From a virus: a stretch of 59,980 bases of DNA. The position numbers were made by a program, and so were the translations under genes. The notes under the pieces are model-generated. The model ran no database searches. It was not told where the DNA came from and saw only the letters and a list, made by a program, of their open reading frames with translations. The first letter of the stretch is position 1. Each line of letters starts with the position of its first letter. The stretch lies in the IMG/VR virus record IMGVR_UViG_3300017781_000005, positions 1 through 59,980 of that record. The stretch is one strand, 5' to 3'. Shown in pieces: positions 1-59,980 of this stretch.

Positions 1-914
1 CGATTCTTGTGCTTAGTCATCATATCTCGTAGATACTGTTCTGCTTTCATCTTAGGCAGATTACCTACATCGATATAGAAAATTCTTCTTTCAGGCGCTC
101 TAGATATTCTGTAAATAACTACAGCATCTTCCATCATTCTTAACTGATTCAAAGGCTTGATTGCCTTGTGTAAGTTAGAAATGATTAATGAGTTACTCTC
201 ATTAAGTAAACCTGAATTAGCATTTACAATTGAGTCTTTAGCAATCTTTAATCCTTGAAGATCAGTATTATTTCCAGCACTTTGTACTGAACCAGATTGC
301 GATAGAAATCCTTTTTCACTATAAAGATAGTACTCATTCTTTATTCTTTTCGTTAGGAACTTGTTGTCTCCAGCCTGTACTGATCCAGACTTCTTATCTT
401 CAAATTCTCTAATCTTACGAATCTTTCTTGGATCGATATAACGCAACTCTTGAATACCCTTTCGAGGTTGCTTGACATCGATCATAACATGATAGTTGAT
501 TCTTCCGTCAACATACCACTTCTGAAAAGTGTCGTAACCAGTAGAAGAAAAGTCTAACAACTTTAATACAGTGTCAAACTCTTCTCTGATTTTCTTTTTG
601 ATGTTGTCGGGTTGATCGACCTCATCAGTAACACATTCAACAACCTTTTCGTCAGAAGAGATACTAACTGCTTCGTTAATAATATCATCTACTGCTTGTG
701 CAACTTCTGGTTGCTGTAGCATTCCTCTATATTTCTGTACAAGTTCTGCTTCTGATCTTGCACTTCCTGCGAGGTCGAGATAGCTACTAGCGGCAGTACC
801 TGTTGCCGTAATATCAATAGAGCCATCCTCAGCCTCTGGTGAAATAAATGAAGGAATATTCTTTTCTTCTTTATCACTCTTGCGCTTTATCTCGAATCCG
901 AATAATTCAGCCAT
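1..914 (-). CDS. 20: Portal vertex protein gp20 (partial, C-terminus outside window)
   Basis: The first 304 codons of the T4-type portal are present; the rest lies beyond the left edge. The portal is the dodecameric ring at one head vertex through which terminase pumps DNA and to which the neck binds. I translated this from the raw sequence: it begins MAELFGFEIKRK and contains the conserved segments VQKYRGMLQQPEV, DDIINEAV and RKGIQELRYIDPRKI, then RAPERRIFYIDVGNLPK, all typical of T4 gp20. The ATG is at 912-914, preceded by an AGAGGA ribosome site. It follows tube gene 19 after a 59-base gap containing a hairpin. The order 19-20 is as in T4. Confidence 0.93.
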   Translation of the reverse strand, partial: MAELFGFEIKRKSDKEEKNIPSFISPEAEDGSIDITATGTAASSYLDLAGSARSEAELVQKYRGMLQQPEVAQAVDDIINEAVSISSDEKVVECVTDEVDQPDNIKKKIREEFDTVLKLLDFSSTGYDTFQKWYVDGRINYHVMIDVKQPRKGIQELRYIDPRKIRKIREFEDKKSGSVQAGDNKFLTKRIKNEYYLYSEKGFLSQSGSVQSAGNNTDLQGLKIAKDSIVNANSGLLNESNSLIISNLHKAIKPLNQLRMMEDAVVIYRISRAPERRIFYIDVGNLPKMKAEQYLRDMMTKHKN

Positions 915-933
915 AGTTTATCCTCTAATCTTA

Positions 934-953
934 GGGAGAGTTGATTCTCTCCC
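934..953 (-). other. Intergenic stem-loop between genes 19 and 20
   Basis: A perfect 7-bp inverted repeat (GGGAGAG at 934-940, CTCTCCC at 947-953) with a 6-base loop lies after the gene 19 stop and before the gene 20 ribosome site. Only a weak U-rich stretch follows on the minus strand, so it is not a convincing intrinsic terminator. It may stabilise the abundant tube mRNA or partly attenuate read-through into the portal gene. The function is inferred. Confidence 0.55.
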
Positions 954-973
954 GTTAATTATCGTTATCAATC

Positions 974-1528
974 TTACTCGTTAGTGGCGCCGTCTCCGGT
1001 GATTCCACCAGAAACATTCCACCAGTCATACTGGAAAGTAACATCAAAAGTTTCAATAGTGTCATTAGTACCCCAATCAGTTGTAATAGCGGCAACAGTA
1101 ATTGGGAACAAGCCGTTAAAGTTATAAGTTCTCAAAGCCTGACCAGTTTTTGAATACTGTGTGATCTGCGCTTGAGCCTTATATTCTGAAGCACTTGCTG
1201 TGCCTAATTGCGTAACATTTCCTTCGTGGGAATTGATTGAAGCCATCCATTCTTCCATAGCGTTACGGATAAGAAAGTCTTCATCGTTAATGATAGTTAC
1301 AGTCCACTCAGCGAATGTTCTGTCACCAGCAATTTTCACTTTACGACCAAAGTATGGAACTTCGATTGTTCCTAAAGTCGCTTCTGGTATCTGTGCCGCC
1401 TGTACCATAAAAGGTGTCTTTAGATCAGCAATTCCGTTAATAGGATTTGTAATCGCTACTTGGAATAGTGACGGCTTGGCACCCCCGAAGGTCAGTTGGC
1501 TTTTAATTTCATTTATGTTGAAAGCCAT
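974..1528 (-). CDS. 19: Tail tube protein gp19
   Basis: Major inner tail-tube subunit (184 aa; T4 gp19 is 163 aa). Hexamers stack on the baseplate initiator to form the channel for DNA ejection. Recognisable features are the N-terminal loop with GGAKPSLFQVAITNP, the segment YFGRKVKIAGDRTFAEWTVT, and the helix FLIRNAMEEWMASINSHEGN typical of the gp19/T4-like tube fold. The distant relative at 55238-55999 (gp54-like) carries the equivalent helix. A strong AAGGAG ribosome site precedes the ATG, with an AATAAATA late-type octamer just upstream. Adjacent to sheath gene 18 and portal 20, as in T4. Confidence 0.93.
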   Translation of the reverse strand: MAFNINEIKSQLTFGGAKPSLFQVAITNPINGIADLKTPFMVQAAQIPEATLGTIEVPYFGRKVKIAGDRTFAEWTVTIINDEDFLIRNAMEEWMASINSHEGNVTQLGTASASEYKAQAQITQYSKTGQALRTYNFNGLFPITVAAITTDWGTNDTIETFDVTFQYDWWNVSGGITGDGATNE

Positions 1529-1554
1529 TTTTTATATCTCCTTGTTATTTAATA

Positions 1555-1562
1555 TATTTATT
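1555..1562 (-). promoter_or_regulatory. Late-promoter-like octamer upstream of gene 19
   Basis: AATAAATA on the minus strand, one mismatch from the T4 late consensus TATAAATA. It overlaps the stop of gene 18 and lies 26 bases before the gene 19 start. This would allow extra transcription of the abundant tube protein. Motif-only evidence. Confidence 0.45.
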
Positions 1563-3882
1563 AAGCCTGACCAACGATCTCTTTGAACTCTACGCCTGAT
1601 CTAACAGCTACAAAGTTCAACTGGATGAAGTTGATAGAACGAGCTGGCTTGACATAAATGTCGCCAACAAACTGATTGTTGTTAACAACATTATCAGTAT
1701 TGTTTGATGCATCACAAACTACTTTAAAGTCGTAAATGCCTCGTCTACCTTGAACATCTCTCAAGAACGGTTCAACTAAGTTTACAAATTGCGCTCTAGT
1801 GAACTCATCGTTAAATTCGAATAGAGTTGACTTGGCCGCTCTACTAATTGTCTTCTCAAGAACAATGAACAGTCTTCGCACATTAATTCTATCAAATGCG
1901 CTAGTAACTCCAGTAAATGTCTTATCTCCAAATAACACAGTACCTTGTCCTGGTTGAGTGATTACTGGATTAACGCCATTCTTATAGAGCAAATCTCTCT
2001 CTGCTTTACTAGGATTAACTAGTAACTTAACAACATTCTTAACATTACCTCTTTGATAACCAGCTGGTGAGAACCAAGGATCTCTTAGATCGTCTGTTCT
2101 AGCACAAAGACCTGCAATGTCACCATTCAAAGGAATATATGTGTAAACATCGTTATACTTGTCGTATTGATACTTATATCCACTATCTACAACAGCGTAA
2201 GAAGATTTTGTCACTGAATTAGAGAATGAAATCACATCTGTTACAGTAGTGTCAGCAAGTTCTGGAGAAATGAATGCTACGCAATCTCTACGAACCTCAG
2301 CTACATTATCGATAATGTAGTTAGCCAAAACATGGCTGTCTTTAGCCTTTCCTTGAAGAATAAACGAAATGTCTACATCAGCAGGATCTACATATAGATC
2401 ATAACCAGCCGCTAGATTGCTAATAGTTGCGCTATTTTCATCAGCACCGTCATTACCACCTGATAGCAAGTTACCTGATCTAACTTTAGTAAATTCGGCT
2501 GAATTCGCTTCTGTAATCTTAATCCAATTAGACTCTTCTTCTAATACATTGTATACCCAGTTAGATGAGCCGTCTGATTTTTTAGCAGTAGAAATTGTTG
2601 AAACATTTTCAAAGATTTCTAAGATTGAACCTGCTGTGCCAGTAACCTTTCCATCAGCGTCTCTAACAACAATGTGAATACTTCCTACACTTGGCTGAGC
2701 ATCGAATAAGTCTGCATCTCCCCACTGTACTTCGTAATCGTTGTGATCGATATCAGCAATAATTCCTGTAAATCTTTCTTCAAATTGTACTGTCACATTT
2801 AAGCTAGTGAATGGAATAAGCTGTGAATTAGTATCTGTATTAGTAGGTCGGCTAGTAAGCTGAACATTTTTAGGAGATGCATCTGTATGATCAAGTGCAT
2901 CTTGTTTAGTTAATGCTAATTTAACAGCATCTGTAGTAGTTCCAGTAACAGAACCACCCGTAGTAAATTCAGCACCGTCTGTTCCTTTACCAGCTGAAGC
3001 TGTTACAGGAATAGCATAGTAGACTCTACCGTTTTCAAGACCGCCAATCGTACCATTGCCATTTGGATTATACTTAACTGCTTGACCTAAAGTGAAGCCG
3101 TGAGTCTGTAGGTTAATGATACTACCATTAGTTCCTAAATCTACTACACTTTCGCCACCAGAAGCATCACCGTCTCTATCAGCACTTTCAGACTGAAGTA
3201 CTACACCACTGTCGGTAGCGGATGACGGTACCGCATCTGGTTCAAATGCTTTTGCTGTGCCTTCAACACCACCTTGAATGTTAGTAACATCTTCTTTTAC
3301 TGTCATTTTTTGAAGAACTTCTGAACCACTACCTTTGATGATTACTTTTGTACCTTTACGCAAAAACGCTACAGATGTTGCGGATGCACCTTCTATTGTT
3401 GCCTGAGTTCTTGAACCGTCTACTATATCTATAGTACCCTTATTGGTTAAAGCTGTTGAACTGAAACGCACTTGTTCGGTAGCATCAGCATCAGTATCAT
3501 TAACACAGTATGATACAGAAATAGAGTTTCCTAATAGACCCTTATATTTTGCTGTGAAGTTTTCATCTGTTTCGGTTGCATCTGCTAGACCGGTAGTGCC
3601 TACACGAGTCACATAAAGTGCATCACTATAACCTAAAAAGTTTGCCGCAGTGTAGAATGTTTCCACATTCGACCAGAAACTTCCGTAACCTGCCGCATAA
3701 AGTTTAACTGGAGCGCCAAAGCGATCCACTAATTCTTGCTCCGAAGAGACGAGTACTCGTTCTCCTACTGGCCCCCATCGAAATACACCTGCAATTGCAC
3801 CCTCGGTTGTACCAACCGCCGGAACTGCATTAGTTAAATCGACTTCACTGACATTAATGCCCGGACTTGTTTGAAAAGCCAT
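1561..3882 (-). CDS. 18: Contractile tail sheath protein gp18
   Basis: Sheath subunit (773 aa; T4 gp18 is 659 aa). It polymerises around the gp19 tube and contracts to drive it through the host envelope. The N-terminus PGINVSEVDLTNAVPAVGTTEGAIAG (split: PGINVSEVDL, then GTTEGAIAG) and the C-terminal domain (INVRRLFIVLEKTI, FEFNDEFTRAQFV, ending VRSGVEFKEIVGQA) are classic for the family. The extra length is mostly a variable middle region. Around residues 255-330 it holds a module reading HGFTLGQAVKY, then GRVYYAI, then AVKLAL, which recurs in other proteins of this window. AAGGAG precedes the start, with a perfect late octamer at 3934-3941. Confidence 0.95.
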   Translation of the reverse strand: MAFQTSPGINVSEVDLTNAVPAVGTTEGAIAGVFRWGPVGERVLVSSEQELVDRFGAPVKLYAAGYGSFWSNVETFYTAANFLGYSDALYVTRVGTTGLADATETDENFTAKYKGLLGNSISVSYCVNDTDADATEQVRFSSTALTNKGTIDIVDGSRTQATIEGASATSVAFLRKGTKVIIKGSGSEVLQKMTVKEDVTNIQGGVEGTAKAFEPDAVPSSATDSGVVLQSESADRDGDASGGESVVDLGTNGSIINLQTHGFTLGQAVKYNPNGNGTIGGLENGRVYYAIPVTASAGKGTDGAEFTTGGSVTGTTTDAVKLALTKQDALDHTDASPKNVQLTSRPTNTDTNSQLIPFTSLNVTVQFEERFTGIIADIDHNDYEVQWGDADLFDAQPSVGSIHIVVRDADGKVTGTAGSILEIFENVSTISTAKKSDGSSNWVYNVLEEESNWIKITEANSAEFTKVRSGNLLSGGNDGADENSATISNLAAGYDLYVDPADVDISFILQGKAKDSHVLANYIIDNVAEVRRDCVAFISPELADTTVTDVISFSNSVTKSSYAVVDSGYKYQYDKYNDVYTYIPLNGDIAGLCARTDDLRDPWFSPAGYQRGNVKNVVKLLVNPSKAERDLLYKNGVNPVITQPGQGTVLFGDKTFTGVTSAFDRINVRRLFIVLEKTISRAAKSTLFEFNDEFTRAQFVNLVEPFLRDVQGRRGIYDFKVVCDASNNTDNVVNNNQFVGDIYVKPARSINFIQLNFVAVRSGVEFKEIVGQA

Positions 3883-3933
3883 TGTTGATTTCTCCTTGTT
3901 TATTTTGTAAGTTATAAACTTCTATATTCTCTA

Positions 3934-3941
3934 TATTTATA
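3934..3941 (-). promoter_or_regulatory. Late promoter upstream of gene 18
   Basis: Exact TATAAATA on the minus strand in the 70-base gap between genes 17 and 18, about 52 bases before the sheath start codon. It matches the T4 late-promoter octamer recognised by the gp55/gp33-type late sigma system. Confidence 0.75.
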
Positions 3942-3952
3942 ATAATAGCGAT

Positions 3953-5578
3953 CTAGTGCAACAACCAGGAATCATCTCCGTCTGCCGCTAACATCGCTTG
4001 GCTCTCGTCAGTTGTTTCATAACTATTAAATCCAATGGGCAATAAACTTTCCATTAGTTCGTTTTCATTTCTTTGACGCAGTTTATCCACAGTATTTATA
4101 TCTGTGATTTCTTTGAAAAATCCTTGATCTGACATCCAAGCAAAGAGTACAAGACCCATTGCTAAGTCGTCATGTTTTCCAGATTCAGCCTGATAAGTAT
4201 TACCTCTACGAGAGAATGTAGATAGTTCATTAACTGTTTGAAAATCGTTTATAATCAGTTGATCCTGCTCAACGAGCATTTTAAGCATATTACAGCCTTG
4301 TGTTTTAACTGACTTTGTTGTTCTTATTCCCTTATCTGTGTTTTTTGAGAATCCAGTCGATAGTCTTTTACCAGATCGACCCGCAGACTCAGTAAACATA
4401 AGAGTTTCACATTCATATTCATAATGTAGCACTTCTGCTACTTGTTCACCTATATCGTTTATCTCTACCAATACATATGCATCGTTATAATTTTTGATAG
4501 TTCTATGTATTACTTGAGCGTAATCAATAGGCGTAATTGTGTTGTCTTTGTACACACAAACTTGTTTATACGGCATAGTTGTCACATCAACAATGTGAAA
4601 TGCCGAGTAATCTAATCCTTTACCTCTTGAAACATCAACAACACAGCAGTAAATGTTGCCTCGTTGAGGCTTCTCATATACTTTCATAAGTGTAGTTTCA
4701 TATATTGGCGTCTTTGTTACCAATGTTTTAAGTTTAGAGCCTTCAATCAATGTGCCTGAAGAGCCCAAAAATGCACACTCAAACTCTTGATTAAACTTTT
4801 GAGTGTCATGATCCATAGCGGCAAGAGTTTCTTCTCTCCACTTCTTACCTCTACCCGGTACTTTTTGCCAAGGCACTTCAACATACTCAAACCCATTTAC
4901 ATCTTCTTTTGCACCTTGACAGGTTTTGTAAAAATGATTTAATCCATTCGGTGTTGATGTGTATAACATCTTTGTTGTTTCACCAGATGAAATCGTTGGA
5001 AATACTGATGCAAAGAACTCATCCCAGTTCTCTACGAATGCTGTTTCATCAATATACAAGAACGAAATCGATTTACCACGAATCGCACTTGATGATGTTG
5101 CACCTGCAATGATCTTACATCCGTTCTCAAATTCAACAGAACCTTTGTTCCATTCAATTACACCTTGTTGCAACCACTTGGGTAATGCTTCATATGCAAT
5201 CTTAATTCGATCAAGTATTTCACGAGCGGCATCACCTTTGTTTGCAAGTAATGCACAAGTCTTGTGTTCATTAAAGATTACATAGTGTAGAATCACAGCA
5301 ACAGCAGTTGTTGTTTTACCTGCCTGTCGTGATGTTACAACTGTTACCCTACGATTATTTGTTATCTTGTCTACAATTTCTTTCTGATAATCATATAGTT
5401 TGATTGGTATCAAACCCTTATCCACATGAACTATTTGAATATATTTCTCGGAGAAGTAAATAGGATCACGGGCACACTTGATGAACTCACCAACCATATC
5501 TGGACTAAACTCAATGGGCGTACCCTTTCGTTTTAGATTGATATTGCCGTTATAGCCTCGTTCAAGCATATTAGCCAT
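3953..5578 (-). CDS. 17: Terminase large subunit gp17
   Basis: DNA-packaging motor ATPase and headful nuclease (541 aa; T4 gp17 is 610 aa). The Walker A motif SRQAGKTT is at residues 83-90, the Walker B FLYIDE at about 173-178, and the coupling motif TSTPNG at about 208-212. The RNase-H-like nuclease domain shows D315 in CVVDVSRGKGLDYSAF, E372 in VLVEIND, and the acidic pair D470/D471 in KHDDLAMG, matching the three-metal-ligand pattern of the family. It docks on portal gp20 and works with gp16, whose stop it overlaps by 8 bases. It looks intact. Confidence 0.97.
   Translation of the reverse strand: MANMLERGYNGNINLKRKGTPIEFSPDMVGEFIKCARDPIYFSEKYIQIVHVDKGLIPIKLYDYQKEIVDKITNNRRVTVVTSRQAGKTTTAVAVILHYVIFNEHKTCALLANKGDAAREILDRIKIAYEALPKWLQQGVIEWNKGSVEFENGCKIIAGATSSSAIRGKSISFLYIDETAFVENWDEFFASVFPTISSGETTKMLYTSTPNGLNHFYKTCQGAKEDVNGFEYVEVPWQKVPGRGKKWREETLAAMDHDTQKFNQEFECAFLGSSGTLIEGSKLKTLVTKTPIYETTLMKVYEKPQRGNIYCCVVDVSRGKGLDYSAFHIVDVTTMPYKQVCVYKDNTITPIDYAQVIHRTIKNYNDAYVLVEINDIGEQVAEVLHYEYECETLMFTESAGRSGKRLSTGFSKNTDKGIRTTKSVKTQGCNMLKMLVEQDQLIINDFQTVNELSTFSRRGNTYQAESGKHDDLAMGLVLFAWMSDQGFFKEITDINTVDKLRQRNENELMESLLPIGFNSYETTDESQAMLAADGDDSWLLH
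4093..4100 (-). promoter_or_regulatory. Late octamer inside the end of gene 17
   Basis: Exact TATAAATA on the minus strand, within the gp17 coding region about 210 bases upstream of gene 18. It would be a second late promoter for the sheath/tube genes. It could also be a chance match in AT-rich coding DNA. Confidence 0.35.
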
Positions 5579-5999
5579 CTTTTTCTTTCATGTCCTTCAA
5601 CAACTGCTGTAGTTCGTTTGTTGATCCAACAAACAGATTGTTGTTAGTTGTTACACCTTTAGTCGAGTCTGGATTTGACTCGCCCTCTACTTTTAATTTG
5701 TCTGTAGACATTTTAACCAAATCTTTGTTGGCATCTACAAGAGTTTTCATGATAGTCGAAACGACCTCATATGCTCTTGGATGCTCTGATGCTTTTGCCA
5801 CATCGAGCATTTGCTCTAACGCCTCTGTACCAGATTCGATTACATTGTAGAAGTTACTTCTAGCATACTCATAATCTTTATCCATCTTGTCGTCAGTGGG
5901 AACTACTGTTCTTTCAATCACTTTCCCTTCAACTACATCATCCAGAGGCTCAAGTCCTAGACTTTTACCTATTTCATCATTCATATTATATTGTTCCAT
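5571..5999 (-). CDS. 16: Terminase small subunit gp16
   Basis: DNA-recognition and regulatory subunit of the packaging terminase (142 aa; T4 gp16 is 164 aa). The central region, about residues 45-105 (YARSNFYNVIESGTEALEQM onward), is helical and matches the oligomerising coiled-coil core of T4 gp16. The N- and C-termini are acidic and flexible. It overlaps gene 15 upstream (14 bases) and gene 17 downstream (8 bases), so translation is probably coupled. Assignment rests on sequence character plus the invariant order 15-16-17. Confidence 0.88.
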   Translation of the reverse strand: MEQYNMNDEIGKSLGLEPLDDVVEGKVIERTVVPTDDKMDKDYEYARSNFYNVIESGTEALEQMLDVAKASEHPRAYEVVSTIMKTLVDANKDLVKMSTDKLKVEGESNPDSTKGVTTNNNLFVGSTNELQQLLKDMKEKDG

Positions 6000-6951
6000 C
6001 TCCGTCTGATATTACAGTTAATGCTTTCCAGTCATCATTTTCATCTATTTGACTTAAATCAACACTTACCGATGAGCCTGGAGGCACATCACTAGCTACA
6101 TTAGCGGGTGCTTGATAAGTGTCTCCGACTTTATAATTTGTAGTTTGTGTTCCTAAATACACACTCCACGCAGTTCTATTTTGTATATTAGTACCTGATC
6201 CTAAATCAACAATTCTGTATGTTGTTCCTGTTACAGTGCCAGAAGGATCTATTGGACCTAAAGTGGGCATAACTTCAATTTGCTCACCGCCATCACCTTG
6301 AATCATTGATGGATATAGATCAACATCAATAAACTTAATCTGCTTCTTAGTTTGCATAGGAGAAAAGAAGTACGCTTTCATAGTGAAGTTTAGTGTCCAT
6401 ATCAATGCTCTTCTTGTCTGAAAGTCTCCATCATAAGTATCTTCTTGAGAAACGCTATTCAAAACCACAGGTATATCAACATATCCCATATCGTCTACCA
6501 TTTGAACACTTACTGTACAATCTGGCTTGAAGAATGGAAGTATCTGCTCGATTATCTTCATACCATCTTCGTTATACTTTGTCATTATGTTGAGTTGAAA
6601 CTCGATGTCATAAGGAGCGGGAGTATACATCGTCTTTACTCCGCCATCAGCAAGTGGCGAACCCTTGATTTGCTTTGTCAGACTGGTAAGTTTTCTCTCT
6701 GCACTGTAAGCCATGCCCGTTATCTCAAACGACATTCTAGGCAAAGTTATAGCAGACTTATTGTTTAGATTGGGATCTTGATCTAGTCTGACTAAAATCT
6801 TTTCTTTTGGAGCATAGTTGATAGGCACTTTCATCCTTTGAAGAGAGTTGCCAGAAGTATCCTTTCTAGTTATTTCGATGTCATTGAATAGTGTGCCAAA
6901 TACAGCAACATATCTTCTCGTAGACTCGTGATAAAAGTGATTGCCAAACAT
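5986..6951 (-). CDS. 15: Tail completion / sheath stabiliser gp15
   Basis: Forms the hexameric ring that ends the tail and connects to the gp13-gp14 neck (321 aa; T4 gp15 is 272 aa). The N-terminal stretch MFGNHFYHESTRRYVAVFGT and the later FSPMQTKKQIKFIDVDLYPS are characteristic of the T4 gp15 family. The extra C-terminal part, about residues 242-295 (TTYRIVDLG, then TAWSVYLG, then VGDTYQAP), is a small module also found in gp7, gp8, the DUF4815 protein and two adhesins of this window. It explains most of the excess length over T4. Confidence 0.92.
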   Translation of the reverse strand: MFGNHFYHESTRRYVAVFGTLFNDIEITRKDTSGNSLQRMKVPINYAPKEKILVRLDQDPNLNNKSAITLPRMSFEITGMAYSAERKLTSLTKQIKGSPLADGGVKTMYTPAPYDIEFQLNIMTKYNEDGMKIIEQILPFFKPDCTVSVQMVDDMGYVDIPVVLNSVSQEDTYDGDFQTRRALIWTLNFTMKAYFFSPMQTKKQIKFIDVDLYPSMIQGDGGEQIEVMPTLGPIDPSGTVTGTTYRIVDLGSGTNIQNRTAWSVYLGTQTTNYKVGDTYQAPANVASDVPPGSSVSVDLSQIDENDDWKALTVISDGDGTI

Positions 6952-7982
6952 TAGAAGTTATTATCTCCAAAAGGATTCATTTCAGTGAAGTCTATTATGT
7001 TGTCTGCTGTTGTTTCAATGCTTGTGTTAGTTGCTAGAGAGTCATATGCCTCTACATTATCAACTCTAGAAGACACAATAGAAACCTTTCCGTAAGAAGA
7101 ACCATCAACAGTTCTATAATAATAATTCAAACTTGTATCAATATCTGATGGAGGATTAAATGTCGTTTTAGCTCCTGCGCTACCAGGAGTGCCTGTAGAG
7201 ACTTGACCGCCTACTAACTCTCCACTATTGGCACCTACAGTAGTGTATATTCCTATAGTTTGACCAGTGTTTGACGAATCTGACTGGTCAAATACATAAG
7301 TCTTTCCTATTTCAAGTTCTAAGAACAGGTTCTTAGTCGGTGTATCTTTAATGGCAGTGCTGGTATTTACTTTTTCTAAGAAGAATCCGTTATCGTATGT
7401 TGTGTTGTAAGTAACATCCGAAGTCTCGACAAACAAGTCAACATCGGCAAAATTGTGATCAATAAAGTCATGACCAGTATTGAATAGTTCACCACTATAT
7501 TCGAACAACTCGGCACGAAGATCGTACATTTGAAGTGCGCCCATTTGATAGAAAACAGGCTCATGCTCAACATATTTGATTTCGAAAATCTTTTTATTTA
7601 GAGGCAAGTATATTAAGTCGCCTTCTAAAGGTCTAGTGTTTGATTCAGTCGCTCCACGATGTGGTATAACATCGCTTTCATAAGTTCTTCTTGCGACTGT
7701 TAATGTTATTGAATCACGAATTTCAAGACCAAACTTAGATAAGAAGTCACCTTCACCTTCGAAGCCATCAACATTCTTAATATACATCTCGATCATGTGC
7801 GCTTCATTATACTCTATGTAACCCGATCTGGTTTCGTTAAATATAGAGTCTCTTTGAGTGCTAGTTCTAGGTATATACCAAACATCTATTCCGTAGATTT
7901 TTATAGATTCGATAACCAAGTCTTCAATGAGCGATTGCTCCATTGAGTTCTCGTAGTTTTCGAAATAATAGTTTTTAGCCAC
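6951..7982 (-). CDS. 14: Neck protein gp14
   Basis: Head-closure/neck protein that joins the finished head to the tail (343 aa; T4 gp14 is 256 aa). Conserved features are GIDVWYIPRT near residue 31, GFEGEGDFLSKFGLEIRDSITL near 72-94 (two blocks), GDLIYLPLNKKIFEIKYVEHEPVFYQMG (blocks GDLIYLPL and EPVFYQMG), and the C-terminal FGDNNF-like end. Residues about 223-302 are an insertion absent from T4, with KTYVFDQSDSSN, TGTPGSAGA and NYYYRTVDGSS. This resembles a small beta-sandwich module common in marine phage virion proteins. It shares a base with gene 15. Confidence 0.92.
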   Translation of the reverse strand: MAKNYYFENYENSMEQSLIEDLVIESIKIYGIDVWYIPRTSTQRDSIFNETRSGYIEYNEAHMIEMYIKNVDGFEGEGDFLSKFGLEIRDSITLTVARRTYESDVIPHRGATESNTRPLEGDLIYLPLNKKIFEIKYVEHEPVFYQMGALQMYDLRAELFEYSGELFNTGHDFIDHNFADVDLFVETSDVTYNTTYDNGFFLEKVNTSTAIKDTPTKNLFLELEIGKTYVFDQSDSSNTGQTIGIYTTVGANSGELVGGQVSTGTPGSAGAKTTFNPPSDIDTSLNYYYRTVDGSSYGKVSIVSSRVDNVEAYDSLATNTSIETTADNIIDFTEMNPFGDNNF

Positions 7983-7986
7983 GCTT

Positions 7987-8994
7987 TTATCCTATCATAT
8001 CAGATGCGGGTAAAGAGTAGCTATTGATAATTTCTTCTTCTAGCCGTTGAATCTCTTCTCTTGCATCATTTAAAATTTGTTCTCCATTGAACTGTATATT
8101 ACCTGGTAATGTCAAACCAGCGAACTTGGTAATATTTGAGCCCCACTGATATTTAATTTTTGCTGTTGCGTAGTTTTGTAACCAACGATCTTTCCAAACA
8201 TCTGAAAATGTTTGAGGATCTACAACTTGATATGCTTCTACCACAATGTAAGTTCCTACCGTTAGATTATCCCAGTCCATATCTAACGAAATTTTATCTT
8301 GATGGCGATTATATCTCATGGGAACTTTACCGACTAGTAGTTCCTCTATGAGTTGCATATGTTGCATCGACATCTGAAAGTTTATTAGGGGACCCATATT
8401 AATATCGTGCAGATTATGTAACACATATTGATATTTTGCGTTAAATATACCATTGCCGAAAGTCGCATTAGACTCTGGCGTAAATACATTGATTGCGCCA
8501 ATGATGTTTTCTGGTACAGGAATATATCTTAATTCATAAGTGCCTTTAAAGGCAGTAGTTATTGCTCTACGATTGCTGGCCGCGGTACCATGCTTTGCCG
8601 CAAATGCAGGACTTGAGACAAATTTAGTGGCATCAAAATCCCCAAATGTAGGTTTTTTGAAGAATACCCTTTTATTAGTTACATCGATTGCCACAATAGT
8701 TGCTGTTGCTGTTGCTGTCGCATCTGCGGTTGTATTATCTTCATACTCAGAAATTACTTCACCAACTACAAAGTCGCCTTCTTCTAGTGTTGCAAACTCT
8801 ACATACGAATTTAATACTCGATATTTAACATAAGTCTTTTCGACTCCATCGAAATGATAGTCTTGGTAGTAAGAAAGTGCTTCATCAATACGATCATCTG
8901 CTTGATCTTGATCGACATTGATTTCGATGACTGGTTTACCCAGCTTTCTAAGACAATACTCTCTAAACTCTGATTTATTTGTTGGCTGTGCCAT
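7987..8994 (-). CDS. 13: Neck protein gp13
   Basis: Head-completion/neck connector (335 aa; T4 gp13 is 309 aa) acting with gp14. Family features are the N-terminal FREYCLRKLGKPVIEINVDQ (FREYCLRKLGKP), DDRIDEALSYYQDYHFDG (DRIDEALSYYQDYH), the central NMGPLINFQMSMQHMQLIEEL block, and the C-terminal WKDRWLQNYATAKIKYQWG (split: WKDRWLQNYATA). A short Ala-Thr dipeptide repeat (ADATATATAT, about residues 91-100) is encoded by a hexanucleotide tandem repeat. First of the 13-14-15-16-17 run, behind a perfect late octamer at 9027-9034. Confidence 0.93.
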   Translation of the reverse strand: MAQPTNKSEFREYCLRKLGKPVIEINVDQDQADDRIDEALSYYQDYHFDGVEKTYVKYRVLNSYVEFATLEEGDFVVGEVISEYEDNTTADATATATATIVAIDVTNKRVFFKKPTFGDFDATKFVSSPAFAAKHGTAASNRRAITTAFKGTYELRYIPVPENIIGAINVFTPESNATFGNGIFNAKYQYVLHNLHDINMGPLINFQMSMQHMQLIEELLVGKVPMRYNRHQDKISLDMDWDNLTVGTYIVVEAYQVVDPQTFSDVWKDRWLQNYATAKIKYQWGSNITKFAGLTLPGNIQFNGEQILNDAREEIQRLEEEIINSYSLPASDMIG

Positions 8995-9026
8995 GCTTAT
9001 ATCCTAGATTTTGTTGATATATTAAG

Positions 9027-9034
9027 TATTTATA
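9027..9034 (-). promoter_or_regulatory. Late promoter upstream of gene 13
   Basis: Exact TATAAATA on the minus strand in the 51-base gap, 32 bases before the gp13 ATG. It probably drives the 13-17 neck/terminase operon. Confidence 0.72.
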
Positions 9035-9045
9035 CACTAAGATTA

Positions 9046-9417
9046 TTACTTAGTTATTCCACCAGTTACTGTGATAGTACCTTCTAAGACACGAGTCACT
9101 ACAGGGGTAGAGGCATTAGATACAATCTCTACATCATAAAGATATCTGCCTGGTTCTATGCTGTTTGTTCCAACTTGAGTTACTGTAGTTCCGTCAACAA
9201 CATCTGCATTTGGGAGTTCTAGCGTGATTTTACCGCCGTTATCATTGTGTGTACAGATAAAATTAGCAGTTATCGTACTTGTAACGAAGTTTTTTCGAAT
9301 TTGTGACCTAGCTGTATATCCAGTGAGGTCGAATAACTGACCATTACTGGCCAAGACATCGACTGTAGCCGAAAAGTCTGAACCTTGATCAATTGTTAGG
9401 TTTGATTTGATTGCCAT
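9046..9417 (-). CDS. Small beta-rich virion-associated protein (unknown)
   Basis: 123 aa, starting MAIKSNLTIDQGSDFSATVD, with alternating hydrophobic strands (LFDLTGYTARSQIRKN, GKITLELPNADV, GRYLYDVEIVS, VLEGTITVTGGITK). The pattern suggests a compact Ig-like or BppU/upper-baseplate-like beta domain. Such short proteins are common beside neck genes in marine T4-like phages, but I cannot name the function. A GGAG ribosome site precedes the ATG. Its promoter is the minus half of the palindrome at 9442-9457. No signal peptide or membrane segment is seen. Confidence 0.8.
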   Translation of the reverse strand: MAIKSNLTIDQGSDFSATVDVLASNGQLFDLTGYTARSQIRKNFVTSTITANFICTHNDNGGKITLELPNADVVDGTTVTQVGTNSIEPGRYLYDVEIVSNASTPVVTRVLEGTITVTGGITK

Positions 9418-9441
9418 AAAATTTCTCCAATAGATACTACA

Positions 9442-9457
9442 GTTATTTATAAATAAC
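9442..9457. promoter_or_regulatory. Palindromic bidirectional late promoter
   Basis: GTTATTTATAAATAAC is a perfect 16-bp palindrome. It holds TATAAATA on the plus strand (9448-9455) and on the minus strand (9444-9451) in the gap between two divergent genes. One element can thus serve as late promoter for the 123-aa gene to the left and the 1209-aa gene to the right. Confidence 0.78.
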
Positions 9458-9489
9458 AGAATAACCCTATATAACTAATTGGAAGAATT

Positions 9490-12400
9490 ATGTCAAGAAC
9501 AAAGTATGTAAAATTTGGTGCCAGAGCAGATAAAAACTTATCTGACATACCTAATCCTAAAAAAGCACTAGATAATATATTAGATAACATCTCTGTACAA
9601 GTAGACGAAGATGGTAATGCGTTGAGATTTACATCTGATGATCTTGTTCCTCTGATAGGCATATCGAGAGGTCCTTTAGGACAGAATGTGAATTCGTCTG
9701 GTCAGGCAAATGAATTTACACAATTAGCAGATACGACAGTAGAGGGAACACTTATTGGTGCCGAAAACACAACTGTTCCTGTTGAGCCTAGAATAACAAT
9801 TCAAGATCACATAAACAACTTTAAAGTTGCTTTGGGAGATCCTCCATGGATAAATGGTGGAACAGGGCCCAGCGCAACAATGATTGCAGTAGAAAGACTT
9901 AACTCAAACACTGTTAACTATCCTGAAGCAGTGATCGATGGAGACGATGCTGAACCAGAAAACTCGTATAGAATTTTAGAAGGCGAGTCTAACATGACAT
10001 TTGATCAGCTTCAGTCTGTTGTGGGTGCACTCACAGGAGATGACGGTACAAAAAGATTATTAACTCCAGTTGCATCTACTACTTTAGAGCAACACAATTC
10101 AGTTGCGACTATACCTTATATAATTGTAGACACAGGTAATGGTAGTTTTGACTTCACAACCATAGGAGCTTCGGCTCAAACCCCTCCAGTTGGAGAAATA
10201 TTCACAGCAACTTTAGCTACAAGTTGGTTAGCTTCTCAAGGTCATGTCATACCTAGTAAAACTATGGGCAGTTTCGTACAAGGAAAATTATATACGATAA
10301 CCGCTATAGGTACAGGATTATCCACTAATCTATCTGAATGGTCTCTGTTAGGCGTAGAAGGTCATCCTTATCCAGGCAAACAATTCATATGTCAGCAAGC
10401 ACCTGCAGATCAAACCACAAATCTAACTGCTTATGCAATGGAACACTACAGTATAGGTGAATTCTTCGACTGTCTTGCTCCTGGTCAATCTATCTCAAAT
10501 GCTGATCGTCTTAATTTGAGAAATCAGACTCTTCCGACTGGAGCAACACATTCAACAGCGAATCCCGAAGACTTACCAGTTAGTAGATTCTATACATCTA
10601 AGGTCGATCCTGCGAATCTTTTCGAATTAATTGAAAATGTTGACTTTTGGGAAAGAGGAAAGATTCAGTTAGCTGGACCACTTCATCCAGATTTTTCTGA
10701 CTTAGTTGGTGGAGTAGTTTGGGAAGGATATCAAAGCGGTAAATTCAATCCATCGTTCTTCACTAACGGATTCTTTTCTTTAGAGGAAGATGTTGCTGAC
10801 GATGGAAATTTCAGATATGTCAAAGGAATTAATTCGTTTCTGTTTGAAACAATAGGAAAAGTTTATTTAGAAACAGTTGATAATGTGACTAGATTAGAGT
10901 TTATAGATGACAGAGACTGGAGAAGAATCTGTGAGCAACATACCGTTCTCATAGATGGTGACGGATATCAAGTGTTTCAAGTGTATTACTCAGCAGACAC
11001 AGCTACTAGTAAACTTAGATTCTACGCAAACTTAGAAAGTGATGCTGGAATTACAGACACCGACGGAAGAAGATTAGAAATCGCATATGATAGATCCGAG
11101 TATGAGTTAAATACTGGTAATATAGACTTAACTGCTCCAGCGGGCGGTAAAAGAAGAAAGATAAGATATAGTGCTTGGTGGTATGAGCCAAGTGATGAAC
11201 AAGAACAGCAACTCGACTTTAAATTGTTTGAGCATGATCATAGAGATAGCGGTGATGCCTTATCATACTCTTTCTTCTATGAAACAGACGGAACTCAAGA
11301 TGCGTACGGCAGATACACTTTCCCATACTTTATGGAAAATCATGCAAAGAAAACAAATCAAGAAATGACATCTAAGTTGACAGTTGATAATACGATTTCT
11401 ATGTTATTGTATGAAGCTAAACAAGATTTTGGAGATGCGTTACACTACACAACCACATCAGGAAGTGAAAAAATTCAACTTAAAACTGCTGTGCTTACAG
11501 ATGTCGGAGGAACACTAGAAACTGATACTACCAATACGGGAGCTGAGGCTTTTGCAGTGACACGACCTGGAGATGTGATCACATTTATTAAAGCATACGA
11601 TACAGGTAATGCGGGATGGGGTAATGCTTCAAATCAAGTTTGGTCATTCCAACTTTTAGATCAAAACGGCTACAATAAAGGATTTGTTTCTCAAGATATT
11701 GGGGCTGGATCAGGCGCCAATATGGCATTAAACAGCAAAGTAATATTTGCTTCCTGCTCAAACGAAGGATTAGTTGGTACATATAAAGCATCTAGATCAG
11801 ATGCGAAAACGCTAACTATCAGACGAACAAATAATTCAGCAGAATCGTTTTCTAGACGAATAGAAGATGTTGCAGTAGGCGATTTGGTATATTATACTGA
11901 TTTAGATCAATTCTACACTACAGACAGCGATATATTACAAGTAGCCCATGATGGTAAACCAGCAGTCGTGACAGAAGTAGACTATACAACAGATGCTAAC
12001 GCCGACGGTATTTATGAATTAATCACTCTAACATTATCAGAGCATGGTAGTATAACATCTACCGCTTCTACTCCACTAAACTTTAGTTCAACCCAGAATC
12101 AGGCTAATGGATTAGCCTTTATCTACTCTAGTAGAGGGTTAAACGATCTAGCTGGTATTCACGAGTGTTCAGGAGTATATGGCGTAGAGGTTGCGGCCAA
12201 TGCAAACTCAGGAACTAACAGCGTTCAATTAACAGATACTAATTTTAGTAGAATTCAAGTTGGAGATATAGTATACTTCGAAGCCGCTGTTCCACAGCCA
12301 ACACAAGATGAGAATCAAACCGGTAATACTACGGTAGTTAGATCGAAAAGCACATCACCAAACACTATAGTGCTTGAGAATAGTGGCGATCAAAGCGATG

Positions 12401-13119
12401 CTACTTTCTCTCAAACAGTCAATGCTGGCGCAACAATGGTGATTGTTCCTAGTGGCAGTTACAGTGGATCAGCTACTCAACTCAAGAAAAATAGAGAATA
12501 CTGTGTTATTCCTCTGAACACTGCGCCACCATTTAGTAGTAATTTAGATGGACTAGTTACCACTGACGATTATCCTAACTTAGATTTAGAGGAGATGTCG
12601 TTCAAAACTTTGAGTTTCAATTCACTAGCGGCACACCAATGGAGTATAGCAACTTACGATACAGGATATTTAACAACAAATAGTCCTATAGTTCCTGATA
12701 TATTTCATGTTGGCGATTTTGTTAAGATAGATGGTGCAATATCTACTCAAGGAACCGGTAGACTACCTGATGTACATACTGACGGAAGAATATATAAAGT
12801 GTCGCAATTAGCCGGCGGTGGTCAAAATCCTAGATTACAATATTGGAATGGAAGCGGTTGGCTAAATCTGCATGAAGCATCGGGTGGAGTAAATGGTACT
12901 CTCGTAGGACACACATTTACTAGACTGCCAGCAGTACAATCTCTTTCTGATGTTGAGTATCACGAAGGAACAAGTGAATCAGCAAATAGAGGAAGCGAGA
13001 CAAGCACAGAAGCAAATCAGCCAGACGCTTTCATGGATATAAGTTACACTGCTCCTGGTAGTAATACAGAAAGAACCTTTAAGATTCTAGCAAATACGAG
13101 AGATGTAGTTCCTAAGTAG
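9490..13119 (+). CDS. Large virion structural protein / adhesin (inverted gene)
   Basis: 1209 aa, alone on the plus strand within the minus-strand late block. The N-terminus (KYVKFGARADKNLSDIPNPKKALDNILDN: KYVKFGARADKNLSD, then KKALDNILDN) resembles long virion proteins of marine T4-like cyanophages, a family lacking an experimental role. The body is beta-rich with many Gly/Ser/Thr loops, as in fibres. About residues 265-305 hold the shared module KLYTITAIGTG, SEWSLLGVEG, KQFICQQAP. GGAAG precedes the ATG and the late promoter at 9448-9455 serves it. Its stop overlaps that of the convergent gene by 8 bases. Probably a fibre or adhesin; the exact role is unknown. Confidence 0.75.
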   Translation: MSRTKYVKFGARADKNLSDIPNPKKALDNILDNISVQVDEDGNALRFTSDDLVPLIGISRGPLGQNVNSSGQANEFTQLADTTVEGTLIGAENTTVPVEPRITIQDHINNFKVALGDPPWINGGTGPSATMIAVERLNSNTVNYPEAVIDGDDAEPENSYRILEGESNMTFDQLQSVVGALTGDDGTKRLLTPVASTTLEQHNSVATIPYIIVDTGNGSFDFTTIGASAQTPPVGEIFTATLATSWLASQGHVIPSKTMGSFVQGKLYTITAIGTGLSTNLSEWSLLGVEGHPYPGKQFICQQAPADQTTNLTAYAMEHYSIGEFFDCLAPGQSISNADRLNLRNQTLPTGATHSTANPEDLPVSRFYTSKVDPANLFELIENVDFWERGKIQLAGPLHPDFSDLVGGVVWEGYQSGKFNPSFFTNGFFSLEEDVADDGNFRYVKGINSFLFETIGKVYLETVDNVTRLEFIDDRDWRRICEQHTVLIDGDGYQVFQVYYSADTATSKLRFYANLESDAGITDTDGRRLEIAYDRSEYELNTGNIDLTAPAGGKRRKIRYSAWWYEPSDEQEQQLDFKLFEHDHRDSGDALSYSFFYETDGTQDAYGRYTFPYFMENHAKKTNQEMTSKLTVDNTISMLLYEAKQDFGDALHYTTTSGSEKIQLKTAVLTDVGGTLETDTTNTGAEAFAVTRPGDVITFIKAYDTGNAGWGNASNQVWSFQLLDQNGYNKGFVSQDIGAGSGANMALNSKVIFASCSNEGLVGTYKASRSDAKTLTIRRTNNSAESFSRRIEDVAVGDLVYYTDLDQFYTTDSDILQVAHDGKPAVVTEVDYTTDANADGIYELITLTLSEHGSITSTASTPLNFSSTQNQANGLAFIYSSRGLNDLAGIHECSGVYGVEVAANANSGTNSVQLTDTNFSRIQVGDIVYFEAAVPQPTQDENQTGNTTVVRSKSTSPNTIVLENSGDQSDATFSQTVNAGATMVIVPSGSYSGSATQLKKNREYCVIPLNTAPPFSSNLDGLVTTDDYPNLDLEEMSFKTLSFNSLAAHQWSIATYDTGYLTTNSPIVPDIFHVGDFVKIDGAISTQGTGRLPDVHTDGRIYKVSQLAGGGQNPRLQYWNGSGWLNLHEASGGVNGTLVGHTFTRLPAVQSLSDVEYHEGTSESANRGSETSTEANQPDAFMDISYTAPGSNTERTFKILANTRDVVPK

Positions 13120-14329
13120 TTTCCTTGACGAGCATGAAATACTGTTCGCCATTAATAAACATAGGAACTTTATGCGTGTAGGATCCTAAAGTTAGCTGAC
13201 CGCTCGCCCCTCCGTTTATAGGAATTACAGCTTGAGTAGTATTACCACTGCCATCTTTTTTGAATAGTTTAGGCTTGTAACCTCTAGCCGCGGCTGATCC
13301 AGTACTGGCTCCTCCTGCCGAGTCACCGTCTGGTTGAAAAACCAGATTAGCTATTTGAGACTTATTAGATTCAGTCTGTAGTGCCGCAGAAGTACTTCCA
13401 GACTCAAAAGCAACATTACTTACTTCTTCCCAAGGATTTTCTGAACCAGAAAACGCTCTAATTTCTCCACCAGTGGCCGTATTATAGATGAATAGTCCTG
13501 GAGCGTTATCTCCGTTATTGTAGATTGCTACAGGAGTATTATTGTTGCCTACCAGTTTATCGTTTGTTATTCTGATATTACCTTTGAATCTAAGTCTTTC
13601 ATCAAAGAAGTTTGATCTGTCTGTGAGTATTGTTCTACTTTTTTTCGCTTCTAGTCTGCCTATGGCGCCCGCAATGTAGCCAATTTGATCGTAAGTTCCG
13701 TAGTTATCATAAAATCCTACATCCGGTGCGGCTCCATCATCTGCGCCAATGCCTGCAGTTCCACCAGTTTCATCACCATCGTCACCACTATCACCACTTC
13801 CCGCAGGCTCTTCTTCATCTGCTAAGACATCGATTACTGTAAGTCTAGGTCTACTCATATTAATGATATTATCAACACTTATAGTGTCTTGTCTCGTTAA
13901 TATGGTATCACTGATATCGCCTATTGTGCTCCATATGTTTGCATAATCGCTGGCTTGATATGGAAGTGTCGCTGTTGCTAAAACTATTCGAAACTCATCT
14001 ACTCCGTTACTGTCCACGACAAGAAACGGATAGCCATCTAATCCATTATCTATAGAGAGTTTTGTTCCATTAGAAAACGCCCTTTTATTATTAATCAAGT
14101 CCGTCTTTACAGTCTTAAATAGATTTTCAGTAGTATCGTCAAAAACGAAAAAATCTGCACGACTGATTGAAGAGTCGTTTGTCAATGTTGACTTAAATCC
14201 GCTATTTCCATCAAATAATAGAACATCTTGGGTGATATTCACGCCACCCAGATTATCCAATATATTTCTATCAGAAGTTGGAGTAACACTCTCAGATAAA
14301 TTATTTGATCTTACAAAACCTTGTGCCAT
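13112..14329 (-). CDS. Virion structural protein (405 aa), fibre-associated
   Basis: Starts MAQGFVRSNNLSESVTPTSD, with NILDNLGGVNI near residue 23, a form common in marine T4-like fibre-region proteins. The middle (about residues 165-200) is a Gly/Asp-rich acidic linker (GSGDSGDDGDETGG). The C-terminal part holds short beta repeats and ends KVPMFINGEQYFMLVKETT. I recognise no enzymatic motif. It lies 12 bases after the leucine-rich-repeat gene with an AGGAAAG ribosome site, so is probably cotranscribed. Its stop codon overlaps the convergent plus-strand gene, with no terminator visible between them. Likely a small fibre or fibre-attachment protein. Confidence 0.7.
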   Translation of the reverse strand: MAQGFVRSNNLSESVTPTSDRNILDNLGGVNITQDVLLFDGNSGFKSTLTNDSSISRADFFVFDDTTENLFKTVKTDLINNKRAFSNGTKLSIDNGLDGYPFLVVDSNGVDEFRIVLATATLPYQASDYANIWSTIGDISDTILTRQDTISVDNIINMSRPRLTVIDVLADEEEPAGSGDSGDDGDETGGTAGIGADDGAAPDVGFYDNYGTYDQIGYIAGAIGRLEAKKSRTILTDRSNFFDERLRFKGNIRITNDKLVGNNNTPVAIYNNGDNAPGLFIYNTATGGEIRAFSGSENPWEEVSNVAFESGSTSAALQTESNKSQIANLVFQPDGDSAGGASTGSAAARGYKPKLFKKDGSGNTTQAVIPINGGASGQLTLGSYTHKVPMFINGEQYFMLVKETT

Positions 14330-14341
14330 TTTTCTTTCCTG

Positions 14342-17300
14342 TTATGAGTCTAAGAGAATCGACCATCCTGCTCCTCGCAGGAACTTCAACTTAGCTTCTG
14401 TTGAATCTTCGCCTGTAGTGCCATCAAACTTAGATCCTTCTCTTAATCTGTTTGGTCCACTTTGACCCTTAAAGTTTATAGTCTTTGTAACCCCGCCATT
14501 TAGATAATTTTCAACCATATCAATTAAGAAGGGTCTAAGCATAGATGCTTCTAATCTATTGTTAGAAAAATCAATCGTGTATGCATTAGTGTTACCACTT
14601 AAAAATCCGGTAGTATAAGTCGAGAATAGATTCTTAGCTCCTTTTACAATTCTTAAATTATTGCCACAAGTAGAAAAGTCTGGTATTGATCCTGTGAAGA
14701 AGTTGTTGTAAGCATACCAACGGATAAGTTTACTAGAATCTAGTTTGGGACAAGGGCCACTAAAACTATTATGATATAGGTACATATATCTTAAATTAGT
14801 CATCGTCTGATTCATTGTAGGGAAAGATCCATAAAGACCTAGAGCCTTAATGCCTGCCCACTGAGAATAAGGATTAACTGCTCCTCCAGTTCCTGCAATT
14901 TGCGAAGTAATAGTAACATTATCATCAAGCAAAAACTTTACACCCAACAGTGCCTTTTGCGCTTTTACTTGATCGGCGCCAGAACCATTCCAAGCATCTG
15001 AATACGAAGATAAATCTTTGTAAGTAGAAACTGATATTGCATCCCAGTCGGTTGTTCCAGCTTTCATAATTCTATAATATCGTTTTCTTAAATAACCGTT
15101 AGGATTATTTGCAACTATAGGTATTTGTCTAAATTTGAATGCATCATGTTTTTGAGGATCACTACCAGTTGGATTTGCGAATGGCTCTGCGCCTTCACCC
15201 AGTGTAGCTAAATTGGCTTCTGTTGTCAATTGATTTGCAATCCAACCAATTGCTTTCCAGTCGTTTGTTGTCATAGCATCATAATTGCTACCACCATAAC
15301 CAGTATTACCATCAACGCCCGAATTACTTAAATGTCTGTTAAAGATTTTGTAAACCTGCTTAGGTTGACCGAACCTCGCTCTCATCCAAATGGACTGATA
15401 TCCAAGATGGAGATAATTCAGCAGTTTAAATGGTGTGAAGATATTTGGCATATATCCTCTCAAATTATTACCATAAAGATAAAGTGTTCTGAATGTGTCA
15501 TTAGTCGGAAAATCAAAATTATGTGTACCGACTTCCTCTTGAACTAGTGTACCAGAACCGTATCTATTATTTCCGATTATGATGTGGCGAAAGTTAGGGT
15601 TTGCATTTGCCAAAGCCTTACCCGTTCTTTGTGTCAATCCTAGAGTAGTACCACTTGTTCCAAATGTGTCGTTAGTAAACTGGTCCATCTGCTGCCCACC
15701 AATTTGGAAGTTATTTAACTTCAACGAACCGTCGAACATATTATCAGTAAGATGTCCGTTAGGCCCACCAGATTTCCACACTAAACAATTGACATATCTC
15801 AAGTTAGGCATATTCTGAAAACTAAGGTTGTCAGTAAAGTTCCCTGAAGTGTTACCATGATTAGATAAATTAATACTTTGTAAGTTTGTGCATCCAGTGA
15901 ATTTATCAACGATTGTCGTCTCTGCATCCTCGAATCTACTATCTATAACACCGTATCTTTGTTTATAATGCTCTATCTTCGTATTATCTTTGAAAGATAC
16001 AATATTATGTGGACCCCATTGAGAATAGAAATATCTCATCTGATCCGTTGCTTCTGGAGTAGGTAGAGACATATCTCTTGAACTTTTTTCTTTAGCCATC
16101 TGTGAAGTTATAGTGCCGCCAACACTTGCTGTATCAGTATAATAAGGCGTTTCACTATTAGTGACTATTGGTGTAGAATCTCCATAATAGTAGTACAGTT
16201 TTCGTGAGTTTAAACAGCCTGGAGGTAACTGAGTATAGGGCTGATTATAGTGTCTGTAAGTCTGAATACCTTTAGTCGTGCTTTCCATCCAGTCTTTACC
16301 AGTAGTCACATCAAACTTTGTCAAAGAATGTAACTTACCGTGACCAGCTCCACCTTCAGTGGCCATAGTTGCTCTACCATTTGAACCGCCGGCATTAGCT
16401 GTTGCGATTGAATTATAAAGTTGAATTATAGTACTTGAAACTTTTCTTACGAACCATGTGGTATTTGTAGTCACTACGCCGCCGCTTACACTGACTAATG
16501 AGCCAATAGGTTCAGCCATTGTTTTTGAGGAATCTACATGGTAGTCATACTTTACGGCATCACCTGTTTCGAAATTGTGTGTGCCTATAGACATCCTGTC
16601 GTCTTGAGTACGATCATTAGTCCATAAAATAGATTCTGTGCTGAAGAAGACCTTATACTTAGGATTATAAACTGCTGGCGCTTTTGTTGCGGCATGAGGT
16701 CGATGCAATTCTCTGGTAAAATTAGAGCCTATATCTAAATATGTTAAGTTTTCATAATCTTCCAAATCTACGCTAGTGCTATCTTCAAAGCAACCATTAA
16801 TCCTAAGTTGTTTTAGCGTAAGAGGCAGTCTATTAATTTGCTGTGATGAATTACCAGTATTTTCTCTATCTGATCCTAAAAGATAATCGTTTCCTCTTCC
16901 TAAGTTGTTTCCTGTAAAACGGAAATCTTCTAGATTAGGAGCAAGTCCAAGACCGCCACTGAATCCTTGTTTAGCGACTGAGCCGTCTGATCTAAACTCA
17001 GGAATCACCGCAAAGTCATTAAAACTAATGTCCAAATATCTAAGAGAAGGTAGGGAAACATTTGTCCACTTATTGATATTAGCATACTTGATATCTAATC
17101 GTATAACTCTATCTGGATTATAGAAAAATTCTATCTTTCTTCTTATGTAGCCAGGAGGTTCAATTGTATATGTTGCAGGATTAGAATAACTTCCCACACC
17201 GATACTTGCCGTATTATTAGAGCCATCTCCAGAGTTATATGATCCTGCAGGAGCTTGTAAGTTTGTTACTCTCCATGTTATGGGAACTGTGCCTTGATCG

Positions 17301-17989
17301 TCAGTTACTTTGTCTACAAAACCCCTTAACTGAATGTATTCAAAGACGCCTTCCCACTCTAAAGGAATACCTTTCATCATGTAGAGTGTCTGTTCTTTCA
17401 TGTTACTTCCATCTCGAACATCAACTTTGAGGGCGTGAGTAGCAACTTCTGCTCTAAATGTTTTGGCTATAGGCTCTTCAGTCGTTGATAACTCTGTAAA
17501 TCCTAATTTGTCGCCTATAATCTTAACATCGCCACCGTAGAGAATATAATCATCTTCTGCACCAGCTGGACCAACAGGAGACCAAGAAGACAATCTAGAA
17601 GTAGATATATCCGCAGCCTTGTTTATAAAGTTACCGCTACCATCTGTCGAACTGAAGTCTAGATAGTTATATTTGATTGCACCGCCTACAAACTTGTTGC
17701 CGTCTAATCTTATATTAAACTTCAGAGGAACTGAAATGTCATTAATTTGAATAAATTCTATTTCTGTATAATCGGCTGCCGTAGAAAGAGACTCTAACTC
17801 TTTCTTTTGATCACTTTCGAGTCCTGCCATATTATGGAAATCACCAATACTTACACCAGTAGATGGATCTGTAAGACCGGCAATTAAGTCAAAGTCTGCT
17901 CTATCTAGACCCAAGTTGCCCAAGGCTTCTCTGGCATCATCGATGTCATTTAGTGCCTTTGCGACATTTAGTCCTCTATAGATAGTCAT
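14342..17989 (-). CDS. Leucine-rich-repeat tail adhesin
   Basis: 1215 aa with two leucine-rich-repeat blocks. Block one spans about residues 315-430 (LRYLDISFNDFAVIPEF, LEDFRFTGNNLG, LKQLRINGC, LTYLDIGSNF). Block two spans about 700-1145 (LQSINLSNHGN, FRTLYLYGNNLRGYMP, LRYMYLYHNSFSGPCP, WYAYNNFFTGSIPDF, IDFSNNRLEAS). Repeats ending N-x-x-G-x-x-P resemble the extracellular plant-type subclass. LRRs are protein- or glycan-binding scaffolds, so a receptor-binding role is likely. Between the blocks, near residue 470, is the shared GTHNFETGDAVKY ... WFVRKV ... IIQLYN module. The N-terminus ALNDIDDAREALGNLGLDRADFD (DAREALGNLGL) looks like a fibre-attachment region. Start TAATG overlaps the upstream stop. 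Confidence 0.82.
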   Translation of the reverse strand: MTIYRGLNVAKALNDIDDAREALGNLGLDRADFDLIAGLTDPSTGVSIGDFHNMAGLESDQKKELESLSTAADYTEIEFIQINDISVPLKFNIRLDGNKFVGGAIKYNYLDFSSTDGSGNFINKAADISTSRLSSWSPVGPAGAEDDYILYGGDVKIIGDKLGFTELSTTEEPIAKTFRAEVATHALKVDVRDGSNMKEQTLYMMKGIPLEWEGVFEYIQLRGFVDKVTDDQGTVPITWRVTNLQAPAGSYNSGDGSNNTASIGVGSYSNPATYTIEPPGYIRRKIEFFYNPDRVIRLDIKYANINKWTNVSLPSLRYLDISFNDFAVIPEFRSDGSVAKQGFSGGLGLAPNLEDFRFTGNNLGRGNDYLLGSDRENTGNSSQQINRLPLTLKQLRINGCFEDSTSVDLEDYENLTYLDIGSNFTRELHRPHAATKAPAVYNPKYKVFFSTESILWTNDRTQDDRMSIGTHNFETGDAVKYDYHVDSSKTMAEPIGSLVSVSGGVVTTNTTWFVRKVSSTIIQLYNSIATANAGGSNGRATMATEGGAGHGKLHSLTKFDVTTGKDWMESTTKGIQTYRHYNQPYTQLPPGCLNSRKLYYYYGDSTPIVTNSETPYYTDTASVGGTITSQMAKEKSSRDMSLPTPEATDQMRYFYSQWGPHNIVSFKDNTKIEHYKQRYGVIDSRFEDAETTIVDKFTGCTNLQSINLSNHGNTSGNFTDNLSFQNMPNLRYVNCLVWKSGGPNGHLTDNMFDGSLKLNNFQIGGQQMDQFTNDTFGTSGTTLGLTQRTGKALANANPNFRHIIIGNNRYGSGTLVQEEVGTHNFDFPTNDTFRTLYLYGNNLRGYMPNIFTPFKLLNYLHLGYQSIWMRARFGQPKQVYKIFNRHLSNSGVDGNTGYGGSNYDAMTTNDWKAIGWIANQLTTEANLATLGEGAEPFANPTGSDPQKHDAFKFRQIPIVANNPNGYLRKRYYRIMKAGTTDWDAISVSTYKDLSSYSDAWNGSGADQVKAQKALLGVKFLLDDNVTITSQIAGTGGAVNPYSQWAGIKALGLYGSFPTMNQTMTNLRYMYLYHNSFSGPCPKLDSSKLIRWYAYNNFFTGSIPDFSTCGNNLRIVKGAKNLFSTYTTGFLSGNTNAYTIDFSNNRLEASMLRPFLIDMVENYLNGGVTKTINFKGQSGPNRLREGSKFDGTTGEDSTEAKLKFLRGAGWSILLDS

Positions 17990-20900
17990 TACTGCTCCTT
18001 AACTGTTAATGCCAACTCGATATTGCCGTCTGCTGTGTTAGAATCTAATTGTGTTGCTGTAAAGTATAATGCTCTTTCGTTCAACAATCCTACAGACAAG
18101 CCCTTTCTGTCTTGTGCGAATATATTAGACAAGTCTATAAATTCTGGTTTTCCTGCTTCAACATACACAGAGTATATAGTCGAGCCTGATCTCAAAGAAT
18201 TTAAACAACTTGTGTCATATCTCAGACTTCCTAATCTATCTGTTTCATTAAATGAGCCCGGAGTAGCAGAACTAGTCACCGAGTTTTTACCACTGTGTCC
18301 TGGTAATGTTCTATCCGCAACAGGAATAACAGTATCTATAGTTATATGTGGATTATAACTAGCATCATCTGTTTTGAAAGTAGGAGTATGACAAATTCTC
18401 TGTCCATCAGGAAAAATCTCTTCTATAACTATGCCGTTGACTCTAGCATTATCTGATAAAGCAAACACAGGATAAAGAGGCTGATCGTTAAATGCAATTG
18501 CTTGAGATACAACGAATTTGTGATTAGGAAATTTCTCTGTTCTTTCTCCGTCTGCTCCTTTGTCGTATGATTGTGCTTGGAAGTCGTCTTTTAGCGTTAG
18601 AATTTTTGTCTGTATAGTTTTAACATTACCAGCATCAGTTGTTGTTGTTACGCCTAAATTATCTCCTAAGGTAACTCCATCTTCATTAGTTGTTATGTTT
18701 GCATCAACATAGACATATCTTTCACCGGTCTGAGACCTTATAACTGGACTTCTAAAGAAGAATCCTGTTCCTACAAATGTTGAGCCTATCTCAGAAATGG
18801 CGGTTGTTGGTATAGGATTACCATTACTGTCTAAAGACCTGAACTTTATATCAGTGCTACTAGGAGTACTTGATGTTGAAAACAACATTCTCTTATATGA
18901 CGAGTATTGAGCACCATCAGCCGCTATAGCAGGCTGAAGAGTATCTAAAACTGTATAACTAAGAACATTTACTTCGCCTTGTATAGACGAGATGAATCCG
19001 CTCTGTACAGATTCTCCTTTTGGAATAGGATTTCTAGGATCAACTTCAAATCTGCCCCTGCCATAAGCGCCATGCCACTCATAGATTTCTGCCTGTTCTT
19101 TTTCATCGAATCTAGTTCTATCGTGAGTGTATACCACCATGGGGTATTCTTCTCTTTCAAATTCTTTAAATATATTATCGTTTGCTGGTCCAACTTGAAA
19201 ATGTAACCTATCAAAAGTATCATTTCCATCGGGTGGAGTAGGTATATGAGGAGTAACACCTATACCGAACTCTGCAAAGTGTCTGCTTCCGTACTCACCA
19301 TCCTTATAGTTAGGATTTAACCAATGTATTTTAAACGCATCTGTAGTAATGGGAGTATCAGAAGCAACTACAGTGTGTAAGTTAACTAGCTTTGCATCGA
19401 AAGCTAGACTTCTATCTAGTTTTGATCCGTCTACCTTTAGAGAGTCTCGAATAGGAATACCGGAAATTAATGAGAAGTCTCTAGGATTAGGATCTCTTCT
19501 TCTTAAAACAGGAGAACTTCTAAGGTTAGAAACTGATGTGTCTACATACACTCCATATACTCCATCAGCAATAATTCTAGCTCCATTATCGTAGTCGTTT
19601 AACTTGTATATGACTGAGTATGTGACGCCAGAAACATCGGCTGATGCCTCATTTGTATATGCTTCCTCTAATACTAATTCTGTATTGCTTGTGATGCTTC
19701 TTATTTGGTGTGTCGAAGTATCTGATGTGCCTATATAGATACAATCTCCCTGCTGTAGATCACCAGTGAAGAAAGTTCCCACTCCTGTTACGACAGTTGA
19801 GTCCACATCAACAGATATCGTACCGCTTAATTGAGCAACAGGAGGTTGCACTAGCCTAATAATGGTATCTTGTAAATCAAACTTGAGTGTCAAGTCTCTT
19901 GTTCTAGGATTTCTACCATTCATATGTAATGAGGGAGAATAGTTAAAGTGAACTCCGTCTTTACATCCTTGAATTTCCATCAAGTCAATTCTACAGTCTT
20001 TATCTGTGTTGATCGATATTTTAGTAGGATAAGACTTTCTCGTATTGAGAATACCTATGCCCTGAGAGTTTAGTATCTCATTCTTAGGCAGTAATCCTAG
20101 TATGGGCGTTCTCTCATTAAATGCTTTCGATATGGTAGATTTTGTAGTTAATCTAGTTGTTCCTTCATCTCCACCATCAATATAATAACTACTTCCGTAC
20201 TTAAATAACTGAATAGGTTGTCTGATAGTTGCCGTATTAGTTGAGTAAACAGTGTACTTGAACTTGAAGTCTGGATTTTGTAGCACTGGCTGACCCATAC
20301 CATTTTCCATAACAAATGTATGAAGAAGAACCCATCTAGCATCTCCATTTCCGGAAGGTATGTAGGCATAGAATTTAGCACCGATAGCACCATACCAAGA
20401 GAACTCTATCTTGTACATTGTAACATCTTCGAAAGATAGTATGTAGCCAGAAGGCCCTATACCTAGAAGAGCATCTCCATTCCACTTGTTTCTAGGTATT
20501 ACTGTTTCAAATAAAGGAATATCATTTGATAAATCATTTGTATAGATCGGCTCAGCAGTTTGATCGTCTACAGTTAAGCCTTGTCTTTCAAGCAGTTCAG
20601 CAGGCATTGCTATAGTACTTCGTCTGATGATGTTAAACTGAGTGCCTTTCAACTGAAGCATATATTGGTCAGTCGAGTTGGCACAGCCCCACTCGACTAC
20701 AGTTGCTTGAGAAACAGGATCAACAGTCATTCTAGAGCCAAATGTAAAGCCGCTGGCTCTACCAGGTTGATATCTAAATGCTCTCTTACTCTCTAAGGTT
20801 GCAACCTGAAATCTTGTGCTACCGCCACCCGGTATCATCTCGTTGGTTGCAGTTGCCACCATTTGATTATAGTAAGTCTCATCTTCAAATCTTCCGTAAG

Positions 20901-21765
20901 ATGGATTGACTGGATATTGAGCAGTACCAGCTTTTATTTTTTCCCAAAAGAATGTCCATCTTTCTATCGCATCAAAAGAGTCTTGTAAATCATCATGACC
21001 GTAGTTTACATCAAAGAATCCTTCGTTATTTTGAAATGTAATTTCGCTTGGAAGTTTTACTATCGCTAGGTTATCTGGATCAGATAAGTTTACAGCAGGA
21101 TCACCATTGTCAATGATAGTGGCATCTGTAGCACTTAAAAAGTTTTGATCAGCAAACTCTTGAAATCCTCTTTGAACAAATTCGTTGTAAAGAAATCTGC
21201 CTAAAGCGATAAAGAGCATATACCGTTTAAATCCTGATCTTGCTTCGGATTCATTCAAATATCTCGGACCTTGAGGATATGCGTATTGAGACGGAAAGGT
21301 TCTCAGATATAGTGCTTGTTCTTTAGATCCTTCTCTAAATTCAGGATTAGTTCTTCTACCATATATAGGATGCTTCTTTTGATACCATTGATAAGGAACA
21401 GTTGCATCAGAAAAGGTGTAAGCATTCCAAGCATCTTCATCTAACCCGTAACTAGCGACATCAGAAAAAAGACTTAGTTGCTCTTCAGCACGAGGTACAC
21501 CTAAAAGAGAAGAACTGACCTGAGAAGTTTCAGGAAATTGTTCGATAACAGGAATAACTCCAGCTTCTAAAGCGGAGTTATTAGCGAAAACTGATAAAGC
21601 GTTTTCACTGTTCGCAAATTGAGGTATCGTTGCGTCTTCTTCAGTTACAAGAGGATTGCCAGCGGCATCAAATAGCTTCGTACCTTCGATATCTACGAGT
21701 TGCGTAAACTGCTTCGTGACTGGAGATGGTACTTTGTCCAGCCCAATCTTTATTTGCTTTGCCAT
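17989..21765 (-). CDS. Large virion protein, paralogue A (FRYQPGR family)
   Basis: 1258 aa. It shares with the next upstream gene several marked blocks: ESKRAFRYQPGRASGFTFG, FSWYGAIGAKFYAYIP followed by GDARWVLLHTF, KYGSSYYIDGGDEGTTRL, and the C-terminal LYFTATQLDSNTADGNIELAL. The family is known from marine T4-like phage virions but has no proven function. The body is beta-rich with no catalytic motif I recognise. It sits 3 bases after the paralogue and overlaps the LRR gene start (TAATG), indicating translational coupling. Probably a fibre or whisker-like component; the position in the particle is inferred. Confidence 0.75.
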   Translation of the reverse strand: MAKQIKIGLDKVPSPVTKQFTQLVDIEGTKLFDAAGNPLVTEEDATIPQFANSENALSVFANNSALEAGVIPVIEQFPETSQVSSSLLGVPRAEEQLSLFSDVASYGLDEDAWNAYTFSDATVPYQWYQKKHPIYGRRTNPEFREGSKEQALYLRTFPSQYAYPQGPRYLNESEARSGFKRYMLFIALGRFLYNEFVQRGFQEFADQNFLSATDATIIDNGDPAVNLSDPDNLAIVKLPSEITFQNNEGFFDVNYGHDDLQDSFDAIERWTFFWEKIKAGTAQYPVNPSYGRFEDETYYNQMVATATNEMIPGGGSTRFQVATLESKRAFRYQPGRASGFTFGSRMTVDPVSQATVVEWGCANSTDQYMLQLKGTQFNIIRRSTIAMPAELLERQGLTVDDQTAEPIYTNDLSNDIPLFETVIPRNKWNGDALLGIGPSGYILSFEDVTMYKIEFSWYGAIGAKFYAYIPSGNGDARWVLLHTFVMENGMGQPVLQNPDFKFKYTVYSTNTATIRQPIQLFKYGSSYYIDGGDEGTTRLTTKSTISKAFNERTPILGLLPKNEILNSQGIGILNTRKSYPTKISINTDKDCRIDLMEIQGCKDGVHFNYSPSLHMNGRNPRTRDLTLKFDLQDTIIRLVQPPVAQLSGTISVDVDSTVVTGVGTFFTGDLQQGDCIYIGTSDTSTHQIRSITSNTELVLEEAYTNEASADVSGVTYSVIYKLNDYDNGARIIADGVYGVYVDTSVSNLRSSPVLRRRDPNPRDFSLISGIPIRDSLKVDGSKLDRSLAFDAKLVNLHTVVASDTPITTDAFKIHWLNPNYKDGEYGSRHFAEFGIGVTPHIPTPPDGNDTFDRLHFQVGPANDNIFKEFEREEYPMVVYTHDRTRFDEKEQAEIYEWHGAYGRGRFEVDPRNPIPKGESVQSGFISSIQGEVNVLSYTVLDTLQPAIAADGAQYSSYKRMLFSTSSTPSSTDIKFRSLDSNGNPIPTTAISEIGSTFVGTGFFFRSPVIRSQTGERYVYVDANITTNEDGVTLGDNLGVTTTTDAGNVKTIQTKILTLKDDFQAQSYDKGADGERTEKFPNHKFVVSQAIAFNDQPLYPVFALSDNARVNGIVIEEIFPDGQRICHTPTFKTDDASYNPHITIDTVIPVADRTLPGHSGKNSVTSSATPGSFNETDRLGSLRYDTSCLNSLRSGSTIYSVYVEAGKPEFIDLSNIFAQDRKGLSVGLLNERALYFTATQLDSNTADGNIELALTVKEQ

Positions 21766-21768
21766 AAA

Positions 21769-24700
21769 CTACTGCTCTTCCCATGTTACACCTAGGCTAA
21801 TGTTGTCTGCATCTGAGTTATTGAATGTATCTGAATCCACTGCGAAATAGAGACTGTCTGCTATGTCTGTCAGCGGGAATGACAAGTACTCTTTGTTATA
21901 ATCAAAATATGCGCCTAGATCGAATTGCTCTGTTCCTGCTTGTAGATAAGCTGTCGCTACATTAGTGCCTGTGTTTGGAACAGGAACAACTGGATCAGTT
22001 GCGATATTCAAAGAACTTAGTCCTTCAATAGTAGAAACAGTCTTAGTTACATCTGTTGCCCCTACAGGCTTACCAGTCTTCAAGAATCTCAAATCAGGCA
22101 AGAATGCTTCAGTCGTTGTAAGAGTTACTGTGCCTTCGAATGTTTCTAACATTTCAAAGTAGTATTTATCTCCTTCTTTAGAGAGTTCTCCAAAAGCAGT
22201 AATGCCTTGTGCATCGATTCTTCCTCTAAACCATCCGTAAACCTTTTCGCCATTTTGTATGTAAGAATTAGTCACATCATTGTGCTGGAATGTTAACTCT
22301 GTATTAGTATTATCGATTACATACTCATCTTGTAACTGGAATCCTGTAGCATTTGTAGTAACCAATGACTGGAATATAGGAGTCTTCTTAAATCTCAATC
22401 TAACAGTATCAGTCGCTGCCGATGCATTATTAGTTGAAAGTTTAGTAGGATAAACCTGTACTCTATTTCTCACAGGATTACCTTCTCGTGTACTTAGAAT
22501 AACTTTCTTTGTCTCTAATCCGTAGCAAGTCGCCGCTCTATCTGGCATAATTTTTATATCAGCTACAGCAGTACCTTGTAGATTCTTGTTTAAGAACAAT
22601 AGATTATTATCAGGATCTGCCCAAACAACTTCGACATTCTGATCTAGATCATTGTTAGTTTTGACTGTAGCTCCCATAAAGAATCTAGCATCAATTACAG
22701 TGTCTACAGTGCCGTTACCGCTATTATCGAAACCGGAATTACAAGTGATGTTTGCTGTAGGTACATTACCCAAAGTCGCCGCACCACCAGAAGTACTCGC
22801 TTGATAAGCACCAGTAGTGCCTTGTGTGTAAGATTGGCTACCACTACTGATTCGGAACTGCTTACCTATTGCCGCAATCTGTGAATCATTGTTATAACTG
22901 TATAGACGAACAGTACCTCTATCTCCACCATCGATGTAGTATGAAGCACCATACTTAACAATGTTGTGTGATATTGTTCCGTAACCCTGATCTACCTGAG
23001 AAGCAGGCACATCTTCGCCATCACCGCCACAATATACGCTACCACCACCATAAGTTGTGTAAGTGATTGGTAGTGTTGCGTTACCAAGAGATGCAATCTT
23101 CAACTGATTCGATGCTCTTAGATGATGTACTCTTACCCATCGTGCTTCACCGTTACTTACAGGAACATATGCTAAGAACAATGCACCTACCGCACCATAC
23201 CACGAGAACTCAATTTTAAGCATCGTTACTTTAGTGAAGTCGTAATCATATAGACTGTCTTGTTTCTCAGTATCTCCCTGGGCGTTTACAAAGTTTTCAC
23301 CAGGTCTAACAGTACCAGCAACACCTGTTGCTAGATCACTATAGACTCTGTTTCTACTACCTTTACCAGTTTCTAATACAGTGTCTTCTGGATAAGTGTA
23401 GTTATTTGGACTGTTTGATCGTCTACCATCTAAAGAGTCATGACTGAATCTTGAGCGAGGTACACGATACTCATATACACCCCAGTATTCGGGTTTAACA
23501 TTATTCTTAATCCAGTTTACATACTCTGGGTAGAAGTTTACATTATCGATCTGTGATCTAATTCTGTTTAGGTTTTCACTATTCACATTAGGATCAAGAG
23601 CAGTGTTAATGAAACCAATACTATTATTATCTGCTAAGGTAGAACTTAATAGGTTGTCATCGCAAGAATACAGATATGGGAAAACTGGTCCCTTAGGCAC
23701 AAAGTTTGGTGCTGATTGCATTGTCGATGTTTTAAACACTCTCTGATTCGTTAGATCAGCTTCAAGTGTACCAGTAGCGTTGGTGGTACCATGAGTTGTC
23801 ATTATCTCAGACTGATATGAACCAGCTGCCAAAAGAGGCACATCGTAATCATTAGGGAACATAAACGGAACGGCTAATTCTACGAAGATCGTACCTAAAG
23901 TAGAAGCAACAGGAGTAGCGTTAGACACTGCGCCAGTACTATAGTTCACATCTGTTGGTGAACCACCTTCGGCAACACTGAACGATACTACATTTCCTGC
24001 AGTCTGGTCATAACCATCTGTAATTGCAGTACATACAAATTGTGTAGCTTTAGGATCTAAGACTCTAGCGACTCTTACTACTCCACCGTTTTGTAAGCCG
24101 TCAGCCGTAGCGGCTACATTAGAGTTTGACCAACTAATCTTAATGTGTTGTCCGTATGTTACATTGCCTTCTGTCAATTTAAATATAGCAGGCTCATTCG
24201 CTGTACCGCTACCAGTAACTTCAACTTTGATTAGTTTCTTATCTTTAAGTAAAGATGGATCGTATACTGCCGCATGAGTGTGAATTAGTCCGTCTCTAAG
24301 TGCGACTAAGTTACCTGCAAAGCCTCTTTTGCCAATGTCAGCACTTTCCTTATTCTCAATACTGAAGTTGGCAACTACTTTCTGTGAAAGTTCAGTAAAC
24401 TTCGTGACAACACTACTGTTCGAAGCATAACCAATGCTCTTTAAGTCGTTTATCGCAATAGATTTTAGAAGTTTGTGTCTATCAATTTCACTTATATAAT
24501 CTCCAGTACCATCAGTCTTTTGCTGTGAGTAAAGAGATAGCCCAGTTCCTCTAAAGAACATTTGACAATTGTAAGTAGTCTCTGCGTTACCTCCACCACT
24601 GATATCGTTTTTATATCCATCAATAACATATCCGATATCACGCTGACATTTATTTTGAATAAACTTCTGTACTTCAGCATCTGATAAAGTTGCTAGATAG

Positions 24701-26313
24701 TTCAAACCAGTGAAGGAGTCAGTGTTATCGGAGCCACCACCAGCGGCGTTTGCCGCATCATTACTACTTGGACCAAAGTTAGGCACATTATAGACAATTT
24801 TGTTGCCGTTAGGCACACCCTGATTATTTGTTTCTGTGACTGTCACATAGTAAGCCCAGAAGTGTTTCTTAACATCAAAGAAAGCATCTAATTGACCTGT
24901 TGATGAAAATCTTGTTCCGTAATGAGTAGATGTTGTGGGCGGTTGAGGAGCAAAATTGTCTGTATTAAAAGCAGTTAAGACAATAGTTTCTAAGGCAGCC
25001 AGTTTAGTTTTACCGCCAGAAGTGAATCCAATCTCATTTGAACCACCGGGATCTACTGGCGTAAAGTATTCTCCAGAACTAATGGCGTCATTTAAAGGAT
25101 ATAATTTACCAGTAGTGAATACACGCTTCAATCTATCATGCAGTGGTTTTTCAAATCTAGTGATTTTAGGGAACTTACCTACAGGTACATCTTCCCAGTC
25201 GCCTGCACCATCAGATAGAGCAAAGTTTGTGGTGTTTAATCGAGTATGCGCTGTACACTCTCTAGTTGTTCCGTCTAAAACCCCAGAAGTATCTGAATAC
25301 TCAAGATCCATCAACATAAAGTCGATCCAATAATCTAAGTCTCTCTTACACTTAGACTCAATTCCTGCTTCATCAAATCCACTAATATCAGAAAGTGAAT
25401 TATATGCAGTTGCAAAGTCTGTATAATAGCCGTCACCAATTGCTTGAGCAGTACCGCCACCTTCAACACTGTAACTATTTTCTGCTGTACTGGCATCTTC
25501 GTGATACGCTCTTTCAGTTTCTGCAAGAACATTATCTATGATCTTATATCTATTTTCGATCAACAATTTACGATCTGTTATATAGAATCCTTCTGATTGT
25601 TCGATTTCGCCTGCACCTAAACCTATAGCCTTATAGTCATCTAGCTGTGTAGCAGTTACAGTACCAGCAACAACTCCTGTTCTTTCATCACCGCTTCTCA
25701 AAGGAGTCGTGTTGGCAACACCATAAGGACTTACTGGGAAGTTTGCAACAGATTGTGTTCTACGGACAACAGAGAAGTTATCGCCTTCACCACTGTTTCG
25801 AGTTTCCCAATAGTAACCATCATACTTGTCGTAAATACCGTACTTACGAATAGCTGGATTTTTAGCAAACTCAGCAACACTCACAGAACTTCTGATACCA
25901 AATGTAGCCGCAGATACACGACCAGGCTGATATCTGAAGAAACGCTTAGATGTTAATACAGAAACTTTGTTACGAGATGCTTCTACCAAAGCACCAGCTT
26001 CTGTAGGAAGATGCTTAATACCATCTCCTTGAATATGGTACTCAGGAGTCATCGACCATTCTGTCGGGTTAACATCATAAGTGTTTACATCAGCAAAGAT
26101 ACCTAGAGCGACTTCTGCTCTTGGAATACCTAGAAGCGATAGTGCAACCTCTGACTGTACTTTATTCTGCTCTTCTACTGGAATCGCAGTTTGGTCAGAA
26201 GCCATTACGACCGGTATAGACTTATCTGCTGTCTGCGCTCCAGGAGCTACCGGTGTAGTTCTACCTACATTTACTACTGATGAGTTACTGTTTACATTTG
26301 TTATACTTGACAT
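21769..26313 (-). CDS. Large virion protein, paralogue B (FRYQPGR family)
   Basis: 1514 aa, related to the adjacent downstream gene by tandem duplication. Matching blocks are TSKRFFRYQPGRVSAATFG, FSWYGAVGALFLAYVP with GEARWVRVHHL, KYGASYYIDGGDRGTVRLY, and the C-terminal SLYFAVDSDTFNNSDADNIS. Compared with copy A it carries an extra stretch, roughly residues 250-700, with Cys-containing repeats (CKRDLDYWIDFML, CQRDIGYVIDGYKNDI) that look like an internal duplication. The start follows an AGGGAAA site. A GATAAATA late-like octamer lies about 50 bases upstream, inside the preceding gene's end. Virion protein of unknown role. Confidence 0.75.
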   Translation of the reverse strand: MSSITNVNSNSSVVNVGRTTPVAPGAQTADKSIPVVMASDQTAIPVEEQNKVQSEVALSLLGIPRAEVALGIFADVNTYDVNPTEWSMTPEYHIQGDGIKHLPTEAGALVEASRNKVSVLTSKRFFRYQPGRVSAATFGIRSSVSVAEFAKNPAIRKYGIYDKYDGYYWETRNSGEGDNFSVVRRTQSVANFPVSPYGVANTTPLRSGDERTGVVAGTVTATQLDDYKAIGLGAGEIEQSEGFYITDRKLLIENRYKIIDNVLAETERAYHEDASTAENSYSVEGGGTAQAIGDGYYTDFATAYNSLSDISGFDEAGIESKCKRDLDYWIDFMLMDLEYSDTSGVLDGTTRECTAHTRLNTTNFALSDGAGDWEDVPVGKFPKITRFEKPLHDRLKRVFTTGKLYPLNDAISSGEYFTPVDPGGSNEIGFTSGGKTKLAALETIVLTAFNTDNFAPQPPTTSTHYGTRFSSTGQLDAFFDVKKHFWAYYVTVTETNNQGVPNGNKIVYNVPNFGPSSNDAANAAGGGSDNTDSFTGLNYLATLSDAEVQKFIQNKCQRDIGYVIDGYKNDISGGGNAETTYNCQMFFRGTGLSLYSQQKTDGTGDYISEIDRHKLLKSIAINDLKSIGYASNSSVVTKFTELSQKVVANFSIENKESADIGKRGFAGNLVALRDGLIHTHAAVYDPSLLKDKKLIKVEVTGSGTANEPAIFKLTEGNVTYGQHIKISWSNSNVAATADGLQNGGVVRVARVLDPKATQFVCTAITDGYDQTAGNVVSFSVAEGGSPTDVNYSTGAVSNATPVASTLGTIFVELAVPFMFPNDYDVPLLAAGSYQSEIMTTHGTTNATGTLEADLTNQRVFKTSTMQSAPNFVPKGPVFPYLYSCDDNLLSSTLADNNSIGFINTALDPNVNSENLNRIRSQIDNVNFYPEYVNWIKNNVKPEYWGVYEYRVPRSRFSHDSLDGRRSNSPNNYTYPEDTVLETGKGSRNRVYSDLATGVAGTVRPGENFVNAQGDTEKQDSLYDYDFTKVTMLKIEFSWYGAVGALFLAYVPVSNGEARWVRVHHLRASNQLKIASLGNATLPITYTTYGGGSVYCGGDGEDVPASQVDQGYGTISHNIVKYGASYYIDGGDRGTVRLYSYNNDSQIAAIGKQFRISSGSQSYTQGTTGAYQASTSGGAATLGNVPTANITCNSGFDNSGNGTVDTVIDARFFMGATVKTNNDLDQNVEVVWADPDNNLLFLNKNLQGTAVADIKIMPDRAATCYGLETKKVILSTREGNPVRNRVQVYPTKLSTNNASAATDTVRLRFKKTPIFQSLVTTNATGFQLQDEYVIDNTNTELTFQHNDVTNSYIQNGEKVYGWFRGRIDAQGITAFGELSKEGDKYYFEMLETFEGTVTLTTTEAFLPDLRFLKTGKPVGATDVTKTVSTIEGLSSLNIATDPVVPVPNTGTNVATAYLQAGTEQFDLGAYFDYNKEYLSFPLTDIADSLYFAVDSDTFNNSDADNISLGVTWEEQ

Positions 26314-26322
26314 TTGTTTTCC

Positions 26323-29300
26323 CTATTTAATAAGCCCTTGTGCAATCACAAAGTCGTCTATTATATTTATCTGTCCTGTTGCCGTACCCTTACTAAGATT
26401 TCCATTTAAAACACTATCTTCACCAAGGCTGTTTGATGCGGGTGAAGCAGTTGTACCCAGCAAATTATTATATGTTATAGTAATATCTTTCTGTGAAGAC
26501 TGTCCTGGTACATCAGCTACACTGGTAACAGTTGCGAATCTAGTGTTTTGAACACCCGTTATCTGGAAGTCAACATGATCTGTTGAAATTATAACTTCTC
26601 TACCAACAACAAATGCTCTCGTTGAAGGATTGTTAAGTCTAACTACATATTGTGGACTATTTTTCAAACTATCCAATTCTGTCGTTTTACCTAAGATTTG
26701 TCCACCAGAACTTACAATATCACTATCTTGACCAGCTTTATATACAAACCACTCACCAGCGATTATTTGTCCTACAGCCGCATAATATCTATAGCTTGCT
26801 GACCACGCAACACCTAAGTGTTGAGATCCTGCTGGATATCCCACAGTACTCGCTGATCGAAGTAGATTATATCTTTGCTGTAGCTGTGCGGGTGAGAATA
26901 CACCAGTGTACAATAAACTCTTACTATTATCAGGAGTATCGCTGATAACAAACTTGAATTTACCTTCCACTCTTTCTTCGTCGGTATAATCGATATCCGT
27001 GATTGTAGGAGCAGGTTGATTATTAAGTCCAGCAAACGAATCAGAACTAGCAATACCGTTAGTGCCTGTAACTGTTGCGCCATTGTATATGAAGTATTCT
27101 CCAACTTGACCAACTTGAGCACCTATTGATGTCCAGTTCATACTAGTGCCGACATCTTTGATTCTGTATCGTCTGTTTTGAACAAACGGAATGCCAGGTG
27201 CAGGCACAATTTGTATTGTACCGGGTGCATCGGTTGCTAGTGCTTGCTGAGATGCGAAAGTGTTAGGAGCAGTATAAGCGTTATATAATTCAATATCATT
27301 ACCTACAACTTTAGCAAAGTATGTTCCGTCAGTACCTGCACCCAAACCGTTAGTGGAATCACCAGCAAGTGTCACTCTAGATCCGTTAGGTATACCGCTC
27401 ACTCCAATTAAGTTATTACCGTTGTCTACATCAGCCGCTGTAAATGAAATAGGCGCACTGTATTGAGTGTCTAAAACATTTGGTCCTGCATCAACAGCAT
27501 ATGGCAAAGTTGATCCATCGCTCAACTGCTGAATCAGATTTAAGCGATATACTATTCCTTTTAGAGGTGCTGAAGCCTCAATAGATGACTGATTTAAATC
27601 GAAGTTTTCACCATTCTCTTGATAAACAAATTCGTCACTAGTGTAAGCTCCCGCATCAACGAACTTAGCAAGAGGTATGTTAATAGAGTCGTATTCCGTG
27701 TTGAGAATATCTGGACTTGATAAGAACTCATTTGCCGCACCAATAAGAACATTAGGTGAAGAAACCATGAATGTAGAACCTGCTACAAGCAAACCAGAGC
27801 CACAGGCTTTAACAATATTATTAGCAACCATGCCTTCTTGTGTAACAGAGACATCTACTGAATCTGGGAAGTTTTCAAATCTGTTTGATGTGAGAATTGT
27901 GGATTCTCCATCTGATGCAAGCAACGGACTAAATGGATACAGATCAGTCACACCACTATTTACGATCTCTCCAGTTGTAATTCTCATGGCTTTAGGTCTA
28001 TCAGCGAAAATACCGCCACCAGCAACATTTCTAATTCGACATCTATCTATCAATATATCTGTTGGTTGAGTACCAAAGTCGATAGCATAGTTCAAAGAAG
28101 GATCAACACCATCATTAACAAGAGCCTGATTCAAAACATTACCGTCAAAGTCAATACCGTATAGTGAAATAGTATCGGCTTCAGACGAATTCTGTGTCTT
28201 TATAATACTGTTATCATAGTTTTCACCAGCCATCTGAGACCAAGGCAACTTTTTAATCTTGGTTACATTTGCAGTTCCTATCATACCAAAGTCATTAGGT
28301 ATAATTAGATGTGTAGCCATATACACTTTACCGTTTAATGTAACACTCTTGTTACCAGAAGACGATCTTGATTGTATCGCTTCATTGATCTTAGATGTGT
28401 CATTGTGACAGACTGTTACACTATGAGGGGAAGGATTTACATACACCTGTTGTATACTATCTGAAGCACTGTCTCCTAGAGTTATGAAAAAGTGGTCTGC
28501 TCTAACATCGATAGTTTTGATATTAGCATCTACCCATCCTCTTTGTGCTGAAATAAATGTGGTGCTAGACAATGGAAAATGTACAACACTTGAATATGTA
28601 TTATCAGCAGTGTCTTTTCCACCCCAAGGAGTGTATGTAAACTTGTGATAATCAGACCAAGTTCCATTACCACCGAAATCTTTAGGTCCTAGAACTGCTA
28701 ATAACTTGAATGGACCGTCATCGATCTGTCTGTAAGCTAGTATGCCTTGATTATTACCTGCAGATAGTCCTGTGAATTTAATAAAGTTGTCAGTATTGAA
28801 AAACGGCAGAGGATTAAGGAAAGTATTACCGCCATCAGGAGTATATTGAACTTGCTTAGACATCGTGGTGTTGCTTAATGGACCTATTTCTCCAGTCTGC
28901 GTATTGTAGAAAGCAAACTTATAAGACAGTGTTTTATTACTAGCGGCTCCGCCTTCACTAAATCCAGATTGACCTTGAACTGAAATAGTAGTAGGTGAGG
29001 GTGAACCAGAAATTAGTTCTGAACTAGTACTTGCACCATAGAGTCTTAAAGTTTGTCCAACTTTAAAGTGTTTGGCTAACGATATATCATTTATTCTTAT
29101 AACGCTAGACAAGCTATTTGTGACATTTTGAAAAGTTCCTTCTACCTCATCCAGACTATCGATAACTTCACCGCCATCGAATGTGTCACTATATTCGTTA
29201 AATAGTCCACCAAATATGGCATTTACCTTAATCTCTACTCTATCATCTGTATAGAATAGGTTATCAACACCTTCGATTAAGTAGTCAGATGCCATATCTA

Positions 29301-29727
29301 AGAGTGTTGCACCGTTATCTGCGGTACCGAAAACTCTCATTCTTTCTAAGTCAGGGCTATACGAAACAAATTGTCCAGTATTATTTAAGTCGCTAATATC
29401 GGCGGGTATGATAGGCTTGTTATTAACATTAGCCCATTCTAAGAAGTACGCTCCGTCTCTATACGCTTCATTGTAGTAAAGACCGCCAGCGTTAAGACCG
29501 TTACTTAGACTTTGAACACCACTATTAATCGCATTCAACTTCGTTACTATAGACGGAGCTTTAAGTTCAATGTTGGCGTCAGAGAAAATAGCATTGGTGA
29601 CATTCTCAAATGTTATTTTAGACGATATAGACTCAGATACATCAGTTACAACAAAAATGTCTGACGGATTAATACCGGCCGCAGTTATCGTTGTTAACTG
29701 AGAAATCTTTTTAGTATGTTCTGGCAT
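26323..29727 (-). CDS. Tail fibre protein with beta-helix region
   Basis: 1134 aa. The N-terminus (KKISQLTTITAAGINPSDIF, then FVVTDVSES) resembles virion-attachment domains of marine phage fibres. The centre, about residues 440-690, has regular short strands with N- and G-rich turns (DRCRIRNVAGGGIFADRPKA, NRFENF, NNIVKACGSGLLVAGS), the signature of a right-handed parallel beta-helix as in pectate-lyase-like depolymerases. I see no clear catalytic triad. Near the C-terminus are two shared modules: YFAKVVGNDIELYNAYT and RRYRIKDVGTSMNWTSIGA. A host-surface-binding or glycan-acting fibre is likely. Confidence 0.78.
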   Translation of the reverse strand: MPEHTKKISQLTTITAAGINPSDIFVVTDVSESISSKITFENVTNAIFSDANIELKAPSIVTKLNAINSGVQSLSNGLNAGGLYYNEAYRDGAYFLEWANVNNKPIIPADISDLNNTGQFVSYSPDLERMRVFGTADNGATLLDMASDYLIEGVDNLFYTDDRVEIKVNAIFGGLFNEYSDTFDGGEVIDSLDEVEGTFQNVTNSLSSVIRINDISLAKHFKVGQTLRLYGASTSSELISGSPSPTTISVQGQSGFSEGGAASNKTLSYKFAFYNTQTGEIGPLSNTTMSKQVQYTPDGGNTFLNPLPFFNTDNFIKFTGLSAGNNQGILAYRQIDDGPFKLLAVLGPKDFGGNGTWSDYHKFTYTPWGGKDTADNTYSSVVHFPLSSTTFISAQRGWVDANIKTIDVRADHFFITLGDSASDSIQQVYVNPSPHSVTVCHNDTSKINEAIQSRSSSGNKSVTLNGKVYMATHLIIPNDFGMIGTANVTKIKKLPWSQMAGENYDNSIIKTQNSSEADTISLYGIDFDGNVLNQALVNDGVDPSLNYAIDFGTQPTDILIDRCRIRNVAGGGIFADRPKAMRITTGEIVNSGVTDLYPFSPLLASDGESTILTSNRFENFPDSVDVSVTQEGMVANNIVKACGSGLLVAGSTFMVSSPNVLIGAANEFLSSPDILNTEYDSINIPLAKFVDAGAYTSDEFVYQENGENFDLNQSSIEASAPLKGIVYRLNLIQQLSDGSTLPYAVDAGPNVLDTQYSAPISFTAADVDNGNNLIGVSGIPNGSRVTLAGDSTNGLGAGTDGTYFAKVVGNDIELYNAYTAPNTFASQQALATDAPGTIQIVPAPGIPFVQNRRYRIKDVGTSMNWTSIGAQVGQVGEYFIYNGATVTGTNGIASSDSFAGLNNQPAPTITDIDYTDEERVEGKFKFVISDTPDNSKSLLYTGVFSPAQLQQRYNLLRSASTVGYPAGSQHLGVAWSASYRYYAAVGQIIAGEWFVYKAGQDSDIVSSGGQILGKTTELDSLKNSPQYVVRLNNPSTRAFVVGREVIISTDHVDFQITGVQNTRFATVTSVADVPGQSSQKDITITYNNLLGTTASPASNSLGEDSVLNGNLSKGTATGQINIIDDFVIAQGLIK

Positions 29728-29750
29728 TTTCTTTAATCCTTTACTTTAAA

Positions 29751-31178
29751 TTACAGTGCTATTCTCTTCCACAGAGCCAATATCTGATGCCTGTTTGTGA
29801 TGTTTACTGGTTTACCATCTCCAGTGGGATGGGTAGTCGTACCATGGCTTCGACTGCCGTCTAAATGATCTAGATATTCGCCACCAGGAACAGTACTGTC
29901 ATAGTATTCCATATCAATTATAGGCGAAGTATTTTCCATTCTGAAGTTGCTAAGATGCGTGTGTGCTGGTAGCTGTGGCGTTGTTAGTGTAACTGCGTTT
30001 GCTCCGCCCGTAGTTCTGTTAACATCTGCTGCCGCTAGTTTAACTACTCGTGAACCTGAAGAAATAGCCGAAACATCCACTACATCACGATCAATGTATA
30101 AGTTGTAAGCCGTGGAACTTAAAACAGTATAGTCTCCGTTACTTTGAGAAAATCCTGATATGGTGACAATATCACCAGGTACATAATCAAAAGTTCCATT
30201 TGCTCCAGAACTAGGAATCTCTAGTTTAGTATAGCTATTGGCAGGATCGTGTATGACATTCGTTATAGTGGTACCAGAGTCTACACCCATGACCATTCTA
30301 CCCTCACAAACACGCTCCCAAGTACCTGGTAAATTTAAGTCATCAGGACTACTTGATTTATCACAGACAAAAACAGATCCTACAGGATATATAAAGTTAA
30401 ACACTTGAGCAATCGCATTAGCATTCAGTGCATTTGCTGTACTAGTTGTACCTGTCACATCACCAGTTATAGTGCCCGCTACAGTTAAGTTTCCTCCTAC
30501 AGTCGCATTACTACTGGCAGCAATCGTAGTAAAGCTACCAGCGGCCGCAGTAGATCCACCAATAGCAGTGCCGTCAATTGCCCCGCCATTAATATCTGCT
30601 GAAGTTATAACAGCCGATGCAATAGGTGCACCAGCGGTGCCTAAAGTTGTTAGTCCGTCAACATTACCGCCACCAATATCGACAGTAGGAAGAGTAGAGC
30701 CAGATGTAACTGATAGTGTTCCCGCTAGAGTTACATTTGTAGGCAACATATCATTGTTTATTTGACCGGTAGATGTAATGGCACCGTCGTCAGCAATAGA
30801 TAAGTTCTCAACACCTTTTCTTATAATAAAAGCACTGTGATCAGTAGTAGTTTCAATAGACCAAGTCTCGGCTGTATTGAGTTTGAATTTTATCTTAGCT
30901 TCTGTAGCATCAGGTACAGAAATAGTAAGGTCACTCGTAACATCGAGCATACCAGTAACAGCTACCGTACCTCCAGTACCTGCTATAGGATAAATGTTAT
31001 TAGCATAAATTTTATCAGTAGTGCCGGCTAACGAAAAGTTTCCGTCTAAAGTAACATCACCTGCATTATTAGCATCTAAAGTCATTGCGATGTTTGCAAA
31101 ACTAATAAGAGAGTTAGTTTTGGACACCCACTGTGAAAATGTTTCTGCTGTTGTTAAATTTGAAATTGATACGCTCAT
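29751..31178 (-). CDS. Collar-domain tail fibre / short-fibre-like protein
   Basis: 475 aa. The N-terminal third reads like fibre shaft repeats (DGNFSLAGTTDKIYANN, TLAGTLSVTSGSTLP, INGGAIDGTAIGGSTAAAGS). The C-terminal part, from about residue 260, is a phage tail-collar domain: FIYPVGSVFVCDK, LPGTWERVCEGRMVMG, TLTTPQLPAHTHLS and the terminal NITNRHQILALWKRIAL. That domain is found in T4 gp12-type short fibres and other receptor-binding tips, where the His pair can ligate metal. It overlaps the small coiled-coil gene upstream by ATGA. It may fix the baseplate to the host surface. Confidence 0.82.
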   Translation of the reverse strand: MSVSISNLTTAETFSQWVSKTNSLISFANIAMTLDANNAGDVTLDGNFSLAGTTDKIYANNIYPIAGTGGTVAVTGMLDVTSDLTISVPDATEAKIKFKLNTAETWSIETTTDHSAFIIRKGVENLSIADDGAITSTGQINNDMLPTNVTLAGTLSVTSGSTLPTVDIGGGNVDGLTTLGTAGAPIASAVITSADINGGAIDGTAIGGSTAAAGSFTTIAASSNATVGGNLTVAGTITGDVTGTTSTANALNANAIAQVFNFIYPVGSVFVCDKSSSPDDLNLPGTWERVCEGRMVMGVDSGTTITNVIHDPANSYTKLEIPSSGANGTFDYVPGDIVTISGFSQSNGDYTVLSSTAYNLYIDRDVVDVSAISSGSRVVKLAAADVNRTTGGANAVTLTTPQLPAHTHLSNFRMENTSPIIDMEYYDSTVPGGEYLDHLDGSRSHGTTTHPTGDGKPVNITNRHQILALWKRIAL

Positions 31179-31366
31179 TTTGTTATCTCTTTAACTGTGG
31201 TCTCTAATAGTTCCATTGCCGATTCAAGTTTAGAGATTCTTGCTTCTAAACTTTTTATATATTTATCTTGATTGCGTTTCGCCATTGCTTGATGATACGC
31301 TTGCCTGTCGGTATTCACAATACCTGCACCGCTTATCGATCTAGCTAATCCTTCACTTTTTATCAT
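31175..31366 (-). CDS. Small coiled-coil protein (63 aa)
   Basis: A 63-residue protein whose C-terminal half (about 32-62, with KSLEARISKLESAMELLETT) is a clear heptad coiled coil. The N-terminal half is Arg/Gln/Ala-rich. Its start overlaps the DUF4815 gene's stop (ATGA, 31363-31366) and its stop overlaps the fibre gene's start (ATGA, 31175-31178). This double 4-base coupling argues strongly for a real gene. It may be a trimerising adaptor or fibre chaperone; that is inference from size and position, and I recognise no family. Confidence 0.75.
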   Translation of the reverse strand: MIKSEGLARSISGAGIVNTDRQAYHQAMAKRNQDKYIKSLEARISKLESAMELLETTVKEITK

Positions 31367-34300
31367 GTCAATGCTATCGCTCTGTAGTCAAAGATGTGTG
31401 GGAATAAGTTAATGTCCGGAGTAATAGAACTCAACTCAGGCGTATTTAACTCAGAATCAGTAGTTCCATGTCTCATCACAAACTTCAACTGGAAAGTCTT
31501 GTATGTAGTATGTAAAGCATAGTCGCCAGATGTTTCTTCTTCATCAAAGTTATACTCAAACTCTCTATAATCTTTAGTGTTACTTGCGTTAGAGTAGAGA
31601 TCAGGACTGTCGTTTCTCAATTTCAACCAAGGTCCTTGCTCTTCAACATTTTCAGGATAAACAAATCTTCCATAGACATCGACAAATGTTCCTGCCGGTC
31701 TGTATGCCGCTAAGAATACTCTCATGCCTACAGCATCTAAATCTTCTTCTAATATAACTTCTTTTGTTATGAAAGCAGACGATGTTGCATCAGTGTTCGT
31801 TATATGATATTGATAAGCGAATAACTCAGACAACTTCGCATCAATAATTGGAGATGCCGCTGTAAATCCATTGTTACCTAGTTCAATCTTAATTTTAAAG
31901 TCTTCAGCTAAATCATTACTCACTCTATAACTCTTACTCATAATCGTTCTAAGATTATTAGTTGTATACACATTAGCGTTCTTATCAATTGACTTATCTA
32001 CTGTTCCATCTTGATTCAATAATGACAATTCAGTCAATGTATTAATAGAGTTGTTGATTAAGACTTGAGGCTGGAAGTAACTTATCTTTTCATTCGTTAC
32101 ACCCTTAACTCTAGCCGAAGCTCCGCTGTCTGCGCCTAGAATGAGTTGATCATTAGGTCTAGCCGCACCTGCTCCAGAAGTGCCTGCACTAGTCGCTTCA
32201 AATTGATATCCCAGAGCAACTTTACCTGAAGGAACACCCGCATCTTCCCAGTGCTGTGTAGTTGTAGTCGGCAATCCTAAGTTAGTGATTGTATACAATG
32301 TACCTGATTGCAGACTACCTATATTAACAGTAGGGCTATCGTCTATGTAGTTTGTAGAAGTAGCACTACTTTCTCGCAAGAAAAGTTTGTCTGGTTTTCT
32401 AGGATTGAAGTGTGAAACTTTACCAGCAACACATACTGTAACAGTAGCACTTGTAGTGTCTTCAAAGAAAGATGTATCCATAGTGAACACTTTAGTATTT
32501 CCTGCTGTGTCTACTGCAAGTACTCTACCCACCACATACTCTGTTCCGGAATTGTTTTCGATGTGTAGATAATCTCCTACAGCAATCGCAGGAGTTCCTT
32601 GAATCGTAACAATGTTTAATTCTGCTCCTGAAACACTTGCTGTAAATGTGTCGGACTTCTTAATGTATGCCACTTCATCTATTTCGAATCTACGAGTTGC
32701 ATCTTCAATGCTTACAAACTCTAAATCATTAGGAGCCAAGTTTACAGATGCATCGGCAGTTGAGAAATCATATCTATTTACACTAAACTTAATGTCTTCA
32801 TCTTGATAAGATTTCCAAGCACTATCGTTTGTTGAGGTGAATAGTACACCGTCACCCCAATCATTAGTAACTGCTACATTCGAAGCAGTTGATCCTTTAG
32901 AAAGACTTGTCTCACCCACTTTAGAAGTGTAGATTAAGTAATCTGGAGAGTTAGCATCAGGAATAACTACGAAAGAGTATTCTCTGTCAGACATCAACTT
33001 CACAGGATTATCGAAAGCGAATTTCGTTGTAAGAGTACCGTCAGCACTAACAACAACTTCTGACGAGTTTAAATGCTTGCTTGCAAAAGGCAATACATTC
33101 TTAGAAGGATATCCGTTGACAACTTCTCGTATTTGTAAAGTCACGCCCACATTAGCACTCTTCTGTTTAAAGTAAACATCGATGTCGCTTATCAGCGCAA
33201 TGTTAGCATCATTAGTACTCGAAGCCTTTACTTTGAATGTTTGAGCAATAGGATCACCAACTGTTCTTTGAATTTCTCGTGTAACGATATCGACTTTAGT
33301 GTCAAAGTCAACACTTCGTGTGGTCATGTTCACATCGCTTTTGTTTATTGCAAAGTTATAGCCTCTATAAGTTGCTCTTCCATATGATGTAGAAGCAGAT
33401 TCAATACTAGTGTATTGATCAACATCGACAATCTCAAGAACATTTTCACCAACAAAGAATGTTTCTGCAGGAATAACAAACACAGCAGAAAGTGTACCGT
33501 TGGCATCACTTCGTGCTGGAGCTCCTTTACCGTATGTTGAATTCGTTGAATGCCATCCACCTGCAGATATATTTGCAACATCTAGCGAGGAACTGTTTGC
33601 CGAGTTAAGCGGTATTACTGGTCCCGGAGCAACATGAGCATCAACAGATTTTTCATCGAAGTAGAAATAATGTCTAGTGTTAGGTCTTAAACCAGTGACA
33701 AGAACTTTAACAGCCTTTCTTCTTAGATAAGGCTTCATGTTTACATCTGTAACAAAGTTACCTATAGCTTGGTTTAGATTGTTTGTAGAAGATGATAAAC
33801 TCTTCTGCTCGATAGTTTGTTCGATAGTTAATCTTCTTCTGCGCCTACCCGTTCTTCGAGTAGCAGTTACTTCTTCATCAATAACCTGTTCACTGGTCAA
33901 AGGCATAATATCTTGAAGATCGTCAACTAAGTCTAAAATAGGACCAGCTAGATCGATGTCGATATCGACTTCTGGATTCTTGATAACATCATAACCAGAA
34001 TCAAACGGAGGATCAATTACAGTCTTACCTTGATAGTCATAAAAGTTTGATACACAGTTTCTGAAGTTAGTAGCATAAGGCTGACCTATAACTTCTACAT
34101 TTGTTCCAGTCTTAGCAATAGTCACTACATCTGGGAACGAAAGTTGTACGCCTGTTCCAGAGTCTGCTTTTAAGTCTAATGGAAACTGATTGACGGCAGG
34201 AGAAATAACAGTTCTGCCTTTATCTAAAGTCGCTTTAAATCCTGAATCAGTGATCTCTGACAGATTTAAATCTTTGAAAGAGTCTGCAAGTATACCATTT

Positions 34301-36933
34301 TTGAATCGACTTGCGCCAGAAGCATCAGTTATTAACATACTGTTAGACTGTTGCTCTAACATACTCAAAGATACGACATTCACCAAAGAGTCAATTCGTT
34401 TTTCTATTCTTCCTATATCTTCCATCTTGTAAGTTTTAGTTGCGATATTCGAAACAGTAATCTTATCTTCGCCAGTGATATCAGAAGTATTTCCTGGTAT
34501 TCTAATGTTAGCTATAGGATACAGACCTTCTGTTCTAGGAACACTTGGATTCTCACTTTCTCCGCCCTTGACTAATTTAATATTAGAATACTCGTCTAAT
34601 ACAACACTGTCAATTCTTGACATATGATAAGTTTGATCCGCTCTAGCTGTAGCATTGACAGCAGGTATAACGGCTCTAGACTCAATGACTAAAGGAATAC
34701 CTACCCAGATTATTAAAGGTGCACCACCAGAAGTGATACTAGGGTTAGACAACTTTTGAGCATAAGGTCTAAAGTCATATGAGTTAAATAGATTATACTC
34801 TGTGCCGTCTTTAGCAGAATATTTTTGAATTAAGTTTCTATTATCATTAAAAGAAGAGTCACTATAACTATCTACTGTTAAGAAGCCTCCTCCAATAGAA
34901 CTATTTCTAGCAACATATTTGAATCGAATCAATAGATCATTATTTGTAAGAGTTTCTCCACCTCGCAACTCTAGATAAGATATATCGTAGAATCCGTCTT
35001 TCTGATTGTTGATGAGTCTAAACTTAGAAGTAACATCAACTGCATTGTTTATCACTCTACCAAACTGATCTTCTACACTTAAAAGTTTTACTGCGTTGGG
35101 AACACCGAGAACAGCTTTGCCCTGTGTGAATACAACTTTAATATATCCCTCTTGCAAAATCAAACTATCTTCTTCTAAAGCATCCACTCTATTATAGTAT
35201 AGTGTGTCTATGTTAGCTGGAGTAGTTACCACTACATTAGCACCATCATAGTTCGCTGATGTAACAGTTTCGATATAGTTACTGGCATTAATCGCTACGA
35301 TATCTGTGTTCAAAGGATTACCATCGTTTGCGTTTAATGTGATGCTGTTAGAGTCTATGCCTGATAGCCTGACTCTTCGAGCAACTTTAATGTCCTGCAT
35401 AGTTTGCATACTGTTTTTACCAGTATCGAATATCATAGCGCCTTTATTAGACTCGAATAGATATGCAGATTCGCCCGCAGATGCAAGAGATTCAGTTCCG
35501 TTAGCGGCAACCTTAACTAAAGGTACAGCATTACCTTGTTGACCTGTAAGGCCTATCTTGTTAGGAGCGACTGCTAATTGATCAGCTTCTTTTACAATTG
35601 CGTAAACATAAATTTTACCAAAAGATGTTGAGTCTGTAGAACTATGAACAATGTTTGCAATAGAGCATTTGCCCACTAATGTGCTGTCGTGATAAAGAGA
35701 ATATCTTGCATTCGAACCACCGCTTATTAAGAAGTCGTAGAGAACTCTACTGTTATTATCATGAGAAGAGTACTTGTAATATTGTCCATAGCTAAAGCCT
35801 GTAACCTGATCATCTTTGCTTTGTGTCAAAGAGACAGGCGTTATAGGAAGTTTAGTAGGAGAAACATTGGTAACTTCTCTACCGTAAACAAACGCTTTAC
35901 CAGGAGATATATTTACGAATGCGGTATCGCTTTGTTTTTCAAGCGAGGCTCTCATACCATTGGTCACATAATTGCCTGACTCTTCATATGTTCTTCTAGC
36001 TAACTCGTTTCCTAGAGTATTAAATTCGGTTTTATCACGAATACGAATGGGCTTACCGTTTACATATCTTACTAGTGCAAAGAACTCAGTGGGTTCTTCA
36101 GCAGTAGGATAAGATACCAAAGTAGGAACAAGTTGCAGTCTATCAGCGCCCGGGGCATTCTCGTTATTAAATCCTGAAGCATTATCAAGAAGAGTTGTGT
36201 CTGTGTCTGAATCAATAAGATTTTCTTTAACAGAGAAACCTACAGAAACATTGTTGATTACAGTATCGTCATTGGCATCTTGACCAGGTATGTTACGATA
36301 CTTAGTTACAATAATGAACTGATTGTCTACAAATATAAAGTGTCCTTTTTGATAGATAACACCTTCTTCACACGATACGCCAAACGATCTACCTTCGTGA
36401 TTATCAACACTGGCTACTGTGACAGTTTCAACAACATTTGAGTTTGAGTCTAAAATCTCTAGAGTTTCATTTTGTAAGAATCTTTTTACATCATTTTGAT
36501 TATCTAAACCAGTGTTCAAATACTTAATAAAGAAAGTTTTCAAATCTGGATTTTGTGTCTGAAATCCATTTTGACCTTTAATAATTTCTGCTTCTAGAAG
36601 AGACTTTGTGCCTCTGGCCTTAAATGTAGTGGCTGTACCATCTTCTGCAATAACTTGATCATATATAGCGGGATTAGAAAATCCAGCTTTATCATTTAGT
36701 TTCACATAGAACAAATCATCACGAGCAGTCAAGTTAATACCGCTAATGATAGTACCTTCTTTGTACACATTCGATCCGAATCGTTCTACCTGCTTTTGCA
36801 GAATAGTCTGAAGCTGAGTTAGTTCTCGTGCTTGTACCGCTTTCGCAGGTTTAAACAAGACACGGTTAAACTGCTTCGCTTCATCAAAATCATCGTAGTA
36901 CGGATCTACATTTAAGTCTGTATTGATACCCAT
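31363..36933 (-). CDS. DUF4815-type large baseplate/virion protein
   Basis: 1856 aa, the longest gene here. The N-terminus (DPYYDDFDEAKQFNRVLFKP, then AVQARELTQLQTILQKQVER, then GSNVYKEGTIISG) is the hallmark of DUF4815-type virion proteins of marine T4-like phages. They are encoded next to gene 8 and are thought to belong to the baseplate periphery or fibre-attachment system. The middle has an Arg-rich patch (TRRTGRRRRRL, near residue 1030). Near residues 1540-1590 is the shared module LYTITNLGLP ... HWEDAGV ... GYQFEATSAG. An AAGGAAAGAG ribosome site precedes the ATG; a late octamer lies inside gene 8. The role in gp9/gp10-like fibre docking is inferred. Confidence 0.78.
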   Translation of the reverse strand: MGINTDLNVDPYYDDFDEAKQFNRVLFKPAKAVQARELTQLQTILQKQVERFGSNVYKEGTIISGINLTARDDLFYVKLNDKAGFSNPAIYDQVIAEDGTATTFKARGTKSLLEAEIIKGQNGFQTQNPDLKTFFIKYLNTGLDNQNDVKRFLQNETLEILDSNSNVVETVTVASVDNHEGRSFGVSCEEGVIYQKGHFIFVDNQFIIVTKYRNIPGQDANDDTVINNVSVGFSVKENLIDSDTDTTLLDNASGFNNENAPGADRLQLVPTLVSYPTAEEPTEFFALVRYVNGKPIRIRDKTEFNTLGNELARRTYEESGNYVTNGMRASLEKQSDTAFVNISPGKAFVYGREVTNVSPTKLPITPVSLTQSKDDQVTGFSYGQYYKYSSHDNNSRVLYDFLISGGSNARYSLYHDSTLVGKCSIANIVHSSTDSTSFGKIYVYAIVKEADQLAVAPNKIGLTGQQGNAVPLVKVAANGTESLASAGESAYLFESNKGAMIFDTGKNSMQTMQDIKVARRVRLSGIDSNSITLNANDGNPLNTDIVAINASNYIETVTSANYDGANVVVTTPANIDTLYYNRVDALEEDSLILQEGYIKVVFTQGKAVLGVPNAVKLLSVEDQFGRVINNAVDVTSKFRLINNQKDGFYDISYLELRGGETLTNNDLLIRFKYVARNSSIGGGFLTVDSYSDSSFNDNRNLIQKYSAKDGTEYNLFNSYDFRPYAQKLSNPSITSGGAPLIIWVGIPLVIESRAVIPAVNATARADQTYHMSRIDSVVLDEYSNIKLVKGGESENPSVPRTEGLYPIANIRIPGNTSDITGEDKITVSNIATKTYKMEDIGRIEKRIDSLVNVVSLSMLEQQSNSMLITDASGASRFKNGILADSFKDLNLSEITDSGFKATLDKGRTVISPAVNQFPLDLKADSGTGVQLSFPDVVTIAKTGTNVEVIGQPYATNFRNCVSNFYDYQGKTVIDPPFDSGYDVIKNPEVDIDIDLAGPILDLVDDLQDIMPLTSEQVIDEEVTATRRTGRRRRRLTIEQTIEQKSLSSSTNNLNQAIGNFVTDVNMKPYLRRKAVKVLVTGLRPNTRHYFYFDEKSVDAHVAPGPVIPLNSANSSSLDVANISAGGWHSTNSTYGKGAPARSDANGTLSAVFVIPAETFFVGENVLEIVDVDQYTSIESASTSYGRATYRGYNFAINKSDVNMTTRSVDFDTKVDIVTREIQRTVGDPIAQTFKVKASSTNDANIALISDIDVYFKQKSANVGVTLQIREVVNGYPSKNVLPFASKHLNSSEVVVSADGTLTTKFAFDNPVKLMSDREYSFVVIPDANSPDYLIYTSKVGETSLSKGSTASNVAVTNDWGDGVLFTSTNDSAWKSYQDEDIKFSVNRYDFSTADASVNLAPNDLEFVSIEDATRRFEIDEVAYIKKSDTFTASVSGAELNIVTIQGTPAIAVGDYLHIENNSGTEYVVGRVLAVDTAGNTKVFTMDTSFFEDTTSATVTVCVAGKVSHFNPRKPDKLFLRESSATSTNYIDDSPTVNIGSLQSGTLYTITNLGLPTTTTQHWEDAGVPSGKVALGYQFEATSAGTSGAGAARPNDQLILGADSGASARVKGVTNEKISYFQPQVLINNSINTLTELSLLNQDGTVDKSIDKNANVYTTNNLRTIMSKSYRVSNDLAEDFKIKIELGNNGFTAASPIIDAKLSELFAYQYHITNTDATSSAFITKEVILEEDLDAVGMRVFLAAYRPAGTFVDVYGRFVYPENVEEQGPWLKLRNDSPDLYSNASNTKDYREFEYNFDEEETSGDYALHTTYKTFQLKFVMRHGTTDSELNTPELSSITPDINLFPHIFDYRAIALT

Positions 36934-36949
36934 GAGTTATTCTCTTTCC

Positions 36950-38983
36950 TTAAAAGTCGAACAAGAATTTAATCTTTTCTTTTGTTAGTGGTTTTCTTTC
37001 AATAGGAGAAAAATCTATAAAATGTAAAAGTTCTCCACTATATGAAACATATGCTCCATATTCAATATCGTTGAAAGTATTTATACTCAAAGTATTACTG
37101 CTTTGAGATTGCTCTGTAGGTTTAATCTCTACTCTTCCCGGCAAGAAATCATTTTGATGATCTCCAGAATCATTTATAATCTTAATTACGGTTTTGTTAG
37201 TATTACCAGAAGCAGTTGTACCGGTATAAGTGCTTGAGTGTACTAGCCCTTTAACAATCTCGATGTCTTTATCGGCATCAGGAGCATCTACGACAAAAGC
37301 AATTTTAGCCACTTTAGACGAGTCAACGACTACATTACTTGCCGCAATAAACTTAACTCCTGCAATAACTTCACCATTGATCTTGTCAGCAGATGTTACG
37401 CCCATAGTTTCCCACTCAGAAACACTTAGATTTCCTAAGTCGTTAATAACATATTTTTTACCAGCCTGTAATTCCGTGATATTAACAGTTTCCACATACT
37501 GTTGAATATAGTATCCTGGTACTGCCACTGCTGTCTGATCGTTAGATATTGTGAGTGATGTTCTATTGTCAAAAGATCCTGGAGAAACATCAGTACTAGT
37601 GTAAGGACCAGAACCCGTTATCTTATAGAAAGAAGGATTTTTAACTAGTCCCACTTGAGTATAGTAATTACTTTTTGGAATAGACTCTGATTCGCCTGAG
37701 AAGTTAGTTACAATCGCAAGTCTACTCATTGCCATTTCATTAATAGGATTTGAACCATGACCACCTTTAGGTGAAACAACAACACGAAGAGTAGTAGGAC
37801 TAGTATCTGTCAATCCTTTAGGGTTAACTACTTCTGCTGTTGCAAACTTATAATTACTACCTTTGGTCTCATAAGCAATTCTTTCTAAAGTACCAAACCT
37901 GTTTATCACTCCGTAAGCCCTTGCTCTGACGCCTCCAACCCCAGGACTAGTGACGAGTACTTTAGGCACGAGTTCACAATTATCAGGAATGGTATCGGAT
38001 GTTTTAATTGTAACTACAATTTCTGCTAGAGATGAACTAGATCCTGAGTCTATGATCTCGTATAGTTTACCAGAATCTGAGGCTCTGAGATACATATTTT
38101 GATAGTAGTCTTCGGCATTAGATAAGATCGAATTATTTTGAACATTTAAACTGATCTGCTGTCTACCTGCTGTAAGAGCAGACTGAGTGTTTTTCCCAAC
38201 TCTAGAATTATTAGCACCAGTATTAAATACGAACTGATCAAAATGGTTAGATGGAGTTTCTTCGATTATTATTTGCGATACACACTCTTTTGCATTTGCT
38301 TTAACCTCGTTATCACCGCCAGAGGTAGGCAAAGGAAGACTGTTGCTCGTCTTATAGATTTGTGCTTCTGAAGCAACTACAGTAAACATATAATGCCAAA
38401 TATACTTATCACTGGTTTCAATAGCTTGATACCCAGTCGTAGTTAAATCAGCAACAACAGTTTGTGGACTAGTGTATGAAGGCTCTCCACTATTATTTTC
38501 AATACACTTAAAAATCAAATAGTCGTCATCTGAACTTCTAATACTAACAATTGAGTTAGACTTTTCTATGTCTACTGTATCGTCATAAGCATCATAGACT
38601 GTGCCTGGTGTCCAAGGATTCTCATAGAACATGAATCTAGCATTATCATTATCTATCTTATTGCCGAATATAACCTTTCTTTGAAAATCTCTTTTATCAT
38701 TTTGTGTATTTTGTATAGTCGGTACATTGTCTATGTTTGACAATGCTCTAGATGCCATTATATAATACTCAGATTCTGGTCTAAGTGCCTGTAGTTGCAC
38801 TTCAACAATTTTTTTAACCTCTGCTATGTTGCCGCTATCGAGTGCATTGCTAAATGTTGCCGCATTCAAAGCAGTTAACTCAGTTTCAAACCTTGAAGCG
38901 AGTACATTATTTTGATTTTTAAAAGAGTTAAACAACTCATGTGTTGTTTCAACTTTAAAATTTTCTGTAATAATTTTTGCCAT
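36950..38983 (-). CDS. 8: Baseplate wedge protein gp8
   Basis: 677 aa, twice the size of T4 gp8 (334 aa). The gp8 signature is visible: ENPWTPGTVYDAYDD, YLIFKCIENNSGEPSYTSP, the KYIWHYMFTV block, and the C-terminal VSYSGELLHFIDFSPIERKP leading to the ending KFLFDF, which parallel T4's segments in the same order. gp8 dimerises in the wedge and links gp7 to gp6/gp53. The extra length includes a shared module near residues 505-550 (KKYVINDLGNLSVSEWETMG ... GVKFIAAS). A GGAAAG site precedes the ATG. Neighbours gp7 and YHYH fit a wedge operon. Confidence 0.85.
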   Translation of the reverse strand: MAKIITENFKVETTHELFNSFKNQNNVLASRFETELTALNAATFSNALDSGNIAEVKKIVEVQLQALRPESEYYIMASRALSNIDNVPTIQNTQNDKRDFQRKVIFGNKIDNDNARFMFYENPWTPGTVYDAYDDTVDIEKSNSIVSIRSSDDDYLIFKCIENNSGEPSYTSPQTVVADLTTTGYQAIETSDKYIWHYMFTVVASEAQIYKTSNSLPLPTSGGDNEVKANAKECVSQIIIEETPSNHFDQFVFNTGANNSRVGKNTQSALTAGRQQISLNVQNNSILSNAEDYYQNMYLRASDSGKLYEIIDSGSSSSLAEIVVTIKTSDTIPDNCELVPKVLVTSPGVGGVRARAYGVINRFGTLERIAYETKGSNYKFATAEVVNPKGLTDTSPTTLRVVVSPKGGHGSNPINEMAMSRLAIVTNFSGESESIPKSNYYTQVGLVKNPSFYKITGSGPYTSTDVSPGSFDNRTSLTISNDQTAVAVPGYYIQQYVETVNITELQAGKKYVINDLGNLSVSEWETMGVTSADKINGEVIAGVKFIAASNVVVDSSKVAKIAFVVDAPDADKDIEIVKGLVHSSTYTGTTASGNTNKTVIKIINDSGDHQNDFLPGRVEIKPTEQSQSSNTLSINTFNDIEYGAYVSYSGELLHFIDFSPIERKPLTKEKIKFLFDF
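37078..37085 (-). promoter_or_regulatory. Late octamer inside gene 8, upstream of the DUF4815 gene
   Basis: Exact TATAAATA on the minus strand, about 145 bases upstream of the 1856-aa gene's start, within the gp8 coding end. It could give that gene and the fibre genes their own late transcript. Motif-only evidence. Confidence 0.45.
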
Positions 38984-38999
38984 TATTCTTTCCGTTTAA

Positions 39000-39893
39000 T
39001 TAAACTGTTCGTTGTTCTCTCGTACTTGGACCTATTATATAAGGATACTCAGGTAGCGTGAGATTTGAATCTTCAAATGTTAAAAAGTATGCATATGTAC
39101 CAGACATATAATCTGGAGTCTTACAGTATCTTCCGTTAAACTCGTCAAGTGTTCCTGTCTCTGAAACAGGATTATAAACATAGTCTTCTATAAATGCTCC
39201 TGAAGGAACTTCTCCAAAGTTGAAATTTCTTCCTTGAGCTGGAGTTGTTAACTTTTGGTACGAACTTCTCATTCTGACTACAGAACTGAGAGGGTCATTT
39301 GGATTCTCAAATCCGTAAGGTCCGTATATAGGATAACCATCAAAAGCAAACCCTATTATCTTAGAGTGGCCAGAAGTCATTGCATCTGATCCACCATGTC
39401 TTAACTTATCTGCTCCAAAGTTTCCGGCTACATCTCCTGAACTATAGTAAGAACTAGAATTGAAAAACTTTGTATTTCCAACCATTCCGTTGCTGTAAAA
39501 TGCTCCACTTCTATATGTATATTTTCCACCCTGATCAGGTTTTCCATCACACGCATCCGTTATGAAGTCGTTGGGTAGTTCGATCTCGTTCCATGTGAAA
39601 TTCGTTGGCGCACTTTTCAATGATGTGGGCAAACTTCTTATTGCTGATGCCGATGTAAATATAGGAACTCCGTTTGTTGTTATACCTATTGCACTTTGTA
39701 CATCAGTTCTTACGACTTCAGGATCTCTAGTATTACTTCCTCCTCTATAAGTGAAAGTAAAGCTATAATCTTGATCAAATATAGCATATGATGGAAACTG
39801 TCTAGAAGTAGCTCCGTCATTCGAGAAACTATTGCCTATTCCAGCTTTTACTGGATGCGGATCACCGTCTGATGTAATTTTTAATGTTGCCAT
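39000..39893 (-). CDS. YHYH-domain virion protein
   Basis: 297 aa. The C-terminal half (about residues 165-290) is a YHYH domain: GHSKIIGFAFDGYPIYGPYG at 175-194 and GTLDEFNGRYCKTPDYMSGT at 247-266 are its two hallmark stretches. YHYH domains occur in secreted bacterial proteins and in marine phage virion proteins, often joined to or beside gp7. Their biochemical role is not settled, though metal or surface binding has been suggested. The N-terminal half is beta-rich (FDQDYSFTFTYRGG). It lies one base from gp7's stop, so belongs to the wedge operon. Probably an exposed baseplate decoration. Confidence 0.85.
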   Translation of the reverse strand: MATLKITSDGDPHPVKAGIGNSFSNDGATSRQFPSYAIFDQDYSFTFTYRGGSNTRDPEVVRTDVQSAIGITTNGVPIFTSASAIRSLPTSLKSAPTNFTWNEIELPNDFITDACDGKPDQGGKYTYRSGAFYSNGMVGNTKFFNSSSYYSSGDVAGNFGADKLRHGGSDAMTSGHSKIIGFAFDGYPIYGPYGFENPNDPLSSVVRMRSSYQKLTTPAQGRNFNFGEVPSGAFIEDYVYNPVSETGTLDEFNGRYCKTPDYMSGTYAYFLTFEDSNLTLPEYPYIIGPSTREQRTV

Positions 39894-39894
39894 T

Positions 39895-42800
39895 CTATTG
39901 CTCCTGTATTCCTATCAAAACTGCATCGTCTGCAAGTACAGCAGTTTGTCTTACAAATAAGTGAGGACCTCCAGCTACAGTACTTAGATCAATAGGAACA
40001 CTTGTGTCTTCACCCTCTGTTGTTCCTTTGGGTGTTTTCGATAACTGAAAAGTATCAGTTGTAACATTTACTGCATAGTAGTATTCGTACTCATCTCGTC
40101 TATTCGTGTGTGGTTGTCCTTCTAAGTTGCCAGAACTAGTTCCTTTATATTGGTGATATTGCAATAGCGTATCTTCTTCAAATCCGTGAGCAGATATTGT
40201 TACTGTATTCCCACTAATATCACTAGCACTCACTTCAGTTAAAGAGGCCGTTATTTCTGCAAGACCAACTTCTCCCAATTTAATGTCAAGTGGAGTTCCA
40301 CCAGTAGCGATAGGCTCGGCTTTAAATATTGTTCCTCTTCTTGGCCAAGTTGACTCATTTGCAGACGATACGCTAGTTTCGTCTCCTGAGCGTAGCACAT
40401 TATTCCAAGCTGAGGCGATTTTAGTTCTGGTGCTAATATTAGATCCTAGCGCATCCATTTCTTTCATGTCCATAGAAGCCACAGTGTTAAGTGTGCCTGT
40501 AATAGCAGGTGTCATTCCTTCTCTTGGCTGTATACTGTGTACGATATAATATCTTCCGTCTATTAAGTTATTCGCAGTGGTTGCTAGTTGAGTCACTGAA
40601 CTTCCATCTGCACTAGTTGTGTAATCATGAATGATATAGTCGTATGGCTGATATGCATCACCAGTGTAGTGCGGACTAACAATTATCGCTTCTTTGAACT
40701 CTACTTGACCAGTTCCAAAGTTTGAACCGCCATTGTCTAATCCGTTTACTGAAGCAGTGAACTCTGCTCCTACTTCTACACTTTGTTTTGTCCACTCAAT
40801 TTCATTAAGATCGTCATATGGTACATCGTCTTCATTCTCAAAATTAAATACTCGTGGTACATATGTAAACGAAAATCCATCAGTAATTCGATCTAATCTT
40901 TGCTGTAACTCATCTGTGATTGGGATATTGCCATTAATCATTTTTAATGCTTGAAGCAAAGAGGAGGACCTACCGTCAAGACCGAAAGTTGGAAGAATAT
41001 CGGCAGGATCATTGTCGGCTGCGTTTAAGAATAATGAATTTGTTGCATATACCCACCACAAATACCATGCTCTTCTTTCAGCAGGATCTCTAAATTGAAC
41101 AGTTGACCATCCGGCTGAACCTATATTATCAATAGTCAATATGTTGGTCGCACCTAAATTAGATATACCTTTAAATGTATCAGTTTGTAGATCAACACCC
41201 AGAGTGTCCCATTGAGCCGGAGTCGTGTTTCCTAAGGAGTGTATCTTATAAGAAACTCCAGATTCAATGGCGTTAACACCTTTAACATTTATAGTAGAAA
41301 TAGGAACACCGGTAATATTGAATGTTGCTATTTCTAAATTTAGATCATTGCCCATAGCGTTAATACTATTAACTAAAGGCTTACTGAATAGTTTTGTCCC
41401 TGCTACTCCAACAGTCTCTTTAATTAAAGGCTCATACCTATCAGGATTTACAATAGACGATATCTCGTATGAATACTCTTGAAAGAAATTATTGTCGTGT
41501 AGACTCTTAGACGACTCACTCAAGAAAGATGTTTTAGAACTCCACTTACCACCAGTTTTACCTTGCCCTAAAACTCTAACATTGGCTTCACCAATAATCT
41601 TATTATAGTTTGCAGAATTAGGCTCATTGTTCACAATGTCCACAACTTCAAGATCCTTGTATCTATAACCAGTTTTTGTAACTGCTACTCCGTCAACTTG
41701 TCCAGTCTGATACAATGCTGTTCCAGAAACCTCTGCGTTCGCTCCCATTGGCTGAGAATTTTGATCTTCGAATATTCTAGAGATAGTTTTCTTCTTCGAT
41801 CCTATGGTAACAGGAATTGATACTGTGCCTATGTCACTTGCACTTATGTTGGCAACTATAGTGGCTTCATCAGCAGAAGTGAATACTTCATTCTCTATTC
41901 CACTTAATGCACCAAGTGTTTGCCAGTCCGCAGAAGAAAGGTTTCCTGTAGATACGATAGCATACTCTTGATTAGGATTCATATTTGTAATACCAATATT
42001 ACCTTCGAATCCATAAAAACTCAACGGTCTAAAGTAGAAGTCGTTGCCTTCTCTTTTTAAGAATTTTGCTTTAACTTCATACAGCTTCGTAGCACCCGTA
42101 GAAAAATCAAAAGTTGTAGTACTATTTTCATAATTCGATCCAACTGTTGTTGATGCTAGTGTCTCTAGGAATATTTCACCGTTACCAGCATCTTCGTGTA
42201 ATCTATTTCCAGCCTGATTTATTTGAAGATCAGGTATCTGGATATTTTGTGTTATGACATCGCCAACTGAAAGATCAAAGTCAATTGTTTCAAAGTTTAA
42301 AACTGTATCTTTTCGATCAAACTTTGTTATACTTGAATTTTCAATAACTACTGCTACATCGTTCTGATAATCTACACCACTATTTAACACATTCAAAGAA
42401 TTAATAGTGCCTATCTTCAGAGTGATAGGACTAAATGAATCTACGATTCTTGTATTTAAATTTTCAGCACCAGGTCCAGACATTCCATAATCATCGCCTT
42501 CAATAACACCATCAGCACCAATATCTAGTTCAGTGCTTGCGAAGTCTCCAATCAAATCTGGAATCACTGTTACAGTTTCGACATTGGTTAAACTGCCTAT
42601 CTCAAACTCTGATGTGTTGTTTCTCACACCGAAAGATTGAAGAGGTATGCTATCAAGAAAAACTTTTGACTCTAACTCTCCAGCAACCACAGAAGAATCG
42701 TATCTAGCTAGATCACCTCTGTATCGTCTAAACGAGAAAGTCGGACTAATAAGTGATGGATAATCAATCGCCACACCAGACTTATCTCTTATTCTCTTAC

Positions 42801-44712
42801 CAGGAGTATTAGATGCTGTGTGTATCGCTGGACTATCAAATCTAAGTCTATTTAAATGAAAGTTTGTTAGTTCGGTATCAGTGTATGATGGAAATCCATC
42901 GCTTGCTGTAGCAGAAACCACAGCTAATTTATTTATAGAGGTACTTTGCGAGAAGTCAAGAGTCTGATTTGCGACAAAAATAAATCCTTCATTTGATTGA
43001 CTGCCAGAATGATAAGAAGAGAACTGAGTAGATTTATTATTATCATATATCATATATCTCTGGCCAGCTGTTATGCTGGTCTGCACATTAGGTAATTCAA
43101 CTGTGCCTACTTTAGGTCGACCTATCGTCATCTGAGGATAGTAACCAACTTTTGAAAGTGCTAATAAAGCGCCTTCAAAGAAACTTCTCCACTGATCTCT
43201 TTCAGCAGTACTAATGTCATCATTGTCATAAATGCTTCCGCTAAAGACTGGAAACTTACCAGTCAAGTTCATCACATTAAGATATTCTTGAAGCACTTGT
43301 CTACTACCTGTACCTAAAGTAGAGACTGTAATTTCATCATAATCGTCAGCAGTACTAGGATCTGAATCAGAATTAAAAAGAAATCCTAAATTATCAATGT
43401 CAGCATCACCGCTAGGTTGTGTGGTAAATGCTTGATTCTTTTTCTGTAGTGCTTTCCAAATGTATCTATGCTCTGATGGCATAAACGCAGGAGTAACAGT
43501 TAGTGATGATGCCGCATCATTGTATGCTGTGTATGCGGCATTTCTCATACTCTCAATGAAGATATTTGTAGGCGCAGAACCTGAATTGGGACCACCAACA
43601 GGACTCGCTACTTGATTTAAGAAAGTGCTTACAGTATTAAAGTCATCACTGTAGAGGAATATGAGGGGGTGATTATATTCGATTACTTTAGCAGAACCTG
43701 TGAGTGTATATTTAAGGGAACTCAAGCCGCCAGTAGGTGTGTATGAAACGAGATCACCGTTTGCTATAATCACATCGCCTCGTTTGATGTCTTTTGCTTC
43801 ACCGCTCAACACCATCACTTGGTTACTTACACCAATATCGTTTTTAACAGTGAGAGTCGTAGTACTAGGATCAACATATCCAAAGCCGCCATCGATAATC
43901 TGAAAATCAATCACACCCGTTGTTGTAGAACTAATTTCAGTAACTCTTCCTTCTGCCTCTACACCAACACTTCGTGATAGAAGTTTAACTTTGTCACCTA
44001 CTGCTTGGTCAGGCAGTCTACTTACACCCTGTGTCTTGACTTCAACTGCACTCATTGAACCCTTGATAAGTCTTCCAACATTACTTACAGATTCAGTACC
44101 ATCAGCCCTAGTCGTTACAACTTGAATACCATCATCAGTACTGAAAGAGCCTGCAATGTTAGATAGATAAACAATAGGCACTAATGCACCATCAAAGTTA
44201 ACAAAGATTACTTCATCAATAAACGCACTTGCAAGAGACACATCGCCTCGTATTCTCATTCCCTTTTCGACAGGATATTCATCAACAGTAAACACTGATT
44301 TCATTTCTAAGTAAGCATCACCACCCCAGATCGAATCAGACGGGCGTAGAATAGATGTGCTTGGATAGAATACTTCGATGTCTTCATCAAAGAACATACG
44401 GAACAATAACTCAAGACTTTCCTGTGTACCCTTTCTGCGGTACACATCTTGAATGTGTTTAATGATATATCTTACATCAAGTTTTGTATCAATAGGTAGA
44501 TCAGCAAGAAACTTTTTCTTGTAATAGATTAAAAATGTAGATAGTGTCGTATCAATATCACGAAGTTTAGGAATGTTACGATCATTCTTCTCATCAAGAT
44601 GCTCATAATATGCCTGCACAAAAGATACAAGAAAGTCTCCATCTTCTTGATAGATCGCAGGAAATTGTTGACTTATTCCCGAATAGACGGCATCTCTTAT
44701 ATCTACTGGCAT
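39895..44712 (-). CDS. 7: Baseplate wedge protein gp7 (enlarged)
   Basis: 1605 aa against 1032 in T4. The N-terminal 150 residues (FPAIYQEDGDFLVSFVQAYY, YKKKFLADLPIDTKLDVRYI, then YRRKGTQESLELLFRMFFDE) correspond to the C-terminal gp7 region of T4 (FEAFCEAYIQYL ... YSTKGIEASYKFLFKVLYNE), so the domain order differs from T4. gp7 connects gp6, gp8, gp53 and peripheral proteins. The rest is a string of beta modules. Two copies of the shared Y-x-I-x-x-x-G-N ... W-x-T-L-G module lie near 41161-41260 and 41865-41974, and an HGF ... YYYAVNV ... FQLSKT module lies near the C-terminus. It is one base from gp6. Confidence 0.85.
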   Translation of the reverse strand: MPVDIRDAVYSGISQQFPAIYQEDGDFLVSFVQAYYEHLDEKNDRNIPKLRDIDTTLSTFLIYYKKKFLADLPIDTKLDVRYIIKHIQDVYRRKGTQESLELLFRMFFDEDIEVFYPSTSILRPSDSIWGGDAYLEMKSVFTVDEYPVEKGMRIRGDVSLASAFIDEVIFVNFDGALVPIVYLSNIAGSFSTDDGIQVVTTRADGTESVSNVGRLIKGSMSAVEVKTQGVSRLPDQAVGDKVKLLSRSVGVEAEGRVTEISSTTTGVIDFQIIDGGFGYVDPSTTTLTVKNDIGVSNQVMVLSGEAKDIKRGDVIIANGDLVSYTPTGGLSSLKYTLTGSAKVIEYNHPLIFLYSDDFNTVSTFLNQVASPVGGPNSGSAPTNIFIESMRNAAYTAYNDAASSLTVTPAFMPSEHRYIWKALQKKNQAFTTQPSGDADIDNLGFLFNSDSDPSTADDYDEITVSTLGTGSRQVLQEYLNVMNLTGKFPVFSGSIYDNDDISTAERDQWRSFFEGALLALSKVGYYPQMTIGRPKVGTVELPNVQTSITAGQRYMIYDNNKSTQFSSYHSGSQSNEGFIFVANQTLDFSQSTSINKLAVVSATASDGFPSYTDTELTNFHLNRLRFDSPAIHTASNTPGKRIRDKSGVAIDYPSLISPTFSFRRYRGDLARYDSSVVAGELESKVFLDSIPLQSFGVRNNTSEFEIGSLTNVETVTVIPDLIGDFASTELDIGADGVIEGDDYGMSGPGAENLNTRIVDSFSPITLKIGTINSLNVLNSGVDYQNDVAVVIENSSITKFDRKDTVLNFETIDFDLSVGDVITQNIQIPDLQINQAGNRLHEDAGNGEIFLETLASTTVGSNYENSTTTFDFSTGATKLYEVKAKFLKREGNDFYFRPLSFYGFEGNIGITNMNPNQEYAIVSTGNLSSADWQTLGALSGIENEVFTSADEATIVANISASDIGTVSIPVTIGSKKKTISRIFEDQNSQPMGANAEVSGTALYQTGQVDGVAVTKTGYRYKDLEVVDIVNNEPNSANYNKIIGEANVRVLGQGKTGGKWSSKTSFLSESSKSLHDNNFFQEYSYEISSIVNPDRYEPLIKETVGVAGTKLFSKPLVNSINAMGNDLNLEIATFNITGVPISTINVKGVNAIESGVSYKIHSLGNTTPAQWDTLGVDLQTDTFKGISNLGATNILTIDNIGSAGWSTVQFRDPAERRAWYLWWVYATNSLFLNAADNDPADILPTFGLDGRSSSLLQALKMINGNIPITDELQQRLDRITDGFSFTYVPRVFNFENEDDVPYDDLNEIEWTKQSVEVGAEFTASVNGLDNGGSNFGTGQVEFKEAIIVSPHYTGDAYQPYDYIIHDYTTSADGSSVTQLATTANNLIDGRYYIVHSIQPREGMTPAITGTLNTVASMDMKEMDALGSNISTRTKIASAWNNVLRSGDETSVSSANESTWPRRGTIFKAEPIATGGTPLDIKLGEVGLAEITASLTEVSASDISGNTVTISAHGFEEDTLLQYHQYKGTSSGNLEGQPHTNRRDEYEYYYAVNVTTDTFQLSKTPKGTTEGEDTSVPIDLSTVAGGPHLFVRQTAVLADDAVLIGIQEQ

Positions 44713-44713
44713 A

Positions 44714-46474
44714 TTAACTCTCTAGTGGTTGAGCAGATACAGTGATGTCTTGACCTCGAATCACAAGAATACGATCCTTAGGTGGTCTAATATCCTTATC
44801 TACTGTGTTTGCAACAAACTTAATTGCATTATTCTGGAACGAACTGATATTAAGATTTGACAACTTAACAGCACCTGTTGTATAATCAACTGTACCAACC
44901 GAAGACTTAAACACTGATAAAGCATCTGCTTCTGCTGTTACAAGCATGATATTACCCTGACCATCATCTTGTGCTGATACTAATGTACCATCTACTGTAA
45001 ACTTAGTTGACTCTACAGCAGGCTTGAATGTATCAAAGCCAAGAGAAGCATCAAACGGATAAGGTTGTACAAGTGCAGTCTCAAACGAGAACGATGGACT
45101 TGTTGCAAAGTTCAATACAGGTACATACTCAATGATAGGCTTACTTACGATATCAGTCGATACAATTGATACATCAAGACCATCTAGATAAGCCGCAAGT
45201 CTTGACTGTCTTAATGTCTTATTGAAGTCATTTAGATTCTTATTATTATAGTCAATGATACCTGCATTCACTTCAGACTGTATCTGTGCCGCACTCTTAT
45301 CAGTTAAGTTGGCATCATATACAACCTTAACAACCTGATTCACATACAAGAACTTAGCAACAACAAACACTGGCTCAATTGTCAATGGAGTTTTATCACG
45401 AAGATAAGTTCTAAAGTTTGCAATCTCATAGTCAGCCGCACCTTCACCACCAGTCACATCAACAGAGATAATCACCTTACCAAACTGAGGTGGATCAACT
45501 TCATCACCACCGTATACACTAATTGCTTGAATGTTTGGAAATCTAGCACGAAGCAGAGTCTCATAGTCTCGTTTCGTTACTGCTCTTTCTTGAATCTGTA
45601 AAGCCTTTGGAGCAAACTTCCGTATAGACTCAATGTCCTCCGCCAAAGTTCCGCCATTTGTTTGACTTGTAAGCGTTACTGAAATCGAAGAAGCTCCGCC
45701 AAAGTTACCTAGTGTCAGACTCTGTACACCATTTGCGGAAGGGCCAGAACTGACTCGATAGGTCGCTATGATTGAATCAGTGATCGTAGGTTGTACACCA
45801 AATTTATTCTGTCCAAACTGGATAGAGTACTTACCATCATTCTCTGGTTGTAGGTAGAATACTTTATCTTCTGCACCCACACCAAAGATATCGCTTCTAT
45901 ATGTGTATGTCTCACCATTGACCTTAAGTGTAAGGCTTCTTGTATCAATTGTAGCATTTGATAGTATTGTATCTGTGATTGATAGAGTCTCGCTAATATT
46001 ACGACCCTCGAATACTGTAACACCATCTACGGTATATACTGTATCGTTCTGTGCAGTTCTTACAGCATTATATGCTTGTTCAGTAATGAAGTTATATGTC
46101 TTATTACCACAGCGACCAATGAATACAGTACCTGCAGGTATACTAAAGTAGTTAGACCTAAAGTCAGGTGCTACAACACGAATAGATACTTTTGTAGATG
46201 AACTTCTTTGAGATGTAGGTAAATAGTTTAATTCTTTTGCATGAGATACTACACTGTTTCTTTGGCTTGCACTATCAAGGAACATCTCTGAGATGGCCAT
46301 GTTATAGTAGAAACTATTATAGTAGGTATTATACGATAGTACATCTAACAATACATTCATGTTAGATCCTTCGTAGTCAAAGTCTTTGAACTTGTCTTGA
46401 TTCTTTAGAAAGGTCTTGAGTGCTTCCTTAGTTTCATTGAAGTCCATATTTGTAATTGGTGACAAGTCTGCCAT
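44714..46474 (-). CDS. 6: Baseplate wedge protein gp6
   Basis: 586 aa (T4 gp6: 660). Forms the continuous wedge ring that triggers baseplate opening. The N-terminal half (NVLLDVLSYNTYYNSFYYNM, FLDSASQRNSVVSHAKELNY, LPTSQRSS) and the GpJ-like core (AVTKRDYETLLRARFPNIQA, FGKVIISVDV) are diagnostic. The Ile/Val-rich C-terminus dimerises in T4. It follows gp25 by one base, with an AATAAATA octamer inside gene 25 about 50 bases upstream. Intact. Confidence 0.94.
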   Translation of the reverse strand: MADLSPITNMDFNETKEALKTFLKNQDKFKDFDYEGSNMNVLLDVLSYNTYYNSFYYNMAISEMFLDSASQRNSVVSHAKELNYLPTSQRSSSTKVSIRVVAPDFRSNYFSIPAGTVFIGRCGNKTYNFITEQAYNAVRTAQNDTVYTVDGVTVFEGRNISETLSITDTILSNATIDTRSLTLKVNGETYTYRSDIFGVGAEDKVFYLQPENDGKYSIQFGQNKFGVQPTITDSIIATYRVSSGPSANGVQSLTLGNFGGASSISVTLTSQTNGGTLAEDIESIRKFAPKALQIQERAVTKRDYETLLRARFPNIQAISVYGGDEVDPPQFGKVIISVDVTGGEGAADYEIANFRTYLRDKTPLTIEPVFVVAKFLYVNQVVKVVYDANLTDKSAAQIQSEVNAGIIDYNNKNLNDFNKTLRQSRLAAYLDGLDVSIVSTDIVSKPIIEYVPVLNFATSPSFSFETALVQPYPFDASLGFDTFKPAVESTKFTVDGTLVSAQDDGQGNIMLVTAEADALSVFKSSVGTVDYTTGAVKLSNLNISSFQNNAIKFVANTVDKDIRPPKDRILVIRGQDITVSAQPLES

Positions 46475-46475
46475 G

Positions 46476-46883
46476 TTATCTTACCCTATTAAGATCGATT
46501 GTAACTGATGAGAGTGTTGTAGTATTTATTACAGAGAATACAACCTTCACTTTCAAGTCGTTAGTGTCTATATTGGCCAATACTTGTACTTCTTTTACAA
46601 TACACCTTGGCTCATATGTTCGTAGTGTAGACTTGATATTCTGCTCTAATATGAGTATTGTATTGGGATCAATGTTCTCGAATAGAGAGCCTCGAATATC
46701 ACAGCCTATGTTTGGTTGCATGAGTCTTTCACCACGATCAGTCATCACAAGATTCTTAATGCTTTCTTTTACTGCATTCTCATTAATGACACGAGATATA
46801 TCAGCACGACCAGGCACTTGCTCTAGATTCTTTTTGAAATCAGAGAAAAATTCTTGTGATCGTGTTCGTGGTGTTAAAGCCAT
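46476..46883 (-). CDS. 25: Baseplate wedge protein gp25
   Basis: 135 aa (T4 gp25: 132), the small wedge protein that nucleates sheath assembly and is shared with type VI secretion (TssE). The invariant EPR motif is at residues 91-93 in LRTYEPRCIVKEV. The region MTDRGERLMQPNIGCDIRG (47-65) is also typical. A late octamer is at 46904-46911, 21 bases upstream. It precedes gp6, as expected for a wedge operon. Confidence 0.95.
   Translation of the reverse strand: MALTPRTRSQEFFSDFKKNLEQVPGRADISRVINENAVKESIKNLVMTDRGERLMQPNIGCDIRGSLFENIDPNTILILEQNIKSTLRTYEPRCIVKEVQVLANIDTNDLKVKVVFSVINTTTLSSVTIDLNRVR
46523..46530 (-). promoter_or_regulatory. Late-promoter-like octamer upstream of gene 6
   Basis: AATAAATA on the minus strand near the 3' end of gene 25, about 49 bases before the gp6 start. 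One mismatch from TATAAATA. Motif-only evidence. Confidence 0.35.
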
Positions 46884-46903
46884 TTGTTATACCTTTTATA
46901 GTG

Positions 46904-46911
46904 TATTTATA
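46904..46911 (-). promoter_or_regulatory. Late promoter upstream of gene 25
   Basis: Exact TATAAATA on the minus strand, overlapping the intergenic gap before gene 25. It is the likely start of the 25-6-7-YHYH-8 wedge transcript. Confidence 0.65.
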
Positions 46912-48825
46912 CTAATTGTCGGGCCTGAATAAACTAAATGGTGCAGGTTGTGTCTCTTCAAGAGTTACACCAAGTATGCTATTGTTATCTGTAAAGCTAA
47001 ATGTACCATCATTCTCTTCTTTTTCTACATGAGTAGACTTATCAAAGAATCTAAACCCTTCGTCTGGTTCCATCTTTCTTCTATAGCCATCTTCTCTATG
47101 CTTTCTCATCATGGTCTGATACTGAATTAACTCAGTCGTACCTTCACCAAACTGTTGCTCTGTCTTAAATCGTGAGTCATTGGTATCTGCTACATAGCCT
47201 TCTCTATTACCTACATGAAGCACAAGAAAGTCTCTTGCTACACCAATACCAGTAAAGCCTGCTCTACTCGCCGCAATGATTGTCTTATCTCTATTCTCTT
47301 CAGTCACTTTTAACTCTACAGCAAAGCCTGAATACTTATGATGGTATCCTGCACTACCTTGTCTTCGTACTGCTGTTGCTTGATTTCTATTTCTTCTTGT
47401 AGTAGGAGTTACAACACCTTGTTGAAGTTCATACTTCTGGCCAGTCTGATCTGATATACGAAGCAACTTAGCAAGTACACTTGTGTCTATCTTCTGCCAT
47501 TGGTCACCATCAATGACTCTATCACTCCATGTAATCATTCGCCCTGGTCCAAGACCTGTCTCACTCATGGCATTAATTGCTTTTGTCTCTTGAGCAGTAA
47601 TCGTTGGTGAAGTCACATAGTCTATATTCGTAGGTACAGATAGTTCACCAGTAGAAGGATCTACATAGCCTAAATCACCTGGTTGTCTATACTTCACGAT
47701 ATCATCAAATTTTGTACCACGGCGAGTTTGTTTTGCTACTTTCTCTACATACCTATTTGGATTATTATCACCAGTGAGTTCATTCATATTCTTGGTAACT
47801 TCTTCTTTCACTTCTTCAGCAATTTCTTTTGTAACTCGTACAGCACCAGCATCTTCTGCTTTCTTCTGCTCTATTTTGTCCATGGCGTCAAGCACTTTCT
47901 TCTCTTGCTCTACTACCTTAGCGACTTCAGCAACCTCATTAGCAGGTGCAAAGAGAACGGCCATGATGGTTTCTGTTAGATTACACAGTATATACATGAT
48001 GTTTTGTACATTGGCCAGTGTAGGTCTTTCGAAGTTTGCAATCATTTCAGCAATAAACTTGTCGAAATTCTCTTTCATTTTCTTGATATTTTCTTTCGAG
48101 AAGAAGTCTTTGATCTCATTTTCGATCTTTGTAAGCTGGGCAAGTATCTTATCACCCGCTTTACCTATTGCAGTAGCGATGTCTTCAATCGCTTTATTAA
48201 TGGCATCTCGTACTTTTTTCTCTATTTTTTCGATCAATTTGTCAATGGTCTCAAGCAATTTATTCTTCATTTCTTCTAATGTAAGTGTCTGAGCCTTAGA
48301 AATTGCAAGTTTCTTGAGGTCAAAATCGTCTAGTTTAAGCCCATTTAGCTTGGCTATAGTCGAATCAATCAGTGAAAATAGACCCATAAGTTCCATAAGT
48401 GTGTTGCCAAATGACCCACATAGACCCTCACTGATCGATTTTCCTAGATTGGCCTCATAGAAAAAGTCAAGATCATCAAGCGTTTCAATCAATACAGCAT
48501 TGTTTAAAGTACCTGTATAGCCATTAATTGCAGATAAAACATTGACAGTATTGATATTATTTGTTATAATATAGTCTGCAACTTCCGTATATGTAAGCGG
48601 GAATTGTTTAAATCTTGCATCTAATGTAGGGTATCCAGAGAGGTCACTTACATCTAATATGTTGTTTAACTGGTCTGTAATGTCGATTATCGTCTGTCTA
48701 TCAGCCGCTAATTCGAGTGGATCAGTCTGTGTAAGTAAGGCTGAAAAGTCAATGTCCACGATAGGATTGGTCAATACAGAAGTATGACCAGATATCGGGG
48801 TTGTATTTGTACATTCTATAGACAT
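46912..48825 (-). CDS. Baseplate-region protein with M15-peptidase-like C-terminus
   Basis: 637 aa, between gp5 and gp25. Residues about 155-350 form a long charged helical or coiled-coil region containing one hydrophobic segment (about 272-294, NIMYILCNLTETIMAVLF). The C-terminal domain (about 445-545) follows the peptidase M15 (D,D-carboxypeptidase/endolysin) layout: an N-terminal LLRISDQTGQKYEL helix-strand, then SAGYHHKYSGFAVEL in place of the S-x-H-x-x-G-x-A-x-D motif, then GFTGIGVARDFLVLHVG with H537 at the last zinc-ligand position. The first His is displaced by one residue and the Asp is Glu504, so activity is uncertain. Possibly the cell-wall domain that gp5 lacks. Confidence 0.65.
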   Translation of the reverse strand: MSIECTNTTPISGHTSVLTNPIVDIDFSALLTQTDPLELAADRQTIIDITDQLNNILDVSDLSGYPTLDARFKQFPLTYTEVADYIITNNINTVNVLSAINGYTGTLNNAVLIETLDDLDFFYEANLGKSISEGLCGSFGNTLMELMGLFSLIDSTIAKLNGLKLDDFDLKKLAISKAQTLTLEEMKNKLLETIDKLIEKIEKKVRDAINKAIEDIATAIGKAGDKILAQLTKIENEIKDFFSKENIKKMKENFDKFIAEMIANFERPTLANVQNIMYILCNLTETIMAVLFAPANEVAEVAKVVEQEKKVLDAMDKIEQKKAEDAGAVRVTKEIAEEVKEEVTKNMNELTGDNNPNRYVEKVAKQTRRGTKFDDIVKYRQPGDLGYVDPSTGELSVPTNIDYVTSPTITAQETKAINAMSETGLGPGRMITWSDRVIDGDQWQKIDTSVLAKLLRISDQTGQKYELQQGVVTPTTRRNRNQATAVRRQGSAGYHHKYSGFAVELKVTEENRDKTIIAASRAGFTGIGVARDFLVLHVGNREGYVADTNDSRFKTEQQFGEGTTELIQYQTMMRKHREDGYRRKMEPDEGFRFFDKSTHVEKEENDGTFSFTDNNSILGVTLEETQPAPFSLFRPDN

Positions 48826-48842
48826 TTATTTTACTCTTTTTG

Positions 48843-48870
48843 TTGACAAAAGGATAATTTGTGTTATAAT
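48843..48870 (+). promoter_or_regulatory. Consensus sigma70 promoter reading antisense into gene 5
   Basis: TTGACA at 48843-48848, a 16-base spacer, and TATAAT at 48865-48870 preceded by TGT, an extended -10. It is on the plus strand in the 88-base gap between two minus-strand late genes. Both hexamers match the host sigma70 consensus perfectly, the usual form of an early phage promoter. No plus-strand gene follows until 53734, so the transcript would be antisense to gene 5. Confidence 0.7.
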
Positions 48871-48910
48871 AGTAGTGGCAAGTACCTGTTTTATTCCATC
48901 CCACCTAGTA

Positions 48911-48918
48911 TATTTATT
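48911..48918 (-). promoter_or_regulatory. Late-promoter-like octamer at the end of gene 5
   Basis: AATAAATA on the minus strand spans the gene 5 stop, about 86 bases upstream of the 637-aa gene. One mismatch from the T4 octamer; a possible late promoter for that gene. Confidence 0.35.
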
Positions 48919-50482
48919 CGTCATCATTCGATCCCATGAGTCCAGTAAGACCTTGCCACCATCTTGATACTTTTGCTTTCAGTGTGGGGGTGACTGTGTT
49001 TGTGATCTCTTGAGGCTTGACAACCTTCGCTATCTCTAGTGATATATTAGGCACTTTCTGTGTTAACGCCATACCAACAGCAGTTTGTGCCGCTTTTGAT
49101 GCTACAATAGTACCAAATGAAGCACCTGATGTAAGAGCAGATGTGCCATTACCAATATTAACGAGTGTGCCGTCTAAATTCGTAATACCACCAGCACCTA
49201 TTCCAAGTTGGGCATTGGCATATATATCTACAGTAGAGACTGAATTGATACCTATGGGTCCTGCAGAACTAATACCAAGCCCTAATAGCGATTCAAGATT
49301 CAATGTCGTTGATGTGTTCACTCGTATTGGAGCAGGACTATATATGTCGATACCAAGATGACCTACATCTGGCACAGGAAGAAGTTGTGATGATATCGCT
49401 GGAGTACCTGTACTGTGTATTTTCGTATAAGAAATACTGTATAAGTTCGTCTTATAGGAGTCAACATGGAAGTCACCCCCATCTCCAGCTATATTACCAG
49501 GCATTAAGCACTTGAAGTACATACCACCTAGTGTCGTTAATGCTTTGAGGTTTGTATTCGCAACCATGTTAATATCATCAGCAGTCGCAAAGAGTCCAAT
49601 ACCACCACCTGATACATTGACTTTTACACCAGCATTTAGATTAATATTACGAGAGGCACGAACATTAAAGTCAGTACATTCGATATCTAATCGACCATTG
49701 ACTGTAACTTTACCTTGTTTACCTACCTTGAGAGTATAGTCTTCGTCAATCGAATTATGAGAAGAACCTCTTACATAGGTTGACTCAACACCCTGCGTTG
49801 AGTTATACTTATCACCAAAGGCTTTCACAAAGATTGTTCCATTGGGATCTATTTGAAATACAGAACCTGATGAATGGCTAATTAAGAAGTAATCTGATCC
49901 CGATCCATCTTTTCCTGATCCTAATACAATAAAGTTATCTCCATCAGAACTCTTAATCACTCTATTGTTATAGTTGTTCTGTGGCATCATAATAGGTGGC
50001 TCATCAAAGGTCTCACCATCTGCCTGAGGTATCTCTGTATTCGCAAAGACTCGTTGAGCAAGTGTCTGGCCCTGGCTAGCTCCTTCACCACCTTGATATC
50101 GATGTAGATCAGGCTTACCAAACTCATTCACTGCTTCAGGCGGTAAATAACCATCTTCGCCAGGCTCACCACTACCCGCAGGCATCTGGAGATGCTGACC
50201 AGGCAATCTTCCCATAATCATAGGCTGTTGTGCTTCATTACCATCTATAAAGAAACCAAATACCCATTCACCTACATTAGGAATGACTGGTGATTGTCCA
50301 TACGATCCATCTAATACAGTCGCCCATGGTAAGTGATCAGTAGGAACATTATCAGCATCAACTGAACTATTTCTCGGTGGATGTATACCAAACGCTCTTA
50401 CTTTCACTCTACCATTATTCGTAAGGTCATTGTTTGCTTCAACAACTCCCACGAAGTAAAGCAGATTACTAAAACCACTCAT
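48914..50482 (-). CDS. 5: Baseplate central spike / hub protein gp5 (no lysozyme domain)
   Basis: 522 aa (T4 gp5: 575). The N-terminal OB-fold (about residues 8-95: YFVGVVEANNDLTNNGRVKV, LPWATVLDGSYGQSPVIPNV, GEWVFGFFIDGNEAQQP, then MIMGRLPG) is the VgrG/gp5 type. A linker and a beta-helical spike follow (about 175-420: INLNAGVKVNVSGGG, ATADDINMVANTNLKA). T4's central lysozyme domain is absent, as in other marine relatives. The trimer punctures the outer membrane. It sits next to gp27, the hub ring, with a tiny ORF in between. A GGGGAAT ribosome site lies within that ORF's end. Confidence 0.9.
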   Translation of the reverse strand: MSGFSNLLYFVGVVEANNDLTNNGRVKVRAFGIHPPRNSSVDADNVPTDHLPWATVLDGSYGQSPVIPNVGEWVFGFFIDGNEAQQPMIMGRLPGQHLQMPAGSGEPGEDGYLPPEAVNEFGKPDLHRYQGGEGASQGQTLAQRVFANTEIPQADGETFDEPPIMMPQNNYNNRVIKSSDGDNFIVLGSGKDGSGSDYFLISHSSGSVFQIDPNGTIFVKAFGDKYNSTQGVESTYVRGSSHNSIDEDYTLKVGKQGKVTVNGRLDIECTDFNVRASRNINLNAGVKVNVSGGGIGLFATADDINMVANTNLKALTTLGGMYFKCLMPGNIAGDGGDFHVDSYKTNLYSISYTKIHSTGTPAISSQLLPVPDVGHLGIDIYSPAPIRVNTSTTLNLESLLGLGISSAGPIGINSVSTVDIYANAQLGIGAGGITNLDGTLVNIGNGTSALTSGASFGTIVASKAAQTAVGMALTQKVPNISLEIAKVVKPQEITNTVTPTLKAKVSRWWQGLTGLMGSNDDE

Positions 50483-50556
50483 TACTTATTCCCCATATAC
50501 AAATAGATTGTGTAAGTGATTGATATCACTAATAATATTCCAATTAAATCATTCAC
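50482..50556 (-). CDS. Tiny single-span membrane peptide (24 aa)
   Basis: A 24-codon ORF filling the gap between gp27 and gp5. It starts with GTG at 50554-50556, overlapping the gp27 stop as GTGA, and ends with TAA overlapping the gp5 start as TAATG. The product begins NDLIGILLVISITYTIYLY and ends MGNK: one continuous hydrophobic helix with charges only at the ends. AAGGGTGG lies upstream as a possible ribosome site. The exact 4-base and 1-base couplings on both sides favour a real gene. It could be a membrane-acting peptide (lysis, superinfection) or merely a translational bridge. No homologue is recognised. Confidence 0.6.
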   Translation of the reverse strand: MNDLIGILLVISITYTIYLYMGNK

Positions 50557-51884
50557 GATAAGCCACCCTTTGTTAATCGAAGAGACTGCTTATAAGTATC
50601 ACCACTAAAGCTATGGTTAATCGACATCACCATATACCTACCACTTCTCTGTGTATCAGTCTCTCTGGTACCCGCTACAGTATTACTAAACTTATATAGG
50701 TCAAGATTAATCGTCATCCCAGGATACAATTCCAACCTGCCATGTATATCCACACTAAATGAATTAAGGCCTAGATGATAATCGACCACAGGCTTCGTTG
50801 TATAGTTCTCATAGAAGTGCTGATAGGGTCGATTCTTCTCTCCTCTCACCAGGCCAATCTGCGGAAAGTCCGTTACCAGCGTAGTTTCAGGTGCTAATGC
50901 AGTAGACATATAGGCATCAAGGAACTCCTGTGAATGCGTTAGCTTTGTAGGCTGTGGAGTTTTGTAGTCCTTATACTCGCTTGTGTAGTCGTATTGGCGT
51001 GAGATGCGGGTCCTATTCACGATATCAAGTTCGGACACAGTTCTGCGGTACCCACCATCCTTCATTTCAGCAAAGGTGTCCGCCTTCTTACCATAGGACA
51101 CAGAAGATATAGACTGTTGAGCCTTCATCTGGCCTGGGCCTGTGTTGTCATTTAGAGTGCTGTAATTAAAAAAAAGCTGGTTTTTAAGTGATGCTGTTTT
51201 GACGCCCAAATCGCTGTATTTTCCGATGAGGTACTCGTGCGTACAGAAAAAATACTTCTCTCTTGTCTCAAAGAATCTATATAAAGAGGATTTAGAATTT
51301 GCGCTGTATGCTCTTCTAGATAAAAATTGCATTGCGGCATCGGGTCTTAGATTAGGTATGACTAAAGTTTGCTCTCCATCTGTATCTTCTATCTCTATCT
51401 CTTTCTTACTATTAGAATAATACTCATTAAAGAGAGTAGATACCATATCGCTGATCTTTTGTTTACCAAATGATCTTTTAATTTCTTTTGTATCGCTGTT
51501 TAGTTTATCTACCGTAGTGAAGTCAAGTGTGTATTTCATCATACGATCATTGGCTGAGTTCTCGGGAGCGATATTATCTACACAATATACAATAAAATCA
51601 TAAGATTTTGTCTCTCCATAGAAGTCTGTCACTACGATTTGTAATGATTCTTCTCCTCTAATGGGAACATCTTCTAATAGATTATTACTTTCTTGTATTG
51701 TAAGCCTGCCAGAGATATATGGACTGTCAATGCTTTCTTTCATTGTAAAATTGACCACCACCTTTGTGATGTCAATATAGTCTTGCATATTCTTTTGGCT
51801 TGGTGTTTCTTCACCTGAGAATAATGGCCGTAGTTTCACAGACCTTAGGGTGAAGAATCCAGCTTGGGCTAGCTTTCTAGTCAT
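50553..51884 (-). CDS. 27: Baseplate hub protein gp27
   Basis: 443 aa (T4 gp27: 391). Trimeric hub ring under the tube on which the gp5 spike sits. Recognised from the N-terminal tube-like domain (KNMQDYIDITKVVVNFTMKE, SIDSPYISGRLTIQESNNL, LEDVPIRGEESLQI), the central SFGKQKISDMVSTLFNEYY, the LRPDAAMQFLSRRAYS block and the C-terminal LELYPGMTINLDLYKF, SGRYMVMSINHSFSG. This family is shared with phage gpD/VgrG N-terminal domains. It overlaps gp53 by 8 bases. In T4, gene 27 lies elsewhere (26-51-27-28-29), so this is a rearranged position typical of the marine branch. Confidence 0.88.
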   Translation of the reverse strand: MTRKLAQAGFFTLRSVKLRPLFSGEETPSQKNMQDYIDITKVVVNFTMKESIDSPYISGRLTIQESNNLLEDVPIRGEESLQIVVTDFYGETKSYDFIVYCVDNIAPENSANDRMMKYTLDFTTVDKLNSDTKEIKRSFGKQKISDMVSTLFNEYYSNSKKEIEIEDTDGEQTLVIPNLRPDAAMQFLSRRAYSANSKSSLYRFFETREKYFFCTHEYLIGKYSDLGVKTASLKNQLFFNYSTLNDNTGPGQMKAQQSISSVSYGKKADTFAEMKDGGYRRTVSELDIVNRTRISRQYDYTSEYKDYKTPQPTKLTHSQEFLDAYMSTALAPETTLVTDFPQIGLVRGEKNRPYQHFYENYTTKPVVDYHLGLNSFSVDIHGRLELYPGMTINLDLYKFSNTVAGTRETDTQRSGRYMVMSINHSFSGDTYKQSLRLTKGGLS

Positions 51885-52434
51885 TTAATACACTCGATAA
51901 TTGGTCATCAAGAAGAGGTAGAAGTGATTTATTCACAAGAACTATCGTGCGGCGGCTCTCGTTGAGAGAAAATTCATAGTCATATGTGCGGACTGGGTAG
52001 TATTCTGCTTTCTCGGTTGGCGAGGAATTGAGATATGATGCACGATTTAAAGTAATATTAGGATCGGAATGCGACTGATAGTACTCGATGTTTGCACCGA
52101 TTGTGCTATTTTTTGTCCACTCTAGTACTGCATCACCTGTTGTACCTGCTCTTTCTGCATATTGTACTTTAATATATTCATTTAATTCTTTTTCTGTCTT
52201 AGGCCATTGTGAATAAGGATCAATTATATTATTTGCGAGAAGCACTAACCAACTGTACTCGACTGAATCGTAATAATAAAACGATACATCTTCAGGCCTT
52301 TCTCCCTCTTCGACTGTATAATTCATATAGGCAAGAGCATTTTGCTCAACTAACTTATCAAGATTGGCCTTACGAGTAATATCTAGAAGAGGTGTGCCAT
52401 TAAAATCTGTAGTAGGAAATGATGAGAAATACAT
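51877..52434 (-). CDS. 53: Baseplate wedge protein gp53
   Basis: 185 aa (T4 gp53: 196). Joins neighbouring wedges and contacts the hub. It has the typical N-terminal YFSSFPTTDFNG and the LysM-like core VSFYYYDSVEYSWLVLLANN, then IIDPYSQWPKTEKELNEYI. The C-terminal region reads RTYDYEFSLNESRRTIVLVN. A GAGG site precedes the ATG, 2 bases after the gp48 stop. Its position between gp48 and the hub gene fits. Confidence 0.9.
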   Translation of the reverse strand: MYFSSFPTTDFNGTPLLDITRKANLDKLVEQNALAYMNYTVEEGERPEDVSFYYYDSVEYSWLVLLANNIIDPYSQWPKTEKELNEYIKVQYAERAGTTGDAVLEWTKNSTIGANIEYYQSHSDPNITLNRASYLNSSPTEKAEYYPVRTYDYEFSLNESRRTIVLVNKSLLPLLDDQLSSVLND

Positions 52435-52436
52435 GA

Positions 52437-53669
52437 TTAATTTGCCTCTAATGTAACGCCTTCAATGCCTGATGGATTTGTACCAGCGATCTGGGCATCA
52501 GTAAATCCTTGGGCTTGTAGTTCGGCTTTTGTTGTGATTCGTGTTTCTGTAGATCCATCTGGTAATGTTTTAATGATTGATACCTCATCAGAACTTCGAG
52601 TTACTGAATCAACAGGTAATTGTCCTGTAGGTAGGTCAGCGACTGTTGCATCATACTCAGGTGATTCACCATCCTGTCGATTAGGATTAAATAATGCATC
52701 TTCTATTTTCTCACTGATTGCTTCTTCTAATAAATCAGACGGCGCATTATCGTCAGCAGTATGAATAAATGCTTCATTTAATGTCATTGTAATTCTTACA
52801 GCCGATGGTCTACCACCTTTTTGTATTGCAACACCATTTGGTGTATAATCTACACTTAATTGTGAGATCATTGAAGTCTTAAATCTGAGATAATATGATT
52901 GATCGACACCCATTAAAAAGATATTTACCATCGCAGGATATCTTAATATACCACGATCTATTGCTTGCGCTCCTGTTTCAGCATTATCACCAAGAGGAGA
53001 TGTTGTTTTAGGCAGTACCATTCGTTGCAGAGTACGAATAATTGTTTTTAATTGTCGTGATTCTTCTTCACTTTCAGGTGATAATAACCACTCTAGTGAG
53101 TGTACTTTGAGGTCGACACCTTTAAATACAAGAGTCGCAAAAGGATTAATTGCTGTACCACGACCTACACCAATACCATTTCCGATATCTGGTGTAATTG
53201 ATGCTAGACCTGCTGTTGTAAGGAATCCCACACCATCTGCGAGTGTATTTGCTCCTTCAACAAGTGCGTCTTTTGCGCCTTCTGTGCCTTTAAATACACC
53301 ACTAATCGCATTATATGCGGCTGTGCCTGATTCTTTTAATTGGTCAGTGAGTGTAGCGGCCACATTTTGAGCATCTTCTGGTCGACCTGCTAATTGGGCT
53401 GCGGTAGTACCGATCAATCCAAGTTCGTCACCCCCAACATTAATTTTAAAATTGTCTTGGATTTGTTTAGGTAAAGGTAACATTATCTCAGCAAGGCGTT
53501 TTTCTTCAGAGCCTTTTGTGCCACCGTAAGTATATTCAAAGAAGCGCATTAGCGTTCCATGTGAGCCTAAGTTCTTGGGAAAAGTCATTACACTTGAAGG
53601 ACCTCTTTGCTCAACCTTTCGTCTCGCCATTGCTTCGAGTGGACTTGTTTTAAGTAATCCTTGTGTCAT
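52437..53669 (-). CDS. 48: Baseplate tail-tube cap gp48
   Basis: 410 aa (T4 gp48: 364). First ring of the tail tube over the hub, binding gp54. The start (VMTFPKNLGSHGTLMRFFEY) and EIMLPLPKQIQDNF are followed by an Ala/Gly-rich helical stretch (about 85-165). Then comes the conserved INPFATLVFKGVDLKVHSLE, WLLSP, a Glu-rich helix and the tube-fold strands PAMVNIFLMG, ISQLSVDYTPNG and SAVRITMTLNEA, which match T4 gp48 in order. First gene of the long leftward late block, with a late octamer at 53711-53718. AAGG precedes the ATG. Confidence 0.87.
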   Translation of the reverse strand: MTQGLLKTSPLEAMARRKVEQRGPSSVMTFPKNLGSHGTLMRFFEYTYGGTKGSEEKRLAEIMLPLPKQIQDNFKINVGGDELGLIGTTAAQLAGRPEDAQNVAATLTDQLKESGTAAYNAISGVFKGTEGAKDALVEGANTLADGVGFLTTAGLASITPDIGNGIGVGRGTAINPFATLVFKGVDLKVHSLEWLLSPESEEESRQLKTIIRTLQRMVLPKTTSPLGDNAETGAQAIDRGILRYPAMVNIFLMGVDQSYYLRFKTSMISQLSVDYTPNGVAIQKGGRPSAVRITMTLNEAFIHTADDNAPSDLLEEAISEKIEDALFNPNRQDGESPEYDATVADLPTGQLPVDSVTRSSDEVSIIKTLPDGSTETRITTKAELQAQGFTDAQIAGTNPSGIEGVTLEAN

Positions 53670-53682
53670 CTCTGAACCTTTA

Positions 53683-53690
53683 TATAAATA
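53683..53690 (+). promoter_or_regulatory. Late promoter for the rightward gene 4 operon
   Basis: Exact TATAAATA on the plus strand, 43 bases before the gp4 GTG start. It lies on the far side of the leftward promoter, so the two divergent transcripts should start within a few bases of each other. Confidence 0.7.
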
Positions 53691-53710
53691 ATAAGTTAGT
53701 CTATGTTGAT

Positions 53711-53718
53711 TATTTATA
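53711..53718 (-). promoter_or_regulatory. Late promoter for the leftward gene 48 operon
   Basis: Exact TATAAATA on the minus strand, 41 bases before the gp48 start codon. It crosses the rightward late promoter at 53683-53690. Confidence 0.7.
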
Positions 53719-53733
53719 TGTATTGGAGATATT

Positions 53734-54189
53734 GTGCCTAATTATTATCAGGGTCGATTTAAGCCTCGTAATCCCGAGAAGTATAAGGGTGACCCAACAA
53801 ATATAATTTATAGAAGTGGCTGGGAACTCAAGTTGATGTCTTATCTAGATAAGCATCCTCATGTGGTTAAATGGAATAGCGAAGAGATCGTTATACCTTA
53901 TCGTTCACCTATTGATGGAAAGATGCACAGATATTTTCCAGACTTTTATGTGGAACAGATAAATAGACAGAAGAAGAAAGAAAAAGTGCTAATAGAGGTG
54001 AAGCCTTATGCTCAAACAAAACCTCCAAAGGTACAAAATACTAAGAAAAATAAGCCTACTAAGCGTTATATAAATGAAGTTAAGACTTGGGGTATTAATT
54101 CAGCTAAATGGAATGCGGCTGAAGAGTTCTGTAAAGATAGAGGCTATATTTTTAAAATTATTACTGAAAATGATTTAGGTATAAAATAA
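53734..54189 (+). CDS. 4: Head completion protein gp4
   Basis: 151 aa (T4 gp4: 150). It is needed to finish DNA-filled heads before tail joining. NYYQGRFKPRNPEKYKGD, IIYRSGWELKLMSYL, NSEEIVIPYRSPIDGK and MHRYFPDFYVE match T4 gp4 almost segment by segment. The fold is TnsA/PD-(D/E)XK-nuclease-like: E31, D70 and E88-x-K90 (VLIEVKP) sit at the expected catalytic positions. The start is GTG, supported by GGAG five bases upstream and by the conserved N-terminus beginning right there. TAATG couples it to the nuclease gene. Confidence 0.93.
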   Translation: MPNYYQGRFKPRNPEKYKGDPTNIIYRSGWELKLMSYLDKHPHVVKWNSEEIVIPYRSPIDGKMHRYFPDFYVEQINRQKKKEKVLIEVKPYAQTKPPKVQNTKKNKPTKRYINEVKTWGINSAKWNAAEEFCKDRGYIFKIITENDLGIK

Positions 54190-54632
54190 TGTATGATTAT
54201 AAATGTAAAGTAGTTAAGGTAGTAGATGGTGACACTGTAGATGTGGACATCGATCTGGGCTTTGGTATCTGGATGAGAAATGAAAGAGTTCGCATTATGG
54301 GCATTGACACGCCTGAATCAAGAACAAGAGATTTAGTAGAGAAGAAGTTTGGTCTAGCGGCAAAGGATCGTTTGATACAGCTACTAGGTGAGAAACCAGT
54401 ATTGCGTACACAAATCGCAAGAAATGGCGAAGATATGAAGGGTAAGTTTGGTCGTATTCTTGGTGATTTTGATGTGTATGATGCTAAGACTGACTCATGG
54501 CGACCAGTTACTAAGGTTATGATTGAAGAAGGTCATGCTGTTGATTATTATGGTGGCTCAAAAGAAGAGATTCAAGAAGCACATATGCTCAATAGACAAA
54601 GATTAATTGAAGAAGGCGTAGTAATTCTCTAA
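54189..54632 (+). CDS. Staphylococcal-nuclease-like (thermonuclease) protein
   Basis: 147 aa, SNase-like OB-fold nuclease. VVDGDTVDVDIDLG is followed by ERVRIMGIDTPESR, with R35, D40, T41 and E43 at the same numbers as staphylococcal nuclease, then R89 in GKFGR. All key residues are kept, so it is probably an active Ca-dependent DNA/RNA endonuclease. There is no signal peptide, so it acts in the cytoplasm or virion. It is coupled by TAATG to both gp4 and the next gene. Such genes recur at this site in marine T4-like phages. A role in host DNA breakdown or in trimming packaged ends is inference. Confidence 0.9.
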   Translation: MYDYKCKVVKVVDGDTVDVDIDLGFGIWMRNERVRIMGIDTPESRTRDLVEKKFGLAAKDRLIQLLGEKPVLRTQIARNGEDMKGKFGRILGDFDVYDAKTDSWRPVTKVMIEEGHAVDYYGGSKEEIQEAHMLNRQRLIEEGVVIL

Positions 54633-55228
54633 TGGCTGTACTCTTTGACGACATTTTAAATAAAGGCATCAGGCAGGGTAAAATACCTGCTCGTACCTCT
54701 ACAGCACGAAATTGGTATCGTGATACTGCTAAAGATTATAGGAATGTCAAAGAGAATGATTTCTTTGGTAAGAAAGGCGACAAGAATAGAATGACTTCTA
54801 TGCCTCTTGTTGGATCAATGTATATGTATGGATATACAGCAAAGACTAGAGATAAGCTACCGTATTATGATAGAATGCCTCTGATCTTTCCATATAGAAA
54901 AGTAAAGGGTGGATTCTACGGATTAAATATGCATTATTTGCCATTACCACTTCGTGCCAAGTTGATGGATGCTCTATATGAAACAGCAAATAATAAGCAG
55001 TATGACGAAACAACAAGACTAAAACTTAGCTATAAGATATTAGATGATGCCGCTAAGTTTAAAGAATTCAGACCGTGCATAAAAAGATATTTAACGAAGC
55101 AAGTACAGACTAGGTTTATGTACATATATCCATCAGAATGGGATATAGCACTATTCTTGCCAACAGAAAGATTTGTTGGAGCATCGAAAGCGACAGTCTT
55201 TGCTGATTCAAGAAGAAAAATTACATAG
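54632..55228 (+). CDS. Conserved T4-like late protein, candidate DNA-end protector gp2
   Basis: 198 aa. The N-terminus reads GIRQGKIPARTSTARNWYRD; the core is GSMYMYGYTAKTRDKLPYYD, RMPLIFPYRKVKGGFYGLNM, HYLPLPLRAKLMDALYETAN; and the C-terminus QTRFMYIYPSEWDIALFLPT. The family is well conserved in marine T4-like phages. I associate it with gp2, which protects packaged DNA ends and is next to gene 4 in T4, but gp3 (tail completion, 176 aa) is closer in length. The gene is certain; the name is not. It is basic and cytoplasmic, and couples by TAATG to the nuclease. Confidence 0.6.
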   Translation: MAVLFDDILNKGIRQGKIPARTSTARNWYRDTAKDYRNVKENDFFGKKGDKNRMTSMPLVGSMYMYGYTAKTRDKLPYYDRMPLIFPYRKVKGGFYGLNMHYLPLPLRAKLMDALYETANNKQYDETTRLKLSYKILDDAAKFKEFRPCIKRYLTKQVQTRFMYIYPSEWDIALFLPTERFVGASKATVFADSRRKIT

Positions 55229-55237
55229 GAATAAAAA

Positions 55238-55999
55238 ATGTCATTTAACATAGCAGACTTTAACTCAAAATTATCGCAACATGGTGGATTATCTAAAAGT
55301 AATCTATTCTTTGCTCGAATAAACATACCTCAAGCACTAATCAATGAGTTTGTAGATATACCTGTATCAAGAGATTTAGAATTTTTCTGTAAGAGTGTTA
55401 CTTTACCTGGATTCGACCTTGAAACGGCTGATGTTCAGCCTCAGGGATTTGGACCAGTTGTTCGTAGACCCCAAGGAATGAACTTTCCTGTAATGCCGTG
55501 TATCTTTTTTGTAGACTCAAATTTTGGCATTATGAAGTTCTTTCACAGATGGATGCAAGCAGTCGTAAACTACGATAGAAGTGGCGGTAACTTCGGAGCA
55601 GTAAACGGAGCATTACCATTCGAGATGGGCTACAAGAGCGAATATGCTACTACAATGGATGTTGCAGTATTCTCTCAAAATTCAAGAAGAGTTGAATATG
55701 TGTATAATTTCTCGGGCTTATATCCAGTAAATACAGGAACACAAGAGACTGATTGGTCAACTCAAGGCGAAGTTATGACTATGGCTGTAGGTTTCTCTTA
55801 TGATCAATTAAAGGTTACTGGTTCTGAATCAGGCAAAGTTGAATCAGAAAACGGATCAACAGCAGGCAGAATGCTCAGATGGTTCAACACTATTAACCAA
55901 ACAGTGAATGCGATAGAAGCGTTCAGAAAACCAACTGATATTCAAGATTCAATTAATAACCTACAGACAGTGAACACAATATATAATTCATTTAAATAA
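55238..55999 (+). CDS. 54: Baseplate tail-tube initiator gp54-like
   Basis: 253 aa (T4 gp54: 320). It has the gp19/tube fold: SNLFFARINIP, LEFFCKSVTLPGFDLETADV, NFPVMPCIFFVDSNFGIMKF, FHRWMQAVVNYDR, then VEYVYNFSGLYPVNTG. The helix FHRWMQAV corresponds to EEWMASIN of gp19 in this window. The C-terminal tail (about 195-253) is helical. It would form the second tube ring on gp48 and start gp19 polymerisation. gp48 on the opposite strand takes the cap role. AGGA precedes the ATG. A duplicate tube protein is the main alternative. Confidence 0.78.
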   Translation: MSFNIADFNSKLSQHGGLSKSNLFFARINIPQALINEFVDIPVSRDLEFFCKSVTLPGFDLETADVQPQGFGPVVRRPQGMNFPVMPCIFFVDSNFGIMKFFHRWMQAVVNYDRSGGNFGAVNGALPFEMGYKSEYATTMDVAVFSQNSRRVEYVYNFSGLYPVNTGTQETDWSTQGEVMTMAVGFSYDQLKVTGSESGKVESENGSTAGRMLRWFNTINQTVNAIEAFRKPTDIQDSINNLQTVNTIYNSFK

Positions 56000-56022
56000 T
56001 TCTATAATATAGGAGAAGTGAG

Positions 56023-56754
56023 ATGGCATTACCGAAGATAGACCTTCCTTTATTCGAGGTCAAATTATATTCAACGGGTGAGACAGTACAATATAGACCT
56101 TTTACAGTAAAGGAAGAAAAGGTCTTACTAATGGCTCAAGAATCTGGCGATAATAAGCAAATGATTCTGGCAATGAAACAGATTGCAGGAAATTGTTGCC
56201 CAAATATTGATATTGAAAGCATACCGATGTTTGATCTTGAATATTTGATGTTGCAGTTAAGATCAAAATCTGTGAACAATGAGATTACTTTTACTGTTCA
56301 AGATGAAGAGACTCAACAGCCGGTTGAGTTAACGCTTGATGTAGATAATATTAAGGTACATATTCCTGAAGATCATAGCAAGAAAATTGATGTATCAGAT
56401 AATGTGTATCTAATGATGAGATATCCTACACTAGAAGAAGTAGGAATGTTTCTTGAGTTAGTTAACTTAGATGGCACCGAAGAAGAAAACAATGAGAAGG
56501 CTGCCGATATTCTCTACGGAGTTATGATCTCTTGTATAGACAGTGTAGTGAATGGTGATGAAGTAGAAAAACTAAGCGAGTATACTCCAGAAGAAATACA
56601 AGAATTTGTTGATACTCTGCCTGGCGGCACTATCGAATCGTTGAAGAAATTCTTTGAGACTGTGCCTCAATTAAAATATGAAGCAAAGTATACCAACTCT
56701 GCAGGCAATGAGAAGACGATAAAACTAGAGGGAACTGAAACTTTTTTTCTCTAA
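56023..56754 (+). CDS. 26: Baseplate hub assembly chaperone gp26
   Basis: 243 aa (T4 gp26: 208). Conserved features are IDLPLFEVKLYSTGETVQYR, then PFTVKEEKVLLMAQES, and LRSKSVNNEITFTVQDEE; the middle to C-terminus is acidic and helical. gp26 is required for hub assembly and resembles the G-type tail assembly chaperones of other phages. The ORF ends at TAA 56752-56754. Seven T at 56742-56748 lie exactly in the T-TTT-TTT phase just before the stop. A -1 slip there joins it to the next ORF as a 299-aa fusion. AGGAG precedes the ATG. Confidence 0.85.
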   Translation: MALPKIDLPLFEVKLYSTGETVQYRPFTVKEEKVLLMAQESGDNKQMILAMKQIAGNCCPNIDIESIPMFDLEYLMLQLRSKSVNNEITFTVQDEETQQPVELTLDVDNIKVHIPEDHSKKIDVSDNVYLMMRYPTLEEVGMFLELVNLDGTEEENNEKAADILYGVMISCIDSVVNGDEVEKLSEYTPEEIQEFVDTLPGGTIESLKKFFETVPQLKYEAKYTNSAGNEKTIKLEGTETFFL

Positions 56755-56813
56755 TGTTGAGTCATATTAGTCTGGGAGCGTACTATAAATTGATGTTCTC
56801 AATGGCTCAACAT
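56742..56813 (+). promoter_or_regulatory. Programmed -1 ribosomal frameshift signal
   Basis: The slippery heptamer T TTT TTT (56742-56748) is in frame with gp26. Five bases later an 8-bp perfect stem begins: ATGTTGAG (56754-56761) pairs with CTCAACAT (56806-56813). It encloses a smaller hairpin, ATTGA/TCAAT (56789-56803). Slippery site, spacer and structure match canonical -1 frameshifting. The downstream ORF is in the -1 frame. Confidence 0.75.
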
Positions 56814-56921
56814 CATAAATACAGTATAAGCGACTTAGAAAATATTTTGCCTTTTGAGAGAGATTTATACGCTGAAATGTTAGTCGAGTTCATTGATGAG
56901 CAAAGTAAAAAACAACAATAA
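56754..56921 (+). CDS. 51: gp51-like T-domain of the tail assembly chaperone
   Basis: A 55-aa ORF whose ATG overlaps the gp26 stop (TAATG). It begins LSHISLGAYYKLMFSMAQHH and carries SDLENILPFERDLYAEML near residues 26-43. The LPFER-type segment is typical of the T-domain that -1 frameshifting adds to tail chaperones. It lies in the -1 frame relative to gp26, so it can be made as a fusion or alone by coupled initiation. In T4, gp51 follows gp26 and is a hub-assembly catalyst, hence the name. It would recruit or fold the tape measure encoded downstream. Confidence 0.75.
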   Translation: MLSHISLGAYYKLMFSMAQHHKYSISDLENILPFERDLYAEMLVEFIDEQSKKQQ

Positions 56922-56929
56922 CGGAGTAA

Positions 56930-57259
56930 ATGATGAGTGAAGAAACAAAAGCAGAAGTGTTTCACCCTGCTGATACAAACGGTGATGGAAAGGTGTCTAA
57001 AGACGAAGAGCAGTTATATCTTGAGTTTAGGCGCAAAGAATTAGAAGATGCAGATGCTATGCGTGATGCACAGCGCAACATGACATGGTTTGCTCTTGGT
57101 GGTTTGTTGTTATACCCATTCGCTGTTGTTCTAGCATCTCTTGTAGGTCTAGATCAAGCACAGAAAACATTAGGCGATATGGCACCAACATACTTTGTTG
57201 CTGTTGCTGGTATCGTAGCCGCATTCTTTGGCACACAGAACTTCGGCAAGAAGAAATAG
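56930..57259 (+). CDS. EF-hand, two-span membrane protein
   Basis: 109 aa. A canonical calcium-binding EF-hand loop DTNGDGKVSKDE is at residues 15-26 (D1, N3, D5, E12 all present). A charged helix follows, then membrane spans at about 52-73 (WFALGGLLLYPFAVVLASL) and 85-102 (APTYFVAVAGIVAAFFG), ending NFGKKK. Similar proteins occur in marine T4-like phages without a known role. The size, two spans and basic tail fit a holin-like topology, with calcium as a possible gate; that is inference. ATG 56930 or 56933 may be used; GGAG lies 5 bases before the first. Lies between the chaperones and the tape measure. Confidence 0.82.
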   Translation: MMSEETKAEVFHPADTNGDGKVSKDEEQLYLEFRRKELEDADAMRDAQRNMTWFALGGLLLYPFAVVLASLVGLDQAQKTLGDMAPTYFVAVAGIVAAFFGTQNFGKKK

Positions 57260-57268
57260 GAGTAGATT

Positions 57269-57388
57269 ATGGAAGCACCACTAGAAGCATGGAATAACTT
57301 ATCATATTTCGATGGTATAATGTTCACAGTTTGGTTGGGCATATTGTACTACGGAAAGAATTTAATCGATCAATGGTTCGGAAAATAA
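57269..57388 (+). CDS. Small single-span membrane protein (39 aa)
   Basis: 39 aa. AGGAG lies 7 bases before the ATG. The product begins MEAPLEAWNNLSYFDG, has one hydrophobic segment (IMFTVWLGILYY, about residues 17-28) and ends in the amphipathic KNLIDQWFGK. It is 9 bases after the EF-hand membrane gene and 6 before the next gene, so the three are cotranscribed. It may partner the EF-hand protein, like a holin/antiholin or spanin-like pair, but nothing in the sequence proves this. Confidence 0.72.
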   Translation: MEAPLEAWNNLSYFDGIMFTVWLGILYYGKNLIDQWFGK

Positions 57389-57394
57389 AAACAA

Positions 57395-58966
57395 ATGGCT
57401 GATAGAGACCCCGCAACAGAAGAAGCCCGTCATCAAGAGATGATGGCCCTTTTAGGTGCCATAGGCACTACTATGGCCGAACAAACTGGCGTTCTAACGG
57501 ATATCAAAACGGATCAAAGCGAAGCTAACGAAGATGATGAAGAAGCAAGAAAAAAAGCCGCTCGTGATGCTAAGAAAGAGAGCGTAACTGAAGAAGATGG
57601 CAAGAAAGGATCAGGATTATTTGCCGGAGTTAAGGGTGCTGTAGCCGCCGAGGGTGGCAAACTGAAGATGGCCAAGAAGCTAGGAATAGCGGCCGCATTG
57701 CTACCATTCCTTGACGGATTTCTTGGTAGCATGATTGATGACATCAAAGAATCTCTTTTCCCAAGTAGTGATCCTGACGGCAAAAAAGATCAAAAATCAT
57801 TAATAGAAAGAAGCGTAGGTAAAGGTGGACTGTTTGCCCTAATCGGTGGGTTCATTAACAAGAGACTTATAATACCTGGTTTCTTCATGGGTGTCTTTAA
57901 TGAAGTATTCAAAGACATGGAGAACAATAAGTATCTCGAAAAGACTGGACTAACTCCGGAACAGCAAAAGTCCCTAGGTCTGGCAATGTCTGGTGCTTTA
58001 GGTCTTGCAGTTCCTAGACTAGTTACAAAGACTGTACCTGGATTAGTCAGAAGTACTGTACAAGGAGCGAATCAATTTGGTCAAGCGGCTGCCGCTCAGA
58101 GGGCATTAACAACAAATGCCGCAACAGGAGTTACTGGTCAAGCAGGTAGAACAGTTCCAACTGGAATGAGAGTAAACAGTGCTGGTAGAGTTGTTAACGC
58201 AACTACAGGAAGATTTACCTCTGTTGCTGATCTTGAAAAAGCAATGAAGGCTCAAAAGAGAGCGGCAAAATTAGCAAAATATGCTAAGTTCTTTAAATTC
58301 TTGAAAGGTGGAGCATTAGCAATCTTACCATCTTTATTCGATGTAGCGATGGCAATCTATAATGATGCACCAGAAGATGAAGTTAAGAAACAGTTGTCTG
58401 GAGTTCTAGGTGCCGCAGGTGGCTTTGCTATTGGTGCATTAGGTGGTAGCGCATTAGGTACTGCTATATTCCCTGGAGTTGGTAGTGCAATTGGATTGTT
58501 CTTAGGTGGTACTGCAGGTGCTCTAGGCGGTGAAAAACTTATTGAGATGATTACTGGTTCTTTACTAAGTGGTCAAGACCTTGATGCAGATAAATTTAAA
58601 GGAAATGCTGGAGCAAAAAGAAGAGCGCAAAGACAGGCTGCGAAAAATAGAGCCAAAGGAATAACTCCTGATCAAGCGATGGGACAACTAGATGCTTTGG
58701 CCGCTAAATCGACTGGTACTACAGGAACTCCTAATATTACACCAGCCGCAGAAGCTGGTCTAGAAGCACAAACAGAAAAAATGACAACTCCTTCAGGTGG
58801 ATTTATCGATTCTTCAATGCAGAATATGATCAATAATGCACTCGTTGGTGGCAATACAAACAATCAAACAAATGTTGGTGGATCAAGTACTACATTTAAC
58901 ATAGTAAACGGTTCTAATAGTTCACTAAGTAACGCACCGCATTTACCTGTTCCTCAAGGCTTCTAA
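57395..58966 (+). CDS. Candidate tape measure protein (gp29-like)
   Basis: 523 aa (T4 gp29: 590). An acidic helical N-terminus (1-70) is followed by hydrophobic helices (about 93-112, 144-170, 190-210, 300-325). A Gly-zipper stretch spans 335-380 (GVLGAAGGFAIGALGGSALG). A basic segment (405-425) leads to a Ser/Asn-rich C-terminus ending HLPVPQGF. Tape measures set tail length and enter the host membrane on ejection, and hydrophobic Gly-rich parts fit that. It follows the frameshifting tail chaperones, as tape measures do in most tailed phages. Function comes from position and composition. No strong ribosome site is seen. Confidence 0.65.
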   Translation: MADRDPATEEARHQEMMALLGAIGTTMAEQTGVLTDIKTDQSEANEDDEEARKKAARDAKKESVTEEDGKKGSGLFAGVKGAVAAEGGKLKMAKKLGIAAALLPFLDGFLGSMIDDIKESLFPSSDPDGKKDQKSLIERSVGKGGLFALIGGFINKRLIIPGFFMGVFNEVFKDMENNKYLEKTGLTPEQQKSLGLAMSGALGLAVPRLVTKTVPGLVRSTVQGANQFGQAAAAQRALTTNAATGVTGQAGRTVPTGMRVNSAGRVVNATTGRFTSVADLEKAMKAQKRAAKLAKYAKFFKFLKGGALAILPSLFDVAMAIYNDAPEDEVKKQLSGVLGAAGGFAIGALGGSALGTAIFPGVGSAIGLFLGGTAGALGGEKLIEMITGSLLSGQDLDADKFKGNAGAKRRAQRQAAKNRAKGITPDQAMGQLDALAAKSTGTTGTPNITPAAEAGLEAQTEKMTTPSGGFIDSSMQNMINNALVGGNTNNQTNVGGSSTTFNIVNGSNSSLSNAPHLPVPQGF

Positions 58967-59160
58967 TCAATATCTCTTTTCTTGCGAGTCAGTGTAGTTT
59001 CTACATCGTCTTGCTTGAGAAGTTCTTCAAGTTCTTCTACTGAAACATAGTCTAAGTCCCAGTGATTACAGATATCGTTGCGATATCTCGTATGATTCTT
59101 ATCAGACGATTTCGATTTCTTTCTGTTAAAATAATCTTTCAAACGGTCGCTAATTTGCAT
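58963..59160 (-). CDS. Small charged protein (65 aa), unknown
   Basis: 65 aa, beginning MQISDRLKDYFNRKKSKSSD, with a basic N-terminal half and an acidic C-terminal helix (SVEELEELLKQDDVETT). AGAGG lies upstream of the ATG. It is downstream of the gp32 terminator, so may be expressed by read-through or from a weak promoter near 59174-59182 (TATAAAATA). Its stop overlaps the convergent tape-measure gene by 4 bases. I recognise no family. Confidence 0.62.
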   Translation of the reverse strand: MQISDRLKDYFNRKKSKSSDKNHTRYRNDICNHWDLDYVSVEELEELLKQDDVETTLTRKKRDID

Positions 59161-59185
59161 ATAAACCTCTCGCTATTTTATAGAC

Positions 59186-59212
59186 AAAAAAAGGGGCGCA
59201 TCCTTGCACCCC
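59186..59212 (-). terminator. Intrinsic terminator after gene 32
   Basis: On the minus strand, GGGGTGCA (59205-59212) and TGCGCCCC (59193-59200) form an 8-bp stem with one G-U pair and an AGGA loop, followed directly by seven T (59186-59192). It lies 33 bases beyond the gp32 stop. On the plus strand there is a mismatch and no T tract, so it acts leftward only. Confidence 0.88.
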
Positions 59213-59244
59213 ATAAACCCTAGATTGAGTTTTGACCAATCACC

Positions 59245-59980
59245 TTAGTCTTCCGCTAAACTCTTGAAGAAATCAAGAGAGTCATCCGTTGACTCTGATG
59301 TGGTTGAGGATGGGGCTTCAGCCTGAGCAACTGCTGGTGCAGATCGCTCTTTAAAGTTTGGCTGAAACTCCATCCCCGCATTGCTGTCCTCGGCAGTAGG
59401 GCTGGGTGCGTGTGTACTGCCATCAAGTTGGAGAACCTTATGCAATTTTGCTTTCAGTTCAGCATAGGACTTGAAGTTTTTAGGATCAACAATTTCTTGA
59501 AGGGAATGTTGCTTATTCCATACTGCTTCCATATCTTCGTCAGACAATTCACCTTCTGAGGAAGCGATTGGAGCAGGTGAAGCAAACTCAGACTTGTCGT
59601 AGTTGCGATAGCCTTCTACTTGACGAATCTTTAGTTTGAAGTCAGCACCTTCCCAAAAGTCGAATGGGTTGATTGGATCTTCGTCAGCGAACTGAGGATT
59701 CATAGCATCGTTCAGTTTGTCGAAGATTTTCTTACCAAATTTATACAAATAAACTTGACCTTCACGAGAAGGATTTGATGGGTCAGATACGACCATTACA
59801 TTAGCAACATAGCTAAGACGGCGTTTCTGTTTACGAGCAATCTCTTTGTCTTCATCGTGACCAGAGTTCCACAACTGAGAGTTATACTCAGATACTGGAT
59901 CGTCTTGACTTAGAGTTGTTAGAGACTTCTCGATGTACCAACCACCTGGTCCTTGAAAGCCATGATCCCAATAGCGAACA
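59245..59980 (-). CDS. 32: Single-stranded DNA-binding protein gp32 (partial, N-terminus outside window)
   Basis: C-terminal 244 residues plus stop; the gene runs off the right edge. The reading frame continues past the internal Met at 59872-59874 to the edge (VRYWDHGFQGPGGWYIEKSL), so the true start is outside. The core RRLSYVANVMVVSDPSNPSR, EGQVYLYKFGKKIFDKLNDA, PFDFWEGADFKLKIRQVEGY and NYDKSEF match T4 gp32, which coats ssDNA in replication, recombination and repair. T4's zinc-binding cysteines are missing in the corresponding stretch (YNSQLWNSGHDEDKEIARKQ). The acidic C-terminus (STTSESTDDSLDFFKSLAED) is the usual partner-binding tail. It is the only replication gene here. Confidence 0.95.
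   Translation of the reverse strand, partial: VRYWDHGFQGPGGWYIEKSLTTLSQDDPVSEYNSQLWNSGHDEDKEIARKQKRRLSYVANVMVVSDPSNPSREGQVYLYKFGKKIFDKLNDAMNPQFADEDPINPFDFWEGADFKLKIRQVEGYRNYDKSEFASPAPIASSEGELSDEDMEAVWNKQHSLQEIVDPKNFKSYAELKAKLHKVLQLDGSTHAPSPTAEDSNAGMEFQPNFKERSAPAVAQAEAPSSTTSESTDDSLDFFKSLAED

Follow-up and report, generated by a model that had tools for sequence, protein, structure and literature searches.

The IMG/VR virus fragment analysed here, a stretch of 59,980 bases referred to throughout as the window, carries near its right end a gp26-like gene whose stop codon overlaps the start of a 55-aa gp51-like frame. The question raised by this locus is whether gp51 is made there as a separate protein or as an extension of gp26. 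The original prediction was that a -1 frameshift fuses the two, and the analysis described below supports that reading: gp26 and the gp51-like frame are very probably a single recoded gene for a tail assembly chaperone of the lambda G/GT type, expressed by -1 frameshifting.

Gene neighbourhood of gp26

The plus-strand cluster at the right end of the window comprises genes for head closure, a nuclease, a DNA end protector and a tail-tube-like protein, followed by gp26, the 55-aa gp51-like frame, two small ORFs and a tape-measure candidate. The genes and frames around the gp26 end are as follows.

55238..55999, + strand, tail-tube-like gene upstream of gp26 (PF23849 Phage_TTP_2, E 4.9e-6; phrog_45 tail tube, E 4e-35)
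56023..56754, + strand, gp26-like short form, 243 aa, the putative 'G'-like N domain of a tail assembly chaperone (PF12322, E 1.6e-53; phrog_150, E 6e-58)
56748..56921, + strand, gp51-like, 'T'-like C domain, the -1 frame extension of gp26 (phrog_634 'baseplate hub assembly catalyst', E 2e-20)
56754..56921, + strand, 55-aa gp51-like ORF, its ATG at 56754 overlapping the gp26 stop (TAATG)
57395..58966, + strand, tape-measure protein candidate, 523 aa, 27% Gly+Ala (weak matches to PHROGs 23574, 794 and 167, 2.5e-5 to 3e-3)

The C-domain extension was matched by profile to the C-terminus of T4-type gp51. With the tail tube upstream and the tape-measure candidate downstream of gp26 and the C domain, the gene position tested is the one occupied by lambda G/GT. 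A tape-measure candidate had been predicted downstream, and a gene in the right place was found; its PHROG matches are weak, and its assignment as a tape measure is suggested by these matches together with its position. In phage Cr30 a tape-measure annotation is carried by a nearby downstream gene. Between the C domain and this candidate lie two small ORFs: one, of 109 aa (56930-57259), shows hydrophobic stretches as well as a motif resembling an EF hand, and the other, of 39 aa (57269-57388), matches phrog_9048 (E 5e-11).

An AlphaFold2 model of gp26 (mean pLDDT 88) was compared with the PDB by Foldseek. The top probabilities among the 50 matches listed were not significant and belonged to 3FGX (probability 0.13, E 1.8) and 2OB9 (0.12, E 1.4), both of them chaperones (PMC9603447) and the second being HK97 gp13, so that homology of gp26 to solved chaperones is only hinted at by the model. 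T4-type gp51 gave no significant Foldseek match to solved chaperones in the PDB, a search of PDB sequences with the gp26 and T4-type gp51 profiles found no phage protein, and the NCBIfam search returned no match.

The slippery heptamer and its conservation

Three elements of a possible frameshift signal were located around the gp26 stop.

56727..56733, + strand, Shine-Dalgarno-like AGAGGGA, with 9 nt from GAGGG to the heptamer and 21 nt to the ATG at 56754
56742..56748, + strand, slippery heptamer T TTT TTT, seven T in the NNX XXY YYZ phase of gp26
56754..56765, + strand, 5' arm of a downstream stem (folding; covariation in 53 sequences)
56773..56801, + strand, inner hairpin enclosed by the stem, of a shape that differs between relatives
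56802..56813, + strand, 3' arm of the stem (folding; covariation)

The 3' codons of gp26 are ACT TTT TTT CTC TAA, with the stop at 56752-56754; as predicted, the seven T stand in exact X-XXY-YYZ phase two codons before this stop. After the heptamer the -1 frame reads TCT CTA ATG TTG AGT and continues to a stop at 56919-56921, and the part of it that begins at ATG 56754 is the 55-aa ORF of the original prediction. The predicted fusion would be about 300 aa long with the junction ...ETFF-SL-MLSH.... As a control for chance, the ATG ORFs of at least 100 aa in the window were found to contain five in-phase TTTTTTY heptamers in total, only that at 56742-56748 being near a stop and followed by a long -1 extension.

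Two sets of relatives were examined: 80 viral contigs with a gp26 of 100-44% identity, and a wider set of 96 uncultured loci with <80% mutual identity, for which cyanophage-, pf16- and Cr30-like seeds were added (the KVP40 and Cr30 seeds retrieved only two viral contigs each). In 80/80 contigs of the first set T TTT TTY stands at exactly -10 relative to the stop of gp26, and the -1 frame is open. In all 96 loci of the second, T TTT TTT/C is in the 0-frame NNX XXY YYZ phase and a -1 frame overlaps it; the offset from the gp26 stop is -10 in 88, -13 in 2 and -31 in 6, and the -1 extension after the heptamer was 52-66 aa long in the relatives. Loss of the heptamer or of the phase in close relatives, named in advance as evidence against frameshifting, was therefore not seen. 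In the six loci at -31 (L216, L231, L243, L246, L254 and L258) the zero-frame stop comes seven codons later, which gives a short form with a longer tail and leaves heptamer and phase intact.

The Phe-Phe pair encoded by the heptamer is invariant in gp26, and the T run might be kept by this protein constraint only, with the conserved LSH and AQH peptides keeping the stem and nothing being recoded. The choice of codons speaks against this. The XXY codon is TTT, and never TTC, in 96/96 loci, whereas the other Phe codons of gp26 are 772 TTT and 344 TTC (69% vs ~31%); the resulting P = 4e-16 assumes independence and is optimistic in view of shared descent, and such conservation probabilities are guides only because the sequences are related. 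The codon before XXY likewise ends in T in 96/96 loci, although it may encode Thr, Ser, Asp or Asn. Among the 96, no relative was found that combined TTC at XXY with an intact C-domain frame. At YYZ both TTT and TTC occur (54:36 in 90 relatives), and the slippage rule permits either.

The T run also raised the possibility of transcriptional slippage, in which the polymerase drops or adds a U and the fusion arises by ordinary translation of the changed mRNA. A seven-T run is present in the window and bacterial slippage is known on runs of 9 A or T (PMC5009743), but 36/90 relatives have the even shorter run of T6C, on account of which this explanation was disfavoured; moreover, the NNT TTT TTY codon phase and the covarying stem 5 nt downstream fit the needs of the ribosome and not those of the polymerase. 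It is accordingly given very little probability.

The downstream stem

Folding of the window confirmed the perfect 8-bp stem that had been noticed 5 bases past the heptamer, with a second hairpin inside it, and extended it: the eight Watson-Crick pairs continue into a U-G pair and a further three pairs, for a total of 12. The minimum free energy is -23.9 kcal/mol (z = -4.9), which none of 200 shuffles matched or beat. Covariation was scored for an 11-pair stem in a gapless alignment of 53 loci <90% identical. Of the cells of this alignment 92.6% are paired, and 39 show a double change, against 17.3 +/- 2.9 after shuffling (0/500) and 1-11 in slid controls. A structure within 5-9 nt of the heptamer is thus found in the window and, by covariation, in the 53 relatives.

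The clearest covariation links a Leu codon of the 5' arm (TTR/CTR) to a Gln codon of the 3' arm (CAA/CAG), with counts of 30/1/3/19 and a Fisher p = 2.4e-10 that, for related sequences, is no strict probability. Both arms encode conserved peptides, as expected if the protein alone were under constraint, but the Leu-Gln exchanges are synonymous on both sides. Phe-Phe constraint was rejected as the sole explanation because of the codon statistics given above, and protein constraint as the only cause of T run and stem is regarded as highly improbable.

Different stems occur near the same place in the distant cultured phages P-SSM2 (z -3.6), pf16 (-4.6), Astolliot (-3.6) and Melnitz-3 (-3.4), while folding found no significant downstream structure in 65.2, S13, VmeM-32, RHph_I1_9 and KVP40. 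The heptamer is therefore more general than a stem of the window type.

Start codons and the Shine-Dalgarno-like element

The TAATG overlap allows another reading, namely translational coupling, by which ribosomes that have terminated at TAA would reinitiate at the ATG overlapping it and give a separate 55-aa gp51, the T run being incidental. In the window, the ATG at 56754 could indeed also yield separate gp51; the same codon is ATG in 24/53 relatives, and gp51 is annotated separately in databases. In the other 29/53, however, this codon is ACG, GTG or GCG. Near the junction 26/53 have no ATG, and 8/53 (21/90 in the wider set) have no ATG, GTG or TTG within the first eight codons. Where the junction is without a usual start codon the C domain is, by ordinary rules, reachable only as a fusion. 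The sole Shine-Dalgarno-like element cannot serve the ATG at 56754 because it lies 21 nt away, too far for initiation. Coupling also leaves the invariant TTT codon and the covarying stem unexplained, and in T4 the C domain is covalently fused. Separate initiation of gp51 was rejected as a general mechanism since so many relatives have no start codon, and coupling is judged quite unlikely.

The position of the Shine-Dalgarno-like element is conserved relative to the heptamer. Pairing with the anti-Shine-Dalgarno sequence peaks 15-17 nt before the heptamer (mean -6.9 kcal/mol, the strongest of the region in 53 loci); the best site has an offset of -15 to -17 in 91/96 loci and reaches -4 kcal/mol or lower in 89/96. 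The Glu codon within the element is GAG in 28/45 cases, against 30.5% elsewhere (p = 1e-5). As an upstream Shine-Dalgarno sequence is an established frameshift stimulator in dnaX (PMC5009743), the element, by analogy, probably stimulates frameshifting here too.

Cultured phages and T4

The same junction was inspected in 17 distant non-T4-type cultured T4-like phages and in T4-type phages. The heptamer is in phase in 15/17 of the former (KVP40, Bellamy, pf16, phiM19, P-SSM2, Astolliot, Ah1, 65.2, YB07, S13, RHph_I1_9, VmeM-32, Cr30, Melnitz-3 and C48C1). The full X XXY YYZ heptamer is missing in the Vibrio phages Kuja (L103, 3170-3196) and K364 (L105, 3200-3226), which have CTTTTT at the end of gp26, so that all non-T4-type relatives examined keep heptamer and phase except these two Ackermann-like phages (Kuja belongs to Ackermannviridae). 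Both retain a -1 C-domain frame of 60-63 codons. The suggestion that gp51 is made mainly as a fusion was put forward for the marine branch; the frameshift arrangement is not restricted to marine phages, being shared by phages of Sinorhizobium, Caulobacter, Pseudomonas, Stenotrophomonas, Aeromonas and Cronobacter.

The in-phase heptamer is absent from the T4-type phages Stupor, AS-gz and RB43, and the 3' end of T4 gp26 (GAG TTC TTT GAG) encodes Phe-Phe without a slippery site. T4 gp51 contains the whole of PF12322 in aa 1-201 (E 3.9e-52) and phrog_634 in aa 147-246 (E 1.2e-23). T4 gp51 is therefore a paralogue of gp26 with the C domain attached, and T4 thus encodes both forms as separate genes; a PF12322 domain followed by a phrog_634 C domain is found in either case, by frameshift or in a fusion gene. 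The relation of gp26 to gp51 rests on these Pfam matches and not on profile-profile comparison, in which gp26 and a nine-member alignment of T4-type gp51 were colinear with a weak score (probability 7%, E 0.005). Genes 26 and 51 are divergent in T4. In RB43 (L112:2501-3794), unlike T4, the two genes are in tandem on one strand, 51 immediately upstream of 26 and overlapping it by 8 bases.

Residues 32-141 of T4 gp26 (gene 26, L081:5803-6429) weakly match the gp28 family phrog_1140 (E 9e-4). Judging from this match gp28 (T4 gene 28, L081:8349-8882) may be a third paralogue; the Stupor record calls gp28 a tape-measure chaperone as well, and one phage record labels gp26, gp51 and gp28 alike 'tape measure protein assembly chaperone'.

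Assembly of T4 depends on gp51, yet the finished particle does not contain it (PMC3004832), which is how a chaperone would behave. Gene order, the short/long design and this absence from virions point to a chaperone role like that of lambda G/GT. The proposal that gp26 and gp51 are a G/GT pair is likewise supported by gene order, by the domain fusion in T4 gp51 and by the start-less C domain of many relatives. It was reported earlier that cyanophage and vibriophage gp51 are without the first ~200 residues (Sullivan 2010, PMC3037559), and the database record for KVP40 states a likeness to the T4 gp51 C-terminus.

Proposed mode of expression

Under the frameshift reading most ribosomes would terminate at the gp26 stop and give the short form, while a fraction would slip by -1 at T TTT TTT and produce the fusion of the gp26 domain with the C domain. 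Slippage would be aided by the stem 5 nt downstream and probably by the Shine-Dalgarno-like element 9 nt upstream. If the two forms act as gpG and gpGT do in lambda, the tape-measure protein would be coated by the short form, and the few copies of the long form would recruit tail-tube subunits. In T4-type phages recoding would have been replaced by two genes, 26 for the short form and 51 for the gp26 paralogue carrying the C domain. Against the proposal counts the fact that in E. coli U UUU UUU by itself promotes shifting only weakly (PMC5009743).

A broader version is put forward tentatively, as somewhat short of an even chance: outside the T4-type branch the gp51 domain would exist only as a frameshift fusion, made through a dnaX-like three-part cassette (Shine-Dalgarno-like element, T TTT TTY and covarying stem) at a rate above that of lambda G/GT, and the T4 'hub assembly catalyst' gp51 would be a duplication that froze the fusion into a gene of its own.

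These results are an argument for treating gp26/gp51 as a single recoded gene for a tail assembly chaperone when records are annotated, which concerns hundreds of entries, those of cyanophages among them. The cassette is a compact candidate frameshift signal that is directly testable.

Comparison with known systems

The central idea was published in 2022, and the gain of the present analysis therefore lies in confirmation, breadth and the anatomy of the signal. The abstract of that study, by Vladimirov and colleagues, reportedly agrees with what citing papers say of T4-like chaperones. According to its title and these papers, tail assembly chaperone genes, TAC-N and TAC-NC, were identified there in T4-like phages (Vladimirov, Gautam & Davidson 2022, Virology 566:9-15). 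Poly-T -1 frameshift sites in T4-like TAC-N genes are credited to it by PMC12846349, and T4-like phages that do without frameshifting and carry a short and a long gene by PMC10885494. The window fits the TAC-N/TAC-NC kind and is an uncultured relative seemingly outside the set studied in 2022. Judged from the title and the citing papers, what is added here is the covarying stem, the Shine-Dalgarno-like element and the breadth, together with a way to account for the 'short gp51' that Sullivan 2010 described. A 2016 review had described G-T frameshifting as widely conserved 'except T4' (PMC5009743).

In lambda gpG/gpGT and P2 E/E+E', whose products are not in the virion (PMC5009743), a C-terminal domain is gained by a -1 shift towards the 3' end of a gene that lies between those for the tail tube and the tape measure, and the same would happen in the window. 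Its heptamer T TTT TTT differs from that of lambda; no sequence similarity to the lambda and P2 proteins was found, and the fold similarity is not significant. The tail assembly chaperones of Vandenendeviridae and Andersonviridae share with the window the conserved -1 frame, the T-run motif at the end of TAC-N and the location upstream of the tape measure, but these are different families and have GTTTTT in place of T TTT TTY (PMC12846349). The -1 cassette of E. coli dnaX belongs to a different gene, not homologous to that of the window, and uses the heptamer A AAA AAG, yet it has the same three parts in the same order, an upstream Shine-Dalgarno sequence, a heptamer and a downstream stem (PMC5009743).
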